Shown here: piece after piece, positions 1-64,000 of the stretch | Position numbering within the stretch: position 1 is the stretch's first letter | How the letters are laid out: each line of letters begins with the position of its first letter | From: Hydrogenophaga sp. | Lineage (GTDB): Bacteria > Pseudomonadota > Gammaproteobacteria > Burkholderiales > Burkholderiaceae_C | Length of the DNA: 64,000 nucleotides | Direction of reading: 5' to 3' | Assembly (NCBI RefSeq): GCF_030373245.1 | Contig: NZ_JAUCZF010000003.1 | Span: forward strand, 310,001 to 374,000 | Made by a program: the position numbers and the translations under genes | Notes under the pieces: model-generated | Seen by the model: only the letters and a program-made list of their open reading frames with translations | What the model was told of the DNA's origin: nothing | Databases searched by the model: none

Positions 1-450
1 AGCTACGAAGGCATTGCCTGGGTCACCGGGGCGGCGGTCATGGCCGGTGGCGCCATGCCAGGTGGTGAATCGCTGGTGCTGGCTGCGCTCTACAGCGCAG
101 GCACTCACGGCATCATGACGCTCAACGACTTCAAGGCCGTGGCCGGTGATCGCCAGATGGGCGTGCGCTCTTTGCCGGTGCAGCTCGGTGTGGACCGCGC
201 CGCACGCGTGGCCTGCTGGTTCATGGCGCTGCCGCAACTTGCGGTGATCGCGCTGCTGCTGTCCTGGGGACAGCCATGGCACGCGTTCGCGGTGGCGGTC
301 TTGCTGGTGGCGCAAGGCGCGATGATGCGACGCTTCCTGGTTGATCCGACGGCGCGTGCGCTCTGGTACAGCGGCTTTGGCGTGCCCCTGTTCGTGGCCG
401 GCATGATGGTCAGCGCGTTCGCCCTGCGCGGCCTGGGGTCTGGCGCATGA
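1..450 (+). CDS. bchG: Bacteriochlorophyll synthase (chlorophyllide geranylgeranyl transferase), C-terminal part
   Basis: The window opens inside this gene; about 149 codons are visible up to the TGA at 448-450. BchG is a UbiA-family membrane prenyltransferase that attaches the geranylgeranyl (or phytyl) tail to bacteriochlorophyllide a in the inner membrane. The diagnostic stretch GIMTLNDFKAVAGDRQMGVR (second Asp-rich prenyl-diphosphate site of the BchG/ChlG branch) lies near codon 38, followed by hydrophobic segments around codons 75-95 and 130-145. The next gene starts at 447 and overlaps by four bases (ATGA), so the two are probably translationally coupled. The 5' part is outside the window. 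The identification rests on this family motif and on bchP two genes downstream. Confidence 0.93.
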   Translation, partial: SYEGIAWVTGAAVMAGGAMPGGESLVLAALYSAGTHGIMTLNDFKAVAGDRQMGVRSLPVQLGVDRAARVACWFMALPQLAVIALLLSWGQPWHAFAVAVLLVAQGAMMRRFLVDPTARALWYSGFGVPLFVAGMMVSAFALRGLGSGA

Positions 451-1805
451 GGCCCTTCGGCTGGGGCAGCGTGGCCCGCCTGGGTGTGGTGCAGGCCTGC
501 CTGGGCGCGATCGTGGTGCTGACCACGTCCACCCTGAACAGGGTGATGGTGGTGGAGCTGGCCCTGCCCGCACTGCTGCCCGGTCTGCTGGTGGCGCTGC
601 ACTACGCGGTGCAGATCGCACGCCCACGCATGGGCCACGGCTCTGACGTTGGCGGGCGGCGCACGCCCTGGATCATCGGCGGCATGGCGGTGCTGGCGCT
701 GGGCGGCGTGCTGTCGGCGTTGGCCACGGTCTGGATGGCCAGTGAGCCTGGCGCCGGCCTGGCGCTAGCGGTGCTGGGCTTTTCACTCGTGGGCTTGGGC
801 GTGAGCGCCAGCGGCACCTCGCTGCTGGTGTTGCTGGCCAAGCGCGTGCCCGAGAGCCGGCGCGGCGGCGCCGCGACCATGGTCTGGATGATGATGATCG
901 CTGGCTTTGCGCTCACCGCGGGGCTCGCTGGCCACTTCCTCGACCCGTATTCGCCCGAGCGCCTGCTGCTGGTGACTTCCACCGTGTCGGTCGCGGCGTG
1001 GATCATTTCCTTGCTGGCGGTGCACGGCCTGGAGGGCCACGAAACGACTGGCTCTGCAGCGCTGATCCCCAGCCCCGCAGCACACAAGCCCCGCTTCCGC
1101 GAAGCCCTGGCGCAGGTCTGGGCCGAACCTGTGGCCCGGCGCTTCACCATCTTTGTGTTCATCTCTATGCTGGCCTACAGCGCGCAGGACCTGATCCTGG
1201 AGCCGTTTGCCGGCGCGGTACATGGCTACACCCCAGGCGCGTCCACGCAGCTGGCGGGCGTGCAGCATGCGGGCGTGCTGGCCGGCATGCTGATGGTGGC
1301 GATCGCGGGCGCCATCGCCGCTCGCTGGGCCGCGCACCCTGTGCTGCGCCACATCGGCTCCCTGCGGGCCTGGACGGTGGGGGGCTGTATCGCCTCGGCG
1401 CTCGCGCTGCTGGGCCTGATGCTGGCGGGTTTGCACGGTGCCGGCTGGCCGCTCAAGCTCAACGTGTTGGCGCTGGGCGTGGCCAACGGCGCGTTTTCTA
1501 TTGGTGCCATCGGCTCGATGATGCGCCTGGCTCACGAAGGTGGCCCCGCACGCGCCGGTATCCGCATGGGCCTGTGGGGCGCGGCACAAGCGATGGCCTT
1601 CGGCATTGGTGGGCTCATCGGCACCGGTGCCAGTGATCTGGCGCACCACCTGCTCGCGCTGCCTGGCAGCGCTTACGCCACGGTGTTTGCACTCGAAAGT
1701 GCTGCCTTCCTGCTGTCAGCCGTGCTCGCCTGGCGCATCTCGACCACGCCCTCCCCGCAAGCAGCGCGCACGCGCATGCAGTTTCCCACCCCGGCCAGTC
1801 CCTGA
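447..1805 (+). CDS. PucC/LhaA-family (BCD family) MFS protein of the photosynthesis cluster
   Basis: A 452-residue polytopic membrane protein with about twelve hydrophobic segments, starting in an ATGA overlap with bchG. Residues 50-75 (ALHYAVQIARPRMGHGSDVG followed by GRRTPWIIGG) match the conserved first cytoplasmic loop of the PucC/LhaA/Bch2 branch of the major facilitator superfamily. Family members are thought to help deliver bacteriochlorophyll or assemble light-harvesting complexes in the inner membrane. Position between bchG and bchP is the usual site of this type in betaproteobacterial photosynthesis clusters. Whether it serves LH1 or LH2 cannot be told from the sequence. Confidence 0.88.
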   Translation: MRPFGWGSVARLGVVQACLGAIVVLTTSTLNRVMVVELALPALLPGLLVALHYAVQIARPRMGHGSDVGGRRTPWIIGGMAVLALGGVLSALATVWMASEPGAGLALAVLGFSLVGLGVSASGTSLLVLLAKRVPESRRGGAATMVWMMMIAGFALTAGLAGHFLDPYSPERLLLVTSTVSVAAWIISLLAVHGLEGHETTGSAALIPSPAAHKPRFREALAQVWAEPVARRFTIFVFISMLAYSAQDLILEPFAGAVHGYTPGASTQLAGVQHAGVLAGMLMVAIAGAIAARWAAHPVLRHIGSLRAWTVGGCIASALALLGLMLAGLHGAGWPLKLNVLALGVANGAFSIGAIGSMMRLAHEGGPARAGIRMGLWGAAQAMAFGIGGLIGTGASDLAHHLLALPGSAYATVFALESAAFLLSAVLAWRISTTPSPQAARTRMQFPTPASP

Positions 1806-1833
1806 GCGGCGGTCTTCACCCGAGGCAATTGTC

Positions 1834-3048
1834 ATGAACACTCTGGAAACCTTCGATGTGGTGGTGGTCGGCGGCGGCCCGTCCGGAGCCACGGCTGCCC
1901 ATGAACTCGCCAAGCAAGGCCACTCGGTGCTGCTGCTCGACCGGGGCGGCCGAATCAAACCCTGCGGTGGCGCCATCCCCCCGCGCCTGATCCAGGACTT
2001 CGAGATTCCCGACGCGCTGCTGGTCGCCAAAGCGCGCTGCGCCCGCATGATCGCGCCCTCTTCCAAACACGTGGACATTCCAATCGACAACGGTTTTGTC
2101 GGCATGGTCAACCGCGAGGCCTTTGACGAGTGGTTGCGCGAACGCGCCGAGCACGCGGGCGCGGTGCGCCGCACCGGTCACTTCGATTCGCTCAGCCGCG
2201 ACAGCGATGGCGTGAGCGTGGTGCACTACCACGTGCGCGCGGGAAAGCGCGGCAGCGCGAGCGTGCCGGCCCAGGTGCGGGCACGCAGCATCATCGGTGC
2301 CGACGGCGCTCGCTCGGGTGTCGCTCGGCAGGGTGGCGTGCCCAGCGCTGAACGCACGCGCTATGTCTTTGCGTACCACGAGATCGTGCGCGCACCCGAA
2401 GGCGCGCAGCGCCCGGCAGGCTACGACGACGCGCGCTGCGATGTGTACTACCAGGGGCGTTTTTCACCCGATTTCTACGGCTGGGTGTTCCCGCACGGCG
2501 ACACGCTGAGCGTGGGTACGGGCAGTGCCGACAAGGGCTTCTCGCTCAAGGGTTCGGTGCAACGCATGCGCGAGACCAGTGGCCTGGCGGGCGCGGAGAC
2601 CCTGAGGCGCGAAGGCGCACCCATCCCCATGAAACCGCTGCCGCGCTGGGACAACGGACGCGATCTGGTGCTGGCCGGCGACGCTGCGGGTGTCGTGGCG
2701 CCAGCCTCGGGCGAAGGCATTTATTACGCGATGGTGGGTGGGCAGCTGGCCGCTGAATCGGTGCATGCCTTGCTGAAGACGGGCGATGTCCAGGCACTGC
2801 GGCTGGCGCGCAAGCGCTTCATGAAGCTGCACGGCCAGGTGTTCTGGGTGCTGGGCATCCTGCAATGGTTCTGGTACGGCAGCGAAAAGCGGCGCGAGCG
2901 CTTTGTGAAGATCTGCGAAGACCGTGACGTGCAGCAGCTGACCTTCGATTCGTACATGAACAAGCGCCTGACCCGCAAGAAACCGATGGCACACGTGCGC
3001 ATCTTCTTCAAAGACCTGAGCCACCTGCTCGGACTGGCCCGGGTGTGA
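1834..3048 (+). CDS. bchP: Geranylgeranyl reductase (bacteriochlorophyll a tail reduction)
   Basis: A 404-residue flavoprotein that reduces the geranylgeranyl side chain of bacteriochlorophyll to phytyl using NADPH. An N-terminal Rossmann FAD motif VVVGGGPSGATAA is at residues 9-21, followed by the family signature RIKPCGGAIPPRL near residue 45, and the second FAD motif GDAAGVVAPASGEGIYYAM around residue 285. The ATG at 1834 was chosen because it places the Rossmann motif at the usual distance from the N terminus; the frame is open further upstream but that part overlaps the preceding gene. It sits 28 bases after the PucC-like gene and overlaps the next gene by four bases, consistent with one bchG-pucC-bchP operon. 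Confidence 0.95.
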   Translation: MNTLETFDVVVVGGGPSGATAAHELAKQGHSVLLLDRGGRIKPCGGAIPPRLIQDFEIPDALLVAKARCARMIAPSSKHVDIPIDNGFVGMVNREAFDEWLRERAEHAGAVRRTGHFDSLSRDSDGVSVVHYHVRAGKRGSASVPAQVRARSIIGADGARSGVARQGGVPSAERTRYVFAYHEIVRAPEGAQRPAGYDDARCDVYYQGRFSPDFYGWVFPHGDTLSVGTGSADKGFSLKGSVQRMRETSGLAGAETLRREGAPIPMKPLPRWDNGRDLVLAGDAAGVVAPASGEGIYYAMVGGQLAAESVHALLKTGDVQALRLARKRFMKLHGQVFWVLGILQWFWYGSEKRRERFVKICEDRDVQQLTFDSYMNKRLTRKKPMAHVRIFFKDLSHLLGLARV

Positions 3049-3359
3049 TCGAGATGGCCACCATGCAGGCGCTCTGGGACAGTGGCCGCTGGATCGATCT
3101 GGCCTTGGCCATCGTGCTGGCCGAGGTGCTGATCGTGGCCTGGATGGTGCAGATGACTGGGCGCCACCTCTGGTTTCGCGCCTACCTGCTCAATCTGGGC
3201 TCCGGCCTGTGCCTGATCTTCGCCCTGCGCAGTACCCTGGCCGATACCGGCTGGGCCATGCCTGCCCTGTGGCTGGCGCTCTCAGGCGCATTGCATGGCG
3301 CCGACCTCTGGTCAAGGTGGCGCCAAGCGGCCGACCGCAGAGCGGTACGGCCGCGCTGA
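3045..3359 (+). CDS. Small membrane protein following bchP
   Basis: A 104-residue protein with three hydrophobic segments (about residues 16-36, 47-66 and 70-90) and a basic C terminus. The start is probably the GTG at 3045, which overlaps the bchP stop codon (GTGA); an ATG at 3054 is an alternative. No catalytic motif is visible and I do not recognise a named family. The coupling to bchP suggests a role linked to pigment synthesis or membrane assembly, but this is inference from position. The gene ends five bases before the convergent HiPIP gene stop, with a small hairpin (GAAGGC-loop-GCCTTC, about 3358-3374) lying between and within the two 3' ends. Confidence 0.7.
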   Translation: MIEMATMQALWDSGRWIDLALAIVLAEVLIVAWMVQMTGRHLWFRAYLLNLGSGLCLIFALRSTLADTGWAMPALWLALSGALHGADLWSRWRQAADRRAVRPR

Positions 3360-3364
3360 AGGCA

Positions 3365-3679
3365 TCAGGCCTTCTTGGCGTAGGCCGAGCACCAGCCCTT
3401 GGCGGCCACGTGCTTGCCGGGGAAAATACCGCATGGACCCGATGCCTCACCGGCCTTGCCGGTGTAAAGCGCACAGTTGCTGCACAACTGGGTGGCGGTG
3501 TGCTTGGGGAACTTCTTGGCGTCCACCTTGGTGCTGTCGGCGGCATAACCCAGCGACATCGCCTGGGCGTCTTTCTCGTTGACCAGGGGCGCAGCTTGCG
3601 CATGGGCGCTGGCTGCCGCCAAAGCAGCGCCGCCAGCGGCGACTTGCATCATGAAAACACGGCGATTGGAAACGGACAT
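3365..3679 (-). CDS. hip: High-potential iron-sulfur protein (HiPIP), periplasmic electron carrier
   Basis: A 104-residue exported protein. The N terminus SNRRVFMMQ with a following Ala-rich hydrophobic stretch looks like a twin-arginine signal, as expected for HiPIPs, which fold with their cluster before export. Four cluster cysteines are present in the family arrangement: CSNC, then GPCGIF, then KGWCSAY. In purple bacteria such as Rubrivivax and Rhodoferax, HiPIP carries electrons from the cytochrome bc1 complex to the reaction-centre cytochrome. Its place at the edge of a bch operon supports that role here. The start at 3679 is the ATG immediately before the signal peptide. Expression probably starts from the 207-base gap shared with hpnD. 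Confidence 0.92.
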   Translation of the reverse strand: MSVSNRRVFMMQVAAGGAALAAASAHAQAAPLVNEKDAQAMSLGYAADSTKVDAKKFPKHTATQLCSNCALYTGKAGEASGPCGIFPGKHVAAKGWCSAYAKKA

Positions 3680-3886
3680 GGATAGCCTTTTAAGGGTGGA
3701 TGAGAAACTGCTCGCTGATTGTCCCGCGACCCGTCTTAAGAAAAACTGACAAATCACAAGCTTGAGCGGCCCAGTCACCTATTACCGCATTCAGGCTTTG
3801 CCCGCTGACATGGAAAGACCGCCAGCGACACGCCCCTGCAGGGCCTCCGCGGGGCCTGTTTACACTCAGCGCAACCCGCCGCCGCC

Positions 3887-4753
3887 ATGACCCCCCAAGA
3901 CTACGTTCAGCAAAAAGCCGCCGCTTCGGGCAGCAGCTTTTACTACGCCTTTCTTTTCCTGCCCCCTGAGCGCCGCGCCGCCATCACCGCCTTCTACGCT
4001 TTTTGCCGTGAGGTGGACGATGTGGTGGATGAGGTGACCGATGTGGGCATTGCGCAGACCAAGCTGGCCTGGTGGCGCAGCGAGGTGGCCCAGGCCTACG
4101 CTGGCGAGAATAACCACCCGGTGATGCAGGCTCTGATGCCGCACACCGAGCGTTTCGACATCGAAGCGCGGCACCTGCTCGCCGTGATCGATGGCTGCCA
4201 GATGGATCTGGAGCAGAACCGCTACCTCGACTTCGCCAACCTTCAGCAGTATTGCCATCTGGTGGCCGGCGTGGTGGGCGAGGTTGCGGCCCGCATCTTT
4301 GGCCAGACCGATCACCAGACCACCGCTTACGCCCATCGCCTCGGGCTGGCTTTTCAGCTCACCAACATCGTGCGCGATGTGGGTGAAGACGCGGTGCGTG
4401 GCCGGATCTACCTGCCGGTCAACGAACTGCAGCGCTTTGACGTCAAGGCCCACGAACTGCTCAAACGAGGCGAAGCGCCCGGCATGGACAGGGCCGACTT
4501 CGAACGGCGCTTCCAGGCCCTGATGCGCTTCCAGTGTGAACGCGCCATGAGCACCTACGCCGACGCCCTGGCCCTTCTGCCCGAAGTCGACCGGCGCAGC
4601 CAGAAGCCGGGCCTGATGATGGCCAGCATCTACCGCACCCTGCTCCAGGAAATCGCCACCGACCCCCTGCTGGTGCTGACACGCCGCGTGAGCCTCACGC
4701 CGCTGCGCAAGTTCTGGCTGGCTTGGAAGGTTCAGGCACTGGGCCGTTTGTGA
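3887..4753 (+). CDS. hpnD: Presqualene diphosphate synthase (squalene/phytoene synthase family)
   Basis: A 288-residue trans-isoprenyl diphosphate synthase. Both Asp-rich motifs are present: REVDDVVDE near residue 41 and RDVGEDAVRGRIYLP near residue 163. In the three-gene bacterial squalene route (HpnC, HpnD, HpnE), HpnD couples two farnesyl diphosphates to presqualene diphosphate for hopanoid synthesis. It overlaps the downstream desaturase gene by four bases (GTGA), as HpnD and HpnE do elsewhere. No HpnC is adjacent; the gene upstream is the HiPIP. A phytoene synthase (CrtB) role is the alternative, but the HpnE-type partner argues against it. Confidence 0.85.
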   Translation: MTPQDYVQQKAAASGSSFYYAFLFLPPERRAAITAFYAFCREVDDVVDEVTDVGIAQTKLAWWRSEVAQAYAGENNHPVMQALMPHTERFDIEARHLLAVIDGCQMDLEQNRYLDFANLQQYCHLVAGVVGEVAARIFGQTDHQTTAYAHRLGLAFQLTNIVRDVGEDAVRGRIYLPVNELQRFDVKAHELLKRGEAPGMDRADFERRFQALMRFQCERAMSTYADALALLPEVDRRSQKPGLMMASIYRTLLQEIATDPLLVLTRRVSLTPLRKFWLAWKVQALGRL

Positions 4754-6111
4754 AGACGACCGTGGCCATCGTCGGCGGCGGCTGGGCTGGCATGGCGGCT
4801 GCCGTGGCGGCAGCGGATGCGGGCAATGACGTCACAGTCCTGGAGGCCACCCGCCAGCTCGGCGGGCGAGCGCGCGCGATGTCCGCCACCCGGCCCGACG
4901 GCGTGGCGCTTCAGCTCGACAACGGTCAGCACATTCTGATCGGGGCCTACAGCCAGAGCCTGGCCCTGATGCGGCGCGTTGGTCTCGACCTGCCGAAGGT
5001 GCTGGCCGCGCTGCCGCTGGCACTGCCCTACCCCGATGGCCAGGGACTGCAGACGCCCGGCTGGGCAAGCCGTCTGCCCGCGCCGCTGGATGCGCTGGTC
5101 GCCATCGCCACCGCCCGCGGATGGACCTGGGGCGAGCGGCTGGCACTGGTGCGGGCGTCGCTGGCCTGGCAACGGTCAGGCTTTGCCTGTGCCCCTTCGC
5201 TCACCGTCAGCGGCTTGTGCAGCCGTCTGCCTCAGCGGGTGATGGACGAGCTGGTCGAGCCCCTGTGCGTTTCGGCGCTCAACCTGCCCGCCAGCCAGGC
5301 CAGCGCCGAGGTCTTCCTGCGGGTGATGCGCGATGCGCTCTTCGGCGCGCAGGCGGGGCCATGGTCGGCCTCCAGCCTGCTGCTGCCGCGGCTGGACCTC
5401 AGCGCGCTGTTTCCAGACGCAGCGGCGCGTTGGCTGGCCACGACCCATCCAGCGTCTGGCCGGGTGCTCACCGGCGCCAGGGTGACCACCCTGCAGCCGA
5501 TGGTCAGCGGCTGGCGCCTGATGGGCCAGCGCGACGGTGAGACATTCGATCGGACCTTCGATGCGGTCATCTGGGCGACCGGCGCCGCAGCAGCAAGCCG
5601 AGCCATGCAAGATGCCTCCGATCGCTCACCGGAGGCCACCGCAAGCGCACTGCACACCTGGGCCACCACCGCCGCGGCGCTCGAGTTCACCGCCATCACC
5701 ACGGTGTACGCCTGGGGCCCCGGCGTGCGGCTGACACAGGCCATGCTCGCGCTGCGCAGTCAGGCCGGTGCCCCGGCTCAGTTCGTGTTCGACCGCGGTC
5801 AGCTCAATCCGGCTGACCCGAGCGCGCAAGGTGTGCTGGCGTTTGTGATCAGCGCGAGCAGCGGTGAGCGCGAGGCCCTGGAGCGGTCCGTGCTGCAGCA
5901 AGCGCGTGATCAACTGGGCCTTCACCAGCTGCAGGCCATCCAGACCGTGGTGGAAAAACGCGCGACCTTCGCCTGCACGCCCGGTCTGCAGCGCCCCGAA
6001 GCCTCGATCGCACCCGGCCTCTGGGCAGCGGGTGACTATGTGGCAGGCCCTTACCCCGCCACGCTGGAAGGTGCGGTGCGCAGCGGGCTGGATGCTGTGA
6101 CCCGCCTTTGA
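4750..6111 (+). CDS. hpnE: Squalene-associated FAD-dependent desaturase/oxidoreductase
   Basis: A 453-residue flavoprotein amine-oxidase-type enzyme. The N-terminal FAD motif VAIVGGGWAGMAAAVAAADAG is at residues 5-25, followed by the GGRARAM segment; the C-terminal FAD region PEASIAPGLWAAGDYVAGPY ends the protein. The middle contains the HpnE-like stretch VEPLCVSALNLPASQASAEV. HpnE reduces hydroxysqualene to squalene in the HpnCDE route. The GTG start at 4750 overlaps the hpnD stop codon; the frame is open slightly upstream but this start puts the Rossmann fold at the N terminus. C30 carotenoid desaturation is a less likely alternative. Confidence 0.85.
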   Translation: MKTTVAIVGGGWAGMAAAVAAADAGNDVTVLEATRQLGGRARAMSATRPDGVALQLDNGQHILIGAYSQSLALMRRVGLDLPKVLAALPLALPYPDGQGLQTPGWASRLPAPLDALVAIATARGWTWGERLALVRASLAWQRSGFACAPSLTVSGLCSRLPQRVMDELVEPLCVSALNLPASQASAEVFLRVMRDALFGAQAGPWSASSLLLPRLDLSALFPDAAARWLATTHPASGRVLTGARVTTLQPMVSGWRLMGQRDGETFDRTFDAVIWATGAAAASRAMQDASDRSPEATASALHTWATTAAALEFTAITTVYAWGPGVRLTQAMLALRSQAGAPAQFVFDRGQLNPADPSAQGVLAFVISASSGEREALERSVLQQARDQLGLHQLQAIQTVVEKRATFACTPGLQRPEASIAPGLWAAGDYVAGPYPATLEGAVRSGLDAVTRL

Positions 6112-6174
6112 TTTCGGGGCTTGCGCATTCGGATGATGTGCGCATGATGGTGGTGACTCGTATCCGTTCACACC

Positions 6175-8604
6175 ATGCCCGCCAAAACCCTGTTCCCTGA
6201 TCAACTGCGTTTGCAGATTGACCCATCCTCCCTGGGATTTGCCTCCACCGCCGACCTGCAGGTACCCAACTTGCCCTGGATTGGCCAGGAGCGTGCCGAA
6301 CAGGCCGCGCGCTTTGGCCTCGCCATGGAGCAGCCAGACTACAACCTGTTCGTGCTGGGCGAGGTGGGCAGCGGACGCGCTTCGCTGTTGCATCAGCTGA
6401 CCCAGGCCGTCGCTGCCGAGCGGGCCGTGCCGCCCGACCTGTGTTACCTGCACAACTTCAAGTCACCTGATCGGCCACGCGCGCTGCGCATGCCGGCCGG
6501 GCAAGGGCGCGTGCTTCGGCAGCTGATGGTGCGTTTTGTCCGCTTTCTGCAAGACGAAATCCCGGCGCGCCTGGACAGCGAGGACTTCAAGACCGACAGC
6601 GAACGCATCGAGAACGTCTACAAGACCGAAGAGACCAAGGCCTATGCCAAGCTCGACGCCTTCGCCGATGCGCATGGCTTCAACCTGTACCGGGAATCGG
6701 GTCGACTGGTGTTCACGCTGCGCGGTGCCAAGGGCGGAGCCCTGACCGAAAACGAGGCCCGTGCCCTGCCCAAGGAACGCCGCGCCCAGGTGGATCAGGC
6801 CGAGCAGGCCTTGCGGGAAGAGATAGCGCAGTTCCTGGAGACCACACGGCCGCTGCTGCGCACTATGAACGAAGGCCTCGCCGCGCTCAGGCGGCAGGTC
6901 GTCAGGCCGCTGATCGACCACGAGCTGCAGGCAATTCGCAATCCTCTGAAAAAACAGATCAAGGACGCGGTCAAGCTCGGCAGCTACCTCGATCAGGTGG
7001 CACAGGATGTGCTCGAGCACCTGGAACTTTTCCTGCCGCAGGACGACGATGATGCTGAGCGCCAGGAAGCCTTGTCTCAGCTGCTGCTGGGCTATCGGGT
7101 CAATCTGGTGGTGGACAACGCCGAACTCGCCGGTGCGCCAGTAATCGTTGAAGACAACCCGGTCTACCACTCGCTGTTCGGGCGCATCGAGTACCAGGCC
7201 GAAGAAGACGTGCTTCTGACCGACTTCTCCCGCGTGCGGGCCGGCAGCCTGATCCGCGCGCACGGTGGCTTTTTGCTGCTGCACCTGCGCGATCTGGTCG
7301 CCGACCCGCTGGTCTGGGAAAAGCTGCGTCGCTTCATGCGCTCGGGCAAGGTGCAGATCGAAGAGCCGAGCAACATGCTGATGCCGATGACGGCAGTTTC
7401 GTTGCAGCCACAGGGGGTGGACGTCCACACCAAGATCATCCTGATCGGCTCCACCGAGGAGTACTACGCGCTGCAGGAAGTCGATCCCGAGTTCGCACGA
7501 CACTTCCGCGCCAAGGTCGATTTCGCCGAAAGCTTTGTTGCCACCGCAGACACGCGCGCGGCCACCGCCCTGTTTGTGGCCCAGACCTGCCGCAAGCTGG
7601 GCCTGCGCCACCTCAGCGCAGCCGCCGTCGCGCGCGTGCTGGAAGACGCACACCGTCGCGTCGACGACCAGTCCCGCCAGAGTGCCATCTTTGGCCATAT
7701 CGAGGCGCTGGTGTCCGAGAGCGCGGCGGCGTGCGATGCGCGCGGCGGCGGCCTCGTGGAGGCGGTGGATGTGGCCTCGGCGCTGGATGCCCACCGGCTG
7801 CGTCACGATTACCCCGAGCAGCGCCTGCGCGAATCGATCATTGAAAGGGAGCGCCTCATCGATGTGCGCGGCGCGCGTGTCGGCCAGATCAACGGCTTGA
7901 CCCAGATCGATCTGGGGGACTGGCGCTTCGGCTTGCCGGTTCGCGTGACCGCACACACCCACGCCGGCTCTCAGGGGCTGCTCAACATCGAGCGTGAGGT
8001 GGCGATGTCTGGCCCGATCCACGACAAGGGCGTGCTGATCCTGCACAGTTACCTGACCCATTTGTTCGCCCACCTCGCGCCACTGGCGCTCAATGCCGCC
8101 CTGGTCTTCGAGCAGGAGTATCACGGTGTCGAGGGGGATTCCGCCTCCTGCGCCGAGCTGTATGCCGTGCTGTCAGCGCTGGCGGGTGTACCCCTCCGGC
8201 AAGGCATCGCGGTGACCGGCGCCCTCAACCAGCACGGCGAGGTGCTGCCGGTGGGCGGCATCAACGAAAAAATCGAAGGCTGGTTCCGCGTCTGCGAGGT
8301 CGCCGGGCTGAACGGTGAGCAAGGTGTGCTGATCCCCGAGCGCAATCGCCGCCACCTGATGCTTGATCAGGCCGTGGTCGCTGCCGTGCAGCAGGGCCGG
8401 TTTCACATCCACACCGCGGCACACATCAGCGACGGCCTGGCGCTGCTCACCGGGCAAGCCTCTGGTCTGCCATCGAGCGGACAGGAGGGGCCTGGCTATG
8501 CGCCCGAGAGCGTGCTCGGACAGGCCGAGCGCAGCCTTCGGGTGTACCGTCGGGCGTATCAGCGCATGGCTGGCCTGCCCCGATTACGCCGGCACTTGCC
8601 CTGA
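6175..8604 (+). CDS. Lon-related ATP-dependent protease (LonB/YcbZ-like)
   Basis: An 809-residue protein of the putative ATP-dependent Lon-type protease family. The N-terminal part carries a P-loop-like GEVGSGRASLL near residue 60, with Arg where most P-loops have Lys, a substitution I believe is common in this family. A long charged helical insert (about residues 110-250) precedes the AAA region, which holds EYQAEEDVLLTDFSRVRAGS and GGFLLLHLRDL. The C-terminal Lon protease domain has the catalytic Ser656 in EGDSASCAELY and Lys699 in INEKIEGW. It lacks the LAN substrate domain of classical LonA. It stands alone, 63 bases after hpnE. Substrates are unknown. Confidence 0.9.
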   Translation: MPAKTLFPDQLRLQIDPSSLGFASTADLQVPNLPWIGQERAEQAARFGLAMEQPDYNLFVLGEVGSGRASLLHQLTQAVAAERAVPPDLCYLHNFKSPDRPRALRMPAGQGRVLRQLMVRFVRFLQDEIPARLDSEDFKTDSERIENVYKTEETKAYAKLDAFADAHGFNLYRESGRLVFTLRGAKGGALTENEARALPKERRAQVDQAEQALREEIAQFLETTRPLLRTMNEGLAALRRQVVRPLIDHELQAIRNPLKKQIKDAVKLGSYLDQVAQDVLEHLELFLPQDDDDAERQEALSQLLLGYRVNLVVDNAELAGAPVIVEDNPVYHSLFGRIEYQAEEDVLLTDFSRVRAGSLIRAHGGFLLLHLRDLVADPLVWEKLRRFMRSGKVQIEEPSNMLMPMTAVSLQPQGVDVHTKIILIGSTEEYYALQEVDPEFARHFRAKVDFAESFVATADTRAATALFVAQTCRKLGLRHLSAAAVARVLEDAHRRVDDQSRQSAIFGHIEALVSESAAACDARGGGLVEAVDVASALDAHRLRHDYPEQRLRESIIERERLIDVRGARVGQINGLTQIDLGDWRFGLPVRVTAHTHAGSQGLLNIEREVAMSGPIHDKGVLILHSYLTHLFAHLAPLALNAALVFEQEYHGVEGDSASCAELYAVLSALAGVPLRQGIAVTGALNQHGEVLPVGGINEKIEGWFRVCEVAGLNGEQGVLIPERNRRHLMLDQAVVAAVQQGRFHIHTAAHISDGLALLTGQASGLPSSGQEGPGYAPESVLGQAERSLRVYRRAYQRMAGLPRLRRHLP

Positions 8605-8759
8605 CCGCCGGAGCGAGGCCAGTACCATCGAGATTGCGGCCAGTGGCTGACCACGCTGAAAACGCCCGCCCACTTCGCTGCCTCAAGGGAACCACCGCCC
8701 TCAAAGTCGCTCACTCCACACAAGACACCCACACACTTCATCGAAAGGAACCTCAGCGG

Positions 8760-9230
8760 ATGACAAGGAAAGCCCACACCCAAACGATCGCGACCCTGCT
8801 GGCCTGGTGCACCATCGCCCTGGCGTCCACGCTGGCTCAGGCGCAGCCAGCCAGCCAGATGGTCAGTGTCAAGGGCAGTATCCTGAACATGCGATCGGGT
8901 CCGGGCACTCAGAACACCATTCTGTGGGAGCTGCAAAAAGGCTACCCGCTGCAAGTGACCCAGCGCAAGAACCGCTGGCTCAAGGTGAAAGACTTCGAGG
9001 GCGATTCGGGCTGGGTCGCCGCCTCGCTCACAGGACGAACGCCACACCACATCGTGAAGGTCAACAACGCCAACGTGCGCAGCGGGCCCGGTACGCAGCA
9101 CCGCATCGTGAGCAAGGCGACCTACGGCGAGTTGATGCGCACGCGAGAGAAGCGTGACGGCTGGGTGCGCGTGGAGCGCAACGAGGGCAAGAGCGGCTGG
9201 ATCTCCAAGAAGCTGCTCTGGGGCTGGTGA
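8760..9230 (+). CDS. Secreted protein with two bacterial SH3 domains
   Basis: A 156-residue protein with an N-terminal signal peptide (hydrophobic core about residues 11-25, ending ALA-Q-AQ) and two SH3b repeats. The repeat signature is seen twice: LNMRSGPGTQNTILWEL near residue 42 and NVRSGPGTQHRIVSKA near residue 100, each ending in a Trp-rich GWV/GWI strand. SH3b domains commonly bind cell-wall peptides, so a periplasmic or wall-associated role is likely. The ATG at 8760 follows an AAGGAA ribosome-binding site at about 8743. No enzymatic domain is visible. Confidence 0.85.
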   Translation: MTRKAHTQTIATLLAWCTIALASTLAQAQPASQMVSVKGSILNMRSGPGTQNTILWELQKGYPLQVTQRKNRWLKVKDFEGDSGWVAASLTGRTPHHIVKVNNANVRSGPGTQHRIVSKATYGELMRTREKRDGWVRVERNEGKSGWISKKLLWGW

Positions 9231-9259
9231 GCCCGTGCTGGTGCTGCAGGCCCTGACGG

Positions 9260-9916
9260 TCAGATGCCCCTGGCCTTGACCGCCACGTGGGCGGGCCGCT
9301 CGATGCAGCGCACGATCCAGTCGTGCGTCAGCGGGTGCGCCGCCATCAGCTCGTGCGCCGGCCGCGCCCAGTTCAGCACACTGGCCACACAAAGATCGGC
9401 CACCGTGAAGCGCGCAGCCGCCAGGTGGCTATGCCCCTGTTCTCTCTGCCGGCTCAGGTGCTGCTCGATCACGCGCAGCGGCGCGGCCAAGCGCCTCTCG
9501 GCCGCCTCGGCCAGTTCGGGTTTTCGCCGCTCGGCCGGCATGACCATACGGTGCATCAGCACCGTGAGCGCATCGGACTCGGTTTCGGTCACGGCCCAGA
9601 AACTCCAGCGCAAGGCGTCTGCGTCTTCACCCGCATCGACCGGCGTGATGCTGCGGCCGTCGGGCTGGCCGTGGTGGCGCGCGATGTAGAGCGCACAGGC
9701 CATGCTTTCCCAGACCACCACCTCCTTCCCCGGTGCGCGACGGTCCACGACCACCGGAATATGACCGTTGGCATTGAGCGCCAGGAAATCCGGGCTGCGC
9801 GTGGCGCCACCCTGGTAGGGGAGGTTGACGTGTTCGAAGGTCAGCCCCAGCTCGGTCGCGGCCCACAAGGGGCGCACGGCGCGCGAAGCGGGAATGCCGT
9901 AGATGGTGAGACTCAT
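9260..9916 (-). CDS. Glutathione S-transferase family protein
   Basis: A 218-residue cytosolic GST. The N-terminal thioredoxin-like domain begins MSLTIYGIPASRAVRPLWAA and contains the cis-Pro stretch NGHIPVVV near residue 51 and the ESMAC glutathione-binding turn near residue 69. The C-terminal all-helical domain carries FTVADLCVASVLNWA near residue 170. The Ser at the position of the usual catalytic residue (IPASRAVR) suggests a Ser- or Cys-type class. Substrate cannot be inferred. It is 20 bases from the HAD gene on the same strand, so the two may be cotranscribed. Confidence 0.88.
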   Translation of the reverse strand: MSLTIYGIPASRAVRPLWAATELGLTFEHVNLPYQGGATRSPDFLALNANGHIPVVVDRRAPGKEVVVWESMACALYIARHHGQPDGRSITPVDAGEDADALRWSFWAVTETESDALTVLMHRMVMPAERRKPELAEAAERRLAAPLRVIEQHLSRQREQGHSHLAAARFTVADLCVASVLNWARPAHELMAAHPLTHDWIVRCIERPAHVAVKARGI

Positions 9917-9935
9917 GAACGTATGGGAAGTAGAT

Positions 9936-10679
9936 TCAGCCGAACGCCTGGCACAGCGCCATCAGGTCCGACACGGTGAGGTGGGGCTGCAGCGGCGCAT
10001 GCTCCCAGGGGTGATCCGCGCGGTTGACCCAGGCCAGCTGCATACCGGCGTTGAGCGCCCCCACGCCATCCAGGTGCGCATCGTCGCCGATGTGCAGCAC
10101 CTGCTCTGCGCTCACGCCGGCCGCAGCGGCAGCGGCGTGGAAGATGCGCACATCGGGTTTGCCCACGCCGAACTCGCGCGCGCTGATGCTGGCGCGGAAA
10201 TGTTCGCCCAGGCCGACCCGGCGCACGTCGGCGTTGCCGTTGGACAAGGCCACCACCGGAAACCGGCTGCTCAGGAAGGTGAGCGCGGGCAAGGCGTCGT
10301 CAAACAGCTCGACGCGCTGACGCTCGGCAAAAAACACCTCGAACGCGGTTTCGGCCAGCGCCGGGTCGTCGCCGGCGCGCTGCAGCAGCAGGCGGATCGA
10401 TTCCCTGCGCAGCGCGCTCAGGTCGTGCGCCAGGTCAGGGCGCAGGGTCTGCATCTGGTTGCGCACCTCGCGCAGCGTGCCCTTGTCGCGGCCCAGGGCA
10501 CCGGTGGCCGGCACATGGTCGTCCAGCCATTGCTGCAACACGCCCTCGGCGCGGGTGATGGTGGGCCAGATCGGCCAAAGCGTGTCGTCCAGATCCAGGG
10601 TGATGGCGCGCACCCGCTGCGGATCAAATTCCGAGGTCGGTGCCATGCCTGACAAAGCGGTGTTGTTGGGGATGTTCAT
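9936..10679 (-). CDS. HAD-superfamily hydrolase (subfamily IA, phosphatase)
   Basis: A protein of about 247 residues with the HAD motifs in order: motif I ITLDLDDTLWPIW near the N terminus, motif II VALSNGNAD, the Lys of motif III in VGKPDVRIF, and motif IV HIGDDAHLDGVGA. These indicate an Asp-nucleophile phosphatase; the LDDTLWPIW form occurs in YjjG/5'-nucleotidase-like and related betaproteobacterial HADs. The substrate is not known. The start is uncertain: ATGs at 10700, 10679 and 10646 are in frame. The 10700 start overlaps the divergent hemH start by two bases and has a GGAAAGG sequence just before it, so it is possible. Confidence 0.85.
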   Translation of the reverse strand: MNIPNNTALSGMAPTSEFDPQRVRAITLDLDDTLWPIWPTITRAEGVLQQWLDDHVPATGALGRDKGTLREVRNQMQTLRPDLAHDLSALRRESIRLLLQRAGDDPALAETAFEVFFAERQRVELFDDALPALTFLSSRFPVVALSNGNADVRRVGLGEHFRASISAREFGVGKPDVRIFHAAAAAAGVSAEQVLHIGDDAHLDGVGALNAGMQLAWVNRADHPWEHAPLQPHLTVSDLMALCQAFG

Positions 10680-10698
10680 GTCTGCGGGAGAATAGCGC

Positions 10699-11790
10699 AT
10701 GCCTTTCCAAAAAGAACCGCCCTATTCCCATGGCCAGCCGCCGCGCACGGCCGTGGTGTACTGCAACCTCGGCACGCCCGACGAGCCCACCGCACCGGCC
10801 CTGCGCCGTTACCTGGCCGAATTCCTGGGCGACCACCGGGTGGTGGAGATCCCCAAAGCCCTGTGGTGGCTGATCCTGCACGGCATCATCCTTCGCGTGC
10901 GACCCAAGAAATCGGCTGCCAAGTACGCCAGCGTCTGGACGTCGGAGGGCTCGCCGCTCAAGGTCTGGACCGAAAAACAGGCCTTGCTGCTGCGCGGCTA
11001 CCTCGGCGAGCGGGGTCACCAGGTCACGGTGCGCTATGCGATGCGCTACGGCAACCCGTCTATTCCCGAGGTGCTCGACGAGCTCAAGGCCCAGGGTGTG
11101 ACCCGCATCCTGATCGCCTCGGCCTACCCGCAGTACAGCGGCACCACCACCGCCAGCGTGTTCGACGCCGTCGCGGTCTGGGCCCTCAACACCCGCCAGT
11201 TGCCCGAGCTGCGCTTCATCAACAGGTACCACGACGAGCGCGGCTACATCGAGGCGTTGGCCAAGAAGATCCGCGCCCACTGGATGCACCACGGCCAGAG
11301 CGAACAGTTGGTGATGAGCTTTCACGGCGTGCCCGAACGCACACTGGACCTGGGTGACCCCTACCACTGCGAATGCCACAAGACCGGCCGCCTGCTCGCG
11401 GAACACCTGGGGCTTTCTAAGGACCGCTACAAGGTCACCTTCCAGTCGCGCTTTGGCAAGGCCAAGTGGCTGGAGCCCTACACCGAGCCCTCGCTGATCG
11501 CACTGGCCCAGGCCGGCACCAAAAGCGTGGACGTGGTCTGCCCCGGCTTCACCAGCGACTGCCTGGAAACCCTGGAAGAGATCAACATGGAAGCGCGCGA
11601 GGCTTTCATGCACGCCGGCGGCGAGCAGTTTCAGTACATCGAATGCCTGAACGACAGCCCCGACTGGATCCGCGCCCTGACCGATCTCACCGAGCGCCAC
11701 CTGCAAGGCTGGCCCACGATGGTGGCCGACGACCCGATGGAACTCAAAGCCAGCCGGGACCGCGCGCTGGCGCTGGGCGCCAAAAACTGA
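10699..11790 (+). CDS. hemH: Ferrochelatase
   Basis: A 363-residue cytosolic ferrochelatase that inserts Fe(II) into protoporphyrin IX, the last step of haem synthesis. The N terminus has VVYCNLGTPDEPT; the catalytic His lies in LVMSFHGVPERT around residue 207, and the conserved acidic stretch CPGFTSDCLETLEEI is near residue 278. A GGGAGA ribosome-binding site precedes the ATG at 10699. In this phototroph the enzyme stands at the branch between haem and bacteriochlorophyll, although it is outside the bch operon. It is divergent from the HAD gene with essentially no intergenic space, so promoter elements must lie inside the 5' end of that gene. Confidence 0.97.
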   Translation: MPFQKEPPYSHGQPPRTAVVYCNLGTPDEPTAPALRRYLAEFLGDHRVVEIPKALWWLILHGIILRVRPKKSAAKYASVWTSEGSPLKVWTEKQALLLRGYLGERGHQVTVRYAMRYGNPSIPEVLDELKAQGVTRILIASAYPQYSGTTTASVFDAVAVWALNTRQLPELRFINRYHDERGYIEALAKKIRAHWMHHGQSEQLVMSFHGVPERTLDLGDPYHCECHKTGRLLAEHLGLSKDRYKVTFQSRFGKAKWLEPYTEPSLIALAQAGTKSVDVVCPGFTSDCLETLEEINMEAREAFMHAGGEQFQYIECLNDSPDWIRALTDLTERHLQGWPTMVADDPMELKASRDRALALGAKN

Positions 11791-11794
11791 GGCG

Positions 11795-12019
11795 ATGACC
11801 GCAGGGGCCAGGCACTGCGTGGTGGCCATGGGAGTGGTCTGCGCCGGTATGCTCACCGGCTGCAGCGCGCAGCAGGGTTATGCAAGCGCGCAGGCCTGGC
11901 AGCGCAGCCAGTGCCTGCAGATCGCCGATGCCCAGGAGCGCCGCCGCTGCCTCGATGCGGCCGACACGCCTTACAGCACCTACCAGCGGCAATCCGATTC
12001 GATCAAGACCAGCCCCTGA
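11795..12019 (+). CDS. Small Cys-rich lipoprotein
   Basis: A 74-residue protein with an N-terminal lipoprotein signal: a hydrophobic core followed by the lipobox LTGC, giving a lipidated Cys23 and a mature chain of about 52 residues. Two further cysteines (SQCLQIADAQERRRCLD) are spaced to allow a disulfide. It starts four bases after the hemH stop and is probably cotranscribed. No known family is recognised and the function is unknown. Confidence 0.72.
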   Translation: MTAGARHCVVAMGVVCAGMLTGCSAQQGYASAQAWQRSQCLQIADAQERRRCLDAADTPYSTYQRQSDSIKTSP

Positions 12020-12070
12020 GCGTGCAGCGCCGCAAGCGTCGCGCTCTCGGTGGCCAGCCGAGGCGACCTG

Positions 12071-12949
12071 TCACGCGCCCCTGGACAGAAAACGCTCCAC
12101 CAGATCGAGCTGCTCGGGCACGTTGAGGGCTGGCGCATGGCCGCAGCCTTCGATGGTCACCACCAGGGCGCGCGGCCCGCGGTCGCGCATGGCCTCGGCC
12201 GTGTCGGCCAGCAGCAGGTCGGACTCGGCACCGCGCAGACACAGCACCGGCGCGTCGATGCGATCGTACGCGTCCCAAAGCTCGTAATCGGCTGGGTGGT
12301 GGATGAACTGCATCACCATGGCCGGGTCGTAGTGCGGCGTGACCCGGCCATTGGGCAGGCGGCGCGTGGAGCTTTCGGTGAGCAGCGTCCACTGCGCATC
12401 CGACAGATGACCGTAGGGCTTGTAGACGGTGCGAAAGTAGCGCTCCAGCTCGCCCACCGTGGCGAACGAGGCTGGATTGCCCGCGTAGGATCGGATGCGC
12501 TCCACCGCGGGTGCGGCCAGCTGCGGGCCGATGTCGTTGAGCACCAGCCGCTGGATGCGGCCCTGCAGCGCACCGGCGGCACACACCATGCCGATGGCGC
12601 CGCCCATGGAGGTGCCGACCCAGTGGAAGCGGTCAAGCCCCAGCTGATCGACCAGGTCGCTCGCCAGCCTCGCGTAAAACGCCAGGCAGTACTCGGCCTC
12701 GGGCGACGGGCTCCACTGCGACAGGCCGCGGCCGATGGTGTCGGGACAGAGCACGCGGTAGCCCTGGCCTGACAGGTAGGCGGCCAGCGCGTCCATGTCG
12801 CGGCCGGTGCGCGCCAGGCCGTGCCACGCGACGACGGCGCCACGCACTGCCGCTCCCGGCGCGGGTGACCAGTCCATGCAGTGGATCTCACGGTCCGCAC
12901 AGACCAGGTAGCGGGAGCGTGGCACGCCCGGGGCGCGGTCGTCGCTCAC
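12071..12949 (-). CDS. Alpha/beta-fold hydrolase, last gene of the liv operon
   Basis: A 292-residue alpha/beta hydrolase. The oxyanion-hole region is AWHGLARTGRDMDALA, the nucleophile elbow is GTSMGGAIGM near residue 113, and a conserved His lies in IEGCGHAPALNVPEQ near the C terminus; an Asp in the APVLCLRGAESDLLL strand completes a plausible triad. The GTG start at 12949 overlaps the livM stop codon (GTGA), so it is translated with the transporter. This suggests that it processes an imported ester, amide or other carboxylate derivative, but the substrate is unknown. Confidence 0.85.
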   Translation of the reverse strand: MSDDRAPGVPRSRYLVCADREIHCMDWSPAPGAAVRGAVVAWHGLARTGRDMDALAAYLSGQGYRVLCPDTIGRGLSQWSPSPEAEYCLAFYARLASDLVDQLGLDRFHWVGTSMGGAIGMVCAAGALQGRIQRLVLNDIGPQLAAPAVERIRSYAGNPASFATVGELERYFRTVYKPYGHLSDAQWTLLTESSTRRLPNGRVTPHYDPAMVMQFIHHPADYELWDAYDRIDAPVLCLRGAESDLLLADTAEAMRDRGPRALVVTIEGCGHAPALNVPEQLDLVERFLSRGA

Positions 12950-14046
12950 GACAGCCTCCTCAGACGGGCCAGCACCGCACGCTCGCGCAGCTTGCCCACC
13001 ACCCCGCTGGGGAAGTAGTACACGGAGAGTACAAACAGCAGGCCCAGCCAGAGCAGCCAGCGATCGGGCGTGAGCAGCGCCGGCAGCAGCGGGATGCCCT
13101 CCGCGGCCTGACCTGCAGCGCGCAGCAGGTCTTGCAGGTAGCTCTGCGCCAGCACGAACACCACGCTGCCGATCAGCGCGCCGTAGACCGTGCCCATGCC
13201 GCCGATCACGACGATGAGCAGCACGTCGAGCATGATCTCAAACGACAGCGAAGTATCGGGCCCGTTGTAGCGCAGCCAGAGCGCGAGCAGGCAACCCGCC
13301 AGCGTGGCGAACAGCGCCGACAGCACGTTGGATAGCGTGCGGTAGACCACGGTGCGGTAACCCAGCGCCTCAGCGCGGAAGTCGTTTTCCCGGATCGCCT
13401 GCAGCACCCGGCCAAACGGCGAATTCACGATGCGCAGGATGGTCAGGAAAATGCCGCAGGTGGCCAGAAACAGCAGGTAGTAGCTGATCAGTCGCCCGTC
13501 CAGGTAGACCTCGCCCAGCGGCGTGTTCAACGGTTCTTCAAGGAGCTCGAACCCGGGCGAGAGCAGCTCGGGCACACCAAAACTCAGCCCGTCTTCGCCC
13601 CCGGTGAATTCCGAAAGCTGCGAGGCCAGCGTGAGAAATGCCGACGCCACGGCCAAGGTGATCATGGCAAAGAAGATGGCCCTCACCCGAAGCGAAAAGA
13701 GGCCGATCAGCAAAGAGAGCAGCAGCGAGGCCACCAGCGCCGCACCCACGCCCAGCGCCAGCACCCCCCAGCCCGGCTCTTCGGTGGACGACAGCGAAAT
13801 CGCCACGCCGTAGGCGCCGATGCCAAAGAACATGGTGTGGGCGAAGCTCACGATGCCGGTGTAGCCCAGCAGCAGATCGAAGCTGGCCACCAGCGCCACG
13901 AAGATCAGCACCTTGGCCGCCACGTTGAGCGCCTTGACCCCGGGAAACAGGAAGGGCGCAAACGCCAGCCCGAGAAAAAGCACCACCAGCAAAGACGCAA
14001 GCCAGCGGCTGCGCGGCAGGTCGTTGGAGAGGAGTCTTCGGATCAT
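12946..14046 (-). CDS. livM: Branched-chain amino acid-type ABC transporter permease (LivM)
   Basis: A 366-residue inner-membrane permease of the LivM family with around nine to ten hydrophobic segments. The family signature is visible as LLLGYTGIVSFAHTMFFGIGAYGVA near residue 55 and, later, LLIVVIGGMGTVYGALIGSVVFV (EAA-like loop contacting the ATPases). The ATG at 14046 was chosen because the sequence upstream encodes Arg/Pro-rich residues and lies in a repeated intergenic element. It overlaps the hydrolase gene downstream and follows livH after 154 bases. Confidence 0.92.
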   Translation of the reverse strand: MIRRLLSNDLPRSRWLASLLVVLFLGLAFAPFLFPGVKALNVAAKVLIFVALVASFDLLLGYTGIVSFAHTMFFGIGAYGVAISLSSTEEPGWGVLALGVGAALVASLLLSLLIGLFSLRVRAIFFAMITLAVASAFLTLASQLSEFTGGEDGLSFGVPELLSPGFELLEEPLNTPLGEVYLDGRLISYYLLFLATCGIFLTILRIVNSPFGRVLQAIRENDFRAEALGYRTVVYRTLSNVLSALFATLAGCLLALWLRYNGPDTSLSFEIMLDVLLIVVIGGMGTVYGALIGSVVFVLAQSYLQDLLRAAGQAAEGIPLLPALLTPDRWLLWLGLLFVLSVYYFPSGVVGKLRERAVLARLRRLS

Positions 14047-14136
14047 GGGCAAGGTCTCTCGGTTGGGAGGGCGATGCCTGCGCTCCGCCCTTGCAGCAGG
14101 CATGCATCGAAGTCACGCAGCAGCAGCCGTGGAACC

Positions 14137-14200
14137 GGCTTCGCCGGGCCACTGGCTGTGCCCTCCTGGAGGGGGATGACGCCGAAGGCGGCGCGCGGGG
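14137..14200. repeat. Intergenic palindromic repeat, copy A (between livH and livM)
   Basis: A GC-rich palindromic element with three parts in order: GGCTTCGCCGGGCCAC, a CCCTCCTGGAGGGGG hairpin, and a GCCGAAGGCGGCGC hairpin. The same order of parts is found in copy B at 16855-16922 in the same operon, with scattered substitutions. Both copies abut the stop codon of the gene on their left. They resemble the extragenic palindromes often seen in Comamonadaceae genomes. Possible effects on mRNA stability or attenuation between operon genes are inference. Confidence 0.6.
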
Positions 14201-15187
14201 TCATCTGGAGGTCACCGGATAAACGCCTTGTGGGCGCCACAGCAAGATGGCGACCATGAGCGCGATGTTGGAAAACAGCGCGACCTTAGGCACCAGGAAA
14301 CCGGTGTAGTTCGCCATCAGCCCCACCAGCAAGGCACCGATCAGCGCCCCCAGCGTGGAGCCCAGGCCACCGATGATAATGACGATGAAGATCAGCACAT
14401 TGACCTGCGCCCCCATCTGCGGAATCACGCTCTGCTGGTACAGGCCCCACATCACGCCACCCAGACCGGCCAGCGCGCTGCCGGCCACGAACACACCGAC
14501 AAACAGTCGCTTGATGCGGTAGCCCAGCGACTCGACCATCTCGCGGTCCTGCACGCCGGCGCGGATCAGCAGGCCGACCTTGGTGCGGTTCAACGTCCAC
14601 ACCATGGCCGCAAACACCGCGGTGCCGACCAGCACGGCCAGGATGCGGTATTTCTCCACCGCCGCGTCGCCAAAGATCAACGAGCCGCGCAGCGCTTCGG
14701 GCAGGGGCAGCGGGATCTGCTGCGGACCCCAGATCACCTTGATCAGCTCCTCGCCAATGATCATTCCGCCCATGGTGATCAGGATCTGCTTGAGGTGCAT
14801 GCCGTACACCGGTCTGATGATCAGCCGTTCAAACACCAGGCCCAGCGCGCCCGCCACCGCCATCGCCGCCAGCATGGCGGGAAACAGCGCCACGAGGTTG
14901 AGCCAGAGACTGTCGGCGGTGGTGTAACTGCCCATGCTGCCCAGCACCGTGGTGGCCACGAACGCTCCCAGCGCGATGAACACGCCGTGGCCGAAGTTAA
15001 GCACGTCCATCAGGCCGAACACCAGGGTGAGGCCCGAGGCGATGATGAAGATGATCATGCCCATGGCCAGGCCGGCCACCGTCAGCGTGAGCCAGGTCGA
15101 GGCGCTGCCCGTCAGCGGCAAGGCGATCAGTGCCAGCGCCGGCACCAGCGCCATCGGTTTCCAGTCAAGTTCTTTGAGTGTGATCAT
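14201..15187 (-). CDS. livH: Branched-chain amino acid-type ABC transporter permease (LivH)
   Basis: A 328-residue inner-membrane permease of the LivH family. The characteristic ASGLTLVFGLMDVLNFGHG is near residue 48, with GVFIALGAFVA just after it, and the cytoplasmic EAA-type loop FIVIIIGGLGSTLGALIGA is near residue 268. About eight to nine hydrophobic segments are present. The ATG at 15187 was preferred over a longer frame because it puts the first membrane segment at the usual position. It pairs with LivM as the transmembrane heterodimer. Confidence 0.92.
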   Translation of the reverse strand: MITLKELDWKPMALVPALALIALPLTGSASTWLTLTVAGLAMGMIIFIIASGLTLVFGLMDVLNFGHGVFIALGAFVATTVLGSMGSYTTADSLWLNLVALFPAMLAAMAVAGALGLVFERLIIRPVYGMHLKQILITMGGMIIGEELIKVIWGPQQIPLPLPEALRGSLIFGDAAVEKYRILAVLVGTAVFAAMVWTLNRTKVGLLIRAGVQDREMVESLGYRIKRLFVGVFVAGSALAGLGGVMWGLYQQSVIPQMGAQVNVLIFIVIIIGGLGSTLGALIGALLVGLMANYTGFLVPKVALFSNIALMVAILLWRPQGVYPVTSR

Positions 15188-15272
15188 GCGTGTGTCTCCC
15201 ACCGGGCCATCCCGAGGACGACCTGCCTGGTTTGGAAGGGCCGCGAAATCACGACGTGACGGGCGTGCGGTG

Positions 15273-16010
15273 TCATGGATGCGCTCCCAGTGAAAGGCCA
15301 AGCAGCCTGGACTGCATCGATTCGTCGGCCGCCAGCTCGGCCATGGAGCCGCTGTGAACCACGCGGCCGTCGTCCATCACCGCCATGGAGTCGCCCAGCT
15401 GCTTGGCGAAGTTGAAGTTCTGCTCCACGAGCAGGATGGTGGTCTGGGCCGCCTTGAGCTGCCGGAAAGCCTCGATCATGTTCTGGACGATGGCGGGCGC
15501 CAGGCCCTTGCTAGGCTCGTCGATGAGCAGCAGCTGGCGCGGCTCGACGATGGCGCGCGAGACCGCCAGCATCTGCTTCTGTCCGCCGCTGAGCTTGCCT
15601 GCCGGGTGGTTCCAGAATTTCTTCATGGCCGGGAACAGGCCGAAGATCCATTCCAGCCTCGTGGTGTCGATGTCGTCCAGCGTTCTCGCCCCGCGCGCCG
15701 CCAACAGCATGTTTTCCCTCACCGAGAGGTCGGAAAAAATGCCCATGCTCTCGGGCACGTAGGCCACACCCCCTTGTGCGATGTCGGGCGTCGGGCGGTG
15801 TGTGATGTCTTGTCCGTCGAGCACCACCCGGCCCTGACTGGCCTGCCACAGGCCCATGATGGTGCGCAGCGTGGTGGTCTTGCCCGCGCCATTGCGGCCC
15901 AGCAGCAGCGTGAGTTCACCCTGCGGCACCACCAGGTCCACCCCATGCAGGATGTGGTACGCGCCGATGTGCGTGTGCACACCTTCTAGCGTCAGCAACG
16001 GAGCACTCAT
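15273..16010 (-). CDS. livF: ABC transporter ATP-binding protein (LivF)
   Basis: A 245-residue ATPase. Walker A GRNGAGKTT near residue 38, signature LSGGQKQMLAVSRAI near residue 140, Walker B LLLIDEPSKGLAP near residue 160, and a switch His region beyond it. SKGLAP is typical of LivF. It energises transport together with LivG. It overlaps livG by four bases (16007-16010), consistent with coupling, and is followed by an 85-base gap before livH. Confidence 0.93.
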   Translation of the reverse strand: MSAPLLTLEGVHTHIGAYHILHGVDLVVPQGELTLLLGRNGAGKTTTLRTIMGLWQASQGRVVLDGQDITHRPTPDIAQGGVAYVPESMGIFSDLSVRENMLLAARGARTLDDIDTTRLEWIFGLFPAMKKFWNHPAGKLSGGQKQMLAVSRAIVEPRQLLLIDEPSKGLAPAIVQNMIEAFRQLKAAQTTILLVEQNFNFAKQLGDSMAVMDDGRVVHSGSMAELAADESMQSRLLGLSLGAHP

Positions 16011-16765
16011 GCGTCCACCTCTTCCGGGTTGATGCCCAGATAGGCCTGCTGCACCACCGGGGAAGCGATCACAGCCGCGGGCTCGCCATCGGCCACCAGT
16101 TCGCCGTTGTGCAGCACGATGATGCGGTCCGAGAGTTCGCGCACCACGTCCATCTTGTGTTCCACCAGCAGAATGGTCTTGGTCCGGTCGGCCTTGAGGT
16201 TGCGGATGAGGTTGAGGATCACCGGCGCTTCATCGACGCTCATGCCCGCCGTGGGTTCGTCGAACATGAAGACCTGCGGCTCCAGTGCCATCAGGATGCC
16301 GACCTCCAGCTTGCGCTGGTCGCCGTGCGGCAGGCTGCTGGCGAGCTGATCGCCCTTCTCCGCCAGCGCCACGGCTTCCAGCACCTCGTCGGCCCGCACC
16401 ACGAGGTCGCGACGGTCGCTCCAGATGCGCCAGAGATTCAACCCCGCGCCGGCTCGAGCCTGCACCGCGAGCCGCACGTTTTCGCGCACCGTCAAATTCG
16501 GAAACAGGTTGGTGAGCTGGAACGCCCGGCCCAGACCGGCCTGGGCGCGTGCGGGCGCGCTCAGGGTCGAGATGTCGACGCCATTGAGCTTCACCTTTCC
16601 GGCCGACGCCTTGATCTGGCCCGAGATGAGGTTGAAGTACGTGGTCTTGCCCGCCCCGTTGGGGCCCACGATAGCGGTCAGCGTGCCCGGCTCGAACGCG
16701 CAGGACACGGCATTCACCGCCACGTGCCCGCCAAAGCGGGCCGTGAGATCAGAAGTTTCAAGCAT
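16007..16765 (-). CDS. livG: ABC transporter ATP-binding protein (LivG)
   Basis: A 252-residue ATPase of the LivG family. Walker A GPNGAGKTTYFNLISG is near residue 37, the signature region is SLPHGDQRKLEVGIL near residue 150 (the LSHGxQR form usual in LivG), and Walker B is VFMFDEPTAGMS. The start at 16765 (MLETSDLTARFGG) was chosen over upstream codons because the frame above it lies in repeat copy B. It is the first ATPase gene after the binding-protein gene and is coupled to livF. Confidence 0.93.
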   Translation of the reverse strand: MLETSDLTARFGGHVAVNAVSCAFEPGTLTAIVGPNGAGKTTYFNLISGQIKASAGKVKLNGVDISTLSAPARAQAGLGRAFQLTNLFPNLTVRENVRLAVQARAGAGLNLWRIWSDRRDLVVRADEVLEAVALAEKGDQLASSLPHGDQRKLEVGILMALEPQVFMFDEPTAGMSVDEAPVILNLIRNLKADRTKTILLVEHKMDVVRELSDRIIVLHNGELVADGEPAAVIASPVVQQAYLGINPEEVDA

Positions 16766-16854
16766 GAAGTCTCCGAGCGCCACACCAACAGAGCGCAGCG
16801 CAAGTGCCCAAGCAGTCGTCGCAGCGCGACGACCCACCAGACATGCAGAGGATC

Positions 16855-16922
16855 TGGCTTTGCCAGGCCACAGGCATGGTCCCCCTTCCAGGGGGAAGCT
16901 GCGTCAGCGGCGCAGGGGGTAG
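16855..16922. repeat. Intergenic palindromic repeat, copy B (between livK and livG)
   Basis: Second copy of the element at 14137-14200: GGCTTTGCCAGGCCAC, then a CCCCCTTCCAGGGGG hairpin, then GCGTCAGCGGCGC. It lies seven bases from the livK stop codon. Sequence further upstream (about 16795-16854) also resembles the flank of copy A, suggesting that the repeat unit is longer than the core given here. Confidence 0.6.
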
Positions 16923-16928
16923 CCCAGT

Positions 16929-18128
16929 TCAGCGCTTGTTGCGAATCGGCACGTCCATCTCGGCCGGCTTGATCTCGCGCACCAGCTCAGGCACACCCCA
17001 GGCAAACGCCGGATCGACCTTGATCTTGAAGTGGTACATGCTCTGCATCGCCTGATGGTCTTCCTTGCGGAAGGTCATGGTGCCCTTGGGCGTCTCGAAG
17101 CTCATGCCCTCCATGGTCTTGATGAGCTTGTTGGTGTTGGTGTCGCCGTTGCTCTTCTTGAGCGCCGTCACCACCGCCATTGCCGCCGAGAAGCCACCCG
17201 CGGTGAAGAAATCGGGTGGGCTCTTGAATTCCTTGTAATGCTGGGCGACCAGGGCCTCGTTCACCGGGTTCTTCGGGAGGCCGAAGTAGTAGTAGGTCGC
17301 GCCTTCCATGCCGGGAAAGTTCTTGTACGCCGCCATCGCGGGCAGGATGTTGCCGCCCGTCGCGATCTCGATGCCGTAGCGCTTCAGGTCCAGGTCGGCG
17401 ATCTTGAACGGATTGCCCGCGCCGGCCCAGATGATGAAGATCACCTTGCGACCAGGCTGGTCCTTGAGTTTGTCGATCAGGCGCTGGGCACCGGCCGTGA
17501 AGTCGGTCGTGCTGGTCGGCAGGTACTCCTCGTGCACGATCTTGGCGGTTTTGATCGCGTCCTTGAACGCCTTCACTCCGTCACGACCAAACGCGTAGTC
17601 CTGCGCCAGCGTGGCCACGCTCACGCCGGCCTTGTCGAGCGCCACGGCGTTGGAGATCGCGTCCTGGCTGCTGTTGCGCCCGGTGCGGAAGATGTATTTG
17701 TTCCACTTCTCACCAGTGATCGAATCGGCCACGGCGGGCTCGACGACCAGGATCTTCTTGTATTCCTCGGCCACCGGCAGCATGGCCAGCGCCACGCCCG
17801 ACGACGTGGGGCCCACGGCGATGTCGGCCTTGTCGTCCGAGTAGGCGGTGGCCAGCAGGCTGCGGCCCAGATCGGGCTTGCCCTGGTCGTCTTTCTCGAT
17901 CACCACCAGTTTTTTGCCCGCCACCATCATCGTGCCGCCGGTCGCGTACTCCAGACCCATGCGGAAGCCGGTGGTGGTCTGCTTGCCATAGGCCTCCAGG
18001 GGACCGGTGAGGCTGTGCACGTGGGCGATGCGGATCTCGCCGCCGGCCTGGGCCAGGGCCGCCGTGGATGCAAGGGCGGCCGAACAGGCAAGGGCAATCA
18101 CCGCAAAGCGGCGGGTGGTCTGGGTCAT
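16929..18128 (-). CDS. livK: ABC transporter periplasmic substrate-binding protein (LivK type)
   Basis: A 399-residue type I periplasmic binding protein. A signal peptide covers about residues 1-26 (core VIALACSAALASTAALAQA), and the mature protein starts GGEIRIAHVHSLTGPLEAYGKQ, the form typical of amide/carboxylate-binding LivK homologues. An AGGAGA ribosome-binding site lies eight bases before the ATG at 18128, which settles the start. It is the first gene of livK-G-F-H-M-hydrolase and follows a sigma-54-type promoter. The ligand may be a branched-chain amino acid, an amide or an aromatic carboxylate; the sequence alone does not decide. Confidence 0.9.
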   Translation of the reverse strand: MTQTTRRFAVIALACSAALASTAALAQAGGEIRIAHVHSLTGPLEAYGKQTTTGFRMGLEYATGGTMMVAGKKLVVIEKDDQGKPDLGRSLLATAYSDDKADIAVGPTSSGVALAMLPVAEEYKKILVVEPAVADSITGEKWNKYIFRTGRNSSQDAISNAVALDKAGVSVATLAQDYAFGRDGVKAFKDAIKTAKIVHEEYLPTSTTDFTAGAQRLIDKLKDQPGRKVIFIIWAGAGNPFKIADLDLKRYGIEIATGGNILPAMAAYKNFPGMEGATYYYFGLPKNPVNEALVAQHYKEFKSPPDFFTAGGFSAAMAVVTALKKSNGDTNTNKLIKTMEGMSFETPKGTMTFRKEDHQAMQSMYHFKIKVDPAFAWGVPELVREIKPAEMDVPIRNKR

Positions 18129-18180
18129 GTCTTGTCTCCTGGTTGAATGGGTCACCGCACGGTGGCCGTGCCATGAGCTA

Positions 18181-18196
18181 CGCAGGCTTCATGCCA
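18181..18196 (-). promoter_or_regulatory. Sigma-54 (-24/-12) promoter of the liv operon
   Basis: Read on the minus strand, the sequence is TGGCATGAAGCCTGCG. It has GG and GC dinucleotides separated by exactly ten bases and matches the consensus TGGCAYG-N4-YTGC closely. It would place the transcription start at about 18170, some 42 bases before the livK start codon. The adjacent gene encodes a sigma-54 activator, which makes the site much more credible. Confidence 0.8.
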
Positions 18197-18248
18197 GACA
18201 CGCGCGCCTTGATTTCAAAGGTTTTTTTGAAGCAACACCTTGTCGCTC

Positions 18249-18316
18249 GCCTGAAATTCAGACACATCCATCGATAAAAATGTCTATTTTTCAGACATCT
18301 GTCTGTTTTTCAGGCG
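18249..18316. promoter_or_regulatory. Candidate upstream activator sites for the sigma-54 regulator
   Basis: Three related partial palindromes lie in this stretch: GCCTGAAATTCAGACA (18249-18264), TGTCTATTTTTCAGACA (18281-18297, perfect TGTCT/AGACA arms) and TGTCTGTTTTTCAGGCG (18300-18316). They share the pattern TGTCTG-A/T-rich-CAGRC. Their centres are about 86, 119 and 138 bases upstream of the predicted start, the usual distance for enhancer sites of NtrC-type activators. The two distal copies overlap the last codons of the activator gene itself. Confidence 0.65.
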
Positions 18317-19775
18317 TTTGGGCCAACCGATCGTACAGGCTGGCGCGCGATATCCCCAGCAGTCGCGCGGCGGCCGCGCGGTTGCCGCCGGTGTGTGCCA
18401 ATGCCTCGGCGATGGCCGCCTGCTCGAGCGCGGCGATGCGGTCGGCCAGCGGCTGGATCGAAGTGCTACCGGTCGGCGACGCGCCCCCATCACGCGGCGC
18501 CTCGGCCACCAACGCGGGCGCAGGCGCCACCTGGCCGGACGCAGCCAGCACCGTGCGCACCTGGTCGACGTCGATCTGCGCCGAATCGCTGCGCAAGGCC
18601 AGCTGCTCCAGCACGTTGCGCAGTTCGCGGATGTTGCCGCGCCAGGGCTGAGCGGCCAACAGCGACAGGGCAGGCGCGCTGAGCTCCATGTGCTCACCCG
18701 CTCCGCGCACCGCGATGTCTTCGCACAGGGTTTCGGTGAGCAGGGTGATGTCGCCCTGGCGGTCCCGCAAGGGCGGCACCCTGATCGGCAGCACATTGAG
18801 GCGGTAGAACAGGTCTTCCCGGAAGTCACCATCGCGCACCATCTGCGCCAGGTCGCGTGAGGTGGCGGCAACCACGCGCACATCCACGCTCACCAGCTTG
18901 TTCGAGCCCAGCGGCTCCACCTCGCCCTCCTGCAAGGCGCGCAGCAGCTTGACCTGCACCGAAGGCGGCATGTCCCCCAGCTCGTCCAGAAACAGCGTGC
19001 CGCCGTCGGCCAGCTTGAACTTGCCATCGCGCCCCTTCTTGTCGGCCCCGGTGTAGGCCCCTGGCGCCACGCCGAAAAACTCGGCCTCCAGCAAGGTGTC
19101 GGGCACGGCCGCCATGTTCACGCTGACGAACGCCCGCCCGGCGCGCGGCGAAGCGGCGTGGATGGCATGGGCCAGCAGCTCCTTGCCGGTGCCGGTCTCA
19201 CCCAGCAGCAGCACCGGGCTGCTCGACTGCGCCGCGCGACGCGCCTGGCGCTTGACCTCCAGCGCGCCGGCCGAGGTGCCGACGAAGCTGGCAAAGGTGT
19301 ATTTGCTGCGGCGCTGATTCGCCAGCTCGCGCCGGGCGTCGTTCAGGTCTTGCTCCAGCCGCGCAAACTTGCTGATGAGCGGTTGCAGCGTGGTCTCGGG
19401 GTGGTCGAACAGCACGATGCCCAGCACACCGATCACGTCGCCCGACTCGTCGCGCAAGGGAATGCGGCTGACCACAAACGTACCGGCCTTGTTGGTCAGC
19501 AAGTCGATCAGAATCGGTTTGCCGGTGGCCAGCACCTGGTGCATCTGGGTGTTCTGCACCACGCTGGAGACCGGATGACCGACAAAGTCGCTCTCACGCT
19601 CGAAGCCCAGGGCAGGCAGGAAGCGACGGTACTGGTCGTTGATCCAGACCACGCGGCCCAGGCGGTCCACCAGCATCATGCCCTCGCTGGCGTTCGCAAA
19701 CAGGTCGAACATCGACCTGGCAGCGAGTTCAAGAATGCTTTGTGCGTCGCGCGGCAGGCGGTCGTCCCGTGTCAT
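18291..19775 (-). CDS. Sigma-54-dependent transcriptional activator with N-terminal PAS domain
   Basis: A 494-residue NtrC-family activator. An N-terminal PAS-like sensor (about residues 15-140, with [20 protein letters not shown]) is followed by the AAA+ domain: Walker [16 protein letters not shown], the sigma-54 contact loop GAYTGA (Tyr in place of the usual Phe), and Walker [13 protein letters not shown]. The C-terminal Fis-type helix-turn-helix is [20 protein letters not shown]. No receiver domain is present, so it probably senses a small molecule directly. It lies immediately upstream of livK on the same strand, with a sigma-54 promoter between them, so it most likely controls the liv operon. 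Confidence 0.93.
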
Positions 19776-19814
19776 GGCGGCATGGTAACCGCGCGGCGCC
19801 GGACAACCCTGCGC

Positions 19815-21308
19815 TCAGGCGCGTCGGTGCCAGGCCAGCAGGCGCGGCGTGACCAGCACCAGCACCACCACCGCCAGCAGCGTGGCCGACATCGGGCGCT
19901 GTACAAACACGAGCCAGCTGCCTTCCCCGATCGACAAGGCGTTGCGCATTTGCGCTTCGGCCAGTGGCCCGAGGATGAGGCCGACGATGACGGGTGCGGT
20001 GGGGAAGTCGTAGCGCCGCATCAGCACGCCGAGCATGCCCAGGCCATACATAAGGTAGAGGTCAAATGCGCTCTGGCGCATGCCGTACACGCCCACGGTG
20101 GCGAAGATCAGGATACCGGCGTAGAGCTGAGGTTTGGGAATCTTGAGCAGCTTGACCCACAGGCCCACCAGCGGCAGGTTGAGCACCAGCAGCATCACGT
20201 TGCCGATGTAGAGCGAGGCGATCAGCGCCCAGACCAGGTCGCCCGAGGTCTGGAACAGCTGCGGGCCGGCGTTGATGCCGTAGTTCTGCAGGGCGCTGAG
20301 CAGGATGGCGGCGGTGACCGAGGTCGGAATGCCCAGCGTCAGCAGGGGCACGAGCGTGGCGGTGACCGCGGCGTTGTTCGCCGCCTCGGGGCCGGCCACG
20401 CCTTCGATGGCGCCGGTGGTGCCGAACTCGGCCTGGTGCTCGGGTTTGGCCAGCTTGCGCTCAGCCGCGTAGCTGAGGAAGGTCGGGATCTCCGAGCCGC
20501 CCGCGGGAATGGTGCCAAATGGAAAACCGATGGCGGTACCGCGCAGCCAAGCAGGCCAGGAGCGGCGCCACTCGGTGCGTGTCATGTGCACCTTGTTGAG
20601 CTTGTTCATGTCGTTGGCGCTGCGGCCCTCGTAGAGCGCGTTGTACAGCGCCTCGGCCACTGCAAACAGGCCCACGGCCACCAGCACCACCTCGACGCCG
20701 TCCATGAACTCCATCACGCCGCCGGTGTAGCGCACCTGCGCGGTGATCTGGTCGATGCCCACCAGGCCCAGTGCCAGGCCGAAGAACAGCGCGGTCAGAC
20801 CGCGCAACGTGCTCTTGCCCAGCACCGCGCTGACCGTGGTGAAGGCCAGCAGCATCAGACAGAAATACTCCGGTGGGCCCAGCTGCACCGCGAACTTGGC
20901 CAGGATGGGCGCAAACAGCGTGACCAGCACCGTGGCGATGCTGCCGGCCACAAACGAGCCGATGGCCGACGTGGCCAGCGCGGCGCCAGCGCGGCCATGT
21001 TTGGCCATCTTGAAGCCCTCGAGCGCGGTCACCATGGTGCCGGTCTCGCCGGGCGTGTTGAGCAGGATGGACGTGGTCGATCCACCGTACATGGCACCGT
21101 AGTAGATACCAGCAAAAAAGATCATCGACGCGGTGGGTTCGACCTGCCCGGTGATGGGCAGCAGCATCGCCACTGTCACCGCCGGACCCAGGCCCGGCAA
21201 CACTCCAATGGCCGTACCCAGCGCGCAACCCGCCAGCGCCCACAGCAAGTTGACCGGCGTGGCAGCGGTGGCGAAGCCGCCAAGCAGTTGGGTGAGGATG
21301 TCGGTCAT
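19815..21308 (-). CDS. tctA: Tripartite tricarboxylate transporter, large membrane subunit
   Basis: A 497-residue inner-membrane protein with around eleven to twelve hydrophobic segments. The family signatures are visible: [19 protein letters not shown] near residue 38, [20 protein letters not shown] near residue 64, and [19 protein letters not shown] near residue 262. TctA is the ion-coupled transport subunit of the TTT system. Its start is four bases downstream of the tctB stop. Substrate type (citrate or another carboxylate) is not determined by sequence. Confidence 0.95.
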
Positions 21309-21312
21309 GGCG

Positions 21313-21870
21313 TCAGATCCAGCCGCTGCTGGAGATGCCCGGCAGATTCACCGCCAGCAGCTTGGTGAACAGCCAGTACACCGGCGCGGCGATCAGCATG
21401 CCGGTGACAGCGTCGATCAGCGTCTGGCGCAGGTTGCCAGCTGGCTTGCCTTCGCTGGCACGAAGGCCGCGCACCGCCAGCGTGAAGCACAGAGCACAGC
21501 TCAGGATGAAGCCGATGGTGGTGATGAGCGTGGCGTTGAGCAACACGCCGGCCGACACCCAGGCCAGCGCAACCCAGTCGCCGCGCGGTGCGCCAGAGGG
21601 CGTCTCCATTTGTCGATAGCCGCCGGTCAGCGCTTCGAAGATCAGCAGGCTGCCACAAATGGCCATGGCCGCGCTGATGACCCAGGGCAGGAAGTTGGGC
21701 CCGACGCCCGCGTAACCGGCTTCGGACGAGATGGATGTGGCGCCATACGCCAGCACCGCGGCCAACCCCAGCGCGCCCAGACCCACCAGCAGCTGACCCG
21801 CGCCTCGCGTGGCGACGGGGGGCTCACTGGCCCCCGGCGAGGAGGGTTCGAGAGGGCGTGAGGAATTCAT
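21313..21870 (-). CDS. tctB: Tripartite tricarboxylate transporter, small membrane subunit
   Basis: A 185-residue protein with four hydrophobic segments, the usual TctB topology. The N-terminal 25 residues are hydrophilic (Ser/Pro-rich), followed by [23 protein letters not shown] conserved [18 protein letters not shown] stretch is near residue 55. The start at 21870 ([10 protein letters not shown]) is preferred over an upstream frame extension that would add 21 residues. It pairs with TctA in the inner membrane. Confidence 0.88.
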
Positions 21871-21981
21871 GTGAAGAGTCCATGCGGCAGCCGTACCCGG
21901 CGCCTCGATCGCACCGGCGAGCCAGCAGTACAAAAAAGGGGCCCGGTACGCGTCAGCGAACGGGCCTGCGGCGGGACAAGG

Positions 21982-22941
21982 TCAGACCATGCCCGCGCGC
22001 ACCATGGTCGCGCGAAGCGACGAGAAGTCGCGATCCACGAATTCGTCGAACGACTTGCCGGTGAGCAAAGCGGCGGTCCAGTTGTTCTTGGTCAGCGACT
22101 CGGTCCAGCTCGGGCTCTTGGTTGCGCGCACCACCAGCGCGGTCAGTGCATCGCGCTGAGCTGCCGAGATGCCTGCGGCGCCGAACACGCCGCGCCAGTT
22201 GCCGATCTCCACATTGATGCCCTGCTCTTTCAGCGTGGGGATGTTGATGCCTGGCAGCCGCTGCGCCGAGGTGACGGCGATGGCGCGCATCTTGCCGGAT
22301 TCGATGTATTGCTGGAACTCGCTGTAACCGCTGCCGCCCACGGTGACGTTGCCACCCAGAATGGCTGCCGTGGCTTCGCCACCGCCCCGGAACGGCACGT
22401 AATTGATTTTGGAGGCCTGCACGCCCACCGCCTGCGCGATCTGCGCCGCCGCGATGTGCTCGGTGGAGCCGCGCGAGCCGCCGCCCCATTTCACGCTGCC
22501 CGGATCTTTCTTGAGCTGGTCCACCACGTCCTTCATCGACTTGAATGGGGAGTCGGCCGGCAGCACGAACACGTTGTACTCGGTGGTGAGACGCGCAATC
22601 GGGGTGAGTTGCGTCACCGAGACCGGCGGCTTGCCGGTGATGATGCCGCCCAACATGACGGCGCCCATGACCATCAGCGCGTTCGGATCGCCCTTGCTGG
22701 CGTTGTAGAACTGCGCCAGGCCAATCGCGCCCGCAGCGCCGCCCTTGTTCTCGAAGGTCACCGAAGACGCTGCACCGGCGTCCTGCAAGGCCTTGCCCAG
22801 CGCGCGGCCGGTGCTATCCCAGCCACCGCCCGGGTTGGCGGGGATCATCATCTTGAGGTTGCCGTTGGCCCAGGCCACGGAGGGCATGGCACCAGCAGCG
22901 GCCAGGGCGGCCAGAGATTTGAGGAAGGTGTCGCGACGCAT
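21982..22941 (-). CDS. tctC: Tripartite tricarboxylate transporter periplasmic binding protein
   Basis: A 319-residue extracytoplasmic receptor (Bug/TctC family). The N terminus MRRDTFLKSLAALAAAG matches a twin-arginine-type signal (RRxxFLK) with a hydrophobic core ending at AWA. The mature protein has the family motifs MMIPANPGGGWDSTGRALG and, later, ENKGGAAGAIG. It captures the carboxylate in the periplasm and presents it to TctAB. It is the first gene of tctCBA and is divergent from the two-component genes tctDE across a 193-base gap. Confidence 0.94.
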   Translation of the reverse strand: MRRDTFLKSLAALAAAGAMPSVAWANGNLKMMIPANPGGGWDSTGRALGKALQDAGAASSVTFENKGGAAGAIGLAQFYNASKGDPNALMVMGAVMLGGIITGKPPVSVTQLTPIARLTTEYNVFVLPADSPFKSMKDVVDQLKKDPGSVKWGGGSRGSTEHIAAAQIAQAVGVQASKINYVPFRGGGEATAAILGGNVTVGGSGYSEFQQYIESGKMRAIAVTSAQRLPGINIPTLKEQGINVEIGNWRGVFGAAGISAAQRDALTALVVRATKSPSWTESLTKNNWTAALLTGKSFDEFVDRDFSSLRATMVRAGMV

Positions 22942-23001
22942 GGCTGTCTCCTTGTGTTGAGGTCTGCGCCTGAATGATGCGTGCTGGCCCTGTCAAACAG
23001 C

Positions 23002-23020
23002 TGTCCGTGCGCTACGGACA
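23002..23020. promoter_or_regulatory. Palindromic operator candidate between tctC and tctD
   Basis: A perfect inverted repeat, TGTCCGT-GCGCT-ACGGACA, with seven-base arms and a five-base spacer. It lies 61 bases before the tctC start codon and 115 bases before tctD, in the only gap of the divergent locus. It is a natural candidate for binding by the TctD response regulator. Direct evidence is limited to the symmetry and position. Confidence 0.5.
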
Positions 23021-23134
23021 AACCCTAGTGCTCCGACCTCCCCATGCTTCGCACCTGAGCGGACGGATGGACAAAGCATGGGCCGGGTTGCCACTGACCA
23101 CGAAGCGTCCGGCGCTCACGATAATGACCACCGG

Positions 23135-23827
23135 ATGAAACTGCTCCTCATCGAAGACAACCCCACCATGCAGGCCACGCTGCAGCGCAGCTTTGAGCGC
23201 CGGGGCATGCAGGTGCTGTCCTGTGGCGATGGCGCCAAGGCGCTGGCCGTGTGGCATGCCTGTCTGCCCGATGCGGTGCTGCTCGATCTCAGCCTGCCCG
23301 GTCGCGACGGGTTGCAGGTGCTGGGCGATGCGCGCGCCGCTGGCCTCACCACGCCTGTCATCATCCTCACGGCCCGCGGCACCGTGGGCGACCGCATCAT
23401 CGGGCTGAACACCGGGGCCGACGACTACCTCCCCAAACCGTTCGATCTTGACGAACTGGAAGCGCGGGTTCGCGCCCTGGTTCGCCGGAGTGCCAGCGCC
23501 AACGAGGCTTCGCGCGACCCACTGGCCGTGTCGGTCGACTGGTGTGGTTTGCGGGTGGATCACGACAGCGGCGCCGTCTATGCAGAGGGTCTGCCGCTGG
23601 AACTGCCGCCGCGCGAGCTGGCTTTGCTGCGCGCCTTGCTGCAGCGACCTGGCCATGCGATCGCCAAGGAGCGCTTGTTCGAGGCCGTGTTTCCGGGCGA
23701 CACCACAGCCCAGCCCGAGGCCATCGAAGTGGTCGCCTACAGGCTGCGCAAGAAGCTTGCCGACACAGGCGTGCAGCTCGTCACCCTGCGCGGACTGGGT
23801 TACCTGCTCAAGGCCGGTCCGGCATGA
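23135..23827 (+). CDS. tctD: OmpR-family response regulator of the tct locus
   Basis: A 230-residue regulator. The receiver domain (about residues 1-115) contains the acidic pocket IEDN, the phosphorylated Asp51 in VLLDLSLPGRDG, the switch Thr in IILTARG and Lys in YLPKPFD. The C-terminal winged-helix domain has the ELPPRELALLRALLQRPG and EVVAYRLRKKL motifs. The ATG at 23135 places the receiver motif at residue 7. It is divergent from tctCBA and next to a histidine kinase gene, the arrangement known for citrate-responsive TctDE/BctDE systems. Confidence 0.93.
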   Translation: MKLLLIEDNPTMQATLQRSFERRGMQVLSCGDGAKALAVWHACLPDAVLLDLSLPGRDGLQVLGDARAAGLTTPVIILTARGTVGDRIIGLNTGADDYLPKPFDLDELEARVRALVRRSASANEASRDPLAVSVDWCGLRVDHDSGAVYAEGLPLELPPRELALLRALLQRPGHAIAKERLFEAVFPGDTTAQPEAIEVVAYRLRKKLADTGVQLVTLRGLGYLLKAGPA

Positions 23828-23855
23828 ATCTCCACCCATCTGGCTGGACCGCCGC

Positions 23856-25322
23856 TTGACGCGCACCGACGCCCGCCCGCTGTCGCTGCGCCGAACGCTG
23901 CTGCTCGGCATTCTGATGCCGGTGCTGGGCTTTCTGCTGATCAACACGGCGGTCTTGTACCGCCAGGCGCTGATCGCCGCCGACACGGCCTACGACCGCA
24001 CCCTTCTGGCGACTGCGAAGTCGCTGGGCGAACAGCTGCAGGTAGTGGGCACGGCGCAAGCGCCGCAGGTTCAGTCATCCCTGCTCTACTCGGCCCTCGA
24101 AGCGTTTGAGGCCGACAACCGCAGCCGGCTGTTTTACCGGGTGAACGGCTTTTCGGGCGACATGGTGTCCGGCTTCGAAGACCTCCCTGCGCCTCGCGCG
24201 AGCCTACCCGAGCAAAACATCTACGCCGCGCTGGTGCACTTCTACGACGAAGACTACCGCGGCACGCCGGTGCGCATGGCGGTGTTGCTGCAACCGGTGG
24301 CCGGCGCGGCGGGCCAGGGCATGGCGACCATCCAGGTGGCCGAAACCCTGGAACTGAGGCAGACACTGGCGCGCCAGATTCTGGTCGACACGCTGTGGCG
24401 CCAGGCGGCGCTGGTGCTGGTCATTGTGGGCGTTGTGGTGCTGGTGGTTCAGCGCGCCACCCAGCCGGTGCGAGCGCTGAGCCGGTCGCTTGCCGCGCGC
24501 AGCGAAAACGATTTGTCGCCGCTGCCCGTGGCCGACGCGCCTCGCGAACTGCTGCCGCTGGTGGAAGCGACCAACCAGCACATGGCGCGCTTGTCGCAAC
24601 TGCTTGACCACCAGAAGCGTTTTGTGCGCGACACCTCGCACCAGCTGCGCACCCCGTTGGCCGTACTCAAGACCCAGCTGCAGTCGGCGCGCCGCGGCGA
24701 CGTTGAGCCAGCGCAAGCGCTCGACGAGATCGCAAACACGGTGGAGCGTGCCACCGAGCTTGCCAACCAGATGCTGGCACTGGCCAAGGTCGAGCAGCTG
24801 CGAGAGGACCGCGACCCACCCGTGACCGACTGGGACGATGTGCTGCGCCAGGTGGCACTCGACCTGGCGCCCCTGATCGCAGAACGATCTCTCGATTTTT
24901 CGCTGGAGAGTCGGCCGGCTCCCGTGCATGCCCACCCCTGGGCGCTGCGAGAGCTCTGCCGCAACCTGGTGCACAACGCGATCAAGCACTCACCACCTGG
25001 TGCGCCACTGACGGTTGTGCTGCACGCTACCTCGGTCGAGGGCACGCTGACCGTGAGCGACAGCGGTCCCGGGGTATCGGCGGCCCTGCGCGATCGCCTG
25101 TTCCAGCCGTTTGCCACCGAAACTGGTGACAGCGCTTCGGGCAGCGTGGGACTGGGACTCACCATCTGCCACGGGATCGTGCAGTCGCTGGGGGGGCGCA
25201 TTTCGCTGGACAACCGCCTCTCGCAAGGTCACACCAACGGCCTTGACGCCCGTGTGCAACTGCCCCTGGCACTCAACGCCCCTTCCACCCCACAGGCCAA
25301 TCCATCCTCGACTCCGTCATGA
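23856..25322 (+). CDS. tctE: Sensor histidine kinase of the tct locus (5' end possibly frameshifted)
   Basis: A kinase of about 488 residues from the TTG at 23856. It has an N-terminal membrane segment (LLLGILMPVLGFLLINTAVLY), a periplasmic TctE-type N domain, a second membrane segment near residue 180 (LVLVIVGVVVLVVQ), a HAMP-like linker, the H-box DTSHQLRTPLAVL (His262), and N, G1 and G2 boxes (NLVHNAIKH, SDSGPGVS, GSVGLGLTIC). No ATG with a ribosome-binding site exists at the expected place in this frame. An ATG at 23825, overlapping the tctD stop, is out of phase by one base. Adding one C in the CCACCC at 23833-23838 would join it to the kinase frame. The start is therefore uncertain. Confidence 0.85.
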   Translation: MTRTDARPLSLRRTLLLGILMPVLGFLLINTAVLYRQALIAADTAYDRTLLATAKSLGEQLQVVGTAQAPQVQSSLLYSALEAFEADNRSRLFYRVNGFSGDMVSGFEDLPAPRASLPEQNIYAALVHFYDEDYRGTPVRMAVLLQPVAGAAGQGMATIQVAETLELRQTLARQILVDTLWRQAALVLVIVGVVVLVVQRATQPVRALSRSLAARSENDLSPLPVADAPRELLPLVEATNQHMARLSQLLDHQKRFVRDTSHQLRTPLAVLKTQLQSARRGDVEPAQALDEIANTVERATELANQMLALAKVEQLREDRDPPVTDWDDVLRQVALDLAPLIAERSLDFSLESRPAPVHAHPWALRELCRNLVHNAIKHSPPGAPLTVVLHATSVEGTLTVSDSGPGVSAALRDRLFQPFATETGDSASGSVGLGLTICHGIVQSLGGRISLDNRLSQGHTNGLDARVQLPLALNAPSTPQANPSSTPS

Positions 25323-25756
25323 ACCCACCCGCCGCCACCGACAAGGTCCGCCTGGACAAATGGCTCTGGGCTGCGCGCTTTTACAAGACGCGCAGCCTGA
25401 GCACCGAGGCCATCGACAAGGGCCGCGTGCGGCTCAATGGCCAGCCCGCCAAGCCATCTCGCGACGTCAAACCCGGCGACCGTCTGGAGCTGCACACCGG
25501 CACCGTGGTGCGCACCGTGGTGGTCAAGGCACTGAGCAGCACACGTGGATCGGCCACGGTGGCCGCCGGCCTCTTTGAGGAAACGCCCGAATCCATTGCC
25601 GAGCGGCTGGTACTGGCCGAGCAACGCCGGCTGGCGCCAGAACCCGCACTCAGCCTGGTACAAGGGCGCCCCACCAAGCGCGATCGGCGCGACCTGCAAG
25701 GCCTGCGCGAACCCGGTGGCTGGAACGATCGCTGGAGCGCGTCAATCGACGACTGA
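25319..25756 (+). CDS. hslR: S4-domain RNA-binding protein (Hsp15, ribosome rescue)
   Basis: A 145-residue protein with an N-terminal S4 domain: RLDKWLWAARFYKTRSLSTE, then GRVRLNGQPAKPSRDVKPGD. The C terminus is basic and ends in the typical RDRRDLQGLR-like tail (KRDRRDLQGL). Hsp15 binds 50S subunits carrying stalled nascent chains. The ATG at 25319 overlaps the tctE stop codon (ATGA), so it may be translated from the tctDE transcript. The length matches the family. Confidence 0.92.
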   Translation: MNPPAATDKVRLDKWLWAARFYKTRSLSTEAIDKGRVRLNGQPAKPSRDVKPGDRLELHTGTVVRTVVVKALSSTRGSATVAAGLFEETPESIAERLVLAEQRRLAPEPALSLVQGRPTKRDRRDLQGLREPGGWNDRWSASIDD

Positions 25757-25768
25757 ACCGGTCAAGTC

Positions 25769-26698
25769 TCAATTGCGCCGTGTGCCCAGCCACATCACGG
25801 TGGCCACCACCAGCAGGCCACCGGCCACCTGCACCGGTGCAATCGTTTGCCCCAGCAGCAACCACGCCAACACCAGCGCAAAAATCGGCTCCACGTTCAT
25901 GATGGCCGAGTTGCCCACCACGCCCAGGCGCGGCAACACGGTGAACATGATGGTGAACGCGGTGCCGTACAGCGCCGTCAGTCCGAGCAGTCCGACCCAG
26001 CCCAGCGGCGCCTGCGGCAGCTGAAAGCCGCCCTGGGTGGCCACCCCCAGCATTGCGAGCACGGCCACGATGGACAGTGTGGTGAAGGTGCGCCAGCGGC
26101 CGTCAATGTCGCCCGCCTCGTGCTGGGTCAGCACCAGCGCCAGGCCAAAGGTGGCCGCCGCCGCGAGGGCAAACGCAACGCCCACACCAATCTGTGCCCA
26201 GTGCGCCGAAGCCTGCAGACCAGAGGCGGCGCCGAACACATCGAGCGCCAGCGTCAGTCCCACCAGAATCACCGGCATGGCGCGCAACACTTGCGGTGCC
26301 GGCCGGTGCTGGTACAACACGCGCGCCCACAGCGCTGTCCACAGCGGGTAGGTGTTGAAGGCCAGCAAGGCCAGCGCCACCGGCAGGCGCGCAACCGAGG
26401 AATACAGGCACAGGCTTTGCACCGCCACCAGCACACCTATCGCCGGCAAAGCCCTGCGCTGCCGCGGCCCGATGCGCAGCGGAACGCGGTACATCCGAAG
26501 CAGCAGGCCCACCGCCAGCACGGTCGCACCGCTGCGAAACGCCACCGCCGTGGCCACATCCACGCCATGATCAAACGCCAGCCGCGCCGCCACGTGATTG
26601 GCTCCCATCATGAAAGCGATCAGCAGCAGGATGGCAAACGCGGTGCCGGTGAGCGGGGAAACGGAGCTTGTCTTGGGAGCCATCGCGCCATTGTCCAT
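25769..26698 (-). CDS. EamA-family (drug/metabolite transporter) membrane protein
   Basis: A 309-residue protein with ten hydrophobic segments arranged as two five-helix EamA repeats. The first begins AFAILLLIAFMMGANHVAARLAFDHG; the second ends APVQVAGGLLVVATVMWLG. Family members export metabolites or amino acids across the inner membrane. The ATG at 26698 was used; another at 26683 would remove five residues. It is convergent with hslR, with only 12 bases between the stops. No substrate can be inferred. Confidence 0.87.
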   Translation of the reverse strand: MDNGAMAPKTSSVSPLTGTAFAILLLIAFMMGANHVAARLAFDHGVDVATAVAFRSGATVLAVGLLLRMYRVPLRIGPRQRRALPAIGVLVAVQSLCLYSSVARLPVALALLAFNTYPLWTALWARVLYQHRPAPQVLRAMPVILVGLTLALDVFGAASGLQASAHWAQIGVGVAFALAAAATFGLALVLTQHEAGDIDGRWRTFTTLSIVAVLAMLGVATQGGFQLPQAPLGWVGLLGLTALYGTAFTIMFTVLPRLGVVGNSAIMNVEPIFALVLAWLLLGQTIAPVQVAGGLLVVATVMWLGTRRN

Positions 26699-26893
26699 GT
26701 CGAAGCGCCGCAGTGGGTCACACGCGCAGCATGGCGATCCAGCTATTCGTCTTTCTCGGCGCCACCCGCGGCACCTGGGCTGCTTTAGCTGATGTCACAC
26801 GGCCCAGCCAAGCCGTCCATCGACGCCCGGTTCGCCCAGCGAGATCCCAGCTGAGCGGCGCGTCTTAGGGCAACTATCACCCCGTTTCGTATC

Positions 26894-27386
26894 ATGGGCA
26901 TGGCCACCAGCCGGATTGGCGCCAAGCTGGTGCACTACCTGCCCAGGAAGCACACTTGCTGGCCACGCTAAAGCCTGGCGATGGCCTGCTGATCGAGGCC
27001 CAAAGCCGTTTCAGCACCGCCATCAGCCACCTCTCCCAGTCCCCCGGGCCCCTTGCGGCTCTCTGCGCGGGAACGGATGCCCTGACCAGCCGGGGCGTGC
27101 CGGCGCGCCATCTGCTCCACCCCGATCGCCCAGGCCATTCTGTCCGGGCACCACTCCACTCTTCCGCTGATCAGAATCATAGACCGCGACAGCCCGAACT
27201 GACTGACCTGCGCCGGCGAGTTCCTGCAGGTGCGCCACCACAGCGTATTGGCGCCGCGCGACCTCGGCGACTTTGGACTTTGATGAGTCGCCCCATTTTC
27301 AGCTGGTCAAATCGATCCTGGGCCTGCACTCTGACCTTCGCGCTCTGAGCTGGCATTCCGCGCCAGCTCTGAACACCCCCGCCTGA
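26894..27386 (+). pseudogene. Decayed NlpC/P60-like (YiiX-type) cysteine peptidase gene
   Basis: Fragments of one protein family appear in order but in different frames. SRIGAKLVHYLPRKH starts after the ATG at 26894. LLATLKPGDGLLIEAQSRFS followed by TAISHLSQSPGPLAALCAG runs from about 26956. AICSTPIAQAILSGHHSTLP starts near 27108, an in-frame TGA follows at 27200-27202, and CAGEFLQVRHHSVLAPRDLG comes next. FDESPHFQLVKSILGL is one frame away and ends at 27384-27386. These match the order of the lipo-like YiiX/YebB permuted papain-fold family of betaproteobacteria. The catalytic segment after the conserved YVGD-like region is deleted. At least two frameshifts, one stop and one internal deletion make a functional product unlikely. 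Confidence 0.75.
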
Positions 27387-27462
27387 ACGTCCCGCGTCCG
27401 CAGTGGGCACAATTCACCATCGCCACTGTCCTCCGCTGGGGTCCCGCCCCTCCCGACTCCTC

Positions 27463-29745
27463 ATGCAATCTCCGGAACAACCCATCCTGCGCGACCTGGT
27501 CCTGGTGGGTGGCGGCCACAGCCACGTGGTCGTGCTGCGCATGCTGGCCATGCAGCCAGAACCGGGTCTTCGCATCACCCTGATCTGCACCGACATCGAC
27601 ACGCCCTACTCTGGCATGTTGCCGGGGTATATCTCGGGCCACTACCGTTTTGACGATGTGCACATCGACCTGGGCCGTCTGGCCTCGTTTGCCGGAGCGC
27701 GCTTCATCCACGGCAGAGTCAGCGGCCTGGACCGAGCCCAACAGCGCGTGATGGTGGAAGGTCGACCGTCGGTGCCGTACGACCTGCTGTCCATCAACAC
27801 CGGCTCCACGCCGAATGTCCGGCAGGTCGATGGTGCACAAGCGCATGCTGTGCCCGTCAAGCCCATCGCCCAGTTCAATCAGCGCTGGCTGCGGCTGCTT
27901 GAGCGCGTGCGCGGGCTGCACCTGCCCTTGACCATAGCTGTCGTCGGGGGTGGAGCAGGTGGCGTTGAGCTGGTGTTGTCGATGCAGCACCGGTTGCGCC
28001 ACGAGCTGCAGAAGCAAGGCCGCAGCCCCGACCTGCTTCGCTTAGTTCTGCTCACGGCGGGCGACACCATCCTGCCGACACACAACCCGTCGGTGCGCGC
28101 GCGCTTTGCCCGCGTGTTGCACACGCGTCGGATTGACGTACACCACCGCGCCGAGGTGTCGCAGGTCTTGCCCGGATGTCTTTTGACGAAAGACGGTCGC
28201 ACATTCGACGCCGATGAGACCCTGTGGGTCACGCAGGCCAGTGGTCCCGAGTGGCTGCAACGAACCGGGCTGGCGCTGGACGCGCAGGGCTTTGTTCAAG
28301 TCACCGAGACACTGCAAACCGTCAGCGATCCGAAGATTTTTGCGGCGGGCGACGTGGCCTCTTTCGGCACGCGCCCGCTGGAGAAGGCGGGCGTATTCGC
28401 CGTTCGCATGGGTCCACCACTGGCAAAAAATCTGCGCTTGAGCCTGCGCGGCCAGCCGCTGGTGGCCTACACACCTCAACGCAGCTGGCTGGCGCTGATT
28501 TCCACGGGTGATCGCTACGCCGTGGCATCGCGTGGCGCCCTGGGTTTCGCGGGCGCCTGGGTCTGGACCTGGAAGGACTGGATCGATCGGCGCTTCATGC
28601 GCCAGTTCACCGAACTGCCCGCCATGGCGCCAGGCACCGCCGCGTCCGCCGCACTGACCAGCCTGGCGCTCAGCGCCGAAGAATCGCTCCAGGCGATTTC
28701 GGCCATCGCCATGCGATGCGGCGGCTGCGGCGCCAAGGTGGGAGCCAGCATCCTGAGCCGCGCACTGGGCAGCTTGCAGCCGGTGGAGCGCGACGACGTG
28801 CTGATCGGTCTGCACGCGCCGGACGACGCCGCCGTGGTGCGCGTGCCGCCGGGCAAGGCAATGGTGCACACCGTGGATTTTTTCCGCAGCTTCATCGACG
28901 ACCCTTACCTGTTCGGCAAAGTCGCCGCCAACCATGCGCTGGGAGACATCTTCGCCATGGGTGCTGAGCCGCAGTCCGCTACCGCCGTCGCCACCGTGCC
29001 GCCGGGGCTGGAGGCCAAGGTGGAAGACTTGCTGTTGCAGATGATGACCGGCGCCGTCGAGGTACTCAACGCCGCCGGTTGCAGTCTGGTGGGCGGTCAC
29101 ACCGGCGAAGGCCGAGAGCTGGCTCTGGGCTTCGCCATCAACGGCCTAATCGATGAACAGATGACCGGCGTGATGCGCAAGGGTGGCATGCAACCGGGCG
29201 ACGTGTTGCTGCTCACCAAACCGATTGGCACCGGCACCCTGTTCGCCGCCCATGCAAAACACGCAGCCAAAGGTCGGTGGATCGATGCGGCCCTGCAATC
29301 CATGGTCGTGTCCAACCAGGCCGGCGCGCAGATCCTGCGGGACCACGGCGCCACCGCCTGCACCGATCTCACTGGCTTCGGCCTGCTCGGGCATCTGGTG
29401 GAAATGACACGTCCCTCCGGCGTTGACGCCGAACTGCAGCTGAGCGCCCTGCCCCTGCTGGATGGTGCCGTAGAGTGCGTCCAGGCCGGCATCGTCAGCT
29501 CGCTGCAGCCAGCCAACGTGCGCCTGCGCCGCGCGCTGCGCAACGCCGAGACCTTTGTGGACGATCCGCGCTACCCCTTGCTTTTCGATCCGCAGACCGC
29601 CGGCGGTCTGCTGGCCAGCGTGCCATCTGAACGGGCCAGCGACTGCGTGGCGGCGCTGAAGTCGGCGGGCTACCCGCACACCGAGGTCATTGGCCGAATC
29701 AGCGGTGCTTCGGACGCGCTGGAACCCGTGGTGCTCAGGGCTTGA
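27463..29745 (+). CDS. selD: NADH dehydrogenase-like / selenide, water dikinase fusion (SelD)
   Basis: A 760-residue two-domain protein. Residues 1-400 form a pyridine-nucleotide-disulfide oxidoreductase resembling type II NADH dehydrogenase: an FAD motif LVGGGHSHVVVLRML, a second Rossmann motif AVVGGGAGGVELVLS near residue 160, and KIFAAGDVASFG near residue 287. Residues about 410-760 are selenophosphate synthetase. Its active-site residue is Cys422 in RCGGCGAKVG (Cys, not selenocysteine). LIGLHAPDDAAVV and the Mg/ATP-binding HTVDFFRSFIDD and GGHTGEG follow. SelD makes selenophosphate from selenide and ATP for tRNA 2-selenouridine or selenocysteine. No selU or selA lies next to it. The ATG at 27463 precedes the FAD motif directly. 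Confidence 0.93.
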   Translation: MQSPEQPILRDLVLVGGGHSHVVVLRMLAMQPEPGLRITLICTDIDTPYSGMLPGYISGHYRFDDVHIDLGRLASFAGARFIHGRVSGLDRAQQRVMVEGRPSVPYDLLSINTGSTPNVRQVDGAQAHAVPVKPIAQFNQRWLRLLERVRGLHLPLTIAVVGGGAGGVELVLSMQHRLRHELQKQGRSPDLLRLVLLTAGDTILPTHNPSVRARFARVLHTRRIDVHHRAEVSQVLPGCLLTKDGRTFDADETLWVTQASGPEWLQRTGLALDAQGFVQVTETLQTVSDPKIFAAGDVASFGTRPLEKAGVFAVRMGPPLAKNLRLSLRGQPLVAYTPQRSWLALISTGDRYAVASRGALGFAGAWVWTWKDWIDRRFMRQFTELPAMAPGTAASAALTSLALSAEESLQAISAIAMRCGGCGAKVGASILSRALGSLQPVERDDVLIGLHAPDDAAVVRVPPGKAMVHTVDFFRSFIDDPYLFGKVAANHALGDIFAMGAEPQSATAVATVPPGLEAKVEDLLLQMMTGAVEVLNAAGCSLVGGHTGEGRELALGFAINGLIDEQMTGVMRKGGMQPGDVLLLTKPIGTGTLFAAHAKHAAKGRWIDAALQSMVVSNQAGAQILRDHGATACTDLTGFGLLGHLVEMTRPSGVDAELQLSALPLLDGAVECVQAGIVSSLQPANVRLRRALRNAETFVDDPRYPLLFDPQTAGGLLASVPSERASDCVAALKSAGYPHTEVIGRISGASDALEPVVLRA

Positions 29746-29878
29746 CCTTGCGTTGCTGTGCGAGCGAGCGGGCCCATGTACAGGCACCGAATCGCCAAAG
29801 GTCCTGATGGGTGACGCCACGGTCAACCCACAGCTCAGCCCATGAAATGGGAAGTCCTGCTTGCACGATCCGGGCCAT
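29735..29878 (-). other. Possible remnant of a coding sequence in the selD-tRNA gap
   Basis: The interval 29746-30283 has no clear gene. On the minus strand an open stretch of about 75 codons ends at 29735, 11 bases inside the selD 3' end. Only its last 47 residues follow an ATG (29878). The peptide (MARIVQAGLPISWAELWVDR, then GVTHQDLWRFGACTWARSLA) has a protein-like composition, and the open frame continues upstream of that ATG for about 28 codons without another ATG. It could be a truncated gene or chance. I do not recognise a family. The rest of the gap shows only the tRNA terminator. Confidence 0.3.
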
Positions 29879-30213
29879 TGCGAAGCCGGGTACCTCGTGA
29901 ACAAGAGAAGCAAGCCGTGCGGCCTTGGTGAGGCGAGCGAATTTTCTCGGACTCCCGGTTCAGGCTGCTTGATTGGCGCAGCCTGAGCATGTGTGCATGC
30001 GATCTCGCCATGCTGATGCGCAGCCCGCCTTTCTGGCTGCTTCACGCGCGAGGACCGGAACCAGCCCACTCGTCGCATGCTCGCGTCACCAACTCAGGAT
30101 GGATGAGCAATAGGCAGACCCTGCACCTGGCGCAGTTCGCTCTCGCGAGAGAGGGGGAGCAGAAGGGAGGGCCGGCAGAAAAACCCGATGGAGCGCGCGG
30201 GACATCCAGACGC

Positions 30214-30239
30214 AAAAAAGCCCCGCACTGCGGGGCTTT
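30214..30239 (-). terminator. Intrinsic terminator after tRNA-Ser
   Basis: On the minus strand AAAGCCCCGCAGTGCGGGGCTTT forms a strong ten-pair-range hairpin followed by a run of T (six in total counting the stem end). It lies 45 bases beyond the tRNA 3' end and so ends the tRNA transcript. Confidence 0.85.
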
Positions 30240-30283
30240 CAGGGGGGCTTTGGAAATCCTGTGGGACATCCTGAACCCAATCT

Positions 30284-30376
30284 TGGCGGAGCGAGAGGGA
30301 TTCGAACCCTCGATGAGGCTCTACACCCCATACTCCCTTAGCAGGGGAGCACCTTCGGCCACTCGGTCATCGCTCC
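30284..30376 (-). tRNA. tRNA-Ser (anticodon GCU)
   Basis: On the minus strand the sequence starts GGAGCGATGACCGAGTGGCC, has the anticodon arm CTCCCCTGCTAAGGGAG with anticodon GCT, a long variable arm typical of class II tRNAs, and the T-loop GGTTCGAATCC. The acceptor stem GGAGCGA pairs with TCGCTCC, followed by a G discriminator base and an encoded CCA. It reads AGC/AGU serine codons. It lies between selD and lysC, downstream of lysC on the same strand. Confidence 0.96.
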
Positions 30377-30429
30377 ATTAGCCCTGCATTATGCCTCAAC
30401 TCCCCTCGCCTCTTCGCTGAGGCGATGAC

Positions 30430-31710
30430 TCAGCCGGCAATGGTGTCGGTCGTCTGGTCGAGGTCGAACTCCCGGTGCAGGGCGCGCACCGCAAGCTCCA
30501 TGTACTTCTCGTCAATCACGACCGAGGTCTTGATCTCGGAGGTGGAGATCATCTGGATGTTGATGCCCTCGTCGCTCAGACACTTGAACATGCGGCTGGC
30601 CACGCCCACGTGGCTGCGCATGCCGATGCCGACGATGCTGACCTTGCAGATGCGCGCGTCTCCCACCACATCAGCCGCACCCAGTTTGGGCAGCACCTTG
30701 TCCTTGAGCAGGTCCATCGCCTTCTGATAGTCGTTGCGATGCACCGTGAAGCTGAAGTCGGTCAGGCCACCCTTGCTCACGTTCTGGATGATCACATCGA
30801 CTTCGATGTTGGCGTCGGCCACCGTACCGAGGATCTGGTAAGCAATGCCGGGGGTATCGGGCACGCCCAGCACAGCGATCTTGGCTTCATCGCGGTTGAA
30901 CGCAATACCGGACACAACAGCTCGTTCCATGTCTTCCTCGTCTTCAAAAGTGATCAGGGTGCCGGAGGCGGCTTCTTCATTCAGGTCGATGTCCCAGGGC
31001 GTGAAGCTGGAGAGCACACGCAGCGGCACCTTGTACTTGCCGGCGAACTCCACCGATCGGATCTGCAGCACCTTGCTGCCCATGCTGGCCATCTCCAGCA
31101 TTTCCTCAAAACTCACGCGCAGCAGCCGGCGCGCTTCCGGCACCACGCGCGGGTCGGTGGTATAGACGCCATCGACGTCGGTGTAGATCAGGCATTCGGC
31201 CGCCTTCAGCGCCGCTGCCACCGCCACCGCCGAGGTATCGCTGCCGCCGCGGCCCAGGGTTGTGATGTGGCCCTCGGGGTCAATGCCCTGAAAACCCGTC
31301 ACGATGACCACGCGCCCGGCATCCAGCTCGGCGCGCACGCGGGCGTCGTCGATCGATTCGATGCGCGCCTTGGTGAACGCGCTGTTGGTTTTGATCGGTA
31401 CCTGCCAGCCGGCGTAGCTCACCGCTTCCAGACCCTCGGCCTGCAGCGCGATCGCCAACAGTGCGGAAGAAGCCTGTTCACCAGTGGCGGCCAGCATGTC
31501 AAGCTCGCGCCCATAGGCGCTGCCAGTACTCGACGGTGCAAGCTCCTTCGCCAGTCCCAGCAACCGGTTGGTCTCCCCGCTCATGGCGCTGGGCACCACC
31601 ACCATCTGATGCCCGGCGCGGTGCCATTTGGCGACGCGACGCGCCACATTGCGGATGCGTTCGGTCGACCCCATGGAGGTGCCGCCGTACTTGTGAACGA
31701 TCAAGGCCAT
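30430..31710 (-). CDS. lysC: Aspartate kinase
   Basis: A 426-residue enzyme that phosphorylates L-aspartate at the start of lysine, threonine and methionine synthesis. The N-terminal motif ALIVHKYGGTSMGS is directly after the ATG at 31710, which fixes the start; the amino-acid-kinase domain has TLGRGGSDTSAVA near residue 170. Two C-terminal ACT domains (about residues 265-420) contain LGVPDTPGIAYQILG and GIGMRSHVGVASRMF and provide feedback control. Length is normal for a monofunctional kinase. The gene follows tilS on the same strand. Confidence 0.97.
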   Translation of the reverse strand: MALIVHKYGGTSMGSTERIRNVARRVAKWHRAGHQMVVVPSAMSGETNRLLGLAKELAPSSTGSAYGRELDMLAATGEQASSALLAIALQAEGLEAVSYAGWQVPIKTNSAFTKARIESIDDARVRAELDAGRVVIVTGFQGIDPEGHITTLGRGGSDTSAVAVAAALKAAECLIYTDVDGVYTTDPRVVPEARRLLRVSFEEMLEMASMGSKVLQIRSVEFAGKYKVPLRVLSSFTPWDIDLNEEAASGTLITFEDEEDMERAVVSGIAFNRDEAKIAVLGVPDTPGIAYQILGTVADANIEVDVIIQNVSKGGLTDFSFTVHRNDYQKAMDLLKDKVLPKLGAADVVGDARICKVSIVGIGMRSHVGVASRMFKCLSDEGINIQMISTSEIKTSVVIDEKYMELAVRALHREFDLDQTTDTIAG

Positions 31711-31800
31711 CGGAAGAAAAAAGGTTGTTTCAGAACGCCGGGCAGAGCCTAAGGGCTCCATCTGGACCAGGCGACCCGGCGGGCCGCGAGCAACCGGAAA

Positions 31801-32781
31801 TTATATCGGGGGGGCAAAGTGCAACCGCTCACCCAGCCGGCTCACCATCCCGTGTGCCGCCTTGATCTGGATCCGATGCCCCCGCGTGCGGCAGTCAGCA
31901 ATCTGGTCCAGCAGTTCGTCGAGCTGTGCGGCGCTGGGCGCGGCATTGGCGCTTTGCCGAAGCCAGCGCCGCAGCGCATTGCCCTGGCGATCCCGGCTCA
32001 GCGTCTGCAGCGCTGCGATCGCCGGCGGCTGGCCAGTTCGTGCCAGATCAAGCTCCGCCAGTTCATCCAACAGCCGCTGTGCCTGTGCGGCATGGCGTGC
32101 GCTGCGGGCCAGCTGTGTTTCGAAGCCGGGAAAGCACGCAGCCCAGGCGGGCAGCAACTCCGCACGGATGCGGTTGCGCGTGAAGCGCGGATCTGCGTTG
32201 GTCGGGTCGTCGAGAAAGGTCTGGCCTGTGGCCTGCAACGCGTCGCGCAGCTCGGCCGCGCGAACCGACAGCAGCGGACGCCCAAAGGCCACCCCCTCGC
32301 GCTCGAACACCTCGCCCATGGCCGCCAGACCCGGCAAGCCGGCGCCCCGGCTGAGCGCCAGCATGAGGGTTTCGGCCTGGTCATCGGCGTGGTGACCGAG
32401 CAGCACCCAGGAAACCTTGCCGGCTTTCGCCATCGAAGCCAGCTCGCGGTAACGCGCCTGGCGCGCCGCATCTTCTGGGCTCTGGCCCGGCTGCGCGCGG
32501 GCATCCACTCGCCGCACCTCGATCGGCAGGCCCAGTTGCTGGCCTGCGACGCGTGCCTGCGCCTCAAACGCGTCGGCGGCGGCTTGCAGCCCGTGGTGTA
32601 CGTGCAGCCCGATCACGTGACCGGGCCAGCGCTGGTGTGCGGCCAGCAGCAAGGCCGTGGAATCGGCGCCAGCGCTGAACGCCACCGCCACCGGTCCCGG
32701 CGGCGCAGAAGCGGCGTGGCGTTCGCACCACCGATCCAGCGCGCGAGCCGCGGGATGGGCTGGCGCGAAGGCGGCGCTCAC
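31801..32781 (-). CDS. tilS: tRNA(Ile)-lysidine synthetase
   Basis: A 326-residue cytosolic PP-loop ATPase that modifies C34 of tRNA-Ile(CAU) to lysidine so that it reads AUA. The PP-loop is VAFSAGADSTALLL near residue 34 (Ala in place of the usual second Gly). The HHADDQAETLML motif near residue 140 and DDPTNADPRFTRNRIR near residue 205 are characteristic. The C-terminal region is short, as in many betaproteobacteria. The ATG at 32781 is adjacent to the accA stop codon, and the order accA-tilS-lysC is usual in this group. Confidence 0.94.
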   Translation of the reverse strand: MSAAFAPAHPAARALDRWCERHAASAPPGPVAVAFSAGADSTALLLAAHQRWPGHVIGLHVHHGLQAAADAFEAQARVAGQQLGLPIEVRRVDARAQPGQSPEDAARQARYRELASMAKAGKVSWVLLGHHADDQAETLMLALSRGAGLPGLAAMGEVFEREGVAFGRPLLSVRAAELRDALQATGQTFLDDPTNADPRFTRNRIRAELLPAWAACFPGFETQLARSARHAAQAQRLLDELAELDLARTGQPPAIAALQTLSRDRQGNALRRWLRQSANAAPSAAQLDELLDQIADCRTRGHRIQIKAAHGMVSRLGERLHFAPPI

Positions 32782-32782
32782 C

Positions 32783-33772
32783 TCAACGCTTGTCCGCTTT
32801 GCTGTCGGCCTTCGTGTCGTTGAAGCGGCCGTAGCTGTTGATGCGGGCGTAGCGCCGCTCCAGCAATTCCTTGGTCTTAAGATCGGCCACCTGGCGCCAA
32901 GCGTCGCCCAGCGCGCGCTTCAGGAAAGCCGCCATCTGCTTGTGATCGCGCTGCGCGCCGCCCACAGGCTCGTTGACGATCTTGTCCACCAAGCCCAGCG
33001 CTTTGAGGCGGTGTGCCGTGATGCCCAGGGCATCGGCCGCGTCGCTGGCGCGGTCGCTGGTTTTCCAGAGAATGGACGCACAGCCCTCGGGGCTGATCAC
33101 CGAATACACCGAGTACTGCAGCATCAGCACCTGATCGGCCACCGAGATGGCCAGTGCACCGCCCGAGCCACCCTCACCGATGATGGTGGAGATGATGGGC
33201 ACTTCGAGCTGTGCCATCTCAAAGATGTTGCGCCCGATCGCCTCGGACTGGCCGCGCTCCTCGGCGTCAATGCCAGGATAGGCGCCCGGCGTGTCCACAA
33301 ACGTGAACACCGGCAGGCCAAATTTTTCTGCCAGTTTCATCAGCCTCAAGGCTTTGCGGTAGCCCTCGGGCTTGGTCATGCCGAAGTTGCGCAGACCGCG
33401 CTCCTTGGTGTCTCGCCCCTTCTGGTGACCCAGCACCATGCAGGGCTGGCCGTTGAAACGCGCCAGACCACCGACGATGCTCAGGTCGTCGGCAAAATGC
33501 CGATCACCGTGCAACTCCTGGAAATGGGTGAAGCACTCGCGCACATAGTCCAGCGTGTAGGGCCGGTCGGCGTGGCGCGCGATCTTGGTGATCTGCCACG
33601 GCGTGAGGTTGCTGTAGATGTCTTTGGTGAGCTGCAGGCTCTTGCCAGCGAGCTGCTCGATTTCTTCGGAGATGTCGACCGCCGACTCGGTCTGCACGTA
33701 TCGCAGCTCTTCGATTTTGCCCTCCAGCTCGGCAATGGGCTGCTCGAAATCGAGAAAATTCTTTTTGGCCAA
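32783..33772 (-). CDS. accA: Acetyl-CoA carboxylase carboxyltransferase subunit alpha
   Basis: A 329-residue subunit that, with AccD, transfers the carboxyl group from biotin to acetyl-CoA in the first committed step of fatty acid synthesis. The N-terminal coiled region ([19 protein letters not shown]) precedes the crotonase-like core. Conserved motifs include [37 protein letters not shown] and the oxyanion glycines [13 protein letters not shown]. Length is standard. It is followed by tilS with one base between. Confidence 0.97.
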
Positions 33773-33881
33773 GGTTAGGCTCCTGTGGTCTGGTGGCGAC
33801 CCGCTGGCGGCACACGCGCTGGAGGCTCCGAGGGTCTAGGTCCTGGTCGCCCAGGACTTCTTCAACGACGTCTTTTTCGGT

Positions 33882-34532
33882 TCAATACGACACGGGAGTG
33901 GGGTCCAGCGAGCGCCAAATATACCAAGTCGCCACGCTGGCGTAAGGTGCCCAGGAAGCGGCCACCTCGCGGATCTCGCTGCGGCTCACCGGCTCGCCAG
34001 AAAAATAGCAGCGACTGATACCGTTTTGCAGTCCCACATCGTCCAGCGGCAGCACATTGGGTCGCATCAGGTGAAAGATGAGGAACATCTCTGCGGTCCA
34101 GCGACCGATGCCGCGGATGGCGATCAGCTCGGCAATGATGGCTTCGTCATCCATCTCGCCCCAAGCATCCACATGCACCTGGTTGTTGGCGAAATGCAAG
34201 GCGAGGTCGACCAGGTACTCCACCTTGCGCGCCGACAGGCCCGCCGCGCGCATGTCATCGACCTTGAGCTTGAGCACCTGTGCAGGCACCAGCTTGCGCG
34301 GCAAGACCTGGAAACGGTCCCAGACCGATTGCGCCGCTTTCACCGAAATCTGTTGTCCGACGATGCTGCGCGCCAGCGTGACGAAAGCGTCCCCCCGCGA
34401 CTCCAGGCACACACCTTCGTGCTTCGGGATGAGTTTTTTCATGACGCGGTCGCGCTTCATGAGGTGCTTGCAGGCGTCGGCCCAGTAGGCGGGCGCATTC
34501 AGTCCGAAGTCCAGCGATGAGGCGGTCACCAT
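33882..34532 (-). CDS. DNA-3-methyladenine glycosylase (AlkA-like, HhH-GPD)
   Basis: A 216-residue base-excision-repair glycosylase. The helix-hairpin-helix is IAIRGIGRWTAEMFLIF, followed by the catalytic Asp in NVLPLDDVGLQNG near residue 175. SIVGQQISVKAAQSVWDRF near residue 55 is the conserved GQQ motif. The four-cysteine iron-sulfur loop of the Nth/MutY type is absent, fitting the AlkA/MpgII branch. The start ATG at 34532 overlaps the cysS stop (TGATG), so the two are coupled. Confidence 0.9.
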   Translation of the reverse strand: MVTASSLDFGLNAPAYWADACKHLMKRDRVMKKLIPKHEGVCLESRGDAFVTLARSIVGQQISVKAAQSVWDRFQVLPRKLVPAQVLKLKVDDMRAAGLSARKVEYLVDLALHFANNQVHVDAWGEMDDEAIIAELIAIRGIGRWTAEMFLIFHLMRPNVLPLDDVGLQNGISRCYFSGEPVSRSEIREVAASWAPYASVATWYIWRSLDPTPVSY

Positions 34533-35908
34533 CAGGCACGCTCCCAGGTGGTGCCGCTCGGGCTGTCTTTGAGCACCACGCCTTGCGCCAGCAGGGCCTG
34601 GCGGATGCGATCGGCTTCCGCGAAGTTCTTCTGCACCTTGGCAGCTGCGCGCGCAGCGATCTGCAAAGCGATAGCCGACTCGTCCAGACCCGTACCGCCT
34701 TGCAGGTAGGCCACCGGATCGCTTTGCAGAAGACCCAGGGTGGCGCCAAGCGTGCGCAGCAGACCAGACAAAGCCGCATCTTTTTCGCGATTGACCTCGC
34801 TGGCCAGCTCAAACAGCACTGCAACCGCGTCGGGCGTACCGAAGTCTTCGTCCATCGCCGCACCAAAGCGCTGTGCAAACGGGTTCGACCAGTCGATCGC
34901 GTCGAGCGGCGCGGGTGGCACCGAAGCCAGCGCCGTGTACAGCCGCTTGAGCGCGCCGCGCGCGTCGTCCAGGTGGGCGTCGCTGTAGTTGAGCGGGCTG
35001 CGGTAGTGGGTGCGCACCATGAAGAACCGCAGCGTTTCTGCGTCGTACTGCTGCAAAACTTCACGGATGGTGAAAAAATTGCCCAGGCTCTTGGACATCT
35101 TTTCGTTGTCCACGCGCACGAAGCCGTTGTGCACCCAGAAACGCGCCAGCGGCTGGCCATTGGCCCCTTCCGATTGCGCGATCTCGTTTTCGTGGTGCGG
35201 AAACTGCAGGTCAGCGCCGCCACCGTGGATGTCGAAGGTTTCGCCCAGCAGTGAGCCACACATGGCCGAGCATTCGATATGCCAGCCCGGGCGGCCCGGG
35301 CCGTAATCGCTGGGCCACTGCGCCTCCGCCGGCTCGTCGGGTTTGGCGGCCTTCCAGAGCACGAAGTCCAGCGGGTCGAGTTTGTCGCTGTCCACCGCCA
35401 CGCGCTCGCCCGCGCGCAGATCGTCGAGCGACTTGCCCGACAGCTTGCCGTAGCCGGGGAACTTGCGCACCGCAAAATTCACGTCGCCGCCTTCAGCCCG
35501 ATACGCCAGGCCTCTGGCCTCAAGCCGGTCAATCAGGCCCAGCATCTGCGGCACGTATTCGGTGGCCCGCGGCTCCAGCGTCGGCGGCTCGATCCCCAGG
35601 GCAGCGATGTCCTGGTGCATGGCGGCGGTCATTTCCTCGGTCAAGGCCCGCAGGCTGATGCCCCGCTCCAGCGCCCGACGGATGATCTTGTCGTCGATGT
35701 CGGTGATGTTGCGAACGTAGGTCACCCGGTAACCCCTGACCTTGAGCCAGCGCTGCACGATGTCAAACGCCATCATCATGCGCGCGTGGCCGATGTGGCA
35801 AAGGTCGTAGATCGTCATGCCGCACACGTACATGCGCACATGGCCGGGTTCCAGCGGCTCAAAAGGCTCCAGGCGCCTCGTCAGGGTGTTGTGGATTCGA
35901 AGGGTCAT
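34532..35908 (-). CDS. cysS: Cysteinyl-tRNA synthetase
   Basis: A 458-residue class I aminoacyl-tRNA synthetase. The HIGH-type motif is [10 protein letters not shown] near residue 38, the KMSKS motif is [11 protein letters not shown] near residue 270, and zinc ligands are visible as Cys29 (YVCGMT), the GWHIECSAM segment and the [10 protein letters not shown] segment. The C-terminal DALR helical domain and tail follow. Length is standard. It is divergent from the TPR gene; the 239-base gap holds A/T-rich -10-like sequences at about 36030-36045 on either strand. Confidence 0.97.
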
Positions 35909-36147
35909 GACAGGTGGAGATCCGATGCCGGATCTGGGGAGCGAAGCCGGCGCCAGCGCCGCCGGGCGGGCGAGCGGCCCGGGCCGTGGCTGTCGGGGGA
36001 ATCGCCCGGTGGGCCCGGACCCCTCAGATACAATGCCGCAGTATAGCCAGCACGATGGCAGACTGGGCTTCGGCCCGAGGTCTGTGTCGAGCGAAAAACA
36101 GCCTGTTGCCAGGCGCCCATGTGGCTCAGCCCGACGTTTGAGGTCCT

Positions 36148-37194
36148 ATGTTGCAACCGACATCCATCCTGCACCCATCCAGCCAGGGCTTCCGCTCTTT
36201 CATGCCCCGCCTGCGTCAGCTCGCGCTGAGCGTCGCGGTGTGCACTGCGCTGGGCAGCACGGCCGCTTTTGCTCAAGCCGACGAATACGCCGAAGTCAAC
36301 CGCCTGGTGCGCGCCGGTCAGCTCAATGAAGCGCTGGGCAAAGTCGACCAATATCTGAGCACCAAGCCCCGTGACCCGCAGATGCGCTTCCTCAAGGGCG
36401 TGATCCAGACCGAAAGCGGCAAGCCGGCCGATGCGATCGCCACCTTTTCGAAACTGACGGAAGATTTTCCCGAGCTGCCCGAGCCCTACAACAATCTCGC
36501 CGTGCTGTACGCGGGCCAGAGCCAGTTCGACAAGGCGCGCGCGGCGCTGGAAATGGCGATCCGGACCAACCCGAGCTACGCCACCGCGCACGAAAACCTG
36601 GGTGACGTCTACGCCAAGCTGGCCAGCCAGGCTTACAGCAAAGCCCTGCAGCTCGACACCGCCAACACCGCGGTGGCACCCAAACTGAGCCTGATCCGCA
36701 ACATTTTCAGCAACGGTACTCAGGGCACTGCCGTGGCGGCGGCTGCCACCCCCGCCGCCGCCACGGCAGTGCCAGCCGTCAAACCGGCTGTACCAGTGGC
36801 TGCGGCACCAGCAACTCCAGCCCCGGCACCCGCGCCAGCTGCCAGCAGTGGCAACGCGCAGGCGGACGTACAGGCTGCCGTGGCCGCCTGGGCCAAAGCT
36901 TGGTCGAGCAAGAACATCAGCGCCTACCTCGGCGCCTACGCACCGAACTTCACGCCCGCCGGTGGTCAAAGCCGCAGCGGCTGGGAGGCCGATCGCAAGG
37001 CCCGCATCGTGCCACGCAACCGCATCGAAGTCGAAGTGAGCGATCTCAATGTGGACGTCGACGGTGACCTTGCCACAGCCCGGTTCCTGCAAGCCTACAG
37101 CTCGGACAACCTGAATGTGTCCAGCCGCAAGACCCTCAATTTCGTGCGCAATGGCGGACGCTGGCTGATCGTGCGGGAAGCCACCGGCTCCTGA
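36148..37194 (+). CDS. Exported TPR protein with C-terminal NTF2-like domain
   Basis: A 348-residue protein. A signal peptide (about residues 19-43, LRQLALSVAVCTALGSTAAF ending in AQA) is followed by three to four tetratricopeptide repeats (residues 45-190; for example EPYNNLAVLYAGQSQFDKA), an Ala/Pro-rich linker (residues 193-240) and a C-terminal NTF2-like/SnoaL-type domain (residues 243-348) ending in GRWLIVREATGS. An ATG at 36202 is an alternative start that shortens the n-region. The stop overlaps the L,D-transpeptidase start (TGATG). It probably acts in the periplasm as a partner or scaffold for wall synthesis; this is inferred from context. Confidence 0.85.
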   Translation: MLQPTSILHPSSQGFRSFMPRLRQLALSVAVCTALGSTAAFAQADEYAEVNRLVRAGQLNEALGKVDQYLSTKPRDPQMRFLKGVIQTESGKPADAIATFSKLTEDFPELPEPYNNLAVLYAGQSQFDKARAALEMAIRTNPSYATAHENLGDVYAKLASQAYSKALQLDTANTAVAPKLSLIRNIFSNGTQGTAVAAAATPAAATAVPAVKPAVPVAAAPATPAPAPAPAASSGNAQADVQAAVAAWAKAWSSKNISAYLGAYAPNFTPAGGQSRSGWEADRKARIVPRNRIEVEVSDLNVDVDGDLATARFLQAYSSDNLNVSSRKTLNFVRNGGRWLIVREATGS

Positions 37195-38654
37195 TGCTTG
37201 GACGACGTTTCTTTCAGCGGGGGCACGCCGGCGTTGCCACCGCATCGCTGACCCCGGAACCAGCCAATCTGCAGCGGCTGGCGCCCTGGGGTTTGGTCGC
37301 GGTGCTCATGGGCGCTGGCGCGCTGGCGGTCAACGCCTGGCTGGCGCCTGACGCCGAGCACGATGTCGCCCCTTCGGCAGCAGCGATCACCACCGAAGCG
37401 CCCTCCTTGCTCACCAGCGCCATGGCCAAGATCCAAGGCGATCCTACCCCCTCGGTGTCGGGACTGGTACCGCAACCCATTTCTGACGATGCGCTGGCGC
37501 AGACCCTGCCCAAGTTGGGGCGTGCAGAGGCGAGGCTGATCGGCGTGTACCACCTGATCGGCCAGGCAAGACCGCGCGAAGCGTTGCGCGAAGCCGAAGC
37601 CCTGGTACGCGACCATCCCAATTTCCAACTGGCGCAGCTCGTGCTGGGCGACCTGTTGACCATGCAGACCCGCCCGGTCGGCCAGCTCGGCGATGTCGCC
37701 GACACCAAAGCCCTGGCGGCAGGCGAGCAACTCAAGGAGTTGCGCGAGCAGTCGCGCCGCCGCCTGATGGCCCTCACCGAGCGACCACCCGAGGGCAGCG
37801 TGCCGACTCAGTTCCTGACTCTCGCCACCCAGAGCCGGCACGCGATCGCGGTCGATGCGTCGCGCTCCCGCCTGTACCTGTTCGAGAACACGAAGGCCTC
37901 GAACAGCGGTGAAGGCACGAAGCCGGGAAGCCGCATGAAGCTGGTGGCTGACTACTACATCTCGGTTGGCCTCTCGGGCGTCGACAAGCTGATCGAAGGC
38001 GATTTGCGCACGCCCTTGGGCGTGTACTACATCACCAGTAGCCTGGACCCCAACAAGCTGCCCGACCTCTATGGTGCCGGGGCCCTGCCGATCAACTACC
38101 CCAATGCCCTTGACCTGAAGCGCGGCAAGACTGGGAGCGGGATCTGGCTGCATGGCTCGCCGTCCGAGCAGTTCGCACGCCCACCCCAGGCCTCCGAGGG
38201 CTGCGTGGTGCTGTCCAACCCCGATCTGCAAAGCCTGCTGGCCAAGGTCAGCATCCGCACGACACCGGTGGTGATCGCCTCCGAGCTGCACTGGGTGCAG
38301 CCCGAAGCACTGGACCTGGACCGCCAGCAGTTCCAGGAATCGCTCGAGGCCTGGCGCTCGCTCAAGAGCGCTGGCGATCTCGAGCAGCTCAAAGCCCTGT
38401 ACTCCGACCGTTTCACCATTCAGGGCCAGAAGCTGGCCGACTGGTGGCCGCGTGTCGAGAGCGAGATCAAGTCCAAGGGCTCACGCGAGCTGCAGATCAA
38501 GGATCTGTCCGTGCTGCAATGGCGCGATCAGGATCAAACCATGGTGGTCACCTTTGGCGAAGTGGCCGAAGGCGCACGACGCGGTACGACCAAGCGCCAG
38601 TACTGGATCCGCGAAGACGCACAATGGAAAATTTTCTACGAAGGACCCGTGTGA
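37194..38654 (+). CDS. L,D-transpeptidase (YkuD domain) with C-terminal NTF2-like domain
   Basis: A 486-residue membrane-anchored protein: an N-terminal hydrophobic segment (about residues 36-52), a helical region (90-200), a YkuD catalytic domain (about 215-360) and a C-terminal NTF2-like domain (375-486). The catalytic motif is present: the His in GIWLHGSPSEQ and the nucleophile Cys in ASEGCVVLSN. L,D-transpeptidases make 3-3 peptidoglycan crosslinks or attach proteins to the wall. Start and stop both overlap neighbours as TGATG, indicating strong coupling with the TPR gene and the cyclophilin gene. Confidence 0.91.
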   Translation: MLGRRFFQRGHAGVATASLTPEPANLQRLAPWGLVAVLMGAGALAVNAWLAPDAEHDVAPSAAAITTEAPSLLTSAMAKIQGDPTPSVSGLVPQPISDDALAQTLPKLGRAEARLIGVYHLIGQARPREALREAEALVRDHPNFQLAQLVLGDLLTMQTRPVGQLGDVADTKALAAGEQLKELREQSRRRLMALTERPPEGSVPTQFLTLATQSRHAIAVDASRSRLYLFENTKASNSGEGTKPGSRMKLVADYYISVGLSGVDKLIEGDLRTPLGVYYITSSLDPNKLPDLYGAGALPINYPNALDLKRGKTGSGIWLHGSPSEQFARPPQASEGCVVLSNPDLQSLLAKVSIRTTPVVIASELHWVQPEALDLDRQQFQESLEAWRSLKSAGDLEQLKALYSDRFTIQGQKLADWWPRVESEIKSKGSRELQIKDLSVLQWRDQDQTMVVTFGEVAEGARRGTTKRQYWIREDAQWKIFYEGPV

Positions 38655-39244
38655 TGCATGCTTTTTCCTGGTCTCGGCGCTTCATCCTGACCGCTGTCAG
38701 CGCCCTGTTCGCGCTTGGTCTGCCACTGGCGGCTCAGGCCAGCGGCGAAGTCGCCAAAGTCAGGCTGGCTACCTCAGCCGGCGACATCGTGCTCGAGCTG
38801 TATCCCGACAAGGCACCAAAATCGGTCGAGAATTTCCTGCAGTACGTGCGCGACAAGCACTACGACGGCACGGTGTTTCACCGGGTGATCGACGGCTTCA
38901 TGATCCAGGGAGGCGGCTTCAATGCAGACCTGCAGCAAAAGCCCACCCGCGCGCCGATCCCGCTGGAAGCCAGCAACGGCCTGAAGAACGACCGTGGCAC
39001 CATCGCCATGGCACGCACACCCAACCCCAACTCAGCCACTGCCCAGTTCTTCATCAACCTGGTGAACAACAGCGCGCTCAACGCCCCGAGTCCCGACGGA
39101 CACGGCTACGCGGTGTTCGGCAAGGTCACCAGCGGCATGGACGTGGTCGACAAGATCAGGGCCGTCGCGGTGGGCAACCAGGGGCCGCACCAGAACGTGC
39201 CCAAGACACCTGTCACCATCCTCAAAGCCACACTGGAGAAATGA
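38654..39244 (+). CDS. ppiA: Periplasmic peptidyl-prolyl cis-trans isomerase (cyclophilin)
   Basis: A 196-residue cyclophilin with a signal peptide (about residues 1-31, ending LPLAAQASG). The catalytic core contains [35 protein letters not shown] and [14 protein letters not shown]. It lacks the tryptophan of eukaryotic cyclosporin-binding forms. The ATG at 38654 overlaps the transpeptidase stop. It folds proline-containing periplasmic proteins, and is paired with a cytoplasmic paralogue five bases downstream. Confidence 0.95.
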
Positions 39245-39248
39245 ACCC

Positions 39249-39755
39249 ATGGCCAATCCGAAAGTAGAACTGCACATCGCCGGCCACGGCGTCATCACCA
39301 TCGAACTCGACGCCGACAAGGCGCCGCTATCGACCGCCAACTTCCTCGCCTATGTGAGCAAGGGTCACTACGACAACACGGTGTTCCACCGCGTCATCCC
39401 TGGTTTCATGGTGCAAGGCGGCGGCTTTGAGCCCGGCATGACGCAAAAGCCCACCGACGCACCGATCAACAACGAAGCCAACAACGGCCTGAAGAACGAC
39501 CTGTACACCGTGGCCATGGCGCGCACCAGCGACCCGCACTCGGCCAGCGCCCAGTTCTTCATCAACGTGTCCAACAACGGCTTCCTCAACCACACTGCAC
39601 CCAGCTCACAGGGCTGGGGCTATGCCGTGTTCGGCAAGGTGGTCGGCGGCACCGACATCGTGAAGAAGATCGAAGGCGTCCCGACCGGGCGCAAAGGTTT
39701 TCATGACGACGTGCCCAAGGACGACGTGGTGATCGAAAAGGCTGTGGCCATTTGA
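39249..39755 (+). CDS. ppiB: Cytoplasmic peptidyl-prolyl cis-trans isomerase (cyclophilin)
   Basis: A 168-residue cyclophilin with no signal peptide, beginning [20 protein letters not shown]. The core motifs are [36 protein letters not shown] and [17 protein letters not shown]. It closely parallels the preceding exported cyclophilin, so the pair probably arose by duplication with one copy gaining or keeping an export signal. The tandem ppiA-ppiB order before lpxH is common in this group. Confidence 0.95.
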
Positions 39756-39776
39756 CGGTGCGGGGCGTTGCCCCTC

Positions 39777-40616
39777 ATGCCTGACCAGGCAGACGACCGC
39801 TTCGCCGAGTTGCGCGCGCCCGCGCACTGGCAAGCGGTCGATTTTTTTTCTGACCTGCACCTGCAAGCGAGCGACCTGGCCACCTTCGCGGGCTGGAGGC
39901 GCTATTTGCTGCGCCCGCCCGAGACCCGCGCCAGCGCCTTGTTCATCCTCGGCGACCTGTTCGAGGTCTGGGTCGGCGACGACGCCCTCTTGCCCCACCC
40001 CGACGACGATGAACACCCGGAGCGGCATTTTCAGCGGGAGTGCATGCGCCTGCTTCAAGAACACGCCCACCACACGCCCACCTACTTCATGGCAGGCAAC
40101 CGGGACTTCCTGCTTGGCCCGGCGGCCCTGAAAGCCGCCGGCATGGTTGGCTTGCCCGACCCGACGGTATTGGTGCTGCATGAGCAGCGCTGGCTGCTCA
40201 GCCACGGCGACGCGCTGTGTGTGGATGACCTGGACTACCAGACCTTTCGCGCCGAGGTGCGCAGCCCTGCGTGGCAGCAGGCGTTTCTTCACCGTCCGCT
40301 GGCCGACCGGGAAGCTCTGGCGCGCGAGTTGCGTGCGCGCAGCGAGGCGCGCAAGAGCGAGCAAGGGCAAGACCCCACACTGTGGGCCGATGTCGACGCC
40401 GCCACCGCACGGCAGTGGTTGCAGCAAGCCGATGCCACCACCTTGATCCACGGCCACACCCACCGGCCGGCCACCCATGTGCTGGGTGAGCGCCAGAGTG
40501 CGCTCCTGCAACGTGTGGTGCTCAGCGACTGGGATCTGGCCGCGCGGCCTCCTCGCGCCGATCTGCTGCGACTGAGCGATCAGGGCTTGAATCGGCTCGA
40601 TCTGGCCACCATGTGA
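39777..40616 (+). CDS. lpxH: UDP-2,3-diacylglucosamine diphosphatase
   Basis: A 279-residue metallophosphoesterase that hydrolyses UDP-2,3-diacylglucosamine to lipid X in lipid A synthesis at the inner face of the inner membrane. The metal-binding motifs are in order: FFSDLHLQ, LGDLFEVWVGDD, AGNRDFLLG, LSHGDALCVDD and IHGHTHRPATH. The ATG at 39777 is preferred over the in-frame TTG at 39768. The gene follows ppiB closely and is probably in the same operon. Confidence 0.95.
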   Translation: MPDQADDRFAELRAPAHWQAVDFFSDLHLQASDLATFAGWRRYLLRPPETRASALFILGDLFEVWVGDDALLPHPDDDEHPERHFQRECMRLLQEHAHHTPTYFMAGNRDFLLGPAALKAAGMVGLPDPTVLVLHEQRWLLSHGDALCVDDLDYQTFRAEVRSPAWQQAFLHRPLADREALARELRARSEARKSEQGQDPTLWADVDAATARQWLQQADATTLIHGHTHRPATHVLGERQSALLQRVVLSDWDLAARPPRADLLRLSDQGLNRLDLATM

Positions 40617-40662
40617 GCGGCTTGATCGACTCCGCCCCCAGCGGCCTTGGCCGCCCGCCCCC

Positions 40663-41535
40663 ATGATCCCTGGCTTCGCCGCCCGGCTGCCTCAGTTCGC
40701 CCAGGCCTGGCTGCCGCGCCGCTGGCGTACGCCCACGCCAATTCCCTTGCCGCTGTGGCGCAAAACATTGACTCAACACCGCTTTTTGCACAGCCTGAGC
40801 GCAAGCGAGCAAGCCCGGCTGCGGCAGCTCTGCACCCACTTCCTTGCCGAAAAAGAGTTTCACGGCGCGCACGAGTTTGTCATCACCGACGCCATCGCCC
40901 TGGCCATCGCTGCCCAAGCATGTCTGCCGCTGCTGCACCTGGGCGGCGTCCGCCATTCGCCCGACGGCGATGCGCTGCGCGCGCTGGACTGGTACGAAGA
41001 TTTTGTGGGTATCGTGGTGCAACCCGGTGCAGCGGTGGCGCAGCGCGAAGTGACCGACGGCGCCGGTGTGGTCCACCGCTACCGCGAGGTGCTGGCAGGT
41101 GAGGCGATGGACCGCGGCCCGATCATGCTGAGCTGGGAGGCGGTGGCGCAGGCCGATGGGAGTGCCGAGGCCGGTCACAACGTCGTCATCCACGAGTTTG
41201 TGCACAAGATGGACATGCGAGGCATCGAGCTTGGTCAACACCCCGCTGGCGCGCCGCCGCTGCCACCCGGCTTCCTCGGTACCCGCAGCGAGGCAGAGGC
41301 GCGCGCACGCTGGCAGGCGGTGATGAAACCGTCCTTTGAAATCTTCTGTGAGGCCGTGTCGCTGGCCGAGCGCTTTGGCGGCGAAGCGCCCTGGCTAGAT
41401 CCCTACGCGGCCACGAACCCGGCGGAGTTTTTCGCCGTGACCTGCGAGGCCTACTTCGTCAACCGCGAGCGCTTTGCCACCGAGTTCCCGGCGCTGATGC
41501 CGCTGTACGACGGCTTTTTCCGCCCGGGCCGCTGA
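40663..41535 (+). CDS. Zinc-dependent peptidase of the MtfA/DgsA family
   Basis: A 290-residue gluzincin-type protein. The zinc motif HEFVHKMDM near residue 184 provides HExxH, and a downstream Glu in NPAEFFAVTCEAYF near residue 248 is the probable third ligand. In E. coli, MtfA binds and inactivates the repressor Mlc and has aminopeptidase activity; whether a Mlc partner exists here is unknown. Helical N-terminal residues 20-70 match the family. It is convergent with the DUF349 gene, with 19 bases between the stops. Confidence 0.88.
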   Translation: MIPGFAARLPQFAQAWLPRRWRTPTPIPLPLWRKTLTQHRFLHSLSASEQARLRQLCTHFLAEKEFHGAHEFVITDAIALAIAAQACLPLLHLGGVRHSPDGDALRALDWYEDFVGIVVQPGAAVAQREVTDGAGVVHRYREVLAGEAMDRGPIMLSWEAVAQADGSAEAGHNVVIHEFVHKMDMRGIELGQHPAGAPPLPPGFLGTRSEAEARARWQAVMKPSFEIFCEAVSLAERFGGEAPWLDPYAATNPAEFFAVTCEAYFVNRERFATEFPALMPLYDGFFRPGR

Positions 41536-41554
41536 GAGCCCGCCGTCGGTTCGC

Positions 41555-44251
41555 TCAGCGCTTGAGCAGCGCCTTGAGCACCTGTTGCAAACGCCGCGCG
41601 AGCGTGGCCTCGAAGCCGCCTGCCAGCACGCGCGCCACATCCTCGCCCCAGGTCTGCGCCGGGCCGGGGTCGTTGCGCCGCGTGAGCAACTGCAACTGCA
41701 GCATGCGCCGCTCGCTGAGTGCATCGGCCGGGCTCGACACCTCGGCTGCCATTTCCAGGCGCAGCATCGCATCCGGCGGGGATGCGGCAGCTGGCTTGGA
41801 CAGTGCCGCCACCCACTGGCCTCGTGCAGCCGGACTGAGCCGACCTCCAAGCGCCTGAGCGTTGGGCAGCTGCTGCGGATCGCGATGCTCCCAGGCGGCC
41901 ATGAGCTGGGTCAGCACCTCACCATGGGCTTGCTCAGCCAGTTTGCGCAAGCTGGCCTGAGCCGCCTCAAGGGCCTGACGCTGAGCACGGAACGCCGCAT
42001 CGCCCAGGCGTGGGCCTCGCGGCTCGCGGTCCTCGCGCGCATCGCGCCAGCCCCCTGCCGCGCCGTCGCGGCGGGGGCCTGGCCGGTCGCTTCGACGCGC
42101 GTCCCGTCCAGCCGGTTCCGCTTTCTTCAGGCCGGGGCGGTCGTCACCTCGCACCGCAACCACTTTTTTCGGTGCGGGCGCGGGTTTGCTGACGGGTTCG
42201 GGTGAAACTTGGGCCGTCTCATCACTCGCCACTTCGGGGGCGGTTTCAGCGAAGGGTGCGGGCGCCGCGTCGGTCGGTTCCGACTTTGCTTCAGCAGATG
42301 CTTCTAACGGCGCAGGTGCGCTGGCCGGGGCCGCGCGCACCGCTTCTGCCTGGCCAGACAGCGCTGCTTCCAGCGCAGCCATCGACGCGCGTATCTGTTG
42401 CACATCGCCCTTGGCGCTGGCCTCGTCCAGTGCACGTGAGGCCTCCAGCACGCGCTGATCGTGCGCGCTCAGCGAAGCCGATACCTTCTCGCGCTCGCTG
42501 CTCTTGCGGGCAAATGCGGCATCGATCGGCTCACGAAAAGCGTCCCAGAGCTTTTGCTCTTGTTTGCGGTCCAGCGGCACCGCTTGCGCCTCGGCCTGCC
42601 AGCGCGCCTGCAGCGCCTTGACGGCGTCGATGCGCAACTGCGGCGCTGCCCCCAGGGCTTGCGCCTCTTCGATCAGTGACCGGCGAGACGCGAGGCTGGC
42701 GGCCTGGGCCTTCTCCAAGGGGCCGTGGGCGGCGTGCATCGCCTCTTTCCACAGCGGCTGCAGCTCGGCAAAGGCCTTTTCACTCAGGTGTCCGGCCTGG
42801 CGCCAGCGCTCGGAAAACGCGTGCAGATCGCGCATCTGGTGTTTCCAGTCGCCGAGCTCGGCGTGCGCAGCGGTCCAGGTCTTGAGTTCTTCGATCAGTG
42901 CGAGGCGCTGCGTCTTGTGTTGGTCGGCCTGTTGCCGCACCTGGGTCAGCCAGACCTCCACCAGCTTGTGCGCCTCGTTGCAGGCTTCATCGAACCGCTT
43001 CCAGAGGGCGTGGTTCGGCTGCCCACCCTGATCGGTCGTTTTCCACTGCTCACGCAGGGTGCGCAGGGTTTCCTGCAACTTGCGCCCGCCCAGGCGCTGG
43101 CCTTCCGGCGCCTGGAGCAGCGCTTCGGCCTTGGCCACCAACTCTTCGCGCAACTGGTCGGCGCGCCACCGTTGCCAACCTTCCAGCTCGCCGGCCTGCG
43201 ACATCGCCGCGTGGGCACGCGCTTCCAGCGCTGGTCCGACCAGCTTGCCCTGGCTCTTGAGCAGGTTGCGCACATCGGCTGCGGCCTTCGGCGTGGCTTT
43301 GCCATGCCCTTCGGCCAGCTCACGTTCCAGCACGCTCAGCAGCTTGTCGAGCTCGCTGGCCACGCGGTCGCGCCGCTCTTGCTGCGCCTGCGAGTTGAGT
43401 GCCTGCTTTTCCGCGGCGGCAGCGGCGGGTTCACCGCGCGCCTGACGCAGCTCGTCCGACCACACCGGCACGGCGGGCAAGGGCGCGGCCACATCCGCAT
43501 CGGCTGCCACCGCCTGCGCCAGTGCCGCCTCAAAGGCTTCCCAGACCAGTGCTAGCTGCTGTCGCGAGGCCTCAACCATGGGCGGGAACTTGGTTTCCAC
43601 ACACGGCCATTGGGTGTCGCTCTGCAAGCTGTCGGCCTGCTGCTGCCAGTGCGTGACGTCGGCGAGCAAGGAGTCGGCGCTGCGCTGGGCTTCGCGCCAG
43701 GACTTGGTGGACAACACTTCGATGCGCTGGGCCAGCAGCACCGCGGCCTCGCGTTCGACCTGAACCCGGTGTTGCAGATCTTCGATCGCCTTGATGCGCT
43801 CGGCCAGAGACTGCTTCAGCGTGGCCAACGGCTCGCGCGACAGCGGCGCGCCCGCTCTGGCCGCATCGCGCTGCCAGGCCAGGGCGTCGGCCAGGTTCAT
43901 GCGCTTGTGATCTAGCAGGGCTTGTGCCTTCTCGGCCCATTCGGCTGCGATCTGCTCTTGCGATTTCTGTCGCTTGAGTTCGTCGAGCTTTTCCTTCAGC
44001 GGCTTGGCTGCGCCACGGTCGCGGTGCGACATCTCCTTGAACACCTCGTTCATCTGCTCCAGCGCCGGATCAGTGGCCAGCCACTCGCGCAGGCGAGCGG
44101 CGCGCTCGCCAGAGGTGGGCGCGGAAAACGCGCCGCCGGTGAGCGCATCGAGTGGATGGCTGCCAGCCGGCTTCGCCGCGGCCGGCGGATTCGCGGCGGA
44201 ATCGGACGCGTTGGACTGAGGAGGCGACTTGCGCAAGGAAAACAGCGACAT
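41555..44251 (-). CDS. Large DUF349-repeat protein
   Basis: An 898-residue, largely helical, highly charged protein with repeated DUF349-type segments (for example LWKRFDEACNEAH and LWKEAMHAAHGPLEKAQAAS followed by LASRRSLIEEAQAL), which contain conserved Trp and Phe residues. An Ala/Pro/Glu-rich and then basic Arg/Gly-rich linker (about residues 600-730, including DARRSDRPGPRRDGAAGGWR) precedes a final helical domain. No signal peptide is seen, so it is probably cytosolic. The ATG at 44251 (MSLFSLRKSPPQ) was chosen; an upstream open frame continues but has no coding character. The function of this family is not known to me. Confidence 0.82.
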   Translation of the reverse strand: MSLFSLRKSPPQSNASDSAANPPAAAKPAGSHPLDALTGGAFSAPTSGERAARLREWLATDPALEQMNEVFKEMSHRDRGAAKPLKEKLDELKRQKSQEQIAAEWAEKAQALLDHKRMNLADALAWQRDAARAGAPLSREPLATLKQSLAERIKAIEDLQHRVQVEREAAVLLAQRIEVLSTKSWREAQRSADSLLADVTHWQQQADSLQSDTQWPCVETKFPPMVEASRQQLALVWEAFEAALAQAVAADADVAAPLPAVPVWSDELRQARGEPAAAAAEKQALNSQAQQERRDRVASELDKLLSVLERELAEGHGKATPKAAADVRNLLKSQGKLVGPALEARAHAAMSQAGELEGWQRWRADQLREELVAKAEALLQAPEGQRLGGRKLQETLRTLREQWKTTDQGGQPNHALWKRFDEACNEAHKLVEVWLTQVRQQADQHKTQRLALIEELKTWTAAHAELGDWKHQMRDLHAFSERWRQAGHLSEKAFAELQPLWKEAMHAAHGPLEKAQAASLASRRSLIEEAQALGAAPQLRIDAVKALQARWQAEAQAVPLDRKQEQKLWDAFREPIDAAFARKSSEREKVSASLSAHDQRVLEASRALDEASAKGDVQQIRASMAALEAALSGQAEAVRAAPASAPAPLEASAEAKSEPTDAAPAPFAETAPEVASDETAQVSPEPVSKPAPAPKKVVAVRGDDRPGLKKAEPAGRDARRSDRPGPRRDGAAGGWRDAREDREPRGPRLGDAAFRAQRQALEAAQASLRKLAEQAHGEVLTQLMAAWEHRDPQQLPNAQALGGRLSPAARGQWVAALSKPAAASPPDAMLRLEMAAEVSSPADALSERRMLQLQLLTRRNDPGPAQTWGEDVARVLAGGFEATLARRLQQVLKALLKR

Positions 44252-44395
44252 AACAGTGGGTACAAAAAACCAGGGGTGCAGGGCCGGGCCCTGCAGACGA
44301 GACATGGCCCGCGCCGCCACAGCGCAGGCCCAGCGGGTATTGTCGCCGCCTTTGCGCTTGCCACCTAGGGTGGCTGCGCCGCTCACGGTTCAGGG

Positions 44396-47300
44396 CTAGC
44401 GCGGCGCCAGCTTGAGCTCGGCCTGCGGTTGCCACTGGTCATCAGGCCGCTTGAGCACCGGCGCACCCAGGAACATCCGGTCCTCGGGCAACGCCTGGGT
44501 GGTCAGGTAGTCTTTCACCGCCACACCGCGCGCCACCGCGAGCTGTCGCATGGCGTCGGCCGTGACAGGTTGGGCGGCCAGCAACAAGGCTTCCATGTCC
44601 GCCTGAGGAATGTCTTTGGCGATGCCGATCACATTGCGCGGCTTGGGAACGTCGGCCCTGCGGTAAACCTCCTGCAGCAGTGCCGGGTACTCGGCTGGTG
44701 TCACGACCAGCGTGCTGCTGATCGACGCACCATCTCGTGCCAGTCGACGGCGCTTTTCCGCCAGCACCTGCTGGTCGAGCAGGGCGCGCTGATAGGCGGC
44801 GCGCTCGGCATCGAGGTCGCTGTGACCGACCACCGTGAGCGACAGCGCCGGCCTTTCACCCAGCGCTTTGGCCACCGCATCCAGCCGCTTTCGGCCTTCG
44901 TCGGCGAGCACCGCGCGCCCGGGTGCAAAGTCAACCTTGCTCAATTCATCTCCGCCACCGCCCAGCGCACTGGCCAGCAGGGAAAACGGCGCGGTGATGG
45001 CTTTGCCGATCAGGTTGAAGATCAGTTTGAAGATGATGGGCCCAATGCGGAACTGGGGGTCGTTGATCGAGCCGCTGACCGGCAAGTTGATATCGATCAC
45101 GCCACTTCGATCGGCCAGCAAGGCCACCGCGAGCTTGACCGGCAGGTTGGGCGCATCGCTTCCGTCCACGCGGTCGCCAAATCTCAGCTGGTTCAGGATG
45201 ATCTGGTTGCTGGCGGTGAGTTGCCCGTCGGGCTGGATGCGGTAGTTCACGTCCACGCTGAGCTTGCCGCGGTCGATGCCGTAGCCCGCGTACTTCACGC
45301 TGTAGGGCGACAGCGGTGGTAGTTCCAGGTCACGCACCTTGCCCTGGATGTCGAGCGCCAGTGGGCGAGCAAGCGGATTGAGCTTGCCGCTGATGTCCAG
45401 CTGCGCCGTGCCCTCGGCGCGTCCCTTGAGCATCAGATCAGCCAGCTCCGGCGTGCCCGCCGCGGAGGGTGCGGTGCTGGCAAAGGCGCTGATGCCACCG
45501 GAAAGCTCGCTGAGGTTGGCCGAGTAGTTGGGCTGGATGAAGCGGTCGGAAAAGAACACCCTGCCATTGACCAGGCTGATCGGCCCAAAGCGGATATCGG
45601 GCGCCGGACCACTCGGGATAGGAGCGAGCGCAGCCGTGGTCGTGCCAGTCGGGGTGGCGCTCGCCGACACACTGGCAGTGGCGGTACCGATGCCGGACTC
45701 GCTGCCTTTCACCAGGCCTTGCAGGTTGATGCGCCCGTCGGCCGCGACGATGATGCGCGCGAAGTAGTCGCTCAGGGCGGTCTCGCCCACCGCCAGGCGC
45801 AGCGGCTGATCTGGCACCAGATCGAGCGCGAGCTGGCGGAGGTTCAGCACCTTCCAGGCCAGCAGATCCTCGCTGGGCGACAAGGTATTGGCGCGAAAGT
45901 CCTCGAGTGCCACGTCCCCAGCCAGCGCCAGCACCATGCCTTGCGGCGGAAAGGCGAACGTGAGCGAGCCGCGGTAGCTGGCGTCGGCCCGCAACAGCTC
46001 CAGGTTGAGCCGGTCACCAAAATAGGGTTCCAGCGCATGCACAGGCAACCGCTCGGCCTGCACCTGGGCTTTGAGCTGCAGACCGGGGTCACGCGGGTTG
46101 CCAGACGCCGGAAGGCGCAGTGTGCCTTGCACATCCAGCCGCCCCGGATCTCCCTGGGCCGCCTGCGATGGCGCCATTCTCAGCTTCAGGTTGACCGGCA
46201 TCAGCGGCTGCTCGTTCGCCAGCGGCTGCAGGTCTTTCAACTGCAATTGCAGTCCGTTGAACCGCAGGGCGGCGGGGCGGGTCAGCTGCCGGTCTTCCCA
46301 GCCAATGTCGCCGTTGTTCACGCCCAGCTCGTTGATGCGCAGTGCCCAGGGCTTGGCAACAGCAGCGCCCCCAGCGCTCGGCGTCGCCGCGTCTTGTGAG
46401 GCGGGGAACCAGGCTTGCGGAGAAAAGCGGCCGTCGGGCTCGCGCACCACGTCCAGACGCGGACGGTCCAGCGCCAGCGCGTCTACCTGCACCGTTTGCG
46501 CGACCAGGTCGATCGTCGCACCGCTCACGCGCAGCTGCTTGAGGGCCGCCAGCGGGGATCGGGCGGCGCCCAGCACCAGGTCGTTGAGCTCCACCTGCTC
46601 GGCTTGCACCATGAGCGCCATCGGCTGGTCCCTCTGTGCAGCCTGCCAGCGCAGCGATGCATCAGCCCCAACTCGGCCGCTTAGGGGAGGCACCAGGGAC
46701 TGCGCCAGGTACGGTGCCACCGTCGACAGCGGCAGGTCTCCCAACACGATCTGCGCCGATGCCTGCGCATCGGTGGCGCTGCCCTGCACGCTGAGCGTGG
46801 TGGTGCCCACCAGCGCCGTCATTTCAAACGGCATGGCTGCCTGCACGGGCCAGGTGATCGCCTTCACCGCCACGCGCAACTGATCCAGCGCCAGCGCCGC
46901 AGCGGGTTTCACTGCAGCATCTGCCCAGTCCACCCTCCCGTCCTGGACCAGGACCTCTCCCACCCGGACGCTCCAGGCGGACGCGGCTGAGCCTTGAGGC
47001 ACCGGCTGAGCATCCTTCGCCTGCGGCTGAAGCGCACGGACCCAGCCATCCGCCACGGTCTGCAGGTTGATCTGGCCAGCCGCGTCTCTCGTCACCCGAA
47101 CCACTGGTCCGCTGAGCTCTACCGAGGCGATGTCCACCCGCTGCGCCAGCGGCTCGACCCGGCTCAACACCACCGCCAACCGATCCCATGACAGCAACTC
47201 CGCTGTCTGCTCGCCTGAGCCACGCTGAACCACCCGCAAACCGTTGAGCGCGGTGGTGCCCGCGAGCACCACCTGGGGCTGTTCGCGCTGCTCAAACGAC

Positions 47301-48097
47301 ATTGTCAAGGCCAGCTGCAGCACGCCCGCAGTGGGGCGCACCGGCCAGGCGCTCGGCCAATAGGGCAGATAGGGCGCCAAATCCAGCGACGGGATGTCCA
47401 GACTGGCCTGAGTTTGTGGACTGTCGGCGAACGGCGTGGTGCTGGCGCGCGTGGCAAAAGGGCTGTCATTGAGCTCGAACGCGAGTTGTGGCTGGGTGAA
47501 CACTTCCCGGCGCGAGGGCAGGTTGCTCAGAAACGGCACTTGCAGGTTCAGCTTGTCCAGCCTGTGGCTGGCACCCACCGGGTCGTCGGCGAACAGCAGC
47601 TCACCGTCGGTGACCACAATGTTGAACAGGGCAAAGCGCGTCGGTTGGCTGGGCTCTGCCGGCTCGGGTCGGGCCAGCCGCTGCAGGACGTCGTCGATGT
47701 CGTAGCGGCCCTCGCCAAGATGCCGAAGGGAGATCTTCGGCTGTTCGATCGTGATCGCGTCCACCACCGGCGCCAGTCGCAACAAGGACTGCAGCTCGGC
47801 ATCTATATACAAGCGCTTGAGGTGAAACTGGTCACCCTCGCCACTGGCACCAGCCACCCTCAGACCGAGCACGGTCAACTCCAGCGACCAAGGTCGGAAG
47901 TCGACGCGCTCGACCGTCACGGTGCGCCCCAGCTGGGCCGTGCCCTGCTCCTGCAGCTGCCACTTGAGCAGATAAGGCATACCCAGCCAACTGACCAGCC
48001 ACAGCCCGAGCAGGCTGGCGATGGCGATCAGCGCGCGCCGCGTCCAGCGGTGCAAGGCCGGGCGAGATTGGGGCGCTTGGGCTGGCGAAGCGGTCAT
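44396..48097 (-). CDS. Large AsmA-like/DUF748 envelope protein
   Basis: A 1233-residue protein with one N-terminal membrane anchor (about residues 20-42, ALIAIASLLGLWLVSWLGMP) and a long beta-rich periplasmic region, as in AsmA/DUF748 proteins thought to help lipid movement to the outer membrane. DUF748-type blocks include TVERVDFRPWSLELTVLGLR near residue 64 and RFGPISLVNGRVFFSDRFIQ near residue 835. The C-terminal 200 residues contain LSLTVVGHSDLDAERAAYQR, an OmpA-like stretch that may contact peptidoglycan. The ATG at 48097 is preferred over a longer frame because it precedes the membrane anchor at normal spacing. Confidence 0.85.
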   Translation of the reverse strand: MTASPAQAPQSRPALHRWTRRALIAIASLLGLWLVSWLGMPYLLKWQLQEQGTAQLGRTVTVERVDFRPWSLELTVLGLRVAGASGEGDQFHLKRLYIDAELQSLLRLAPVVDAITIEQPKISLRHLGEGRYDIDDVLQRLARPEPAEPSQPTRFALFNIVVTDGELLFADDPVGASHRLDKLNLQVPFLSNLPSRREVFTQPQLAFELNDSPFATRASTTPFADSPQTQASLDIPSLDLAPYLPYWPSAWPVRPTAGVLQLALTMSFEQREQPQVVLAGTTALNGLRVVQRGSGEQTAELLSWDRLAVVLSRVEPLAQRVDIASVELSGPVVRVTRDAAGQINLQTVADGWVRALQPQAKDAQPVPQGSAASAWSVRVGEVLVQDGRVDWADAAVKPAAALALDQLRVAVKAITWPVQAAMPFEMTALVGTTTLSVQGSATDAQASAQIVLGDLPLSTVAPYLAQSLVPPLSGRVGADASLRWQAAQRDQPMALMVQAEQVELNDLVLGAARSPLAALKQLRVSGATIDLVAQTVQVDALALDRPRLDVVREPDGRFSPQAWFPASQDAATPSAGGAAVAKPWALRINELGVNNGDIGWEDRQLTRPAALRFNGLQLQLKDLQPLANEQPLMPVNLKLRMAPSQAAQGDPGRLDVQGTLRLPASGNPRDPGLQLKAQVQAERLPVHALEPYFGDRLNLELLRADASYRGSLTFAFPPQGMVLALAGDVALEDFRANTLSPSEDLLAWKVLNLRQLALDLVPDQPLRLAVGETALSDYFARIIVAADGRINLQGLVKGSESGIGTATASVSASATPTGTTTAALAPIPSGPAPDIRFGPISLVNGRVFFSDRFIQPNYSANLSELSGGISAFASTAPSAAGTPELADLMLKGRAEGTAQLDISGKLNPLARPLALDIQGKVRDLELPPLSPYSVKYAGYGIDRGKLSVDVNYRIQPDGQLTASNQIILNQLRFGDRVDGSDAPNLPVKLAVALLADRSGVIDINLPVSGSINDPQFRIGPIIFKLIFNLIGKAITAPFSLLASALGGGGDELSKVDFAPGRAVLADEGRKRLDAVAKALGERPALSLTVVGHSDLDAERAAYQRALLDQQVLAEKRRRLARDGASISSTLVVTPAEYPALLQEVYRRADVPKPRNVIGIAKDIPQADMEALLLAAQPVTADAMRQLAVARGVAVKDYLTTQALPEDRMFLGAPVLKRPDDQWQPQAELKLAPR

Positions 48098-48160
48098 GGC
48101 TGCAGTGTCGCCGAACCGGGGCAGATCGGCCAGACGAGACCCATGTCTGGCCCAAGGCTC

Positions 48161-48200
48161 CAGAAACAAGAAACCCCGGCGGGCTGAACCCACCGGGGTT
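48161..48200 (-). terminator. Intrinsic terminator upstream of the DUF748 gene
   Basis: On the minus strand AACCCCGGTGGG-TTCAG-CCCGCCGGGGTT forms a twelve-pair stem with one mismatch, followed by TTTCTTGTTTC. It points toward the DUF748 start codon at 48097, so it either ends an upstream small RNA or acts as an attenuator. Confidence 0.7.
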
Positions 48201-48347
48201 GATGGCGGGCAAACTGCTCTTGCCATCGGGGGTCGGCGGAGAGAGTTGGATGTCTCCCCAACCGGGGCGCAAGGTATTGCACCCTAGGTTTGCCGGTGAA
48301 CGTGGCTTTCGCCTGTTGACCGACGATGCGAGTCATCACGACACGCA
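48161..48347 (-). ncRNA. Candidate structured small RNA or leader RNA
   Basis: The gap 48098-48777 has no convincing gene, but on the minus strand it contains a promoter-like pair and a set of stable helices. TTGTGG at 48376-48381 and TATTCT at 48353-48358 are spaced by 17 bases. The hairpin GATGCGTGTC-loop-GACTCGCATC is at 48325-48349, GGGTGCAA-TACC-TTGCGCCC at 48265-48284, and a GGC-GAAA-GCC tetraloop lies at about 48303-48312. A long-range pair GGCAAAC (48288-48294) with GTTTGCC (48208-48214) closes the middle. A terminator follows at 48172-48200. Length would be about 185 nt. I do not recognise a known family. It may be a free RNA or an attenuating leader of the DUF748 gene 64 bases downstream. 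Confidence 0.5.
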
Positions 48348-48595
48348 TCCACAGAATACGCCGCACGCGCCCGGCCCACAAGCCTTGGCCCGGGGCTGGT
48401 CGATGGGGAATTCCAATCACAAAACGCGCATCCATTCAAGCGCAGGGATTCGGGCTTTTTGCCACGTCAACGGTGCCTGGGAGGCGACAAACGGCGGCGA
48501 CGGCGGAACGCGCTGGCAGACCGCGCCGTTGCTGGGGCCAGCGCTAGAGAACTCGGTTTCGCAACCCCAACCGCCATTCTTATATAGCCATTAGT

Positions 48596-48618
48596 TGTTT
48601 TGAACGCCGTTCAAAACA
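48596..48618. promoter_or_regulatory. Palindromic operator candidate next to a promoter
   Basis: TGTTTTGAA-CGCCG-TTCAAAACA is an inverted repeat with nine-base arms. Its right arm ends at the base before a -35 hexamer (48619). It is AT-rich compared with its surroundings. A transcription factor bound here would touch the polymerase site of the transglycosylase promoter. Confidence 0.5.
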
Positions 48619-48647
48619 TTGACTTCGTATTTGGCCAAACCTACCAT
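48619..48647 (+). promoter_or_regulatory. Sigma-70-type promoter of the lytic transglycosylase gene
   Basis: TTGACT at 48619-48624 and TACCAT at 48642-48647, spaced by 17 bases, lie 130 bases before the start codon at 48778. The -35 element matches five of six consensus bases; the -10 matches four. Confidence 0.55.
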
Positions 48648-48777
48648 TCGACAACTTGTGATTGCGGGTAAACCCGAATCCTGCCGCGGAACCCTGCGGC
48701 ACCCTCTGGCCACCAAGAGGTCGTTCTGCATCCGCCCAGTGGACATCGCGTCGGCCGGGCCTCCAGGAGAAATACTG

Positions 48778-49698
48778 ATGATCAACTTGCCCATTACCTT
48801 GCGGGAACGAAGGCGCTCCGCGTTGAACGCGGCTCGTGCCACCGTGGTCGACACCTACCAAGGCTTCATCGCAGTCACCCACAACAGCGCAGCCCTGCTG
48901 GGTACGGTTCTGATGGTCGGCCTGGTGACCCTCAGCCTCAACACCGAATGGCGTCTGGCCGGCGAGCAAAAGCTGCTCGGCTGGCTTATGGAGCGCCAGG
49001 AAGCCATGGCTGTCACCGAAGAAGAAACCAACCCCACTGTGCTGACCTTTGAGGCCGAGCCCACCGTCGTTGACCGTGTCACCGCAGCCTTGCCCCACGA
49101 GCTGACCCAGCAGCAGGCCAAGGTGGCGTCATGGCTGAGCCGCAAGTACCGCGTGGCCCCCGAACCCCTGGGTGCGCTGGTGGCTGAGGCCTTTGAGATC
49201 GGCGAGAAGGCCAAGCTGGACCCGACCCTGATCCTGGCCATCATGGCCATTGAATCGCGATTCAACCCCTTTGCCCAGAGCCCTGTGGGCGCTCAGGGCC
49301 TGATGCAGGTGCTGACCCGCGTGCACACCGACAAATACGAGGACTTCGGCGGCCAGCTCGCAGCCTTCGACCCGGTCACCAACCTCCGGGTGGGCGTGAA
49401 GGTGTTGCAGGACTGCATCCGCCGCGCCGGCTCGATTGAAGGCGGACTGCGGCTCTACGTCGGCGCGGTGACCACCGACGGCAGCTGGTACGTGAATCGC
49501 GTGATGGCCGAGCACCTGCGCATCCAGAGCGTGGCGCTGGGCAAGCCTATGCCGGTGACTTTCCCCAAGTTCACCACCGTTCCGGTCACGGCTCCGGCCG
49601 AGACCGAAGCCAAGCCCGCGCCGATTGAACCGGCGATCGAAGCCGAAGCGACCAACCAGCCGGCTGTGCCCGCGCAGTCGCCGCTGCTCCAGTCCTGA
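48778..49698 (+). CDS. Lytic transglycosylase (SLT domain), membrane-anchored
   Basis: A 306-residue protein. An N-terminal hydrophobic segment (about residues 37-57, AALLGTVLMVGLVTLSLNTE) anchors it, and the SLT catalytic domain covers about residues 130-250. The catalytic Glu is in ILAIMAIESRFNPFAQS, followed by GAQGLMQVL and a later LRLYVGAV segment, the usual family-1 pattern. The C-terminal 45 residues are Ala/Pro/Glu-rich. AGGAGA at 48765-48770 precedes the ATG at 48778, settling the start. The enzyme cleaves peptidoglycan with 1,6-anhydro product formation. Confidence 0.9.
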   Translation: MINLPITLRERRRSALNAARATVVDTYQGFIAVTHNSAALLGTVLMVGLVTLSLNTEWRLAGEQKLLGWLMERQEAMAVTEEETNPTVLTFEAEPTVVDRVTAALPHELTQQQAKVASWLSRKYRVAPEPLGALVAEAFEIGEKAKLDPTLILAIMAIESRFNPFAQSPVGAQGLMQVLTRVHTDKYEDFGGQLAAFDPVTNLRVGVKVLQDCIRRAGSIEGGLRLYVGAVTTDGSWYVNRVMAEHLRIQSVALGKPMPVTFPKFTTVPVTAPAETEAKPAPIEPAIEAEATNQPAVPAQSPLLQS

Positions 49699-49775
49699 CC
49701 CAAACCTGAAGCCGACCGGGCCGCGCTGCACCAATCGCCCGGGGCAGCGACTCCCCGCCCTGTCGGATAAACTCT

Positions 49776-49945
49776 GGCCGTGCGCAACTGGCGATAGGCA
49801 CCCTCCTCGGCGACCGCTGAGGCACGGGGTGTTGACGTGGCCCCCCTCGCGTCCCACCTTTGGGGCGTCGCAGGGACAACCACTGGGAAGCGCGCCGCTC
49901 CGTCAACGTGATTCGTGAGCGTTCAGCCGTTCGCCTGGGCAGCCC
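49776..49945 (+). promoter_or_regulatory. ZTP (pfl-motif) riboswitch upstream of glyA
   Basis: The leader has the conserved parts of the ZTP/ZMP riboswitch in order: CCGTGCGCAACTGGCGATAG at 49779-49798 (matching the CGTGACTGGCGA segment of subdomain 1), CAACCACTGGGAAGCGC at 49877-49893 (matching ACCACCGGGGAGCG) and TTCGCCTGGGCA at 49930-49941 (matching CCGCCTGGGCA of subdomain 2). The variable insert is long. ZTP riboswitches sense the folate-stress alarmone ZTP/ZMP and typically activate glyA, purH and folate genes. The glyA start codon is 53 bases beyond the last motif. Confidence 0.75.
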
Positions 49946-49997
49946 CTGCCGTGCATGCGTGCGCGTCCAGGGTTTCACGCCACCGAAAACCGCCAGC

Positions 49998-51242
49998 ATG
50001 TACGACCGCACCATCCTCATCGAGCAGACCGACCCCGAACTGTTTGCCGCCATCCAGGCCGAAAACGCGCGCCAGGAACACCACATCGAGCTGATCGCCA
50101 GCGAAAACTACGCCTCCCCCGCCGTCATGGCGGCCCAGGGCACGCAGCTCACCAACAAGTACGCCGAGGGCTACCCCGGCAAGCGCTACTACGGCGGATG
50201 TGAGCATGTGGACGTGGCCGAGCAGCTCGCCATCGACCGGGCCAAGGAGCTCTTTGGCGCCGACGCCGCCAACGTGCAGCCGCATTGCGGCGCCTCGGCC
50301 AACGAGGCAGTGTTCCTCGCTTTCCTCAAGCCGGGCGACACCATCATGGGCATGAGCCTGGCCGAAGGCGGCCACCTCACCCATGGCATGCCATTGAACA
50401 TGAGCGGCAAGTGGTTCAACGTGGTCAGCTACGGTCTGGATGCCCATGAAGCCATCGACTACGACGCGATGGAGAAGAAAGCGCACGAGACCAAGCCCAA
50501 ACTCATCATCGCTGGCGCCTCCGCCTACAGTTTGCGCATCGACTTCGAGCGCTTCGCCAAGGTAGCCAAGGACGTGGGCGCGATCTTTCTGGTCGACATG
50601 GCGCACTACGCTGGCCTGATCGCCGCTGGCGTCTACCCCAACCCGGTGCCGCACGCCGACGTGGTCACCTCCACCACCCACAAGAGCCTGCGCGGCCCGC
50701 GCGGCGGCATCATCCTGATGAAGTCACAGCATGAAAAAGCCATCAACAGCGCCATCTTCCCAGGGCTGCAAGGCGGGCCCCTGATGCACGTGATCGCGGC
50801 CAAGGCGGTCGCATTCAAGGAGGCTCTTCAGCCCGGATTCAAGGCTTATCAGCAGCAAGTGCTGACAAATGCACGCATCGTCGCCGAAACGCTCACCGAG
50901 CGCGGCCTGCGCATCGTCAGCGGGCGAACCGAAAGCCACGTCATGCTGGTCGACCTGCGTGCCAAAGGCATCACCGGCAAGGAAGCCGAGGCGGTGCTGG
51001 GAAGCGCCCACATGACGATCAACAAAAACGCCATCCCCAACGACCCGGAAAAGCCGATGGTGACCAGCGGCGTCCGCATTGGTACACCGGCCATGACCAC
51101 CCGTGGCTTCAAGGACGAAGAGGCTCGCGCCACCGCCCACCTGATCGCCGATGTGCTCGACAATCCGCGCGACCCCGCCAACATCGACGCGGTACGCGCC
51201 AAAGTCAATGCGCTGACGGCGCGTTTCCCGGTCTACAAGTGA
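49998..51242 (+). CDS. glyA: Serine hydroxymethyltransferase
   Basis: A 414-residue PLP enzyme that interconverts serine and glycine and supplies 5,10-methylene-tetrahydrofolate. [16 protein letters not shown] is near residue 30 and the PLP-lysine motif [15 protein letters not shown] near residue 228. Length is standard. The ATG at 49998 is preferred; the frame is open further upstream but that region is the riboswitch. Regulation by the upstream ZTP riboswitch would link expression to one-carbon status. A long imperfect hairpin at 51238-51302 may help end transcription. Confidence 0.97.
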
Positions 51243-51302
51243 CCCCCTCGCCAAGCGCATCCTGCGGATGCGACTTGCGGCCGCGCAGCTCCGCGGGTCA
51301 CT
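51238..51302. other. Imperfect hairpin at the end of glyA
   Basis: AGTGACCC (51238-51245) pairs with GGGTCACT (51295-51302), and an inner hairpin CGCATCC-TGC-GGATGCG lies at 51255-51271. There is no T run, so this is not a classical intrinsic terminator; it may be a processed 3' end or a degenerate palindromic repeat. The rest of the glyA-nrdR gap shows nothing clear. Confidence 0.35.
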
Positions 51303-51402
51303 GCAACCAGAAGGGGCTGGACCTGCCTGCGGGCGGCCGAGCGACAGTCCTGTCGATCCTCAGGCGGAGTGAATCGCCAGCGCCAAGCGGAGGTGTGATC
51401 CC

Positions 51403-51852
51403 ATGAAGTGCCCGTTTTGTGGTCATCTGGAAACGCAGGTCGTCGAGACGCGGGTATCGGAAGAAGCCGACTTCGTACGCCGTCGCCGCCAGTGCGGCCA
51501 TTGCGAGAAACGCTTCACCACCTACGAGCGCCCTGACGTGACGTTTCCCGCCGTGGTCAAAAAGGATGGCCGGCGGGTCGACTATGTGCCTGGCAAACTG
51601 CGAGCGTCCTTCACCCTGGCCTTGCGGAAACGACCCGTCAGCACCGAGCAGGTCGACACCGCCATTGAACGCATCGAAGAAAAGCTGATGAACCTGGGCG
51701 CCCGCGAGGTGCCCGCCACACGGCTGGGCGAAATGGTCATGCGCGAGCTCAAAAAGCTCGACAAGGTGGCCTACATCCGCTTCGCGAGTGTGTACCGAAG
51801 CTTCGAGGACATCGACGATTTTCGGGCACTGGTGGATGAGGTGAAGCGCTGA
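51403..51852 (+). CDS. nrdR: Transcriptional repressor NrdR
   Basis: A 149-residue zinc-ribbon/ATP-cone repressor of ribonucleotide reductase genes. The zinc ribbon uses CPFC near residue 3 and CGHC near residue 31 ([20 protein letters not shown] is the N terminus), and the ATP-cone covers about residues 48-138 ([20 protein letters not shown]). Length is standard. It normally sits beside ribD in proteobacteria; here eight kilobases of pilus genes lie between them. Confidence 0.97.
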
Positions 51853-51861
51853 AGGCTGGGC

Positions 51862-52410
51862 TTAGGTGCACTGAGCAACCGGGGTACGCTGGGATCGCGG
51901 TCTGCCCGACAAGCTGATGACGATCTCCAACGCCTCGGTTGGGGCAGCATTTCTCCGACAGATCGTCAGCGTGCCGCCCTGCCAACTGCCTGTTGGCAGC
52001 ATCGTGCGACCAGTTGGGTGGTACGAGATAAAGTGAGCACCCGTAAAAGTCCCTTGGATTTTCCAATCGATCGGCTGGGCCTCTAGTCGCGAAATGCGAT
52101 CCTCACTTACCTCCCTGATTCCATTGTTGTTGGAATCCTGGAATACCAGCCATCCCTGCCCCCAATCCCCACTTGCAATACAAGCGACTCCATCCGCGGA
52201 CTTGCAAAGCACCACGCGCGCGCCTCGCCGAATGGCCTCCGAGCGAGCACGCGCCAGATCGGCCAGAAACTGATTACCCAGCGTGGACTGTGGAGTATGG
52301 TGCAGGAGGTGGGCGAAGCCAGGGATGACCGTGGTCGCCAAAACGCCCATCACGACCAACACCATCAACATCTCCACCAGCGTCACCCCTCTGCTGCATC
52401 GTTTACCCAT
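51862..52410 (-). CDS. Type IV minor prepilin, FimT/GspH family (copy 1)
   Basis: A 182-residue prepilin. The N terminus MGKRCSRG-VTLVEMLMVLVVMGV is a type III (prepilin) signal with cleavage after Gly and Glu at +5. The body carries the GspH/FimT region LADLARARSEAIRRGARVVL and a Cys pair (CKSADGVAC, ending in QCT). It is transcribed away from the remaining pilus genes, its start lying 171 bases from that of its plus-strand paralogue. The start ATG at 52410 places the signal correctly. It probably primes pilus assembly or DNA uptake like FimT. Confidence 0.88.
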   Translation of the reverse strand: MGKRCSRGVTLVEMLMVLVVMGVLATTVIPGFAHLLHHTPQSTLGNQFLADLARARSEAIRRGARVVLCKSADGVACIASGDWGQGWLVFQDSNNNGIREVSEDRISRLEAQPIDWKIQGTFTGAHFISYHPTGRTMLPTGSWQGGTLTICRRNAAPTEALEIVISLSGRPRSQRTPVAQCT

Positions 52411-52581
52411 CTTTGCCTCCCTGTGAATGCTTTGGTACACGTTGTATGCCAGGGTCGTGAAAAAATCATCATCCAAACGAGGTACAGAGATGCAAAGTCA
52501 CTCGACTCAACCGCTCATCCCTCGAAAACGACTGTCCAGCGCCAAAGCTCGTGGAGAGCTGCCTATCGAAAGCAAAATCGG

Positions 52582-53208
52582 ATGGTGAACAATCTCATTT
52601 TTCCTCGCTTTCAATCTGCTGTTGGTCGGCAGAGAGGATTCACCCTGGTCGAATTGCTGGTCACGATTGCGGTCGCTGCGGTCATCCTTGCGATTGGCGT
52701 ACCAAGCTTTCGCGGCACCATTGCGTCGAACCGTCTGACCAGTTTGACCAACGACCTGGTGGGAACGCTGGCGCAAGCTCGATCAGAAGCCATTCGCCGT
52801 GGCGTTCGAATTACCGTGTGCATGAGTACCAACGGGACCGCATGTGCAACCGTTGGCGACTGGAGCGCAGGCTGGATTGTTTTTGTTGACACCACGCGTG
52901 CTGGCCTCACCGCCGCCGTCGATGCCGGAGAAACGGTCCTGAGCTACACACAACCGACGCCTACCAACACGGTCGTGCGAGGAGGAGCCTCCGTCGCTCA
53001 GTACGTGTCCTTTTCGTCGGACGGCACAGCGAGAACGCTCGCTGGAGGGGCTCTGCCCGGGGGGGCAGTAGCAACGCTGCGGGTTTGTGAAACATCGACA
53101 GCCCTGCCCGACGCAACTCGTGCGAGGGATGTTGCTATCAGTTCAGTGGGGCGCGTTGAGACCAGCACACCCGCCACAGTATCAAACGCATGCGCAGCAC
53201 CAACATGA
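52582..53208 (+). CDS. Type IV minor prepilin, FimT/FimU family (copy 2)
   Basis: A 208-residue prepilin whose signal is GRQRG-FTLVELLVTIAVAAVIL (cleavage after Gly, Glu at +5). The GspH-like body has LVGTLAQARSEAIRRGVRIT, closely matching copy 1, with cysteines in CMSTNGTACATV and near the C terminus (NACAAPT). It opens the pilus operon fimU-pilV-W-X-Y1-E. The ATG at 52582 lies 17 residues before the cleavage site. The stop codon overlaps the start of pilV (ATGA). Confidence 0.88.
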   Translation: MVNNLIFPRFQSAVGRQRGFTLVELLVTIAVAAVILAIGVPSFRGTIASNRLTSLTNDLVGTLAQARSEAIRRGVRITVCMSTNGTACATVGDWSAGWIVFVDTTRAGLTAAVDAGETVLSYTQPTPTNTVVRGGASVAQYVSFSSDGTARTLAGGALPGGAVATLRVCETSTALPDATRARDVAISSVGRVETSTPATVSNACAAPT

Positions 53209-53699
53209 TCCTGTCGACCACTCGTGCCTCGCGCGGCCTACGCCGTCAACGGATTGGAGCCGAAGCCAAACGCCAAAGAGGTGTGGGACTCATCGAAGTC
53301 CTGGTGGCTGTGCTCATATTGGCCCTGGGGCTGCTTGGGATGGCTGGTCTTCAGTCGAAATCACTTCGAACCAGCCAAAGCAGCTACGCACGCGGTCAGG
53401 CAGTCATGCTGAGCTACTACATCATGGATGCCATGCGAGCCGATCCGGTCAATGCGCAGCTCGGCAACTACAACCGAGCAGCCATATGCAATCCAGCGGG
53501 CGTTGTCGGAGCAGCGCTCAGTGACAACAACTTGCGACACTGGGTTCAAAGCCTGAGAGGGAGTCTTGGCGATACAGGCACCTGTGGCCAGGTGAATGTT
53601 GATGCGATCTCAGGCAACGTCACCGTCACGATCACCTGGGACGACAGCCGGGCTGGTGGACTTGGCGCCCAGACCTTTGTGACAACGAGCCGCCTATGA
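53205..53699 (+). CDS. pilV: Type IV minor prepilin PilV
   Basis: A 164-residue prepilin with the signal KRQRG-VGLIEVLVAVLILALGLLG (cleavage after Gly, Glu at +5) and the following GLQSKSLRTSQSSYARGQA, typical of PilV. Cysteines are present at AICNPAG and TGTCGQV. The start was taken at the ATG at 53205, which overlaps the previous stop codon; an upstream ATG at 53190 is in frame. It overlaps pilW by four bases. Minor pilins of this set form the priming complex with PilY1. Confidence 0.88.
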   Translation: MILSTTRASRGLRRQRIGAEAKRQRGVGLIEVLVAVLILALGLLGMAGLQSKSLRTSQSSYARGQAVMLSYYIMDAMRADPVNAQLGNYNRAAICNPAGVVGAALSDNNLRHWVQSLRGSLGDTGTCGQVNVDAISGNVTVTITWDDSRAGGLGAQTFVTTSRL

Positions 53700-54715
53700 A
53701 AACCTCTTCCAGTTTGCGCTCAAGGCCACGACCGGTATCGACGCGTGCGCAGATGGGCTTCAGCCTGGTCGAGTTGATGGTTGCCCTCACGTTGGGCTTG
53801 ATCATCATCGGAGGCGTCATCAGCATTTACGTGACCAATCAGCAGGCGTTTCGAACCACCGAATCGTTGAACAGGCTCCAGGAAAACGCCCGCATTTCGT
53901 TTGAACTGATGGCCAGGGAACTGCGGCAGGCGGGCGGCAACCCCTGTGGCACCGGATTTGTCGCGAACGTGCTGGCTGCGAATGATTGGTCCACCGACTG
54001 GGATGCAGGCACTGTCATCGGCTACGAGAGTGGCACAGATGCTGCGTTCAGACCGACAGGCACTGCCGTAGCCCAGCGGGTGGCAGGTACCGATGCGATT
54101 CAAATGGTCGGCAGCGCCATCGGATTCAGTGCAGGCATCGTTGTGCACGACCCCGCGGCCGGCCAGATCACACTGTCTGCGCCCAATGGCGGTTTGGCGG
54201 GCTCCACAGTGATGATCTGCGACAGCACCTCCGCGGCGATCGCCCAAGTCACGTCGGTCGCAGGCACCAACACCGTTGCCTTCAACACGGTCGCCAACTG
54301 CACAACATCGTTCGGTTTCCCAAACAACTGTGTGACCCCCCCCGCGAAGACTTTTGCGCCGGGCGGCTTTGTCAGTCCGCTCACGGCGAGCTTCTGGTAC
54401 ATCGGCAACAACAGCCGCGGTGGACGGTCCTTGTACCGGCAAAGCAGGGGCATAGCGCCCGAAGAGATCGCCGAGGGCGTCACCGACATGCAAATCCAGT
54501 ACCTCCGCAGCACGCTCGTTGGGGCCGTGCTGACGCCTGCTGCTGACTGGGTCGACGCCGCTCCAGCAGACGACTGGACTGCTGCTGCACTGGCTCAGGT
54601 CGTCGCAGTGCGGTTCAACCTGACTATGCAGACCTTGAATACCGTTGGCACCAATCAACAGCCGATACAGCGCCAGCTGATTTACGTGGTCAACCTCAGA
54701 AACCGACTCGAATGA
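53696..54715 (+). CDS. pilW: Type IV minor prepilin PilW
   Basis: A 339-residue prepilin with signal RAQMG-FSLVELMVALTLGLIII (Glu at +5) and the PilW-type continuation GGVISIYVTNQQAFRTTESL then NRLQENARISFELMARELRQ. The long C-terminal beta region includes the conserved EEIAEGVTDMQIQY segment near residue 255. Start and stop overlap neighbours (ATGA on both sides), so it is coupled to pilV and pilX. It belongs to the minor-pilin priming complex. Confidence 0.9.
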   Translation: MKTSSSLRSRPRPVSTRAQMGFSLVELMVALTLGLIIIGGVISIYVTNQQAFRTTESLNRLQENARISFELMARELRQAGGNPCGTGFVANVLAANDWSTDWDAGTVIGYESGTDAAFRPTGTAVAQRVAGTDAIQMVGSAIGFSAGIVVHDPAAGQITLSAPNGGLAGSTVMICDSTSAAIAQVTSVAGTNTVAFNTVANCTTSFGFPNNCVTPPAKTFAPGGFVSPLTASFWYIGNNSRGGRSLYRQSRGIAPEEIAEGVTDMQIQYLRSTLVGAVLTPAADWVDAAPADDWTAAALAQVVAVRFNLTMQTLNTVGTNQQPIQRQLIYVVNLRNRLE

Positions 54716-55257
54716 TGCAGAGCATGCCTACCCGATCGACCCGCTCTCGCGCCAAGCATGCGCCGAGGCAAAGAGGCGTGGCGCTGGTTGTCGCGCTGAT
54801 CCTTTTGGTTGTCATGACGCTGCTTGGGCTGGGCGCCATGCGTTCCGTCACGCTGGAAGAAAAGATGGCTTCCAACACCCTTGATCGAGGAATCTCGTTT
54901 CAGGCAGCTGAGGCGACGCTTCGCGAGGCCGAGGCACTCCTGGAACCACCGGGCGTGCCGCCGACGCCGGCGGCAGGAACTTGTCCAGGCAATGGCATCT
55001 GTGGCGCTCCCGTTGTCGGGGCAGTCCCACGCTGGGAAGACGCCGCGTTTGCCGGCTGGCAGAACGCCACCCCTGTGACCAGCGGTCCGATCACGGTCAC
55101 TCCGCAATACATCATCGAGCACCTAGGCAACAACTTTCCTTGCGACCTCGCCGCACCAACGAACTTGGCGTGCAAGCGCTACCGGATCACAGCTCGCAGC
55201 AATGCTGGCGCCGACAGAGCCACAGTGATCCTGCAATCCATTTACGCCACCCCCTGA
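54712..55257 (+). CDS. pilX: Type IV pilus assembly protein PilX
   Basis: A 181-residue protein with the PilX N-terminal pattern QRGVALVVALILLVVMTLLG (no Glu at +5), followed by GAMRSVTLEEKMASNTLDRG and FQAAEATLREAEALL, both typical PilX_N features. A Cys pair (TCPGNGICGAPVV) lies in the middle and another near the C terminus (FPCDLAAPTNLACKRY). It is coupled to pilW by an ATGA overlap and precedes pilY1 by 19 bases. Confidence 0.88.
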   Translation: MMQSMPTRSTRSRAKHAPRQRGVALVVALILLVVMTLLGLGAMRSVTLEEKMASNTLDRGISFQAAEATLREAEALLEPPGVPPTPAAGTCPGNGICGAPVVGAVPRWEDAAFAGWQNATPVTSGPITVTPQYIIEHLGNNFPCDLAAPTNLACKRYRITARSNAGADRATVILQSIYATP

Positions 55258-55276
55258 TTGAGACTCGGAGTCCTTC

Positions 55277-58200
55277 ATGCCCTACTCAAAGTTCATCAAC
55301 AAAGGCCTTCAGGCCTTGGCGATTCTCTCGATAGCTGCGGTCAACCTGACGGTCAGCGCCGTGGTGGTGTGGCCCAACACGCCTTTGGGTGCCAACATCA
55401 GCGCCAAGCCCATGACGATGCTGGTGACTGGAAAGGACCACAAGCTGTTTTATGAGGCCTACAACGACTCCAGCGACATCGATGGCGATGGCACTTTGGA
55501 CACTCGCTTCAAACCCAGCATCACCTACTACGGTCTGTACGATTCCTCCCTGTGCTACTCCTACAGCACCACCAACAACCGATTCAATCCCTCGGCAACG
55601 GCTGGCGCTCTAGGTGTTTGCAGCACAAGCACGCACTGGTCTGGTAACTGGCTGAACTACATGACCACAAGCCGCATCGATGCGTTGCGCAAGGTGCTCT
55701 ATGGTGGCCACAGGGACACGGACACCACCAACTTGACCATTCTTAGGCGGGCCTATATCCCCCAGGATGCGCACAGCTGGGGCAAGGAATACCACAGCGT
55801 GGCCACCGATGGCTACGACATCGAGGACTACACGCCCCTCAGCCTGCCCAGCGCTACCGACCGTCGGCACTTCTTCGGCAACCTGACACCGAACAGAAAT
55901 GTCAACTGCAGCACGCTCGACAACTGCAGCGATATCCTGCCCGTGCTGCGCATTCGCGAAAACGTTGGCAACAACCGTCGAATCTGGGAGTGGGCCTCTA
56001 AGGAGCGCCCGGTACTGCACGACTCACTGTCCTCTGGAGCCTTCCCGGCTGGCACCGGTGCCGAGCAGAACTTCGCTGTCCGGGTTCGAGTGTGTACCGC
56101 TGCGTTCAATGCAGGCTGCAAGCAATATCCGAACGGGAGCTACAAGCCGATTGGCCTTTTGCACGAGTACGGCGAAACCGATGCCATGTTGTTTGGCTTG
56201 ATGACGGGCAGTTACGACCAGCACATGTCGGGCGGCCGGCTGCGCAAGGTGGTTTCCTCTTTTGCCGACGAAGTCGATGCCAACACCGGCATATTCAATG
56301 CCGCATCGCCGATCGTCACCACATTCAACCGACTTCGTATCCGTGACTTTAACAACGGTGTGACCAGTGGAGAGTACGGGAACAACCCCTACAACCGGGG
56401 GGTAGTGGCGCTGGTTGAGGGTCAGTTTGTGGACTGGGGCAACCCGATCGGGGAAATGCTGTACGAGGCCACCCGCTATTTCGCTGGGCGGGGTGCGCCT
56501 ACCGCTTCGTTTTCGACCGGGACCACGATCGACGGGCAAGTGGGGCTGACCTCGGCCGCCTGGGACGACCCGTATTCAGCCACCAGCGCCGCAAGAGCCC
56601 CCTACTGCTCGCGCGCCAGTTTTCTGACCATTTCCGACATCAACCCTTCCTACGATTCGGACACCGTGCCGGGGAGCGCCTTCACCGGCTTTGGTGACGG
56701 CGGGCAACTGCCGGGCTTCAACGCGGCTGCGTTGGGAAACACGATCACCGGGATTGAAGACAGCGGCGTATCCTCGATCACAGGGCAGCGCTTCATTGGA
56801 CAGGTGGGCGCCACGTTCGACTCCGCCCCGACGGCAAAAAACGTTACCTCGCTGGGCAACATCCGTGGATTGGCGCCGGAAGAACCCTCCAAGCAGGGCA
56901 GCTACTACTCGGCGTCCGTTGCCTATTACGCCCGCACCAACGACCTTCGCCCGGCAGGATCCAATCCGCTACAGGGGACGCAGACGATTGATAACTACGT
57001 GGTCGCGCTGAGTTCACCGCTGCCAAAAATCGAGGCTGCGTTGCCCAACGGGCGCGTGATCACTCTGGTGCCGTTTTCCAAGACAGTTGAGTTCGGCGCC
57101 ACAGGGGTTAACAGTGCCAAGGGACAATATCAGCCAACCAACCAGATCGTCGACTTTTATGTCGAGACCATCGCCAACTCGGGTCCAGGCAACATGAATC
57201 CTGGCATCAACGGAGGTCGGTACTACGCCGAATTCCAGATCAACTTCGAAGACGTGGAACAAGGCGGCGATCACGACATGGACGCCATCGCGCGGTACGT
57301 GATTCAGGCCAACTCCGACAGCACGCTGTCGGTCACGGTGATCCCGACCTACCAGGCCGGCGGTATGAAACAGAACATGGGCTATGTCATCTCGGGCACC
57401 AACCGCGATGGCGTTTACCTGGTCGCCAAGGACGAGGCTGGTGGGCCCCGGTACTTTCTCAACGTTCCCGCTGGCGAATCTGCAGGCTTTTGCGACGTGG
57501 CCACACCGCCAGCAGCCTGTGGATCGCTGCCCAGGATTGGTGAGGCCGCGCCCACCTTCACTTTTTCCCCCAACAGCGCTGGCAGCGGTGGAGCCACCCT
57601 GCTCAAAGACCCCCTTTGGTATGCAGCCAAGTACGGCGGTTTTGTGGACCGCAACGGCAGCAGGACCCCAGACCTCGATGTCGAGTGGGACGCCGATGGA
57701 GACGGCGTGCCAGATACTTACTTCCTGGTGCAAAACCCTTCGACGCTTCGCGACAGCCTTCAGAAGGCATTCAACAGCATTTTGGAGCGCAGCGGTAGCG
57801 GCGGAAACGTGGTCGCCAACAGCACCCAGGTGTCGTCCAACTCGCTGGTGTTTCAAGGTCTTTACGCCAGCCAGCGATGGTCAGGTGAGTTGGTGGCGTA
57901 CCCGGTCAGCGCATCTGGCCTCAATACAACTCCCTTGTGGAGAACCTCGGACACTGGACGGATTCCGGCCTTTTCGGCTCGGAGACTGTTCTACGGCTCT
58001 GATACTCCTGGCGTTCTGGGAAGGCCGTTTCTTTGGGGAGAGCTTTCCACCGCGGAACAAGGTCTGTTGAACAACGACGAGCAGATGTTCAACTACCTGC
58101 GTGGCGATCGAGGCCGCGAGCTTCAGAATGGCGGGACTTTTCGCGACCGAGCAGCCAACACCGTTCTGGGCAGCATCATCCACTCATCTCCGGCGTATGT

Positions 58201-59575
58201 GCAGGACAGCAACACCGTGTTTGTAGGCGCCAACGATGGCATGTTGCATGCTTTTGATGGCACCACAGGCAACGAGCTCTTTGGCTATGTGCCCAGCCCG
58301 ATGCTCTCCAGGCTAGGCAACCTGGCCACTTTGGCCTTCAACGACAACCCTGAGTATTTCGTTGACGGTGACATTGCCGTGTCCACAGTGGCCCAAACCA
58401 CCAGCAACTACCTGGTTGCGACGATGGGTCGTGGAAGCAAAGGAATCTTCGGCTTGGATGTCACCAACCCTTCGACGTTTACACAGACCAACGTGCGTTG
58501 GGAGTACGTAGATGCTGCGGATCCTGACCTGGGCCACATGATTGGCACACCCAAGATTGCGCAACTGACCAATGGCGACTGGGTAGCCATCGTGGCCAAC
58601 GGCTACAACAGCACCAACGAAGGCGCGGCGCTTTACGTGTTCAACCTGGCGACCGGCGCGGTGGTCGCCAAGCTCGACACGGGTGCCGCGCACCGGGGCG
58701 ACAACGGCTTGGCCACCCCCGGGCTTCGCCTCAACGGAGCCGGGCGCGTGGAATTCGTCTATGCCGGTGATTTGAGAGGCAATGTCTGGAAGTTTGATCT
58801 GTCCAGCACGTCGCCTCTCGCCTGGGGAGTGGCCAATTCCGGCCAGCCGATGTTTCAGGCGAGAGATGCGCTGAACAATCCCCAGCCGATCACTGCGCCC
58901 ATCACCACCACGGTCAACGCGGTCGCGGGGGACCCGAACTACAACAGCGTGTTTGTGCACTTCGGTACCGGAAGTTATTTTCTGGCTGGCGACCCCTCCA
59001 GCACCGCAGCACAGACCTTGTACGGTTTGATCGACGACAACACAGTCATCCCCAACCGAAGCAACCTCGTGCAAAGGCTATTCAGCATTTCTTACACCCA
59101 AGGCGGTGCAGCAGTGCGCTCATTGTCTGGCGCCGTCTCCGGCGACATGACAGGCAGGAGTGGCTTCTTCATTGATCTCCCAGAAGCTGGGGAACGCAAT
59201 GTGACGGCCTCCACCTACGGGTTCACCACCCAGCCTGTGATGTTCTTCAGCTCGGCCATACCTCAGGTGAGCGACTGCACGCCAGGCGGCCGTGGCTACA
59301 TCAACCTCATCGACCCTTTCACGGGCGCCCAGACCGCTAACCCCAGCCTGGACGCCAACAACGATGGCAATTTCACTGACGAAACCGTCAATGGCGTTTT
59401 CCCCAGTTCGATCGACCTGGGCATTGGTATACCTGGTCAGACAACGCTGGTCGGTAGGTTCTTCATCACTGGTGGTACCGGAGGAGACAGAGGGACCATT
59501 GCTGGCGGTGGCATCCCGACACCAAGCCCTACTCTGCGAGGACGCCAGTCTTGGCGAGAGATCATCCGTGACTAA
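55277..59575 (+). CDS. pilY1: Type IV pilus tip adhesin/assembly protein PilY1
   Basis: A 1432-residue exported protein. After a signal peptide (about residues 10-28) come the PilY1 landmarks KPMTMLVTGKDHKLFYEAYN, SSDIDGDGTLDTRFKPSITY and STHWSGNWLNYMTTSRIDAL. The C-terminal half is a beta-propeller domain with GSIIHSSPAYVQDSN, VFVGANDGMLHAFD and ATMGRGSKGIFGLDV. A calcium-loop-like DVEWDADGDGVPDT is near residue 803 and the DIDGDGTLDT site near residue 68 may also bind metal. No von Willebrand A domain is obvious. PilY1 caps the pilus, adheres, and regulates extension/retraction. The DNA of this region is visibly less GC-rich than its neighbours. Confidence 0.93.
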   Translation: MPYSKFINKGLQALAILSIAAVNLTVSAVVVWPNTPLGANISAKPMTMLVTGKDHKLFYEAYNDSSDIDGDGTLDTRFKPSITYYGLYDSSLCYSYSTTNNRFNPSATAGALGVCSTSTHWSGNWLNYMTTSRIDALRKVLYGGHRDTDTTNLTILRRAYIPQDAHSWGKEYHSVATDGYDIEDYTPLSLPSATDRRHFFGNLTPNRNVNCSTLDNCSDILPVLRIRENVGNNRRIWEWASKERPVLHDSLSSGAFPAGTGAEQNFAVRVRVCTAAFNAGCKQYPNGSYKPIGLLHEYGETDAMLFGLMTGSYDQHMSGGRLRKVVSSFADEVDANTGIFNAASPIVTTFNRLRIRDFNNGVTSGEYGNNPYNRGVVALVEGQFVDWGNPIGEMLYEATRYFAGRGAPTASFSTGTTIDGQVGLTSAAWDDPYSATSAARAPYCSRASFLTISDINPSYDSDTVPGSAFTGFGDGGQLPGFNAAALGNTITGIEDSGVSSITGQRFIGQVGATFDSAPTAKNVTSLGNIRGLAPEEPSKQGSYYSASVAYYARTNDLRPAGSNPLQGTQTIDNYVVALSSPLPKIEAALPNGRVITLVPFSKTVEFGATGVNSAKGQYQPTNQIVDFYVETIANSGPGNMNPGINGGRYYAEFQINFEDVEQGGDHDMDAIARYVIQANSDSTLSVTVIPTYQAGGMKQNMGYVISGTNRDGVYLVAKDEAGGPRYFLNVPAGESAGFCDVATPPAACGSLPRIGEAAPTFTFSPNSAGSGGATLLKDPLWYAAKYGGFVDRNGSRTPDLDVEWDADGDGVPDTYFLVQNPSTLRDSLQKAFNSILERSGSGGNVVANSTQVSSNSLVFQGLYASQRWSGELVAYPVSASGLNTTPLWRTSDTGRIPAFSARRLFYGSDTPGVLGRPFLWGELSTAEQGLLNNDEQMFNYLRGDRGRELQNGGTFRDRAANTVLGSIIHSSPAYVQDSNTVFVGANDGMLHAFDGTTGNELFGYVPSPMLSRLGNLATLAFNDNPEYFVDGDIAVSTVAQTTSNYLVATMGRGSKGIFGLDVTNPSTFTQTNVRWEYVDAADPDLGHMIGTPKIAQLTNGDWVAIVANGYNSTNEGAALYVFNLATGAVVAKLDTGAAHRGDNGLATPGLRLNGAGRVEFVYAGDLRGNVWKFDLSSTSPLAWGVANSGQPMFQARDALNNPQPITAPITTTVNAVAGDPNYNSVFVHFGTGSYFLAGDPSSTAAQTLYGLIDDNTVIPNRSNLVQRLFSISYTQGGAAVRSLSGAVSGDMTGRSGFFIDLPEAGERNVTASTYGFTTQPVMFFSSAIPQVSDCTPGGRGYINLIDPFTGAQTANPSLDANNDGNFTDETVNGVFPSSIDLGIGIPGQTTLVGRFFITGGTGGDRGTIAGGGIPTPSPTLRGRQSWREIIRD

Positions 59576-59609
59576 CGCCATGCAAACCAAACGATCTGAG
59601 AATGTCCCC

Positions 59610-60089
59610 ATGAACACTCAATCCGCCGGTAGCTTCCTGCTTGGACATCGCAAGCATGCTGGATTCACCCTCATTGAACTGATGATCGTGGTCGCGGTGG
59701 TTGGCATCCTCACGGCCATCGCCTACCCCAGCTATACCAGCTACGTGCAGCGAACGAACCGTGCAATTGGCGCTGGGTGTTTGCTGGAGTTGGCGCAGTG
59801 GATGGAGCGCAACTACACCACCTGCCTGCGCTACGACCGAACGGGGGCCACCTGTGCAACGGCGGTGGACTCAGCCCAGCTGCCCGCTCTGGCCTGCAGA
59901 ACCGACCTCGGGACAAGATACACCTTCACGGTGGCGGCTTTGCCTGCCATTGCGACCAATGCCTACCAACTTGAAGCAACACCTGGCGGGGCGCAAGCAG
60001 GAGATACTGCATGTGGCACGCTGTCCATCAACCAAACGGGCACCAAAGGGGCAACCGGGCCGAGCGGCGTAGCAGGCTGCTGGCGTTGA
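59610..60089 (+). CDS. pilE: Type IV prepilin PilE-type
   Basis: A 159-residue prepilin with signal HAG-FTLIELMIVVAVVGILTAIA and the PilE continuation YPSYTSYVQRTNRA. The body contains GCLLELAQWMERNYTTCLRY, an MERNYT motif common in PilE minor pilins of betaproteobacteria, and cysteines that may form loops (TCLRYDRTGATCATA, LACRTD, DTACG). An ATG at 59580 is an alternative start giving 10 more residues. The stop codon overlaps the likely ribD start. Confidence 0.88.
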   Translation: MNTQSAGSFLLGHRKHAGFTLIELMIVVAVVGILTAIAYPSYTSYVQRTNRAIGAGCLLELAQWMERNYTTCLRYDRTGATCATAVDSAQLPALACRTDLGTRYTFTVAALPAIATNAYQLEATPGGAQAGDTACGTLSINQTGTKGATGPSGVAGCWR

Positions 60090-61246
60090 CCATCGGCGGC
60101 GGGTCACCCTTTTGGGGAGCTGCCCAGGCGCTCGCACTGGTCGCCGAACGTCTCAGCAACCCCAACCCCCGCGTCGGTTGTGTCTTGGTCGTACCTGACG
60201 GCCGGGCAATCGGCCAAGGACACACCCAGCAGGCCGGCGGACCTCACGCCGAGGTCATGGCACTGCGAGACGCGCAGGCCCGTGGCGAACCTGTCCACGG
60301 TGCCACCGCCTACGTCACCCTGGAGCCCTGCTCCCACCACGGACGCACCCCGCCCTGCTGCGACGCCCTGATTGAGGCGGGCGTGGCCAGGGTGGTGGTG
60401 GCCACGCTCGACCCCAACCCCCTGGTCGCAGGTCAAGGCGTGGCGCGGCTGCGGGCTGCGGGCATTGAGGTGGAGGTGTTGCCGCCCGACAGCGAGCCTG
60501 CCCGCGCCTCCCGCGAACTCAATATCGGTTTCTTCAGTCGCATGATCCGTGGCACGCCCTGGGTGCGCATGAAGATGGCAGCCTCGCTGGATGGCACGTC
60601 GGCCCTGCAGAACGGCGAAAGCCAGTGGATCACCGGCCCAGCCGCTCGGGCCAATGGCCACAGCTGGCGCGCGCGCGCCTGCGCGGTGCTCACCGGCATC
60701 GGAACCGTCGTCGAAGACGATCCGATGCTGGACGTGCGCGAGCTGGTCGTGCAGCGTCAACCGCATCTGGTGATCGTGGACAGCCGGCTGGAAACGCCAC
60801 TGGATGCCCGTTTGTTCGACCCGCCGGCCCATGGACTGCGCCGCGAGATCTGGATTTACACCGCCAGCGACGACGACGCCCGCCGCAGCGCACTGGAAAA
60901 GCGCGGCGCGACCGTGATCGCCCTACCCGGGCTGGGCGCGCCCGGCCAGCGCAAAGTGGACCTGCCTGCCATGATACGCGACCTCGCCCGACGCGAGGTG
61001 AACGAGCTGCACCTGGAAGCTGGCCACAAACTCAATGGCTCGTTCATCCGCGAGGGGCTGCTGGACGAATGCCTGCTCTATGTGGCCCCCCGGCTGCTGG
61101 GCCCTGGCCAGGGGTTGGCCGGGTTTGGACCGCTGCAATCTTTGTCGGATTGCGTGCAGCTGAAGTTCCATTCGGTGGAACCGGTGGGTGACGACCTGCG
61201 GATCCAGGCGCGGGTCGTCGGACGGGACGCTTTCCTGCACCCCTGA
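60086..61246 (+). CDS. ribD: Riboflavin biosynthesis deaminase/reductase
   Basis: A 386-residue bifunctional enzyme. The N-terminal cytidine-deaminase-like domain has PNPRVGCVLVV, the zinc motif GPHAEVMALRDA and EPCSHHGRTPPC. The C-terminal reductase domain starts WVRMKMAASLDGTSALQNGE and contains HLEAGHKLNGSFIREGLLDE. It deaminates and then reduces the pyrimidine intermediate after GTP cyclohydrolase II. The TTG at 60086 gives the usual N-terminal length and overlaps the pilE stop (TTGA); an ATG at 60011 would add 25 residues inside pilE. The start is therefore a judgement. Confidence 0.93.
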   Translation: MTIGGGSPFWGAAQALALVAERLSNPNPRVGCVLVVPDGRAIGQGHTQQAGGPHAEVMALRDAQARGEPVHGATAYVTLEPCSHHGRTPPCCDALIEAGVARVVVATLDPNPLVAGQGVARLRAAGIEVEVLPPDSEPARASRELNIGFFSRMIRGTPWVRMKMAASLDGTSALQNGESQWITGPAARANGHSWRARACAVLTGIGTVVEDDPMLDVRELVVQRQPHLVIVDSRLETPLDARLFDPPAHGLRREIWIYTASDDDARRSALEKRGATVIALPGLGAPGQRKVDLPAMIRDLARREVNELHLEAGHKLNGSFIREGLLDECLLYVAPRLLGPGQGLAGFGPLQSLSDCVQLKFHSVEPVGDDLRIQARVVGRDAFLHP

Positions 61247-61323
61247 CCCCTGGAGATCACGGCGCCGGCGTGGCTGGCGCCCTCGTTGCGGCGCCGCCGC
61301 CCAAACCCTGCGAAAATAGCCGC

Positions 61324-61971
61324 ATGTTTACCGGCATCATCACCGGCGTGGGGCGGATCGCCGCCCTTGACGCTCTGGGCAGTTCATTGAACCATGGCAA
61401 GCGCCTTCACATCGAGGCGCCGCCAGGTTACCTGAACGATGTCGGCCTGGGCGACAGCATTGCGCTCAACGGCGCCTGCATGACAGTCACCTCGCTCGAC
61501 CTGCCCGCCCAGCAGTTCACCATCGACATTTCGGCCGAATCCCTGGCCCGCACCACCGGCCTGGCACAGATCGGCACCCGCATCAACCTGGAAAAAGCGC
61601 TGCGCGCCAGCGATCGCCTGGGCGGGCACATCGTCTCTGGTCATGTGGATGGTGTCGGCACCGTGACCCGTTTTGCGCAGATCGGCGAGAGTTGGGAACT
61701 GCGCGTGATGGCGCCGCCCCAACTGGGCAAATACTTGGCCTACAAAGGCTCGATCACCGTCAATGGCGTGAGCCTCACGGTGAACCAGGTGCAAGACCAT
61801 GCCGATGGCTGCGAGATCAGTATCAACCTCATTCCCCACACCGTGGACCACACTGCCCTGGGGTCGCTCATGGCGGGCGCTGCGGTGAACCTCGAAATCG
61901 ACACCGTGGCGCGCTATGTGGAGCGCATGCTCGGCGCCACCCAAACCCCCTCACCGGAACCCGTTGCATGA
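61324..61971 (+). CDS. ribE: Riboflavin synthase alpha chain
   Basis: A 215-residue lumazine-binding protein with the tandem-domain start [19 protein letters not shown] and internal repeat [20 protein letters not shown]. The first-domain signature [14 protein letters not shown] and second-domain [14 protein letters not shown] repeat the same pattern. It dismutates two 6,7-dimethyl-8-ribityllumazines to riboflavin. It overlaps the next gene by four bases (ATGA). No FMN riboswitch is visible in the 77-base gap upstream. Confidence 0.95.
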
Positions 61972-63098
61972 ACGCCCCTGACATCCTGGCGCCGGTCGCC
62001 ATCTCTCCGGTCGAAGACATCGTGGCCGACATGCGCGCCGGGCGCATCGTGATCCTGGTCGACGAGGAAGACCGCGAAAACGAGGGGGACCTGGTGCTCG
62101 CGGGCGACCATGTGACGCCCGAGGCCATCAACTTCATGGCGCGCTTCGGCCGCGGCCTCATCTGCCTCACCCTCACGCGCGAGCGCTGCGAGCAGCTGCA
62201 GCTGCCGCCCATGGTGGCGCGCAATGGCGACAAAAAGGGCACGGCGTTCACCGTCTCCATCGAAGCGGCTGAGGGCGTGACCACCGGCATCTCGGCAGCC
62301 GACCGCTCGCGCACGGTGCAGGCGGCAGTAGCGCGCAACGCCCAGCCACACGACCTGGTGCAGCCCGGCCACATCTTTCCGCTGCAGGCGGTGGACGGCG
62401 GCGTGCTCATGCGCGCAGGCCACACCGAGGCCGGCTGCGATCTGGCTGCCATGGCCGGCTGCTCACCCACGTCGGTGATCTGCGAGATCATGAAAGACGA
62501 CGGCACCATGGCACGCCTGCCTGATCTGCAGATCTTCGCCGCCGAGCATGGGCTCAAAATCGGCACCATCGCCGACCTGATCGAATACCGCAGCCGCACC
62601 GAATCTCTGGTGACTCGCCTGGGCTCGCGCGCCATGCAGACGGCGTTCGGCGAGTTCCAGGTCACCGCTTTCCGCGACCAGCCCAGCGGCGCTTTGCACC
62701 TGGCTCTGGTGAAGGGCCAGTGGGGGCCGGACGACAGCATCCCGGTGCGCGTGCACGAGCCGCTGTCGGTGCTGGATGCCTTGGAGGTCGGGCGTGCCAT
62801 GCACAGCTGGAGTCTGGAAATGAGCCTCCGCCACATCGCGGAGGCGGGTGCGGGCGTGGCGGTGCTGCTCAATTGCGGCGAATCGGCAGCCCAGCTGCTG
62901 GCGCAGTTCGAGGGCACGGCCCGCTCGGCCCAGGCACCGGAGCGCGGCCGCATGGACCTGCGCACCTACGGCGTGGGGGCGCAGATCCTGCGCGAAAGCG
63001 GCGTGCACAAGATGCAGCTCATGGGCAAGCCGCGGCGCATGCCCAGCATGACCGGCTACGGCCTGGAGATCACCGGCTACCTCAGCCGCGGCGCCTGA
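61968..63098 (+). CDS. ribB: 3,4-dihydroxy-2-butanone 4-phosphate synthase with degenerate GTP cyclohydrolase II-like domain (RibBX)
   Basis: A 376-residue protein. Residues 1-210 form the RibB domain, with [15 protein letters not shown] and the acidic [16 protein letters not shown] motif, active for DHBP formation from ribulose 5-phosphate. The C-terminal part aligns with GTP cyclohydrolase II, but the zinc-ligand cysteine motif is missing: where RVHSECLTGD-type sequence is expected, it reads [13 protein letters not shown]. It probably cannot open GTP, so a separate RibA would be needed elsewhere. It overlaps ribE and precedes ribH by 30 bases. Confidence 0.88.
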
Positions 63099-63128
63099 AA
63101 CCAAAACAAACCCAAGAACGGACTCCAC

Positions 63129-63593
63129 ATGTTTGGCGCAGACAAGGGCACCGCCCAGCTCCTCGACGGCAAGAAACTCTCCATTGCCATCGTGCAGGCG
63201 AGATTCAACGAAGGCATCACCAACGCCCTCTTCCAGGCCTGCCACGCCGAGTTGCTGGCGCTGGGCGTGCCTGAAAAACACATCACGCACGTGAGCGTGC
63301 CCGGCGCGCTGGAAATTCCGGTGGCCTTGCAGGCGCTGGCCGAACGCGACGACTTTGACGCCCTCATCGCCCTGGGTTGCATCATCCGCGGCGAGACCTA
63401 CCACTTCGAGCTGGTGGCCAACGAATCGGGCGCCGGCGTGACCCGCCTGTCGCTCGACTACCAGATCCCGATTGCCAACGCCATCCTCACCGTCGAAAAC
63501 GAGGCTCAGGCACTCGCACGCCAGACCGACAAGGGTCGCGATGCCGCGCGCGTCGCGGTCGAGATGACCCACGTGCTGGCGCAGATTGGATGA
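63129..63593 (+). CDS. ribH: 6,7-dimethyl-8-ribityllumazine synthase
   Basis: A 154-residue lumazine synthase that condenses the pyrimidine and DHBP products into lumazine and assembles as a capsid-like shell or pentamer. Motifs include [37 protein letters not shown] and [18 protein letters not shown] (catalytic His in the last). It lies in the riboflavin operon between ribBX and nusB. Length is standard. Confidence 0.97.
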
Positions 63594-63595
63594 CC

Positions 63596-64000
63596 ATGAG
63601 CGACACCGGCACACCCACCATCAAGCCGCGCAAAGCCGCCGACAAATCGGCACGCACCCGCGCCCGTGAATTTGCCCTGCAGGCGCTTTATCAACACCTG
63701 GTGGGTCGCAACGCAGCCACCGACATTGATGCGTTCACCCGCGACCTCGCCGGCTTTCACAAAGCCGACAGCGTGCACTACGACGCCCTGCTGCACGGCA
63801 GCATCGCGCAGGCCTCCGAGCTCGACGCCTTGATCACGCCCCTGCTCGACCGTCCGCTGGTCGAGCTCTCGCCGATCGAGCACGGCGTGCTGTGGATCGG
63901 CGTGTACGAATTCCAGCACTGCCTCGATGTGCCATGGCGCGTCGTGCTCAACGAGTGCATCGAGCTGGCCAAGTCCTTCGGCGGCACCGACGGCCACAAG
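63596..64000 (+). CDS. nusB: Transcription antitermination protein NusB, partial
   Basis: The window ends inside this gene; 135 codons are visible. The helical core contains [40 protein letters not shown] and [20 protein letters not shown], characteristic of NusB. It binds boxA RNA with NusE (S10) in antitermination complexes. The ATG at 63596 is two bases after the ribH stop, giving the usual ribH-nusB order. The C-terminal segment is outside the window. Confidence 0.96.

Follow-up and report, generated by a model that had tools for sequence, protein, structure and literature searches.

The livK operon of this Hydrogenophaga sp. is preceded by what we consider, on the letters of the DNA, a genuine and conserved sigma-54 enhancer promoter together with its activator gene. 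As a sequence feature this switch is near certain. The genes that travel with it point to a 3-hydroxybutyrate (3HB)- or oligomer-responsive sigma-54 regulon as its most likely role. Such a regulon would vary the HbcR theme by coupling it to an ABC importer. To our knowledge, it is poorly understood how bacteria sense insoluble extracellular PHB and import its cut products. The family that holds the relatives described below includes PHB degraders.

We analysed a 64-kb stretch of DNA (hereafter the window). On its minus strand the genes are arranged in the order activator, a 162-base gap, livK, livG, livF, livH, livM and an alpha/beta hydrolase gene (Table 1). An earlier note on this DNA had read the first of these genes as a PAS-AAA-Fis sigma-54 activator with a GAYTGA loop, and both the Pfam domains and the sequence agreed with that reading. 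The protein has the AAA domain, the GAFTGA-type loop and the HTH by which activators of sigma-54 enhancer promoters are recognized. By pattern, the loop of 81 loci reads GAYTGA in 68, GAFTGA in 12 and GRVTGA in one. The closest named activators are mostly from Hydrogenophaga, and an rpoN gene is present in the window's genome. The upstream neighbour of the activator is a tctA-like gene, judging from its ORF translation. By eye, the ORF translations of positions 19815-25322 show a tctCBA-type transporter and a two-component pair adjoining the activator, and in many relatives, too, the activator has a tctA homologue close by.

Table 1. Features of the activator-livK region and of the downstream operon (positions in the window)
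Feature	Position	Strand	Description
Activator gene (EBP)	18291..19775	minus	494 aa; PAS, sigma-54 AAA+ with GAYTGA loop, Fis-type HTH (Pfam; loop by sequence)
Operator 3 (distal) CGCCTGAAAAACAGACA	18300..18316	minus	12/16 to consensus; third best in 64 kb; entirely within the activator gene
Operator 2 TGTCTGAAAAATAGACA	18281..18297	minus	13/16; second best in 64 kb; spans the activator stop codon (18291-18293)
Operator 1 (proximal) TGTCTGAATTTCAGGCG	18248..18264	minus	14/16; best in 64 kb
Degenerate IHF-like site AATCAAGGCGCGC	18202..18214	minus	many relatives have WATCAANNNNTTR at that place
Sigma-54 -24/-12 box TGGCATGAAGCCTGCG	18181..18196	minus	GG-N10-GC spacing; box of at least 10/12 before livK in 62/68 relatives
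livK-type periplasmic binding protein	16929..18128	minus	Peripla_BP_6 (Pfam); ATG at 18128, AGGAG upstream
livG-type ATPase	16007..16765	minus	profile matches
livF-type ATPase	15273..16010	minus	profile matches
livH-type permease	14201..15187	minus	profile matches
livM-type permease	12946..14046	minus	profile matches
Alpha/beta hydrolase, candidate intracellular (oligo)ester hydrolase	12071..12949	minus	Abhydrolase_1 (Pfam)

The -24/-12 box was found where the earlier note had placed it, with the GG-N10-GC spacing, reading from 18196 down to 18181. Scored by the general sigma-54 box consensus, TGGCATGAAGCCTGCG matches nine of the 12 fixed positions, and with a matrix made from loci outside the genus it ranks only fourth among the box-like sites on both strands of the 64 kb. 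Judged by its letters, the window box alone is unremarkable and, at 9/12, weak; the operators and the conservation carry the case. Two sigma-54-like boxes elsewhere on the plus strand of the window, AGGCACAGGCTTTGCA (26406-26421) and TGGCACAGGATGTGCT (6998-7013), have matrix scores above that of the livK box.

Each of the operators is a 17-bp imperfect palindrome with the consensus TGTCTGAA-N-TTCAGACA, and the half-motifs recognized earlier are its arms. With a matrix made from relatives outside the genus, the three sites scored 25.6, 22.5 and 19.4 bits and were the top three in the window, the next site scoring 10.2. With the start site placed by inference 12 bases past the GC, the operator centres are ~86, 119 and 138 bases upstream of it, in agreement with the three partial palindromes reported 86-138 bases upstream. 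The reported overlap of the enhancers with the 3' end of the activator gene was also observed, operator 2 lying across the stop codon and operator 3 inside the gene. A terminator-like hairpin called on the plus strand (18292-18305) corresponds to the facing arms of operators 2 and 3.

A match to the activator at E≤1e-80 was present in 80 of 150 family genomes, the window's own genome being one of the 150. Loci of 80 relatives were fetched, and 68 of these have livK downstream of the activator on the same strand. The other 12 were left out: nine whose livK lies beyond the stretch or in the opposite orientation, one at a contig end (G141), one second paralogue (G096) and one without livK (G018). 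A box of at least 10/12 precedes livK in 62 of the 68 relatives and an operator of at least 12/16 in 60; six have no such box and eight no such operator. The palindromes and the GG/GC box are, therefore, conserved upstream of livK, which was the check proposed for them, and the locus has both the conserved -24/-12 box and the conserved upstream activator sites of a sigma-54 enhancer promoter. At one locus (L056) the box reads TAG, not TGG, so that the box scan missed it and gave an odd distance there.

Over 69 loci (window included), 62 boxes and 111 operators were counted in the real stretches versus totals of ~2.3 boxes and 0.6 operators in shuffled ones; these counts come from related genomes that are not independent, and the operator consensus was derived from the very loci later counted, which is circular in form. 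The circularity cannot explain an excess of such size over the shuffles. In a scan of the 150 whole genomes, for which livK was not consulted first, 20 places had at most one mismatch to the operator, whereas the reversed pattern gave three. Sixteen of the 20 places were just upstream of livK. In a named, partly overlapping set, livK is downstream in 76 of 80 loci, 74 of these have a box of at least 9/12, and 183 operators of at least 12/16 were counted.

The position of the activator gene varies among the relatives. It lies more than 600 bp from livK in 20 of the 68 loci; a box was found before livK in 16 of these 20 and an operator in 14. Where livK is outside the activator's locus or on the opposite strand (nine genomes), eight have the box, four an operator of at least 12/16 and six one of at least 11/16. 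Such a box was found in none of five livK genomes without an activator match, two of which are only 85-86% complete, and one of the five has a lone 12/16 operator-like site; a genome with only 88 bases upstream (G048) and one with a partial livK at a contig end (G093) were left out of this set. To judge from these counts, the element before livK goes with the presence of the activator and not with its location. A chance origin of the box and operators was ruled out by the shuffles and by the genomes without an activator match. Of 49 loci with close linkage (window included), 23 have an operator that begins before the activator stop codon; in loci with a large distance between activator and livK, it is livK that the element precedes. 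As the element follows the activator's presence and not its location, the overlap of the enhancers with the activator gene is probably an incidental side effect of spacing.

In many relatives the operators lie at about -67, -91 and -110 relative to the box. In the Hydrogenophaga loci they are mostly near -68, -102 and -121; here the distal pair sits about one helical turn further out, its two members still 19 bp apart. Among the periods tried, 11 bp was the strongest for the operator distances (98 sites that share ancestry; R 0.58, and 0.40 on distinct distances). Scored by the general IHF consensus, 31 of 67 loci having a box of at least 9 (window included) matched at 8/9 or better versus 2.9 expected, and 24 of the matches share a single position 18 bases upstream of the box. 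In the window this site is only half kept, with AATCAA at the usual place followed by GGCGCGC. The description of the control region as complete holds, with this half-kept IHF-like element as the single reservation. The window promoter may rely on flanking A-tracts instead.

We also looked at operators away from livK. The window's genome has nine places with up to three mismatches to the operator, two of them in the activator-livK gap (the third window operator, with four mismatches, is outside this count), and the reversed control gave four. None of the other seven places has a correctly oriented box of at least 10/12 within 300 bases. Four of the 20 near-perfect operators of the family scan are not at livK. 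L133 (G084:C63) has a tandem pair of operators and a 10/12 box ahead of an ORF cut by the contig end, possibly a second target in G084. L136 (G110:C250) combines a 15/16 operator with an 11/12 box that follows it by 136 bases in the correct geometry, and the next reading frame on that strand resembles an acyl-CoA dehydrogenase by eye; G110 has no activator match at E≤1e-80, and its operator and box do not fit the activator-linked pattern. L135 (G113) has a 15/16 copy and a 10/12 box, its adjoining gene reads as TetR-type by eye, and neither activator nor livK was found in this 3-kb locus. At L138 (G087), the operator is without a box. A different situation was observed in G095, where the activator (L079) adjoins a different liv operon (four subunits with 32-41% identity) with an 11/12 box and three 12/16 operators, and the PHB-type liv operon is on another contig with a weaker box; one activator perhaps serves two importers there. 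The regulon had been described as self-contained. With a second operator-plus-box site in G095 and another in G084, this may not strictly hold for every relative.

The operon encodes a transporter with the Liv-type domains Peripla_BP_6, BPD_transp_2 and ABC_tran. Its five subunits resemble the Liv and Urt models, yet all score below the listed cut-offs of both. The closest solved binding proteins to LivK are 3n0x and 3nnd, and a literature search for their ligand gave only false matches. A homologue of the alpha/beta hydrolase is downstream in 51 of the 68 relatives. Some relatives have an extra enzyme between livK and livG. Two of these enzymes, scanned with NCBIfam, matched the extracellular type 2 short-chain-length PHA depolymerase model NF050059 (378 and 382 bits; cut-off 280), one such enzyme had the PHB depolymerases 2d80/2d81 as its best solved-structure matches, and three of four scanned passed Pfam Esterase_PHB while one failed. 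After livM, some relatives encode a 3HB-oligomer hydrolase (3HBOH; PF10605), the three scanned scoring 971-1078 bits (cut-off 27). By tblastn with two examples of each, the stretches read contained the depolymerase in 17 of the 68 relatives, 3HBOH in 18 and at least one of the two in 27; the remaining 41, some with short stretches, had neither. Within the named Hydrogenophaga set, the depolymerase gene sits at this place in H. taeniospiralis and Hydrogenophaga sp. A37. Nothing over the cut-off for NF050059, PF10605 or NF050058 was found in the window's genome (90.9% complete), and positive-control genomes matched. A wider PHB regulon was considered and rejected: the type 1 depolymerases elsewhere in G114 and G047 are without operators. 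In three relatives that were scanned (L085, L090 and L094), a methyl-accepting chemotaxis protein with an sCache domain is encoded between activator and livK, possibly for chemotaxis to the same compound.

The kin of the activator were also compared. In a tree that left out L118 (39% identity) and Pseudomonas PA2005, and in which long rows were cut to 520 residues, the window's activator group forms a clade of its own (99/100), nested in a 100/100 clade that also contains regulators linked to GntP and 3HB dehydrogenase, and does not group with six further EBPs from the same genome. Among the full-length kin of ~50% identity, L271 adjoins a TRAP transporter with a 3HB dehydrogenase nearby, and L116/L275 a 3HB dehydrogenase. 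L270, from another family, adjoins a TRAP transporter and a FadX-like CoA-transferase (below the cut-off of that model), and its gap has two operators (13 and 14 of 16) and the box TGGCATGAAGCCTGCC. TRAP genes also adjoin the activator kin at L272, while L273 and L280 have no such neighbour among those tested. An Azospirillum kin has a different liv-type operon beside it. A 49% identical Cupriavidus protein, with a sigma-54 box, adjoins a GntP permease and a 3HB dehydrogenase, a neighbourhood that we take to be the HbcR arrangement of Pseudomonas. Three HbcR-type gaps have a sigma-54 box, and the operator TGTCTGAA-N-TTCAGACA was not found in them.

These observations are consistent with the following model. 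The PAS-AAA-Fis protein would bind to the tandem 17-bp palindromes, and its PAS domain would sense (R)-3-hydroxybutyrate or a short 3HB oligomer. The GAYTGA loop would then contact the sigma-54 RNA polymerase at the -24/-12 box, the contact being aided by DNA bending, probably by IHF in many relatives. The predicted operon transcript would encode an ABC importer of the Liv type that takes up 3HB or its oligomers, together with a putatively cytoplasmic esterase that splits 3HB oligomers. In many relatives, the operon would add a secreted PHA depolymerase and/or a 3HB-oligomer hydrolase, freeing 3HB or its oligomers from PHB. The earlier note had left the inducer unnamed. A prediction, 3HB or its oligomers, can now be put in that place, because a PHA depolymerase or 3HBOH is in the operon of 27 of the 68 relatives and because several of the nearest activator kin adjoin 3HB-dehydrogenase, GntP or TRAP-transporter genes. 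It is still a prediction from genes travelling along: 3HB as the inducer is a good prediction, not a result. We consider it probable that a sigma-54 promoter with enhancers serves the livKGFHM-hydrolase operon, that the activator senses 3HB or an oligomer and that the importer takes up 3HB or oligomers. A narrower form of the proposal, in which a dedicated ABC importer brings in 3HB oligomers that are split inside by the hydrolase of the operon and sensed by the sigma-54 activator, is more tentative, and we would give it somewhat less than an even chance.

Other explanations were weighed against the 3HB model. The switch could be real while the importer carries a branched-chain amino acid, an amide or another small acid that the activator senses, the PHB genes being passengers. 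The match of the subunits to Liv and Urt models, even though below the cut-offs, would fit such a substrate, and so would the 41 relatives and the window's genome in which neither depolymerase nor 3HBOH was seen; the recurrence of one or the other downstream in 27 relatives, and the 3HB dehydrogenase beside several activator kin, make this explanation unlikely. Somewhat less probable still is that the activator senses a related short acid (3-hydroxyvalerate, acetoacetate or broader 3-hydroxyacids) and not 3HB itself. L270, where similar operators and a box precede a TRAP transporter and a FadX-like CoA-transferase and not PHB genes, speaks for a related acid, whereas the depolymerase and oligomer hydrolase families of the relatives are of the short-chain-length PHA/3HB types.

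A palindrome does not tell its binder, and the sites could belong to a different regulator, for example a TetR-type repressor, with only the -24/-12 box belonging to the activator. The operator copy beside the TetR-type gene at L135, away from activator and livK, and the operator and box of G110 without an activator match would agree with this. Against it, the sites at livK track the activator's presence, occupy enhancer-like positions and are found again next to a 52% identical activator in another family; we regard a different binder as very improbable. The 3HB-responsive regulon is retained as our preferred reading.

If correct, the narrower reading with oligomer import would describe an uptake-and-regulation route for the PHB bioplastic. 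The window organism, in which no secreted depolymerase was seen, would then scavenge what is released from neighbours or dying cells. The proposal names one regulator, one operator sequence and one importer, all conserved in many family members, and each is directly testable. A literature search over titles and abstracts, with most subscription journals outside its scope, gave no description of this activator, operator or importer, and this absence is weak evidence of novelty.

Several known systems can be compared with the one proposed here. In relatives, genes for the NF050059 depolymerase and the PF10605 3HBOH follow the same activator and livK, whereas they are absent from the window's operon and were not found in the window's genome. 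Classical sigma-54 enhancer promoters with IHF are of the NtrC/NifA/XylR type, and upstream tandem palindromes and a -24/-12 box are common to these and to the window system, as is an IHF-like site in many relatives. The window system differs in having its own operator, TGTCTGAA-N-TTCAGACA, and in its IHF-like core, whose start is ~18 bases upstream of the box in relatives and of which the window retains only half. The nearest theme is that of HbcR. The available parts of two reports describe HbcR (PA2005) of Pseudomonas as a regulator of (R)-3-hydroxybutyrate catabolism that is activated by (R)-3HB (PMC8694187, PMC10482368). HbcR/RpoN and the window system both have a PAS domain and a sigma-54 activator. 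The window's activator is in a separate clade (99/100), outside the GntP/3HB-dehydrogenase-linked group, in a tree that does not hold PA2005. As this operator was not found in the HbcR-type gaps, which do have a sigma-54 box, the HbcR signal cannot simply be carried over. HbcR has gntP and a 3HB dehydrogenase gene adjacent, whereas the window's activator instead has liv genes and a hydrolase downstream, and it is predicted to control a Liv-type ABC importer, the hydrolase and, in relatives, often PHB-degrading enzymes.
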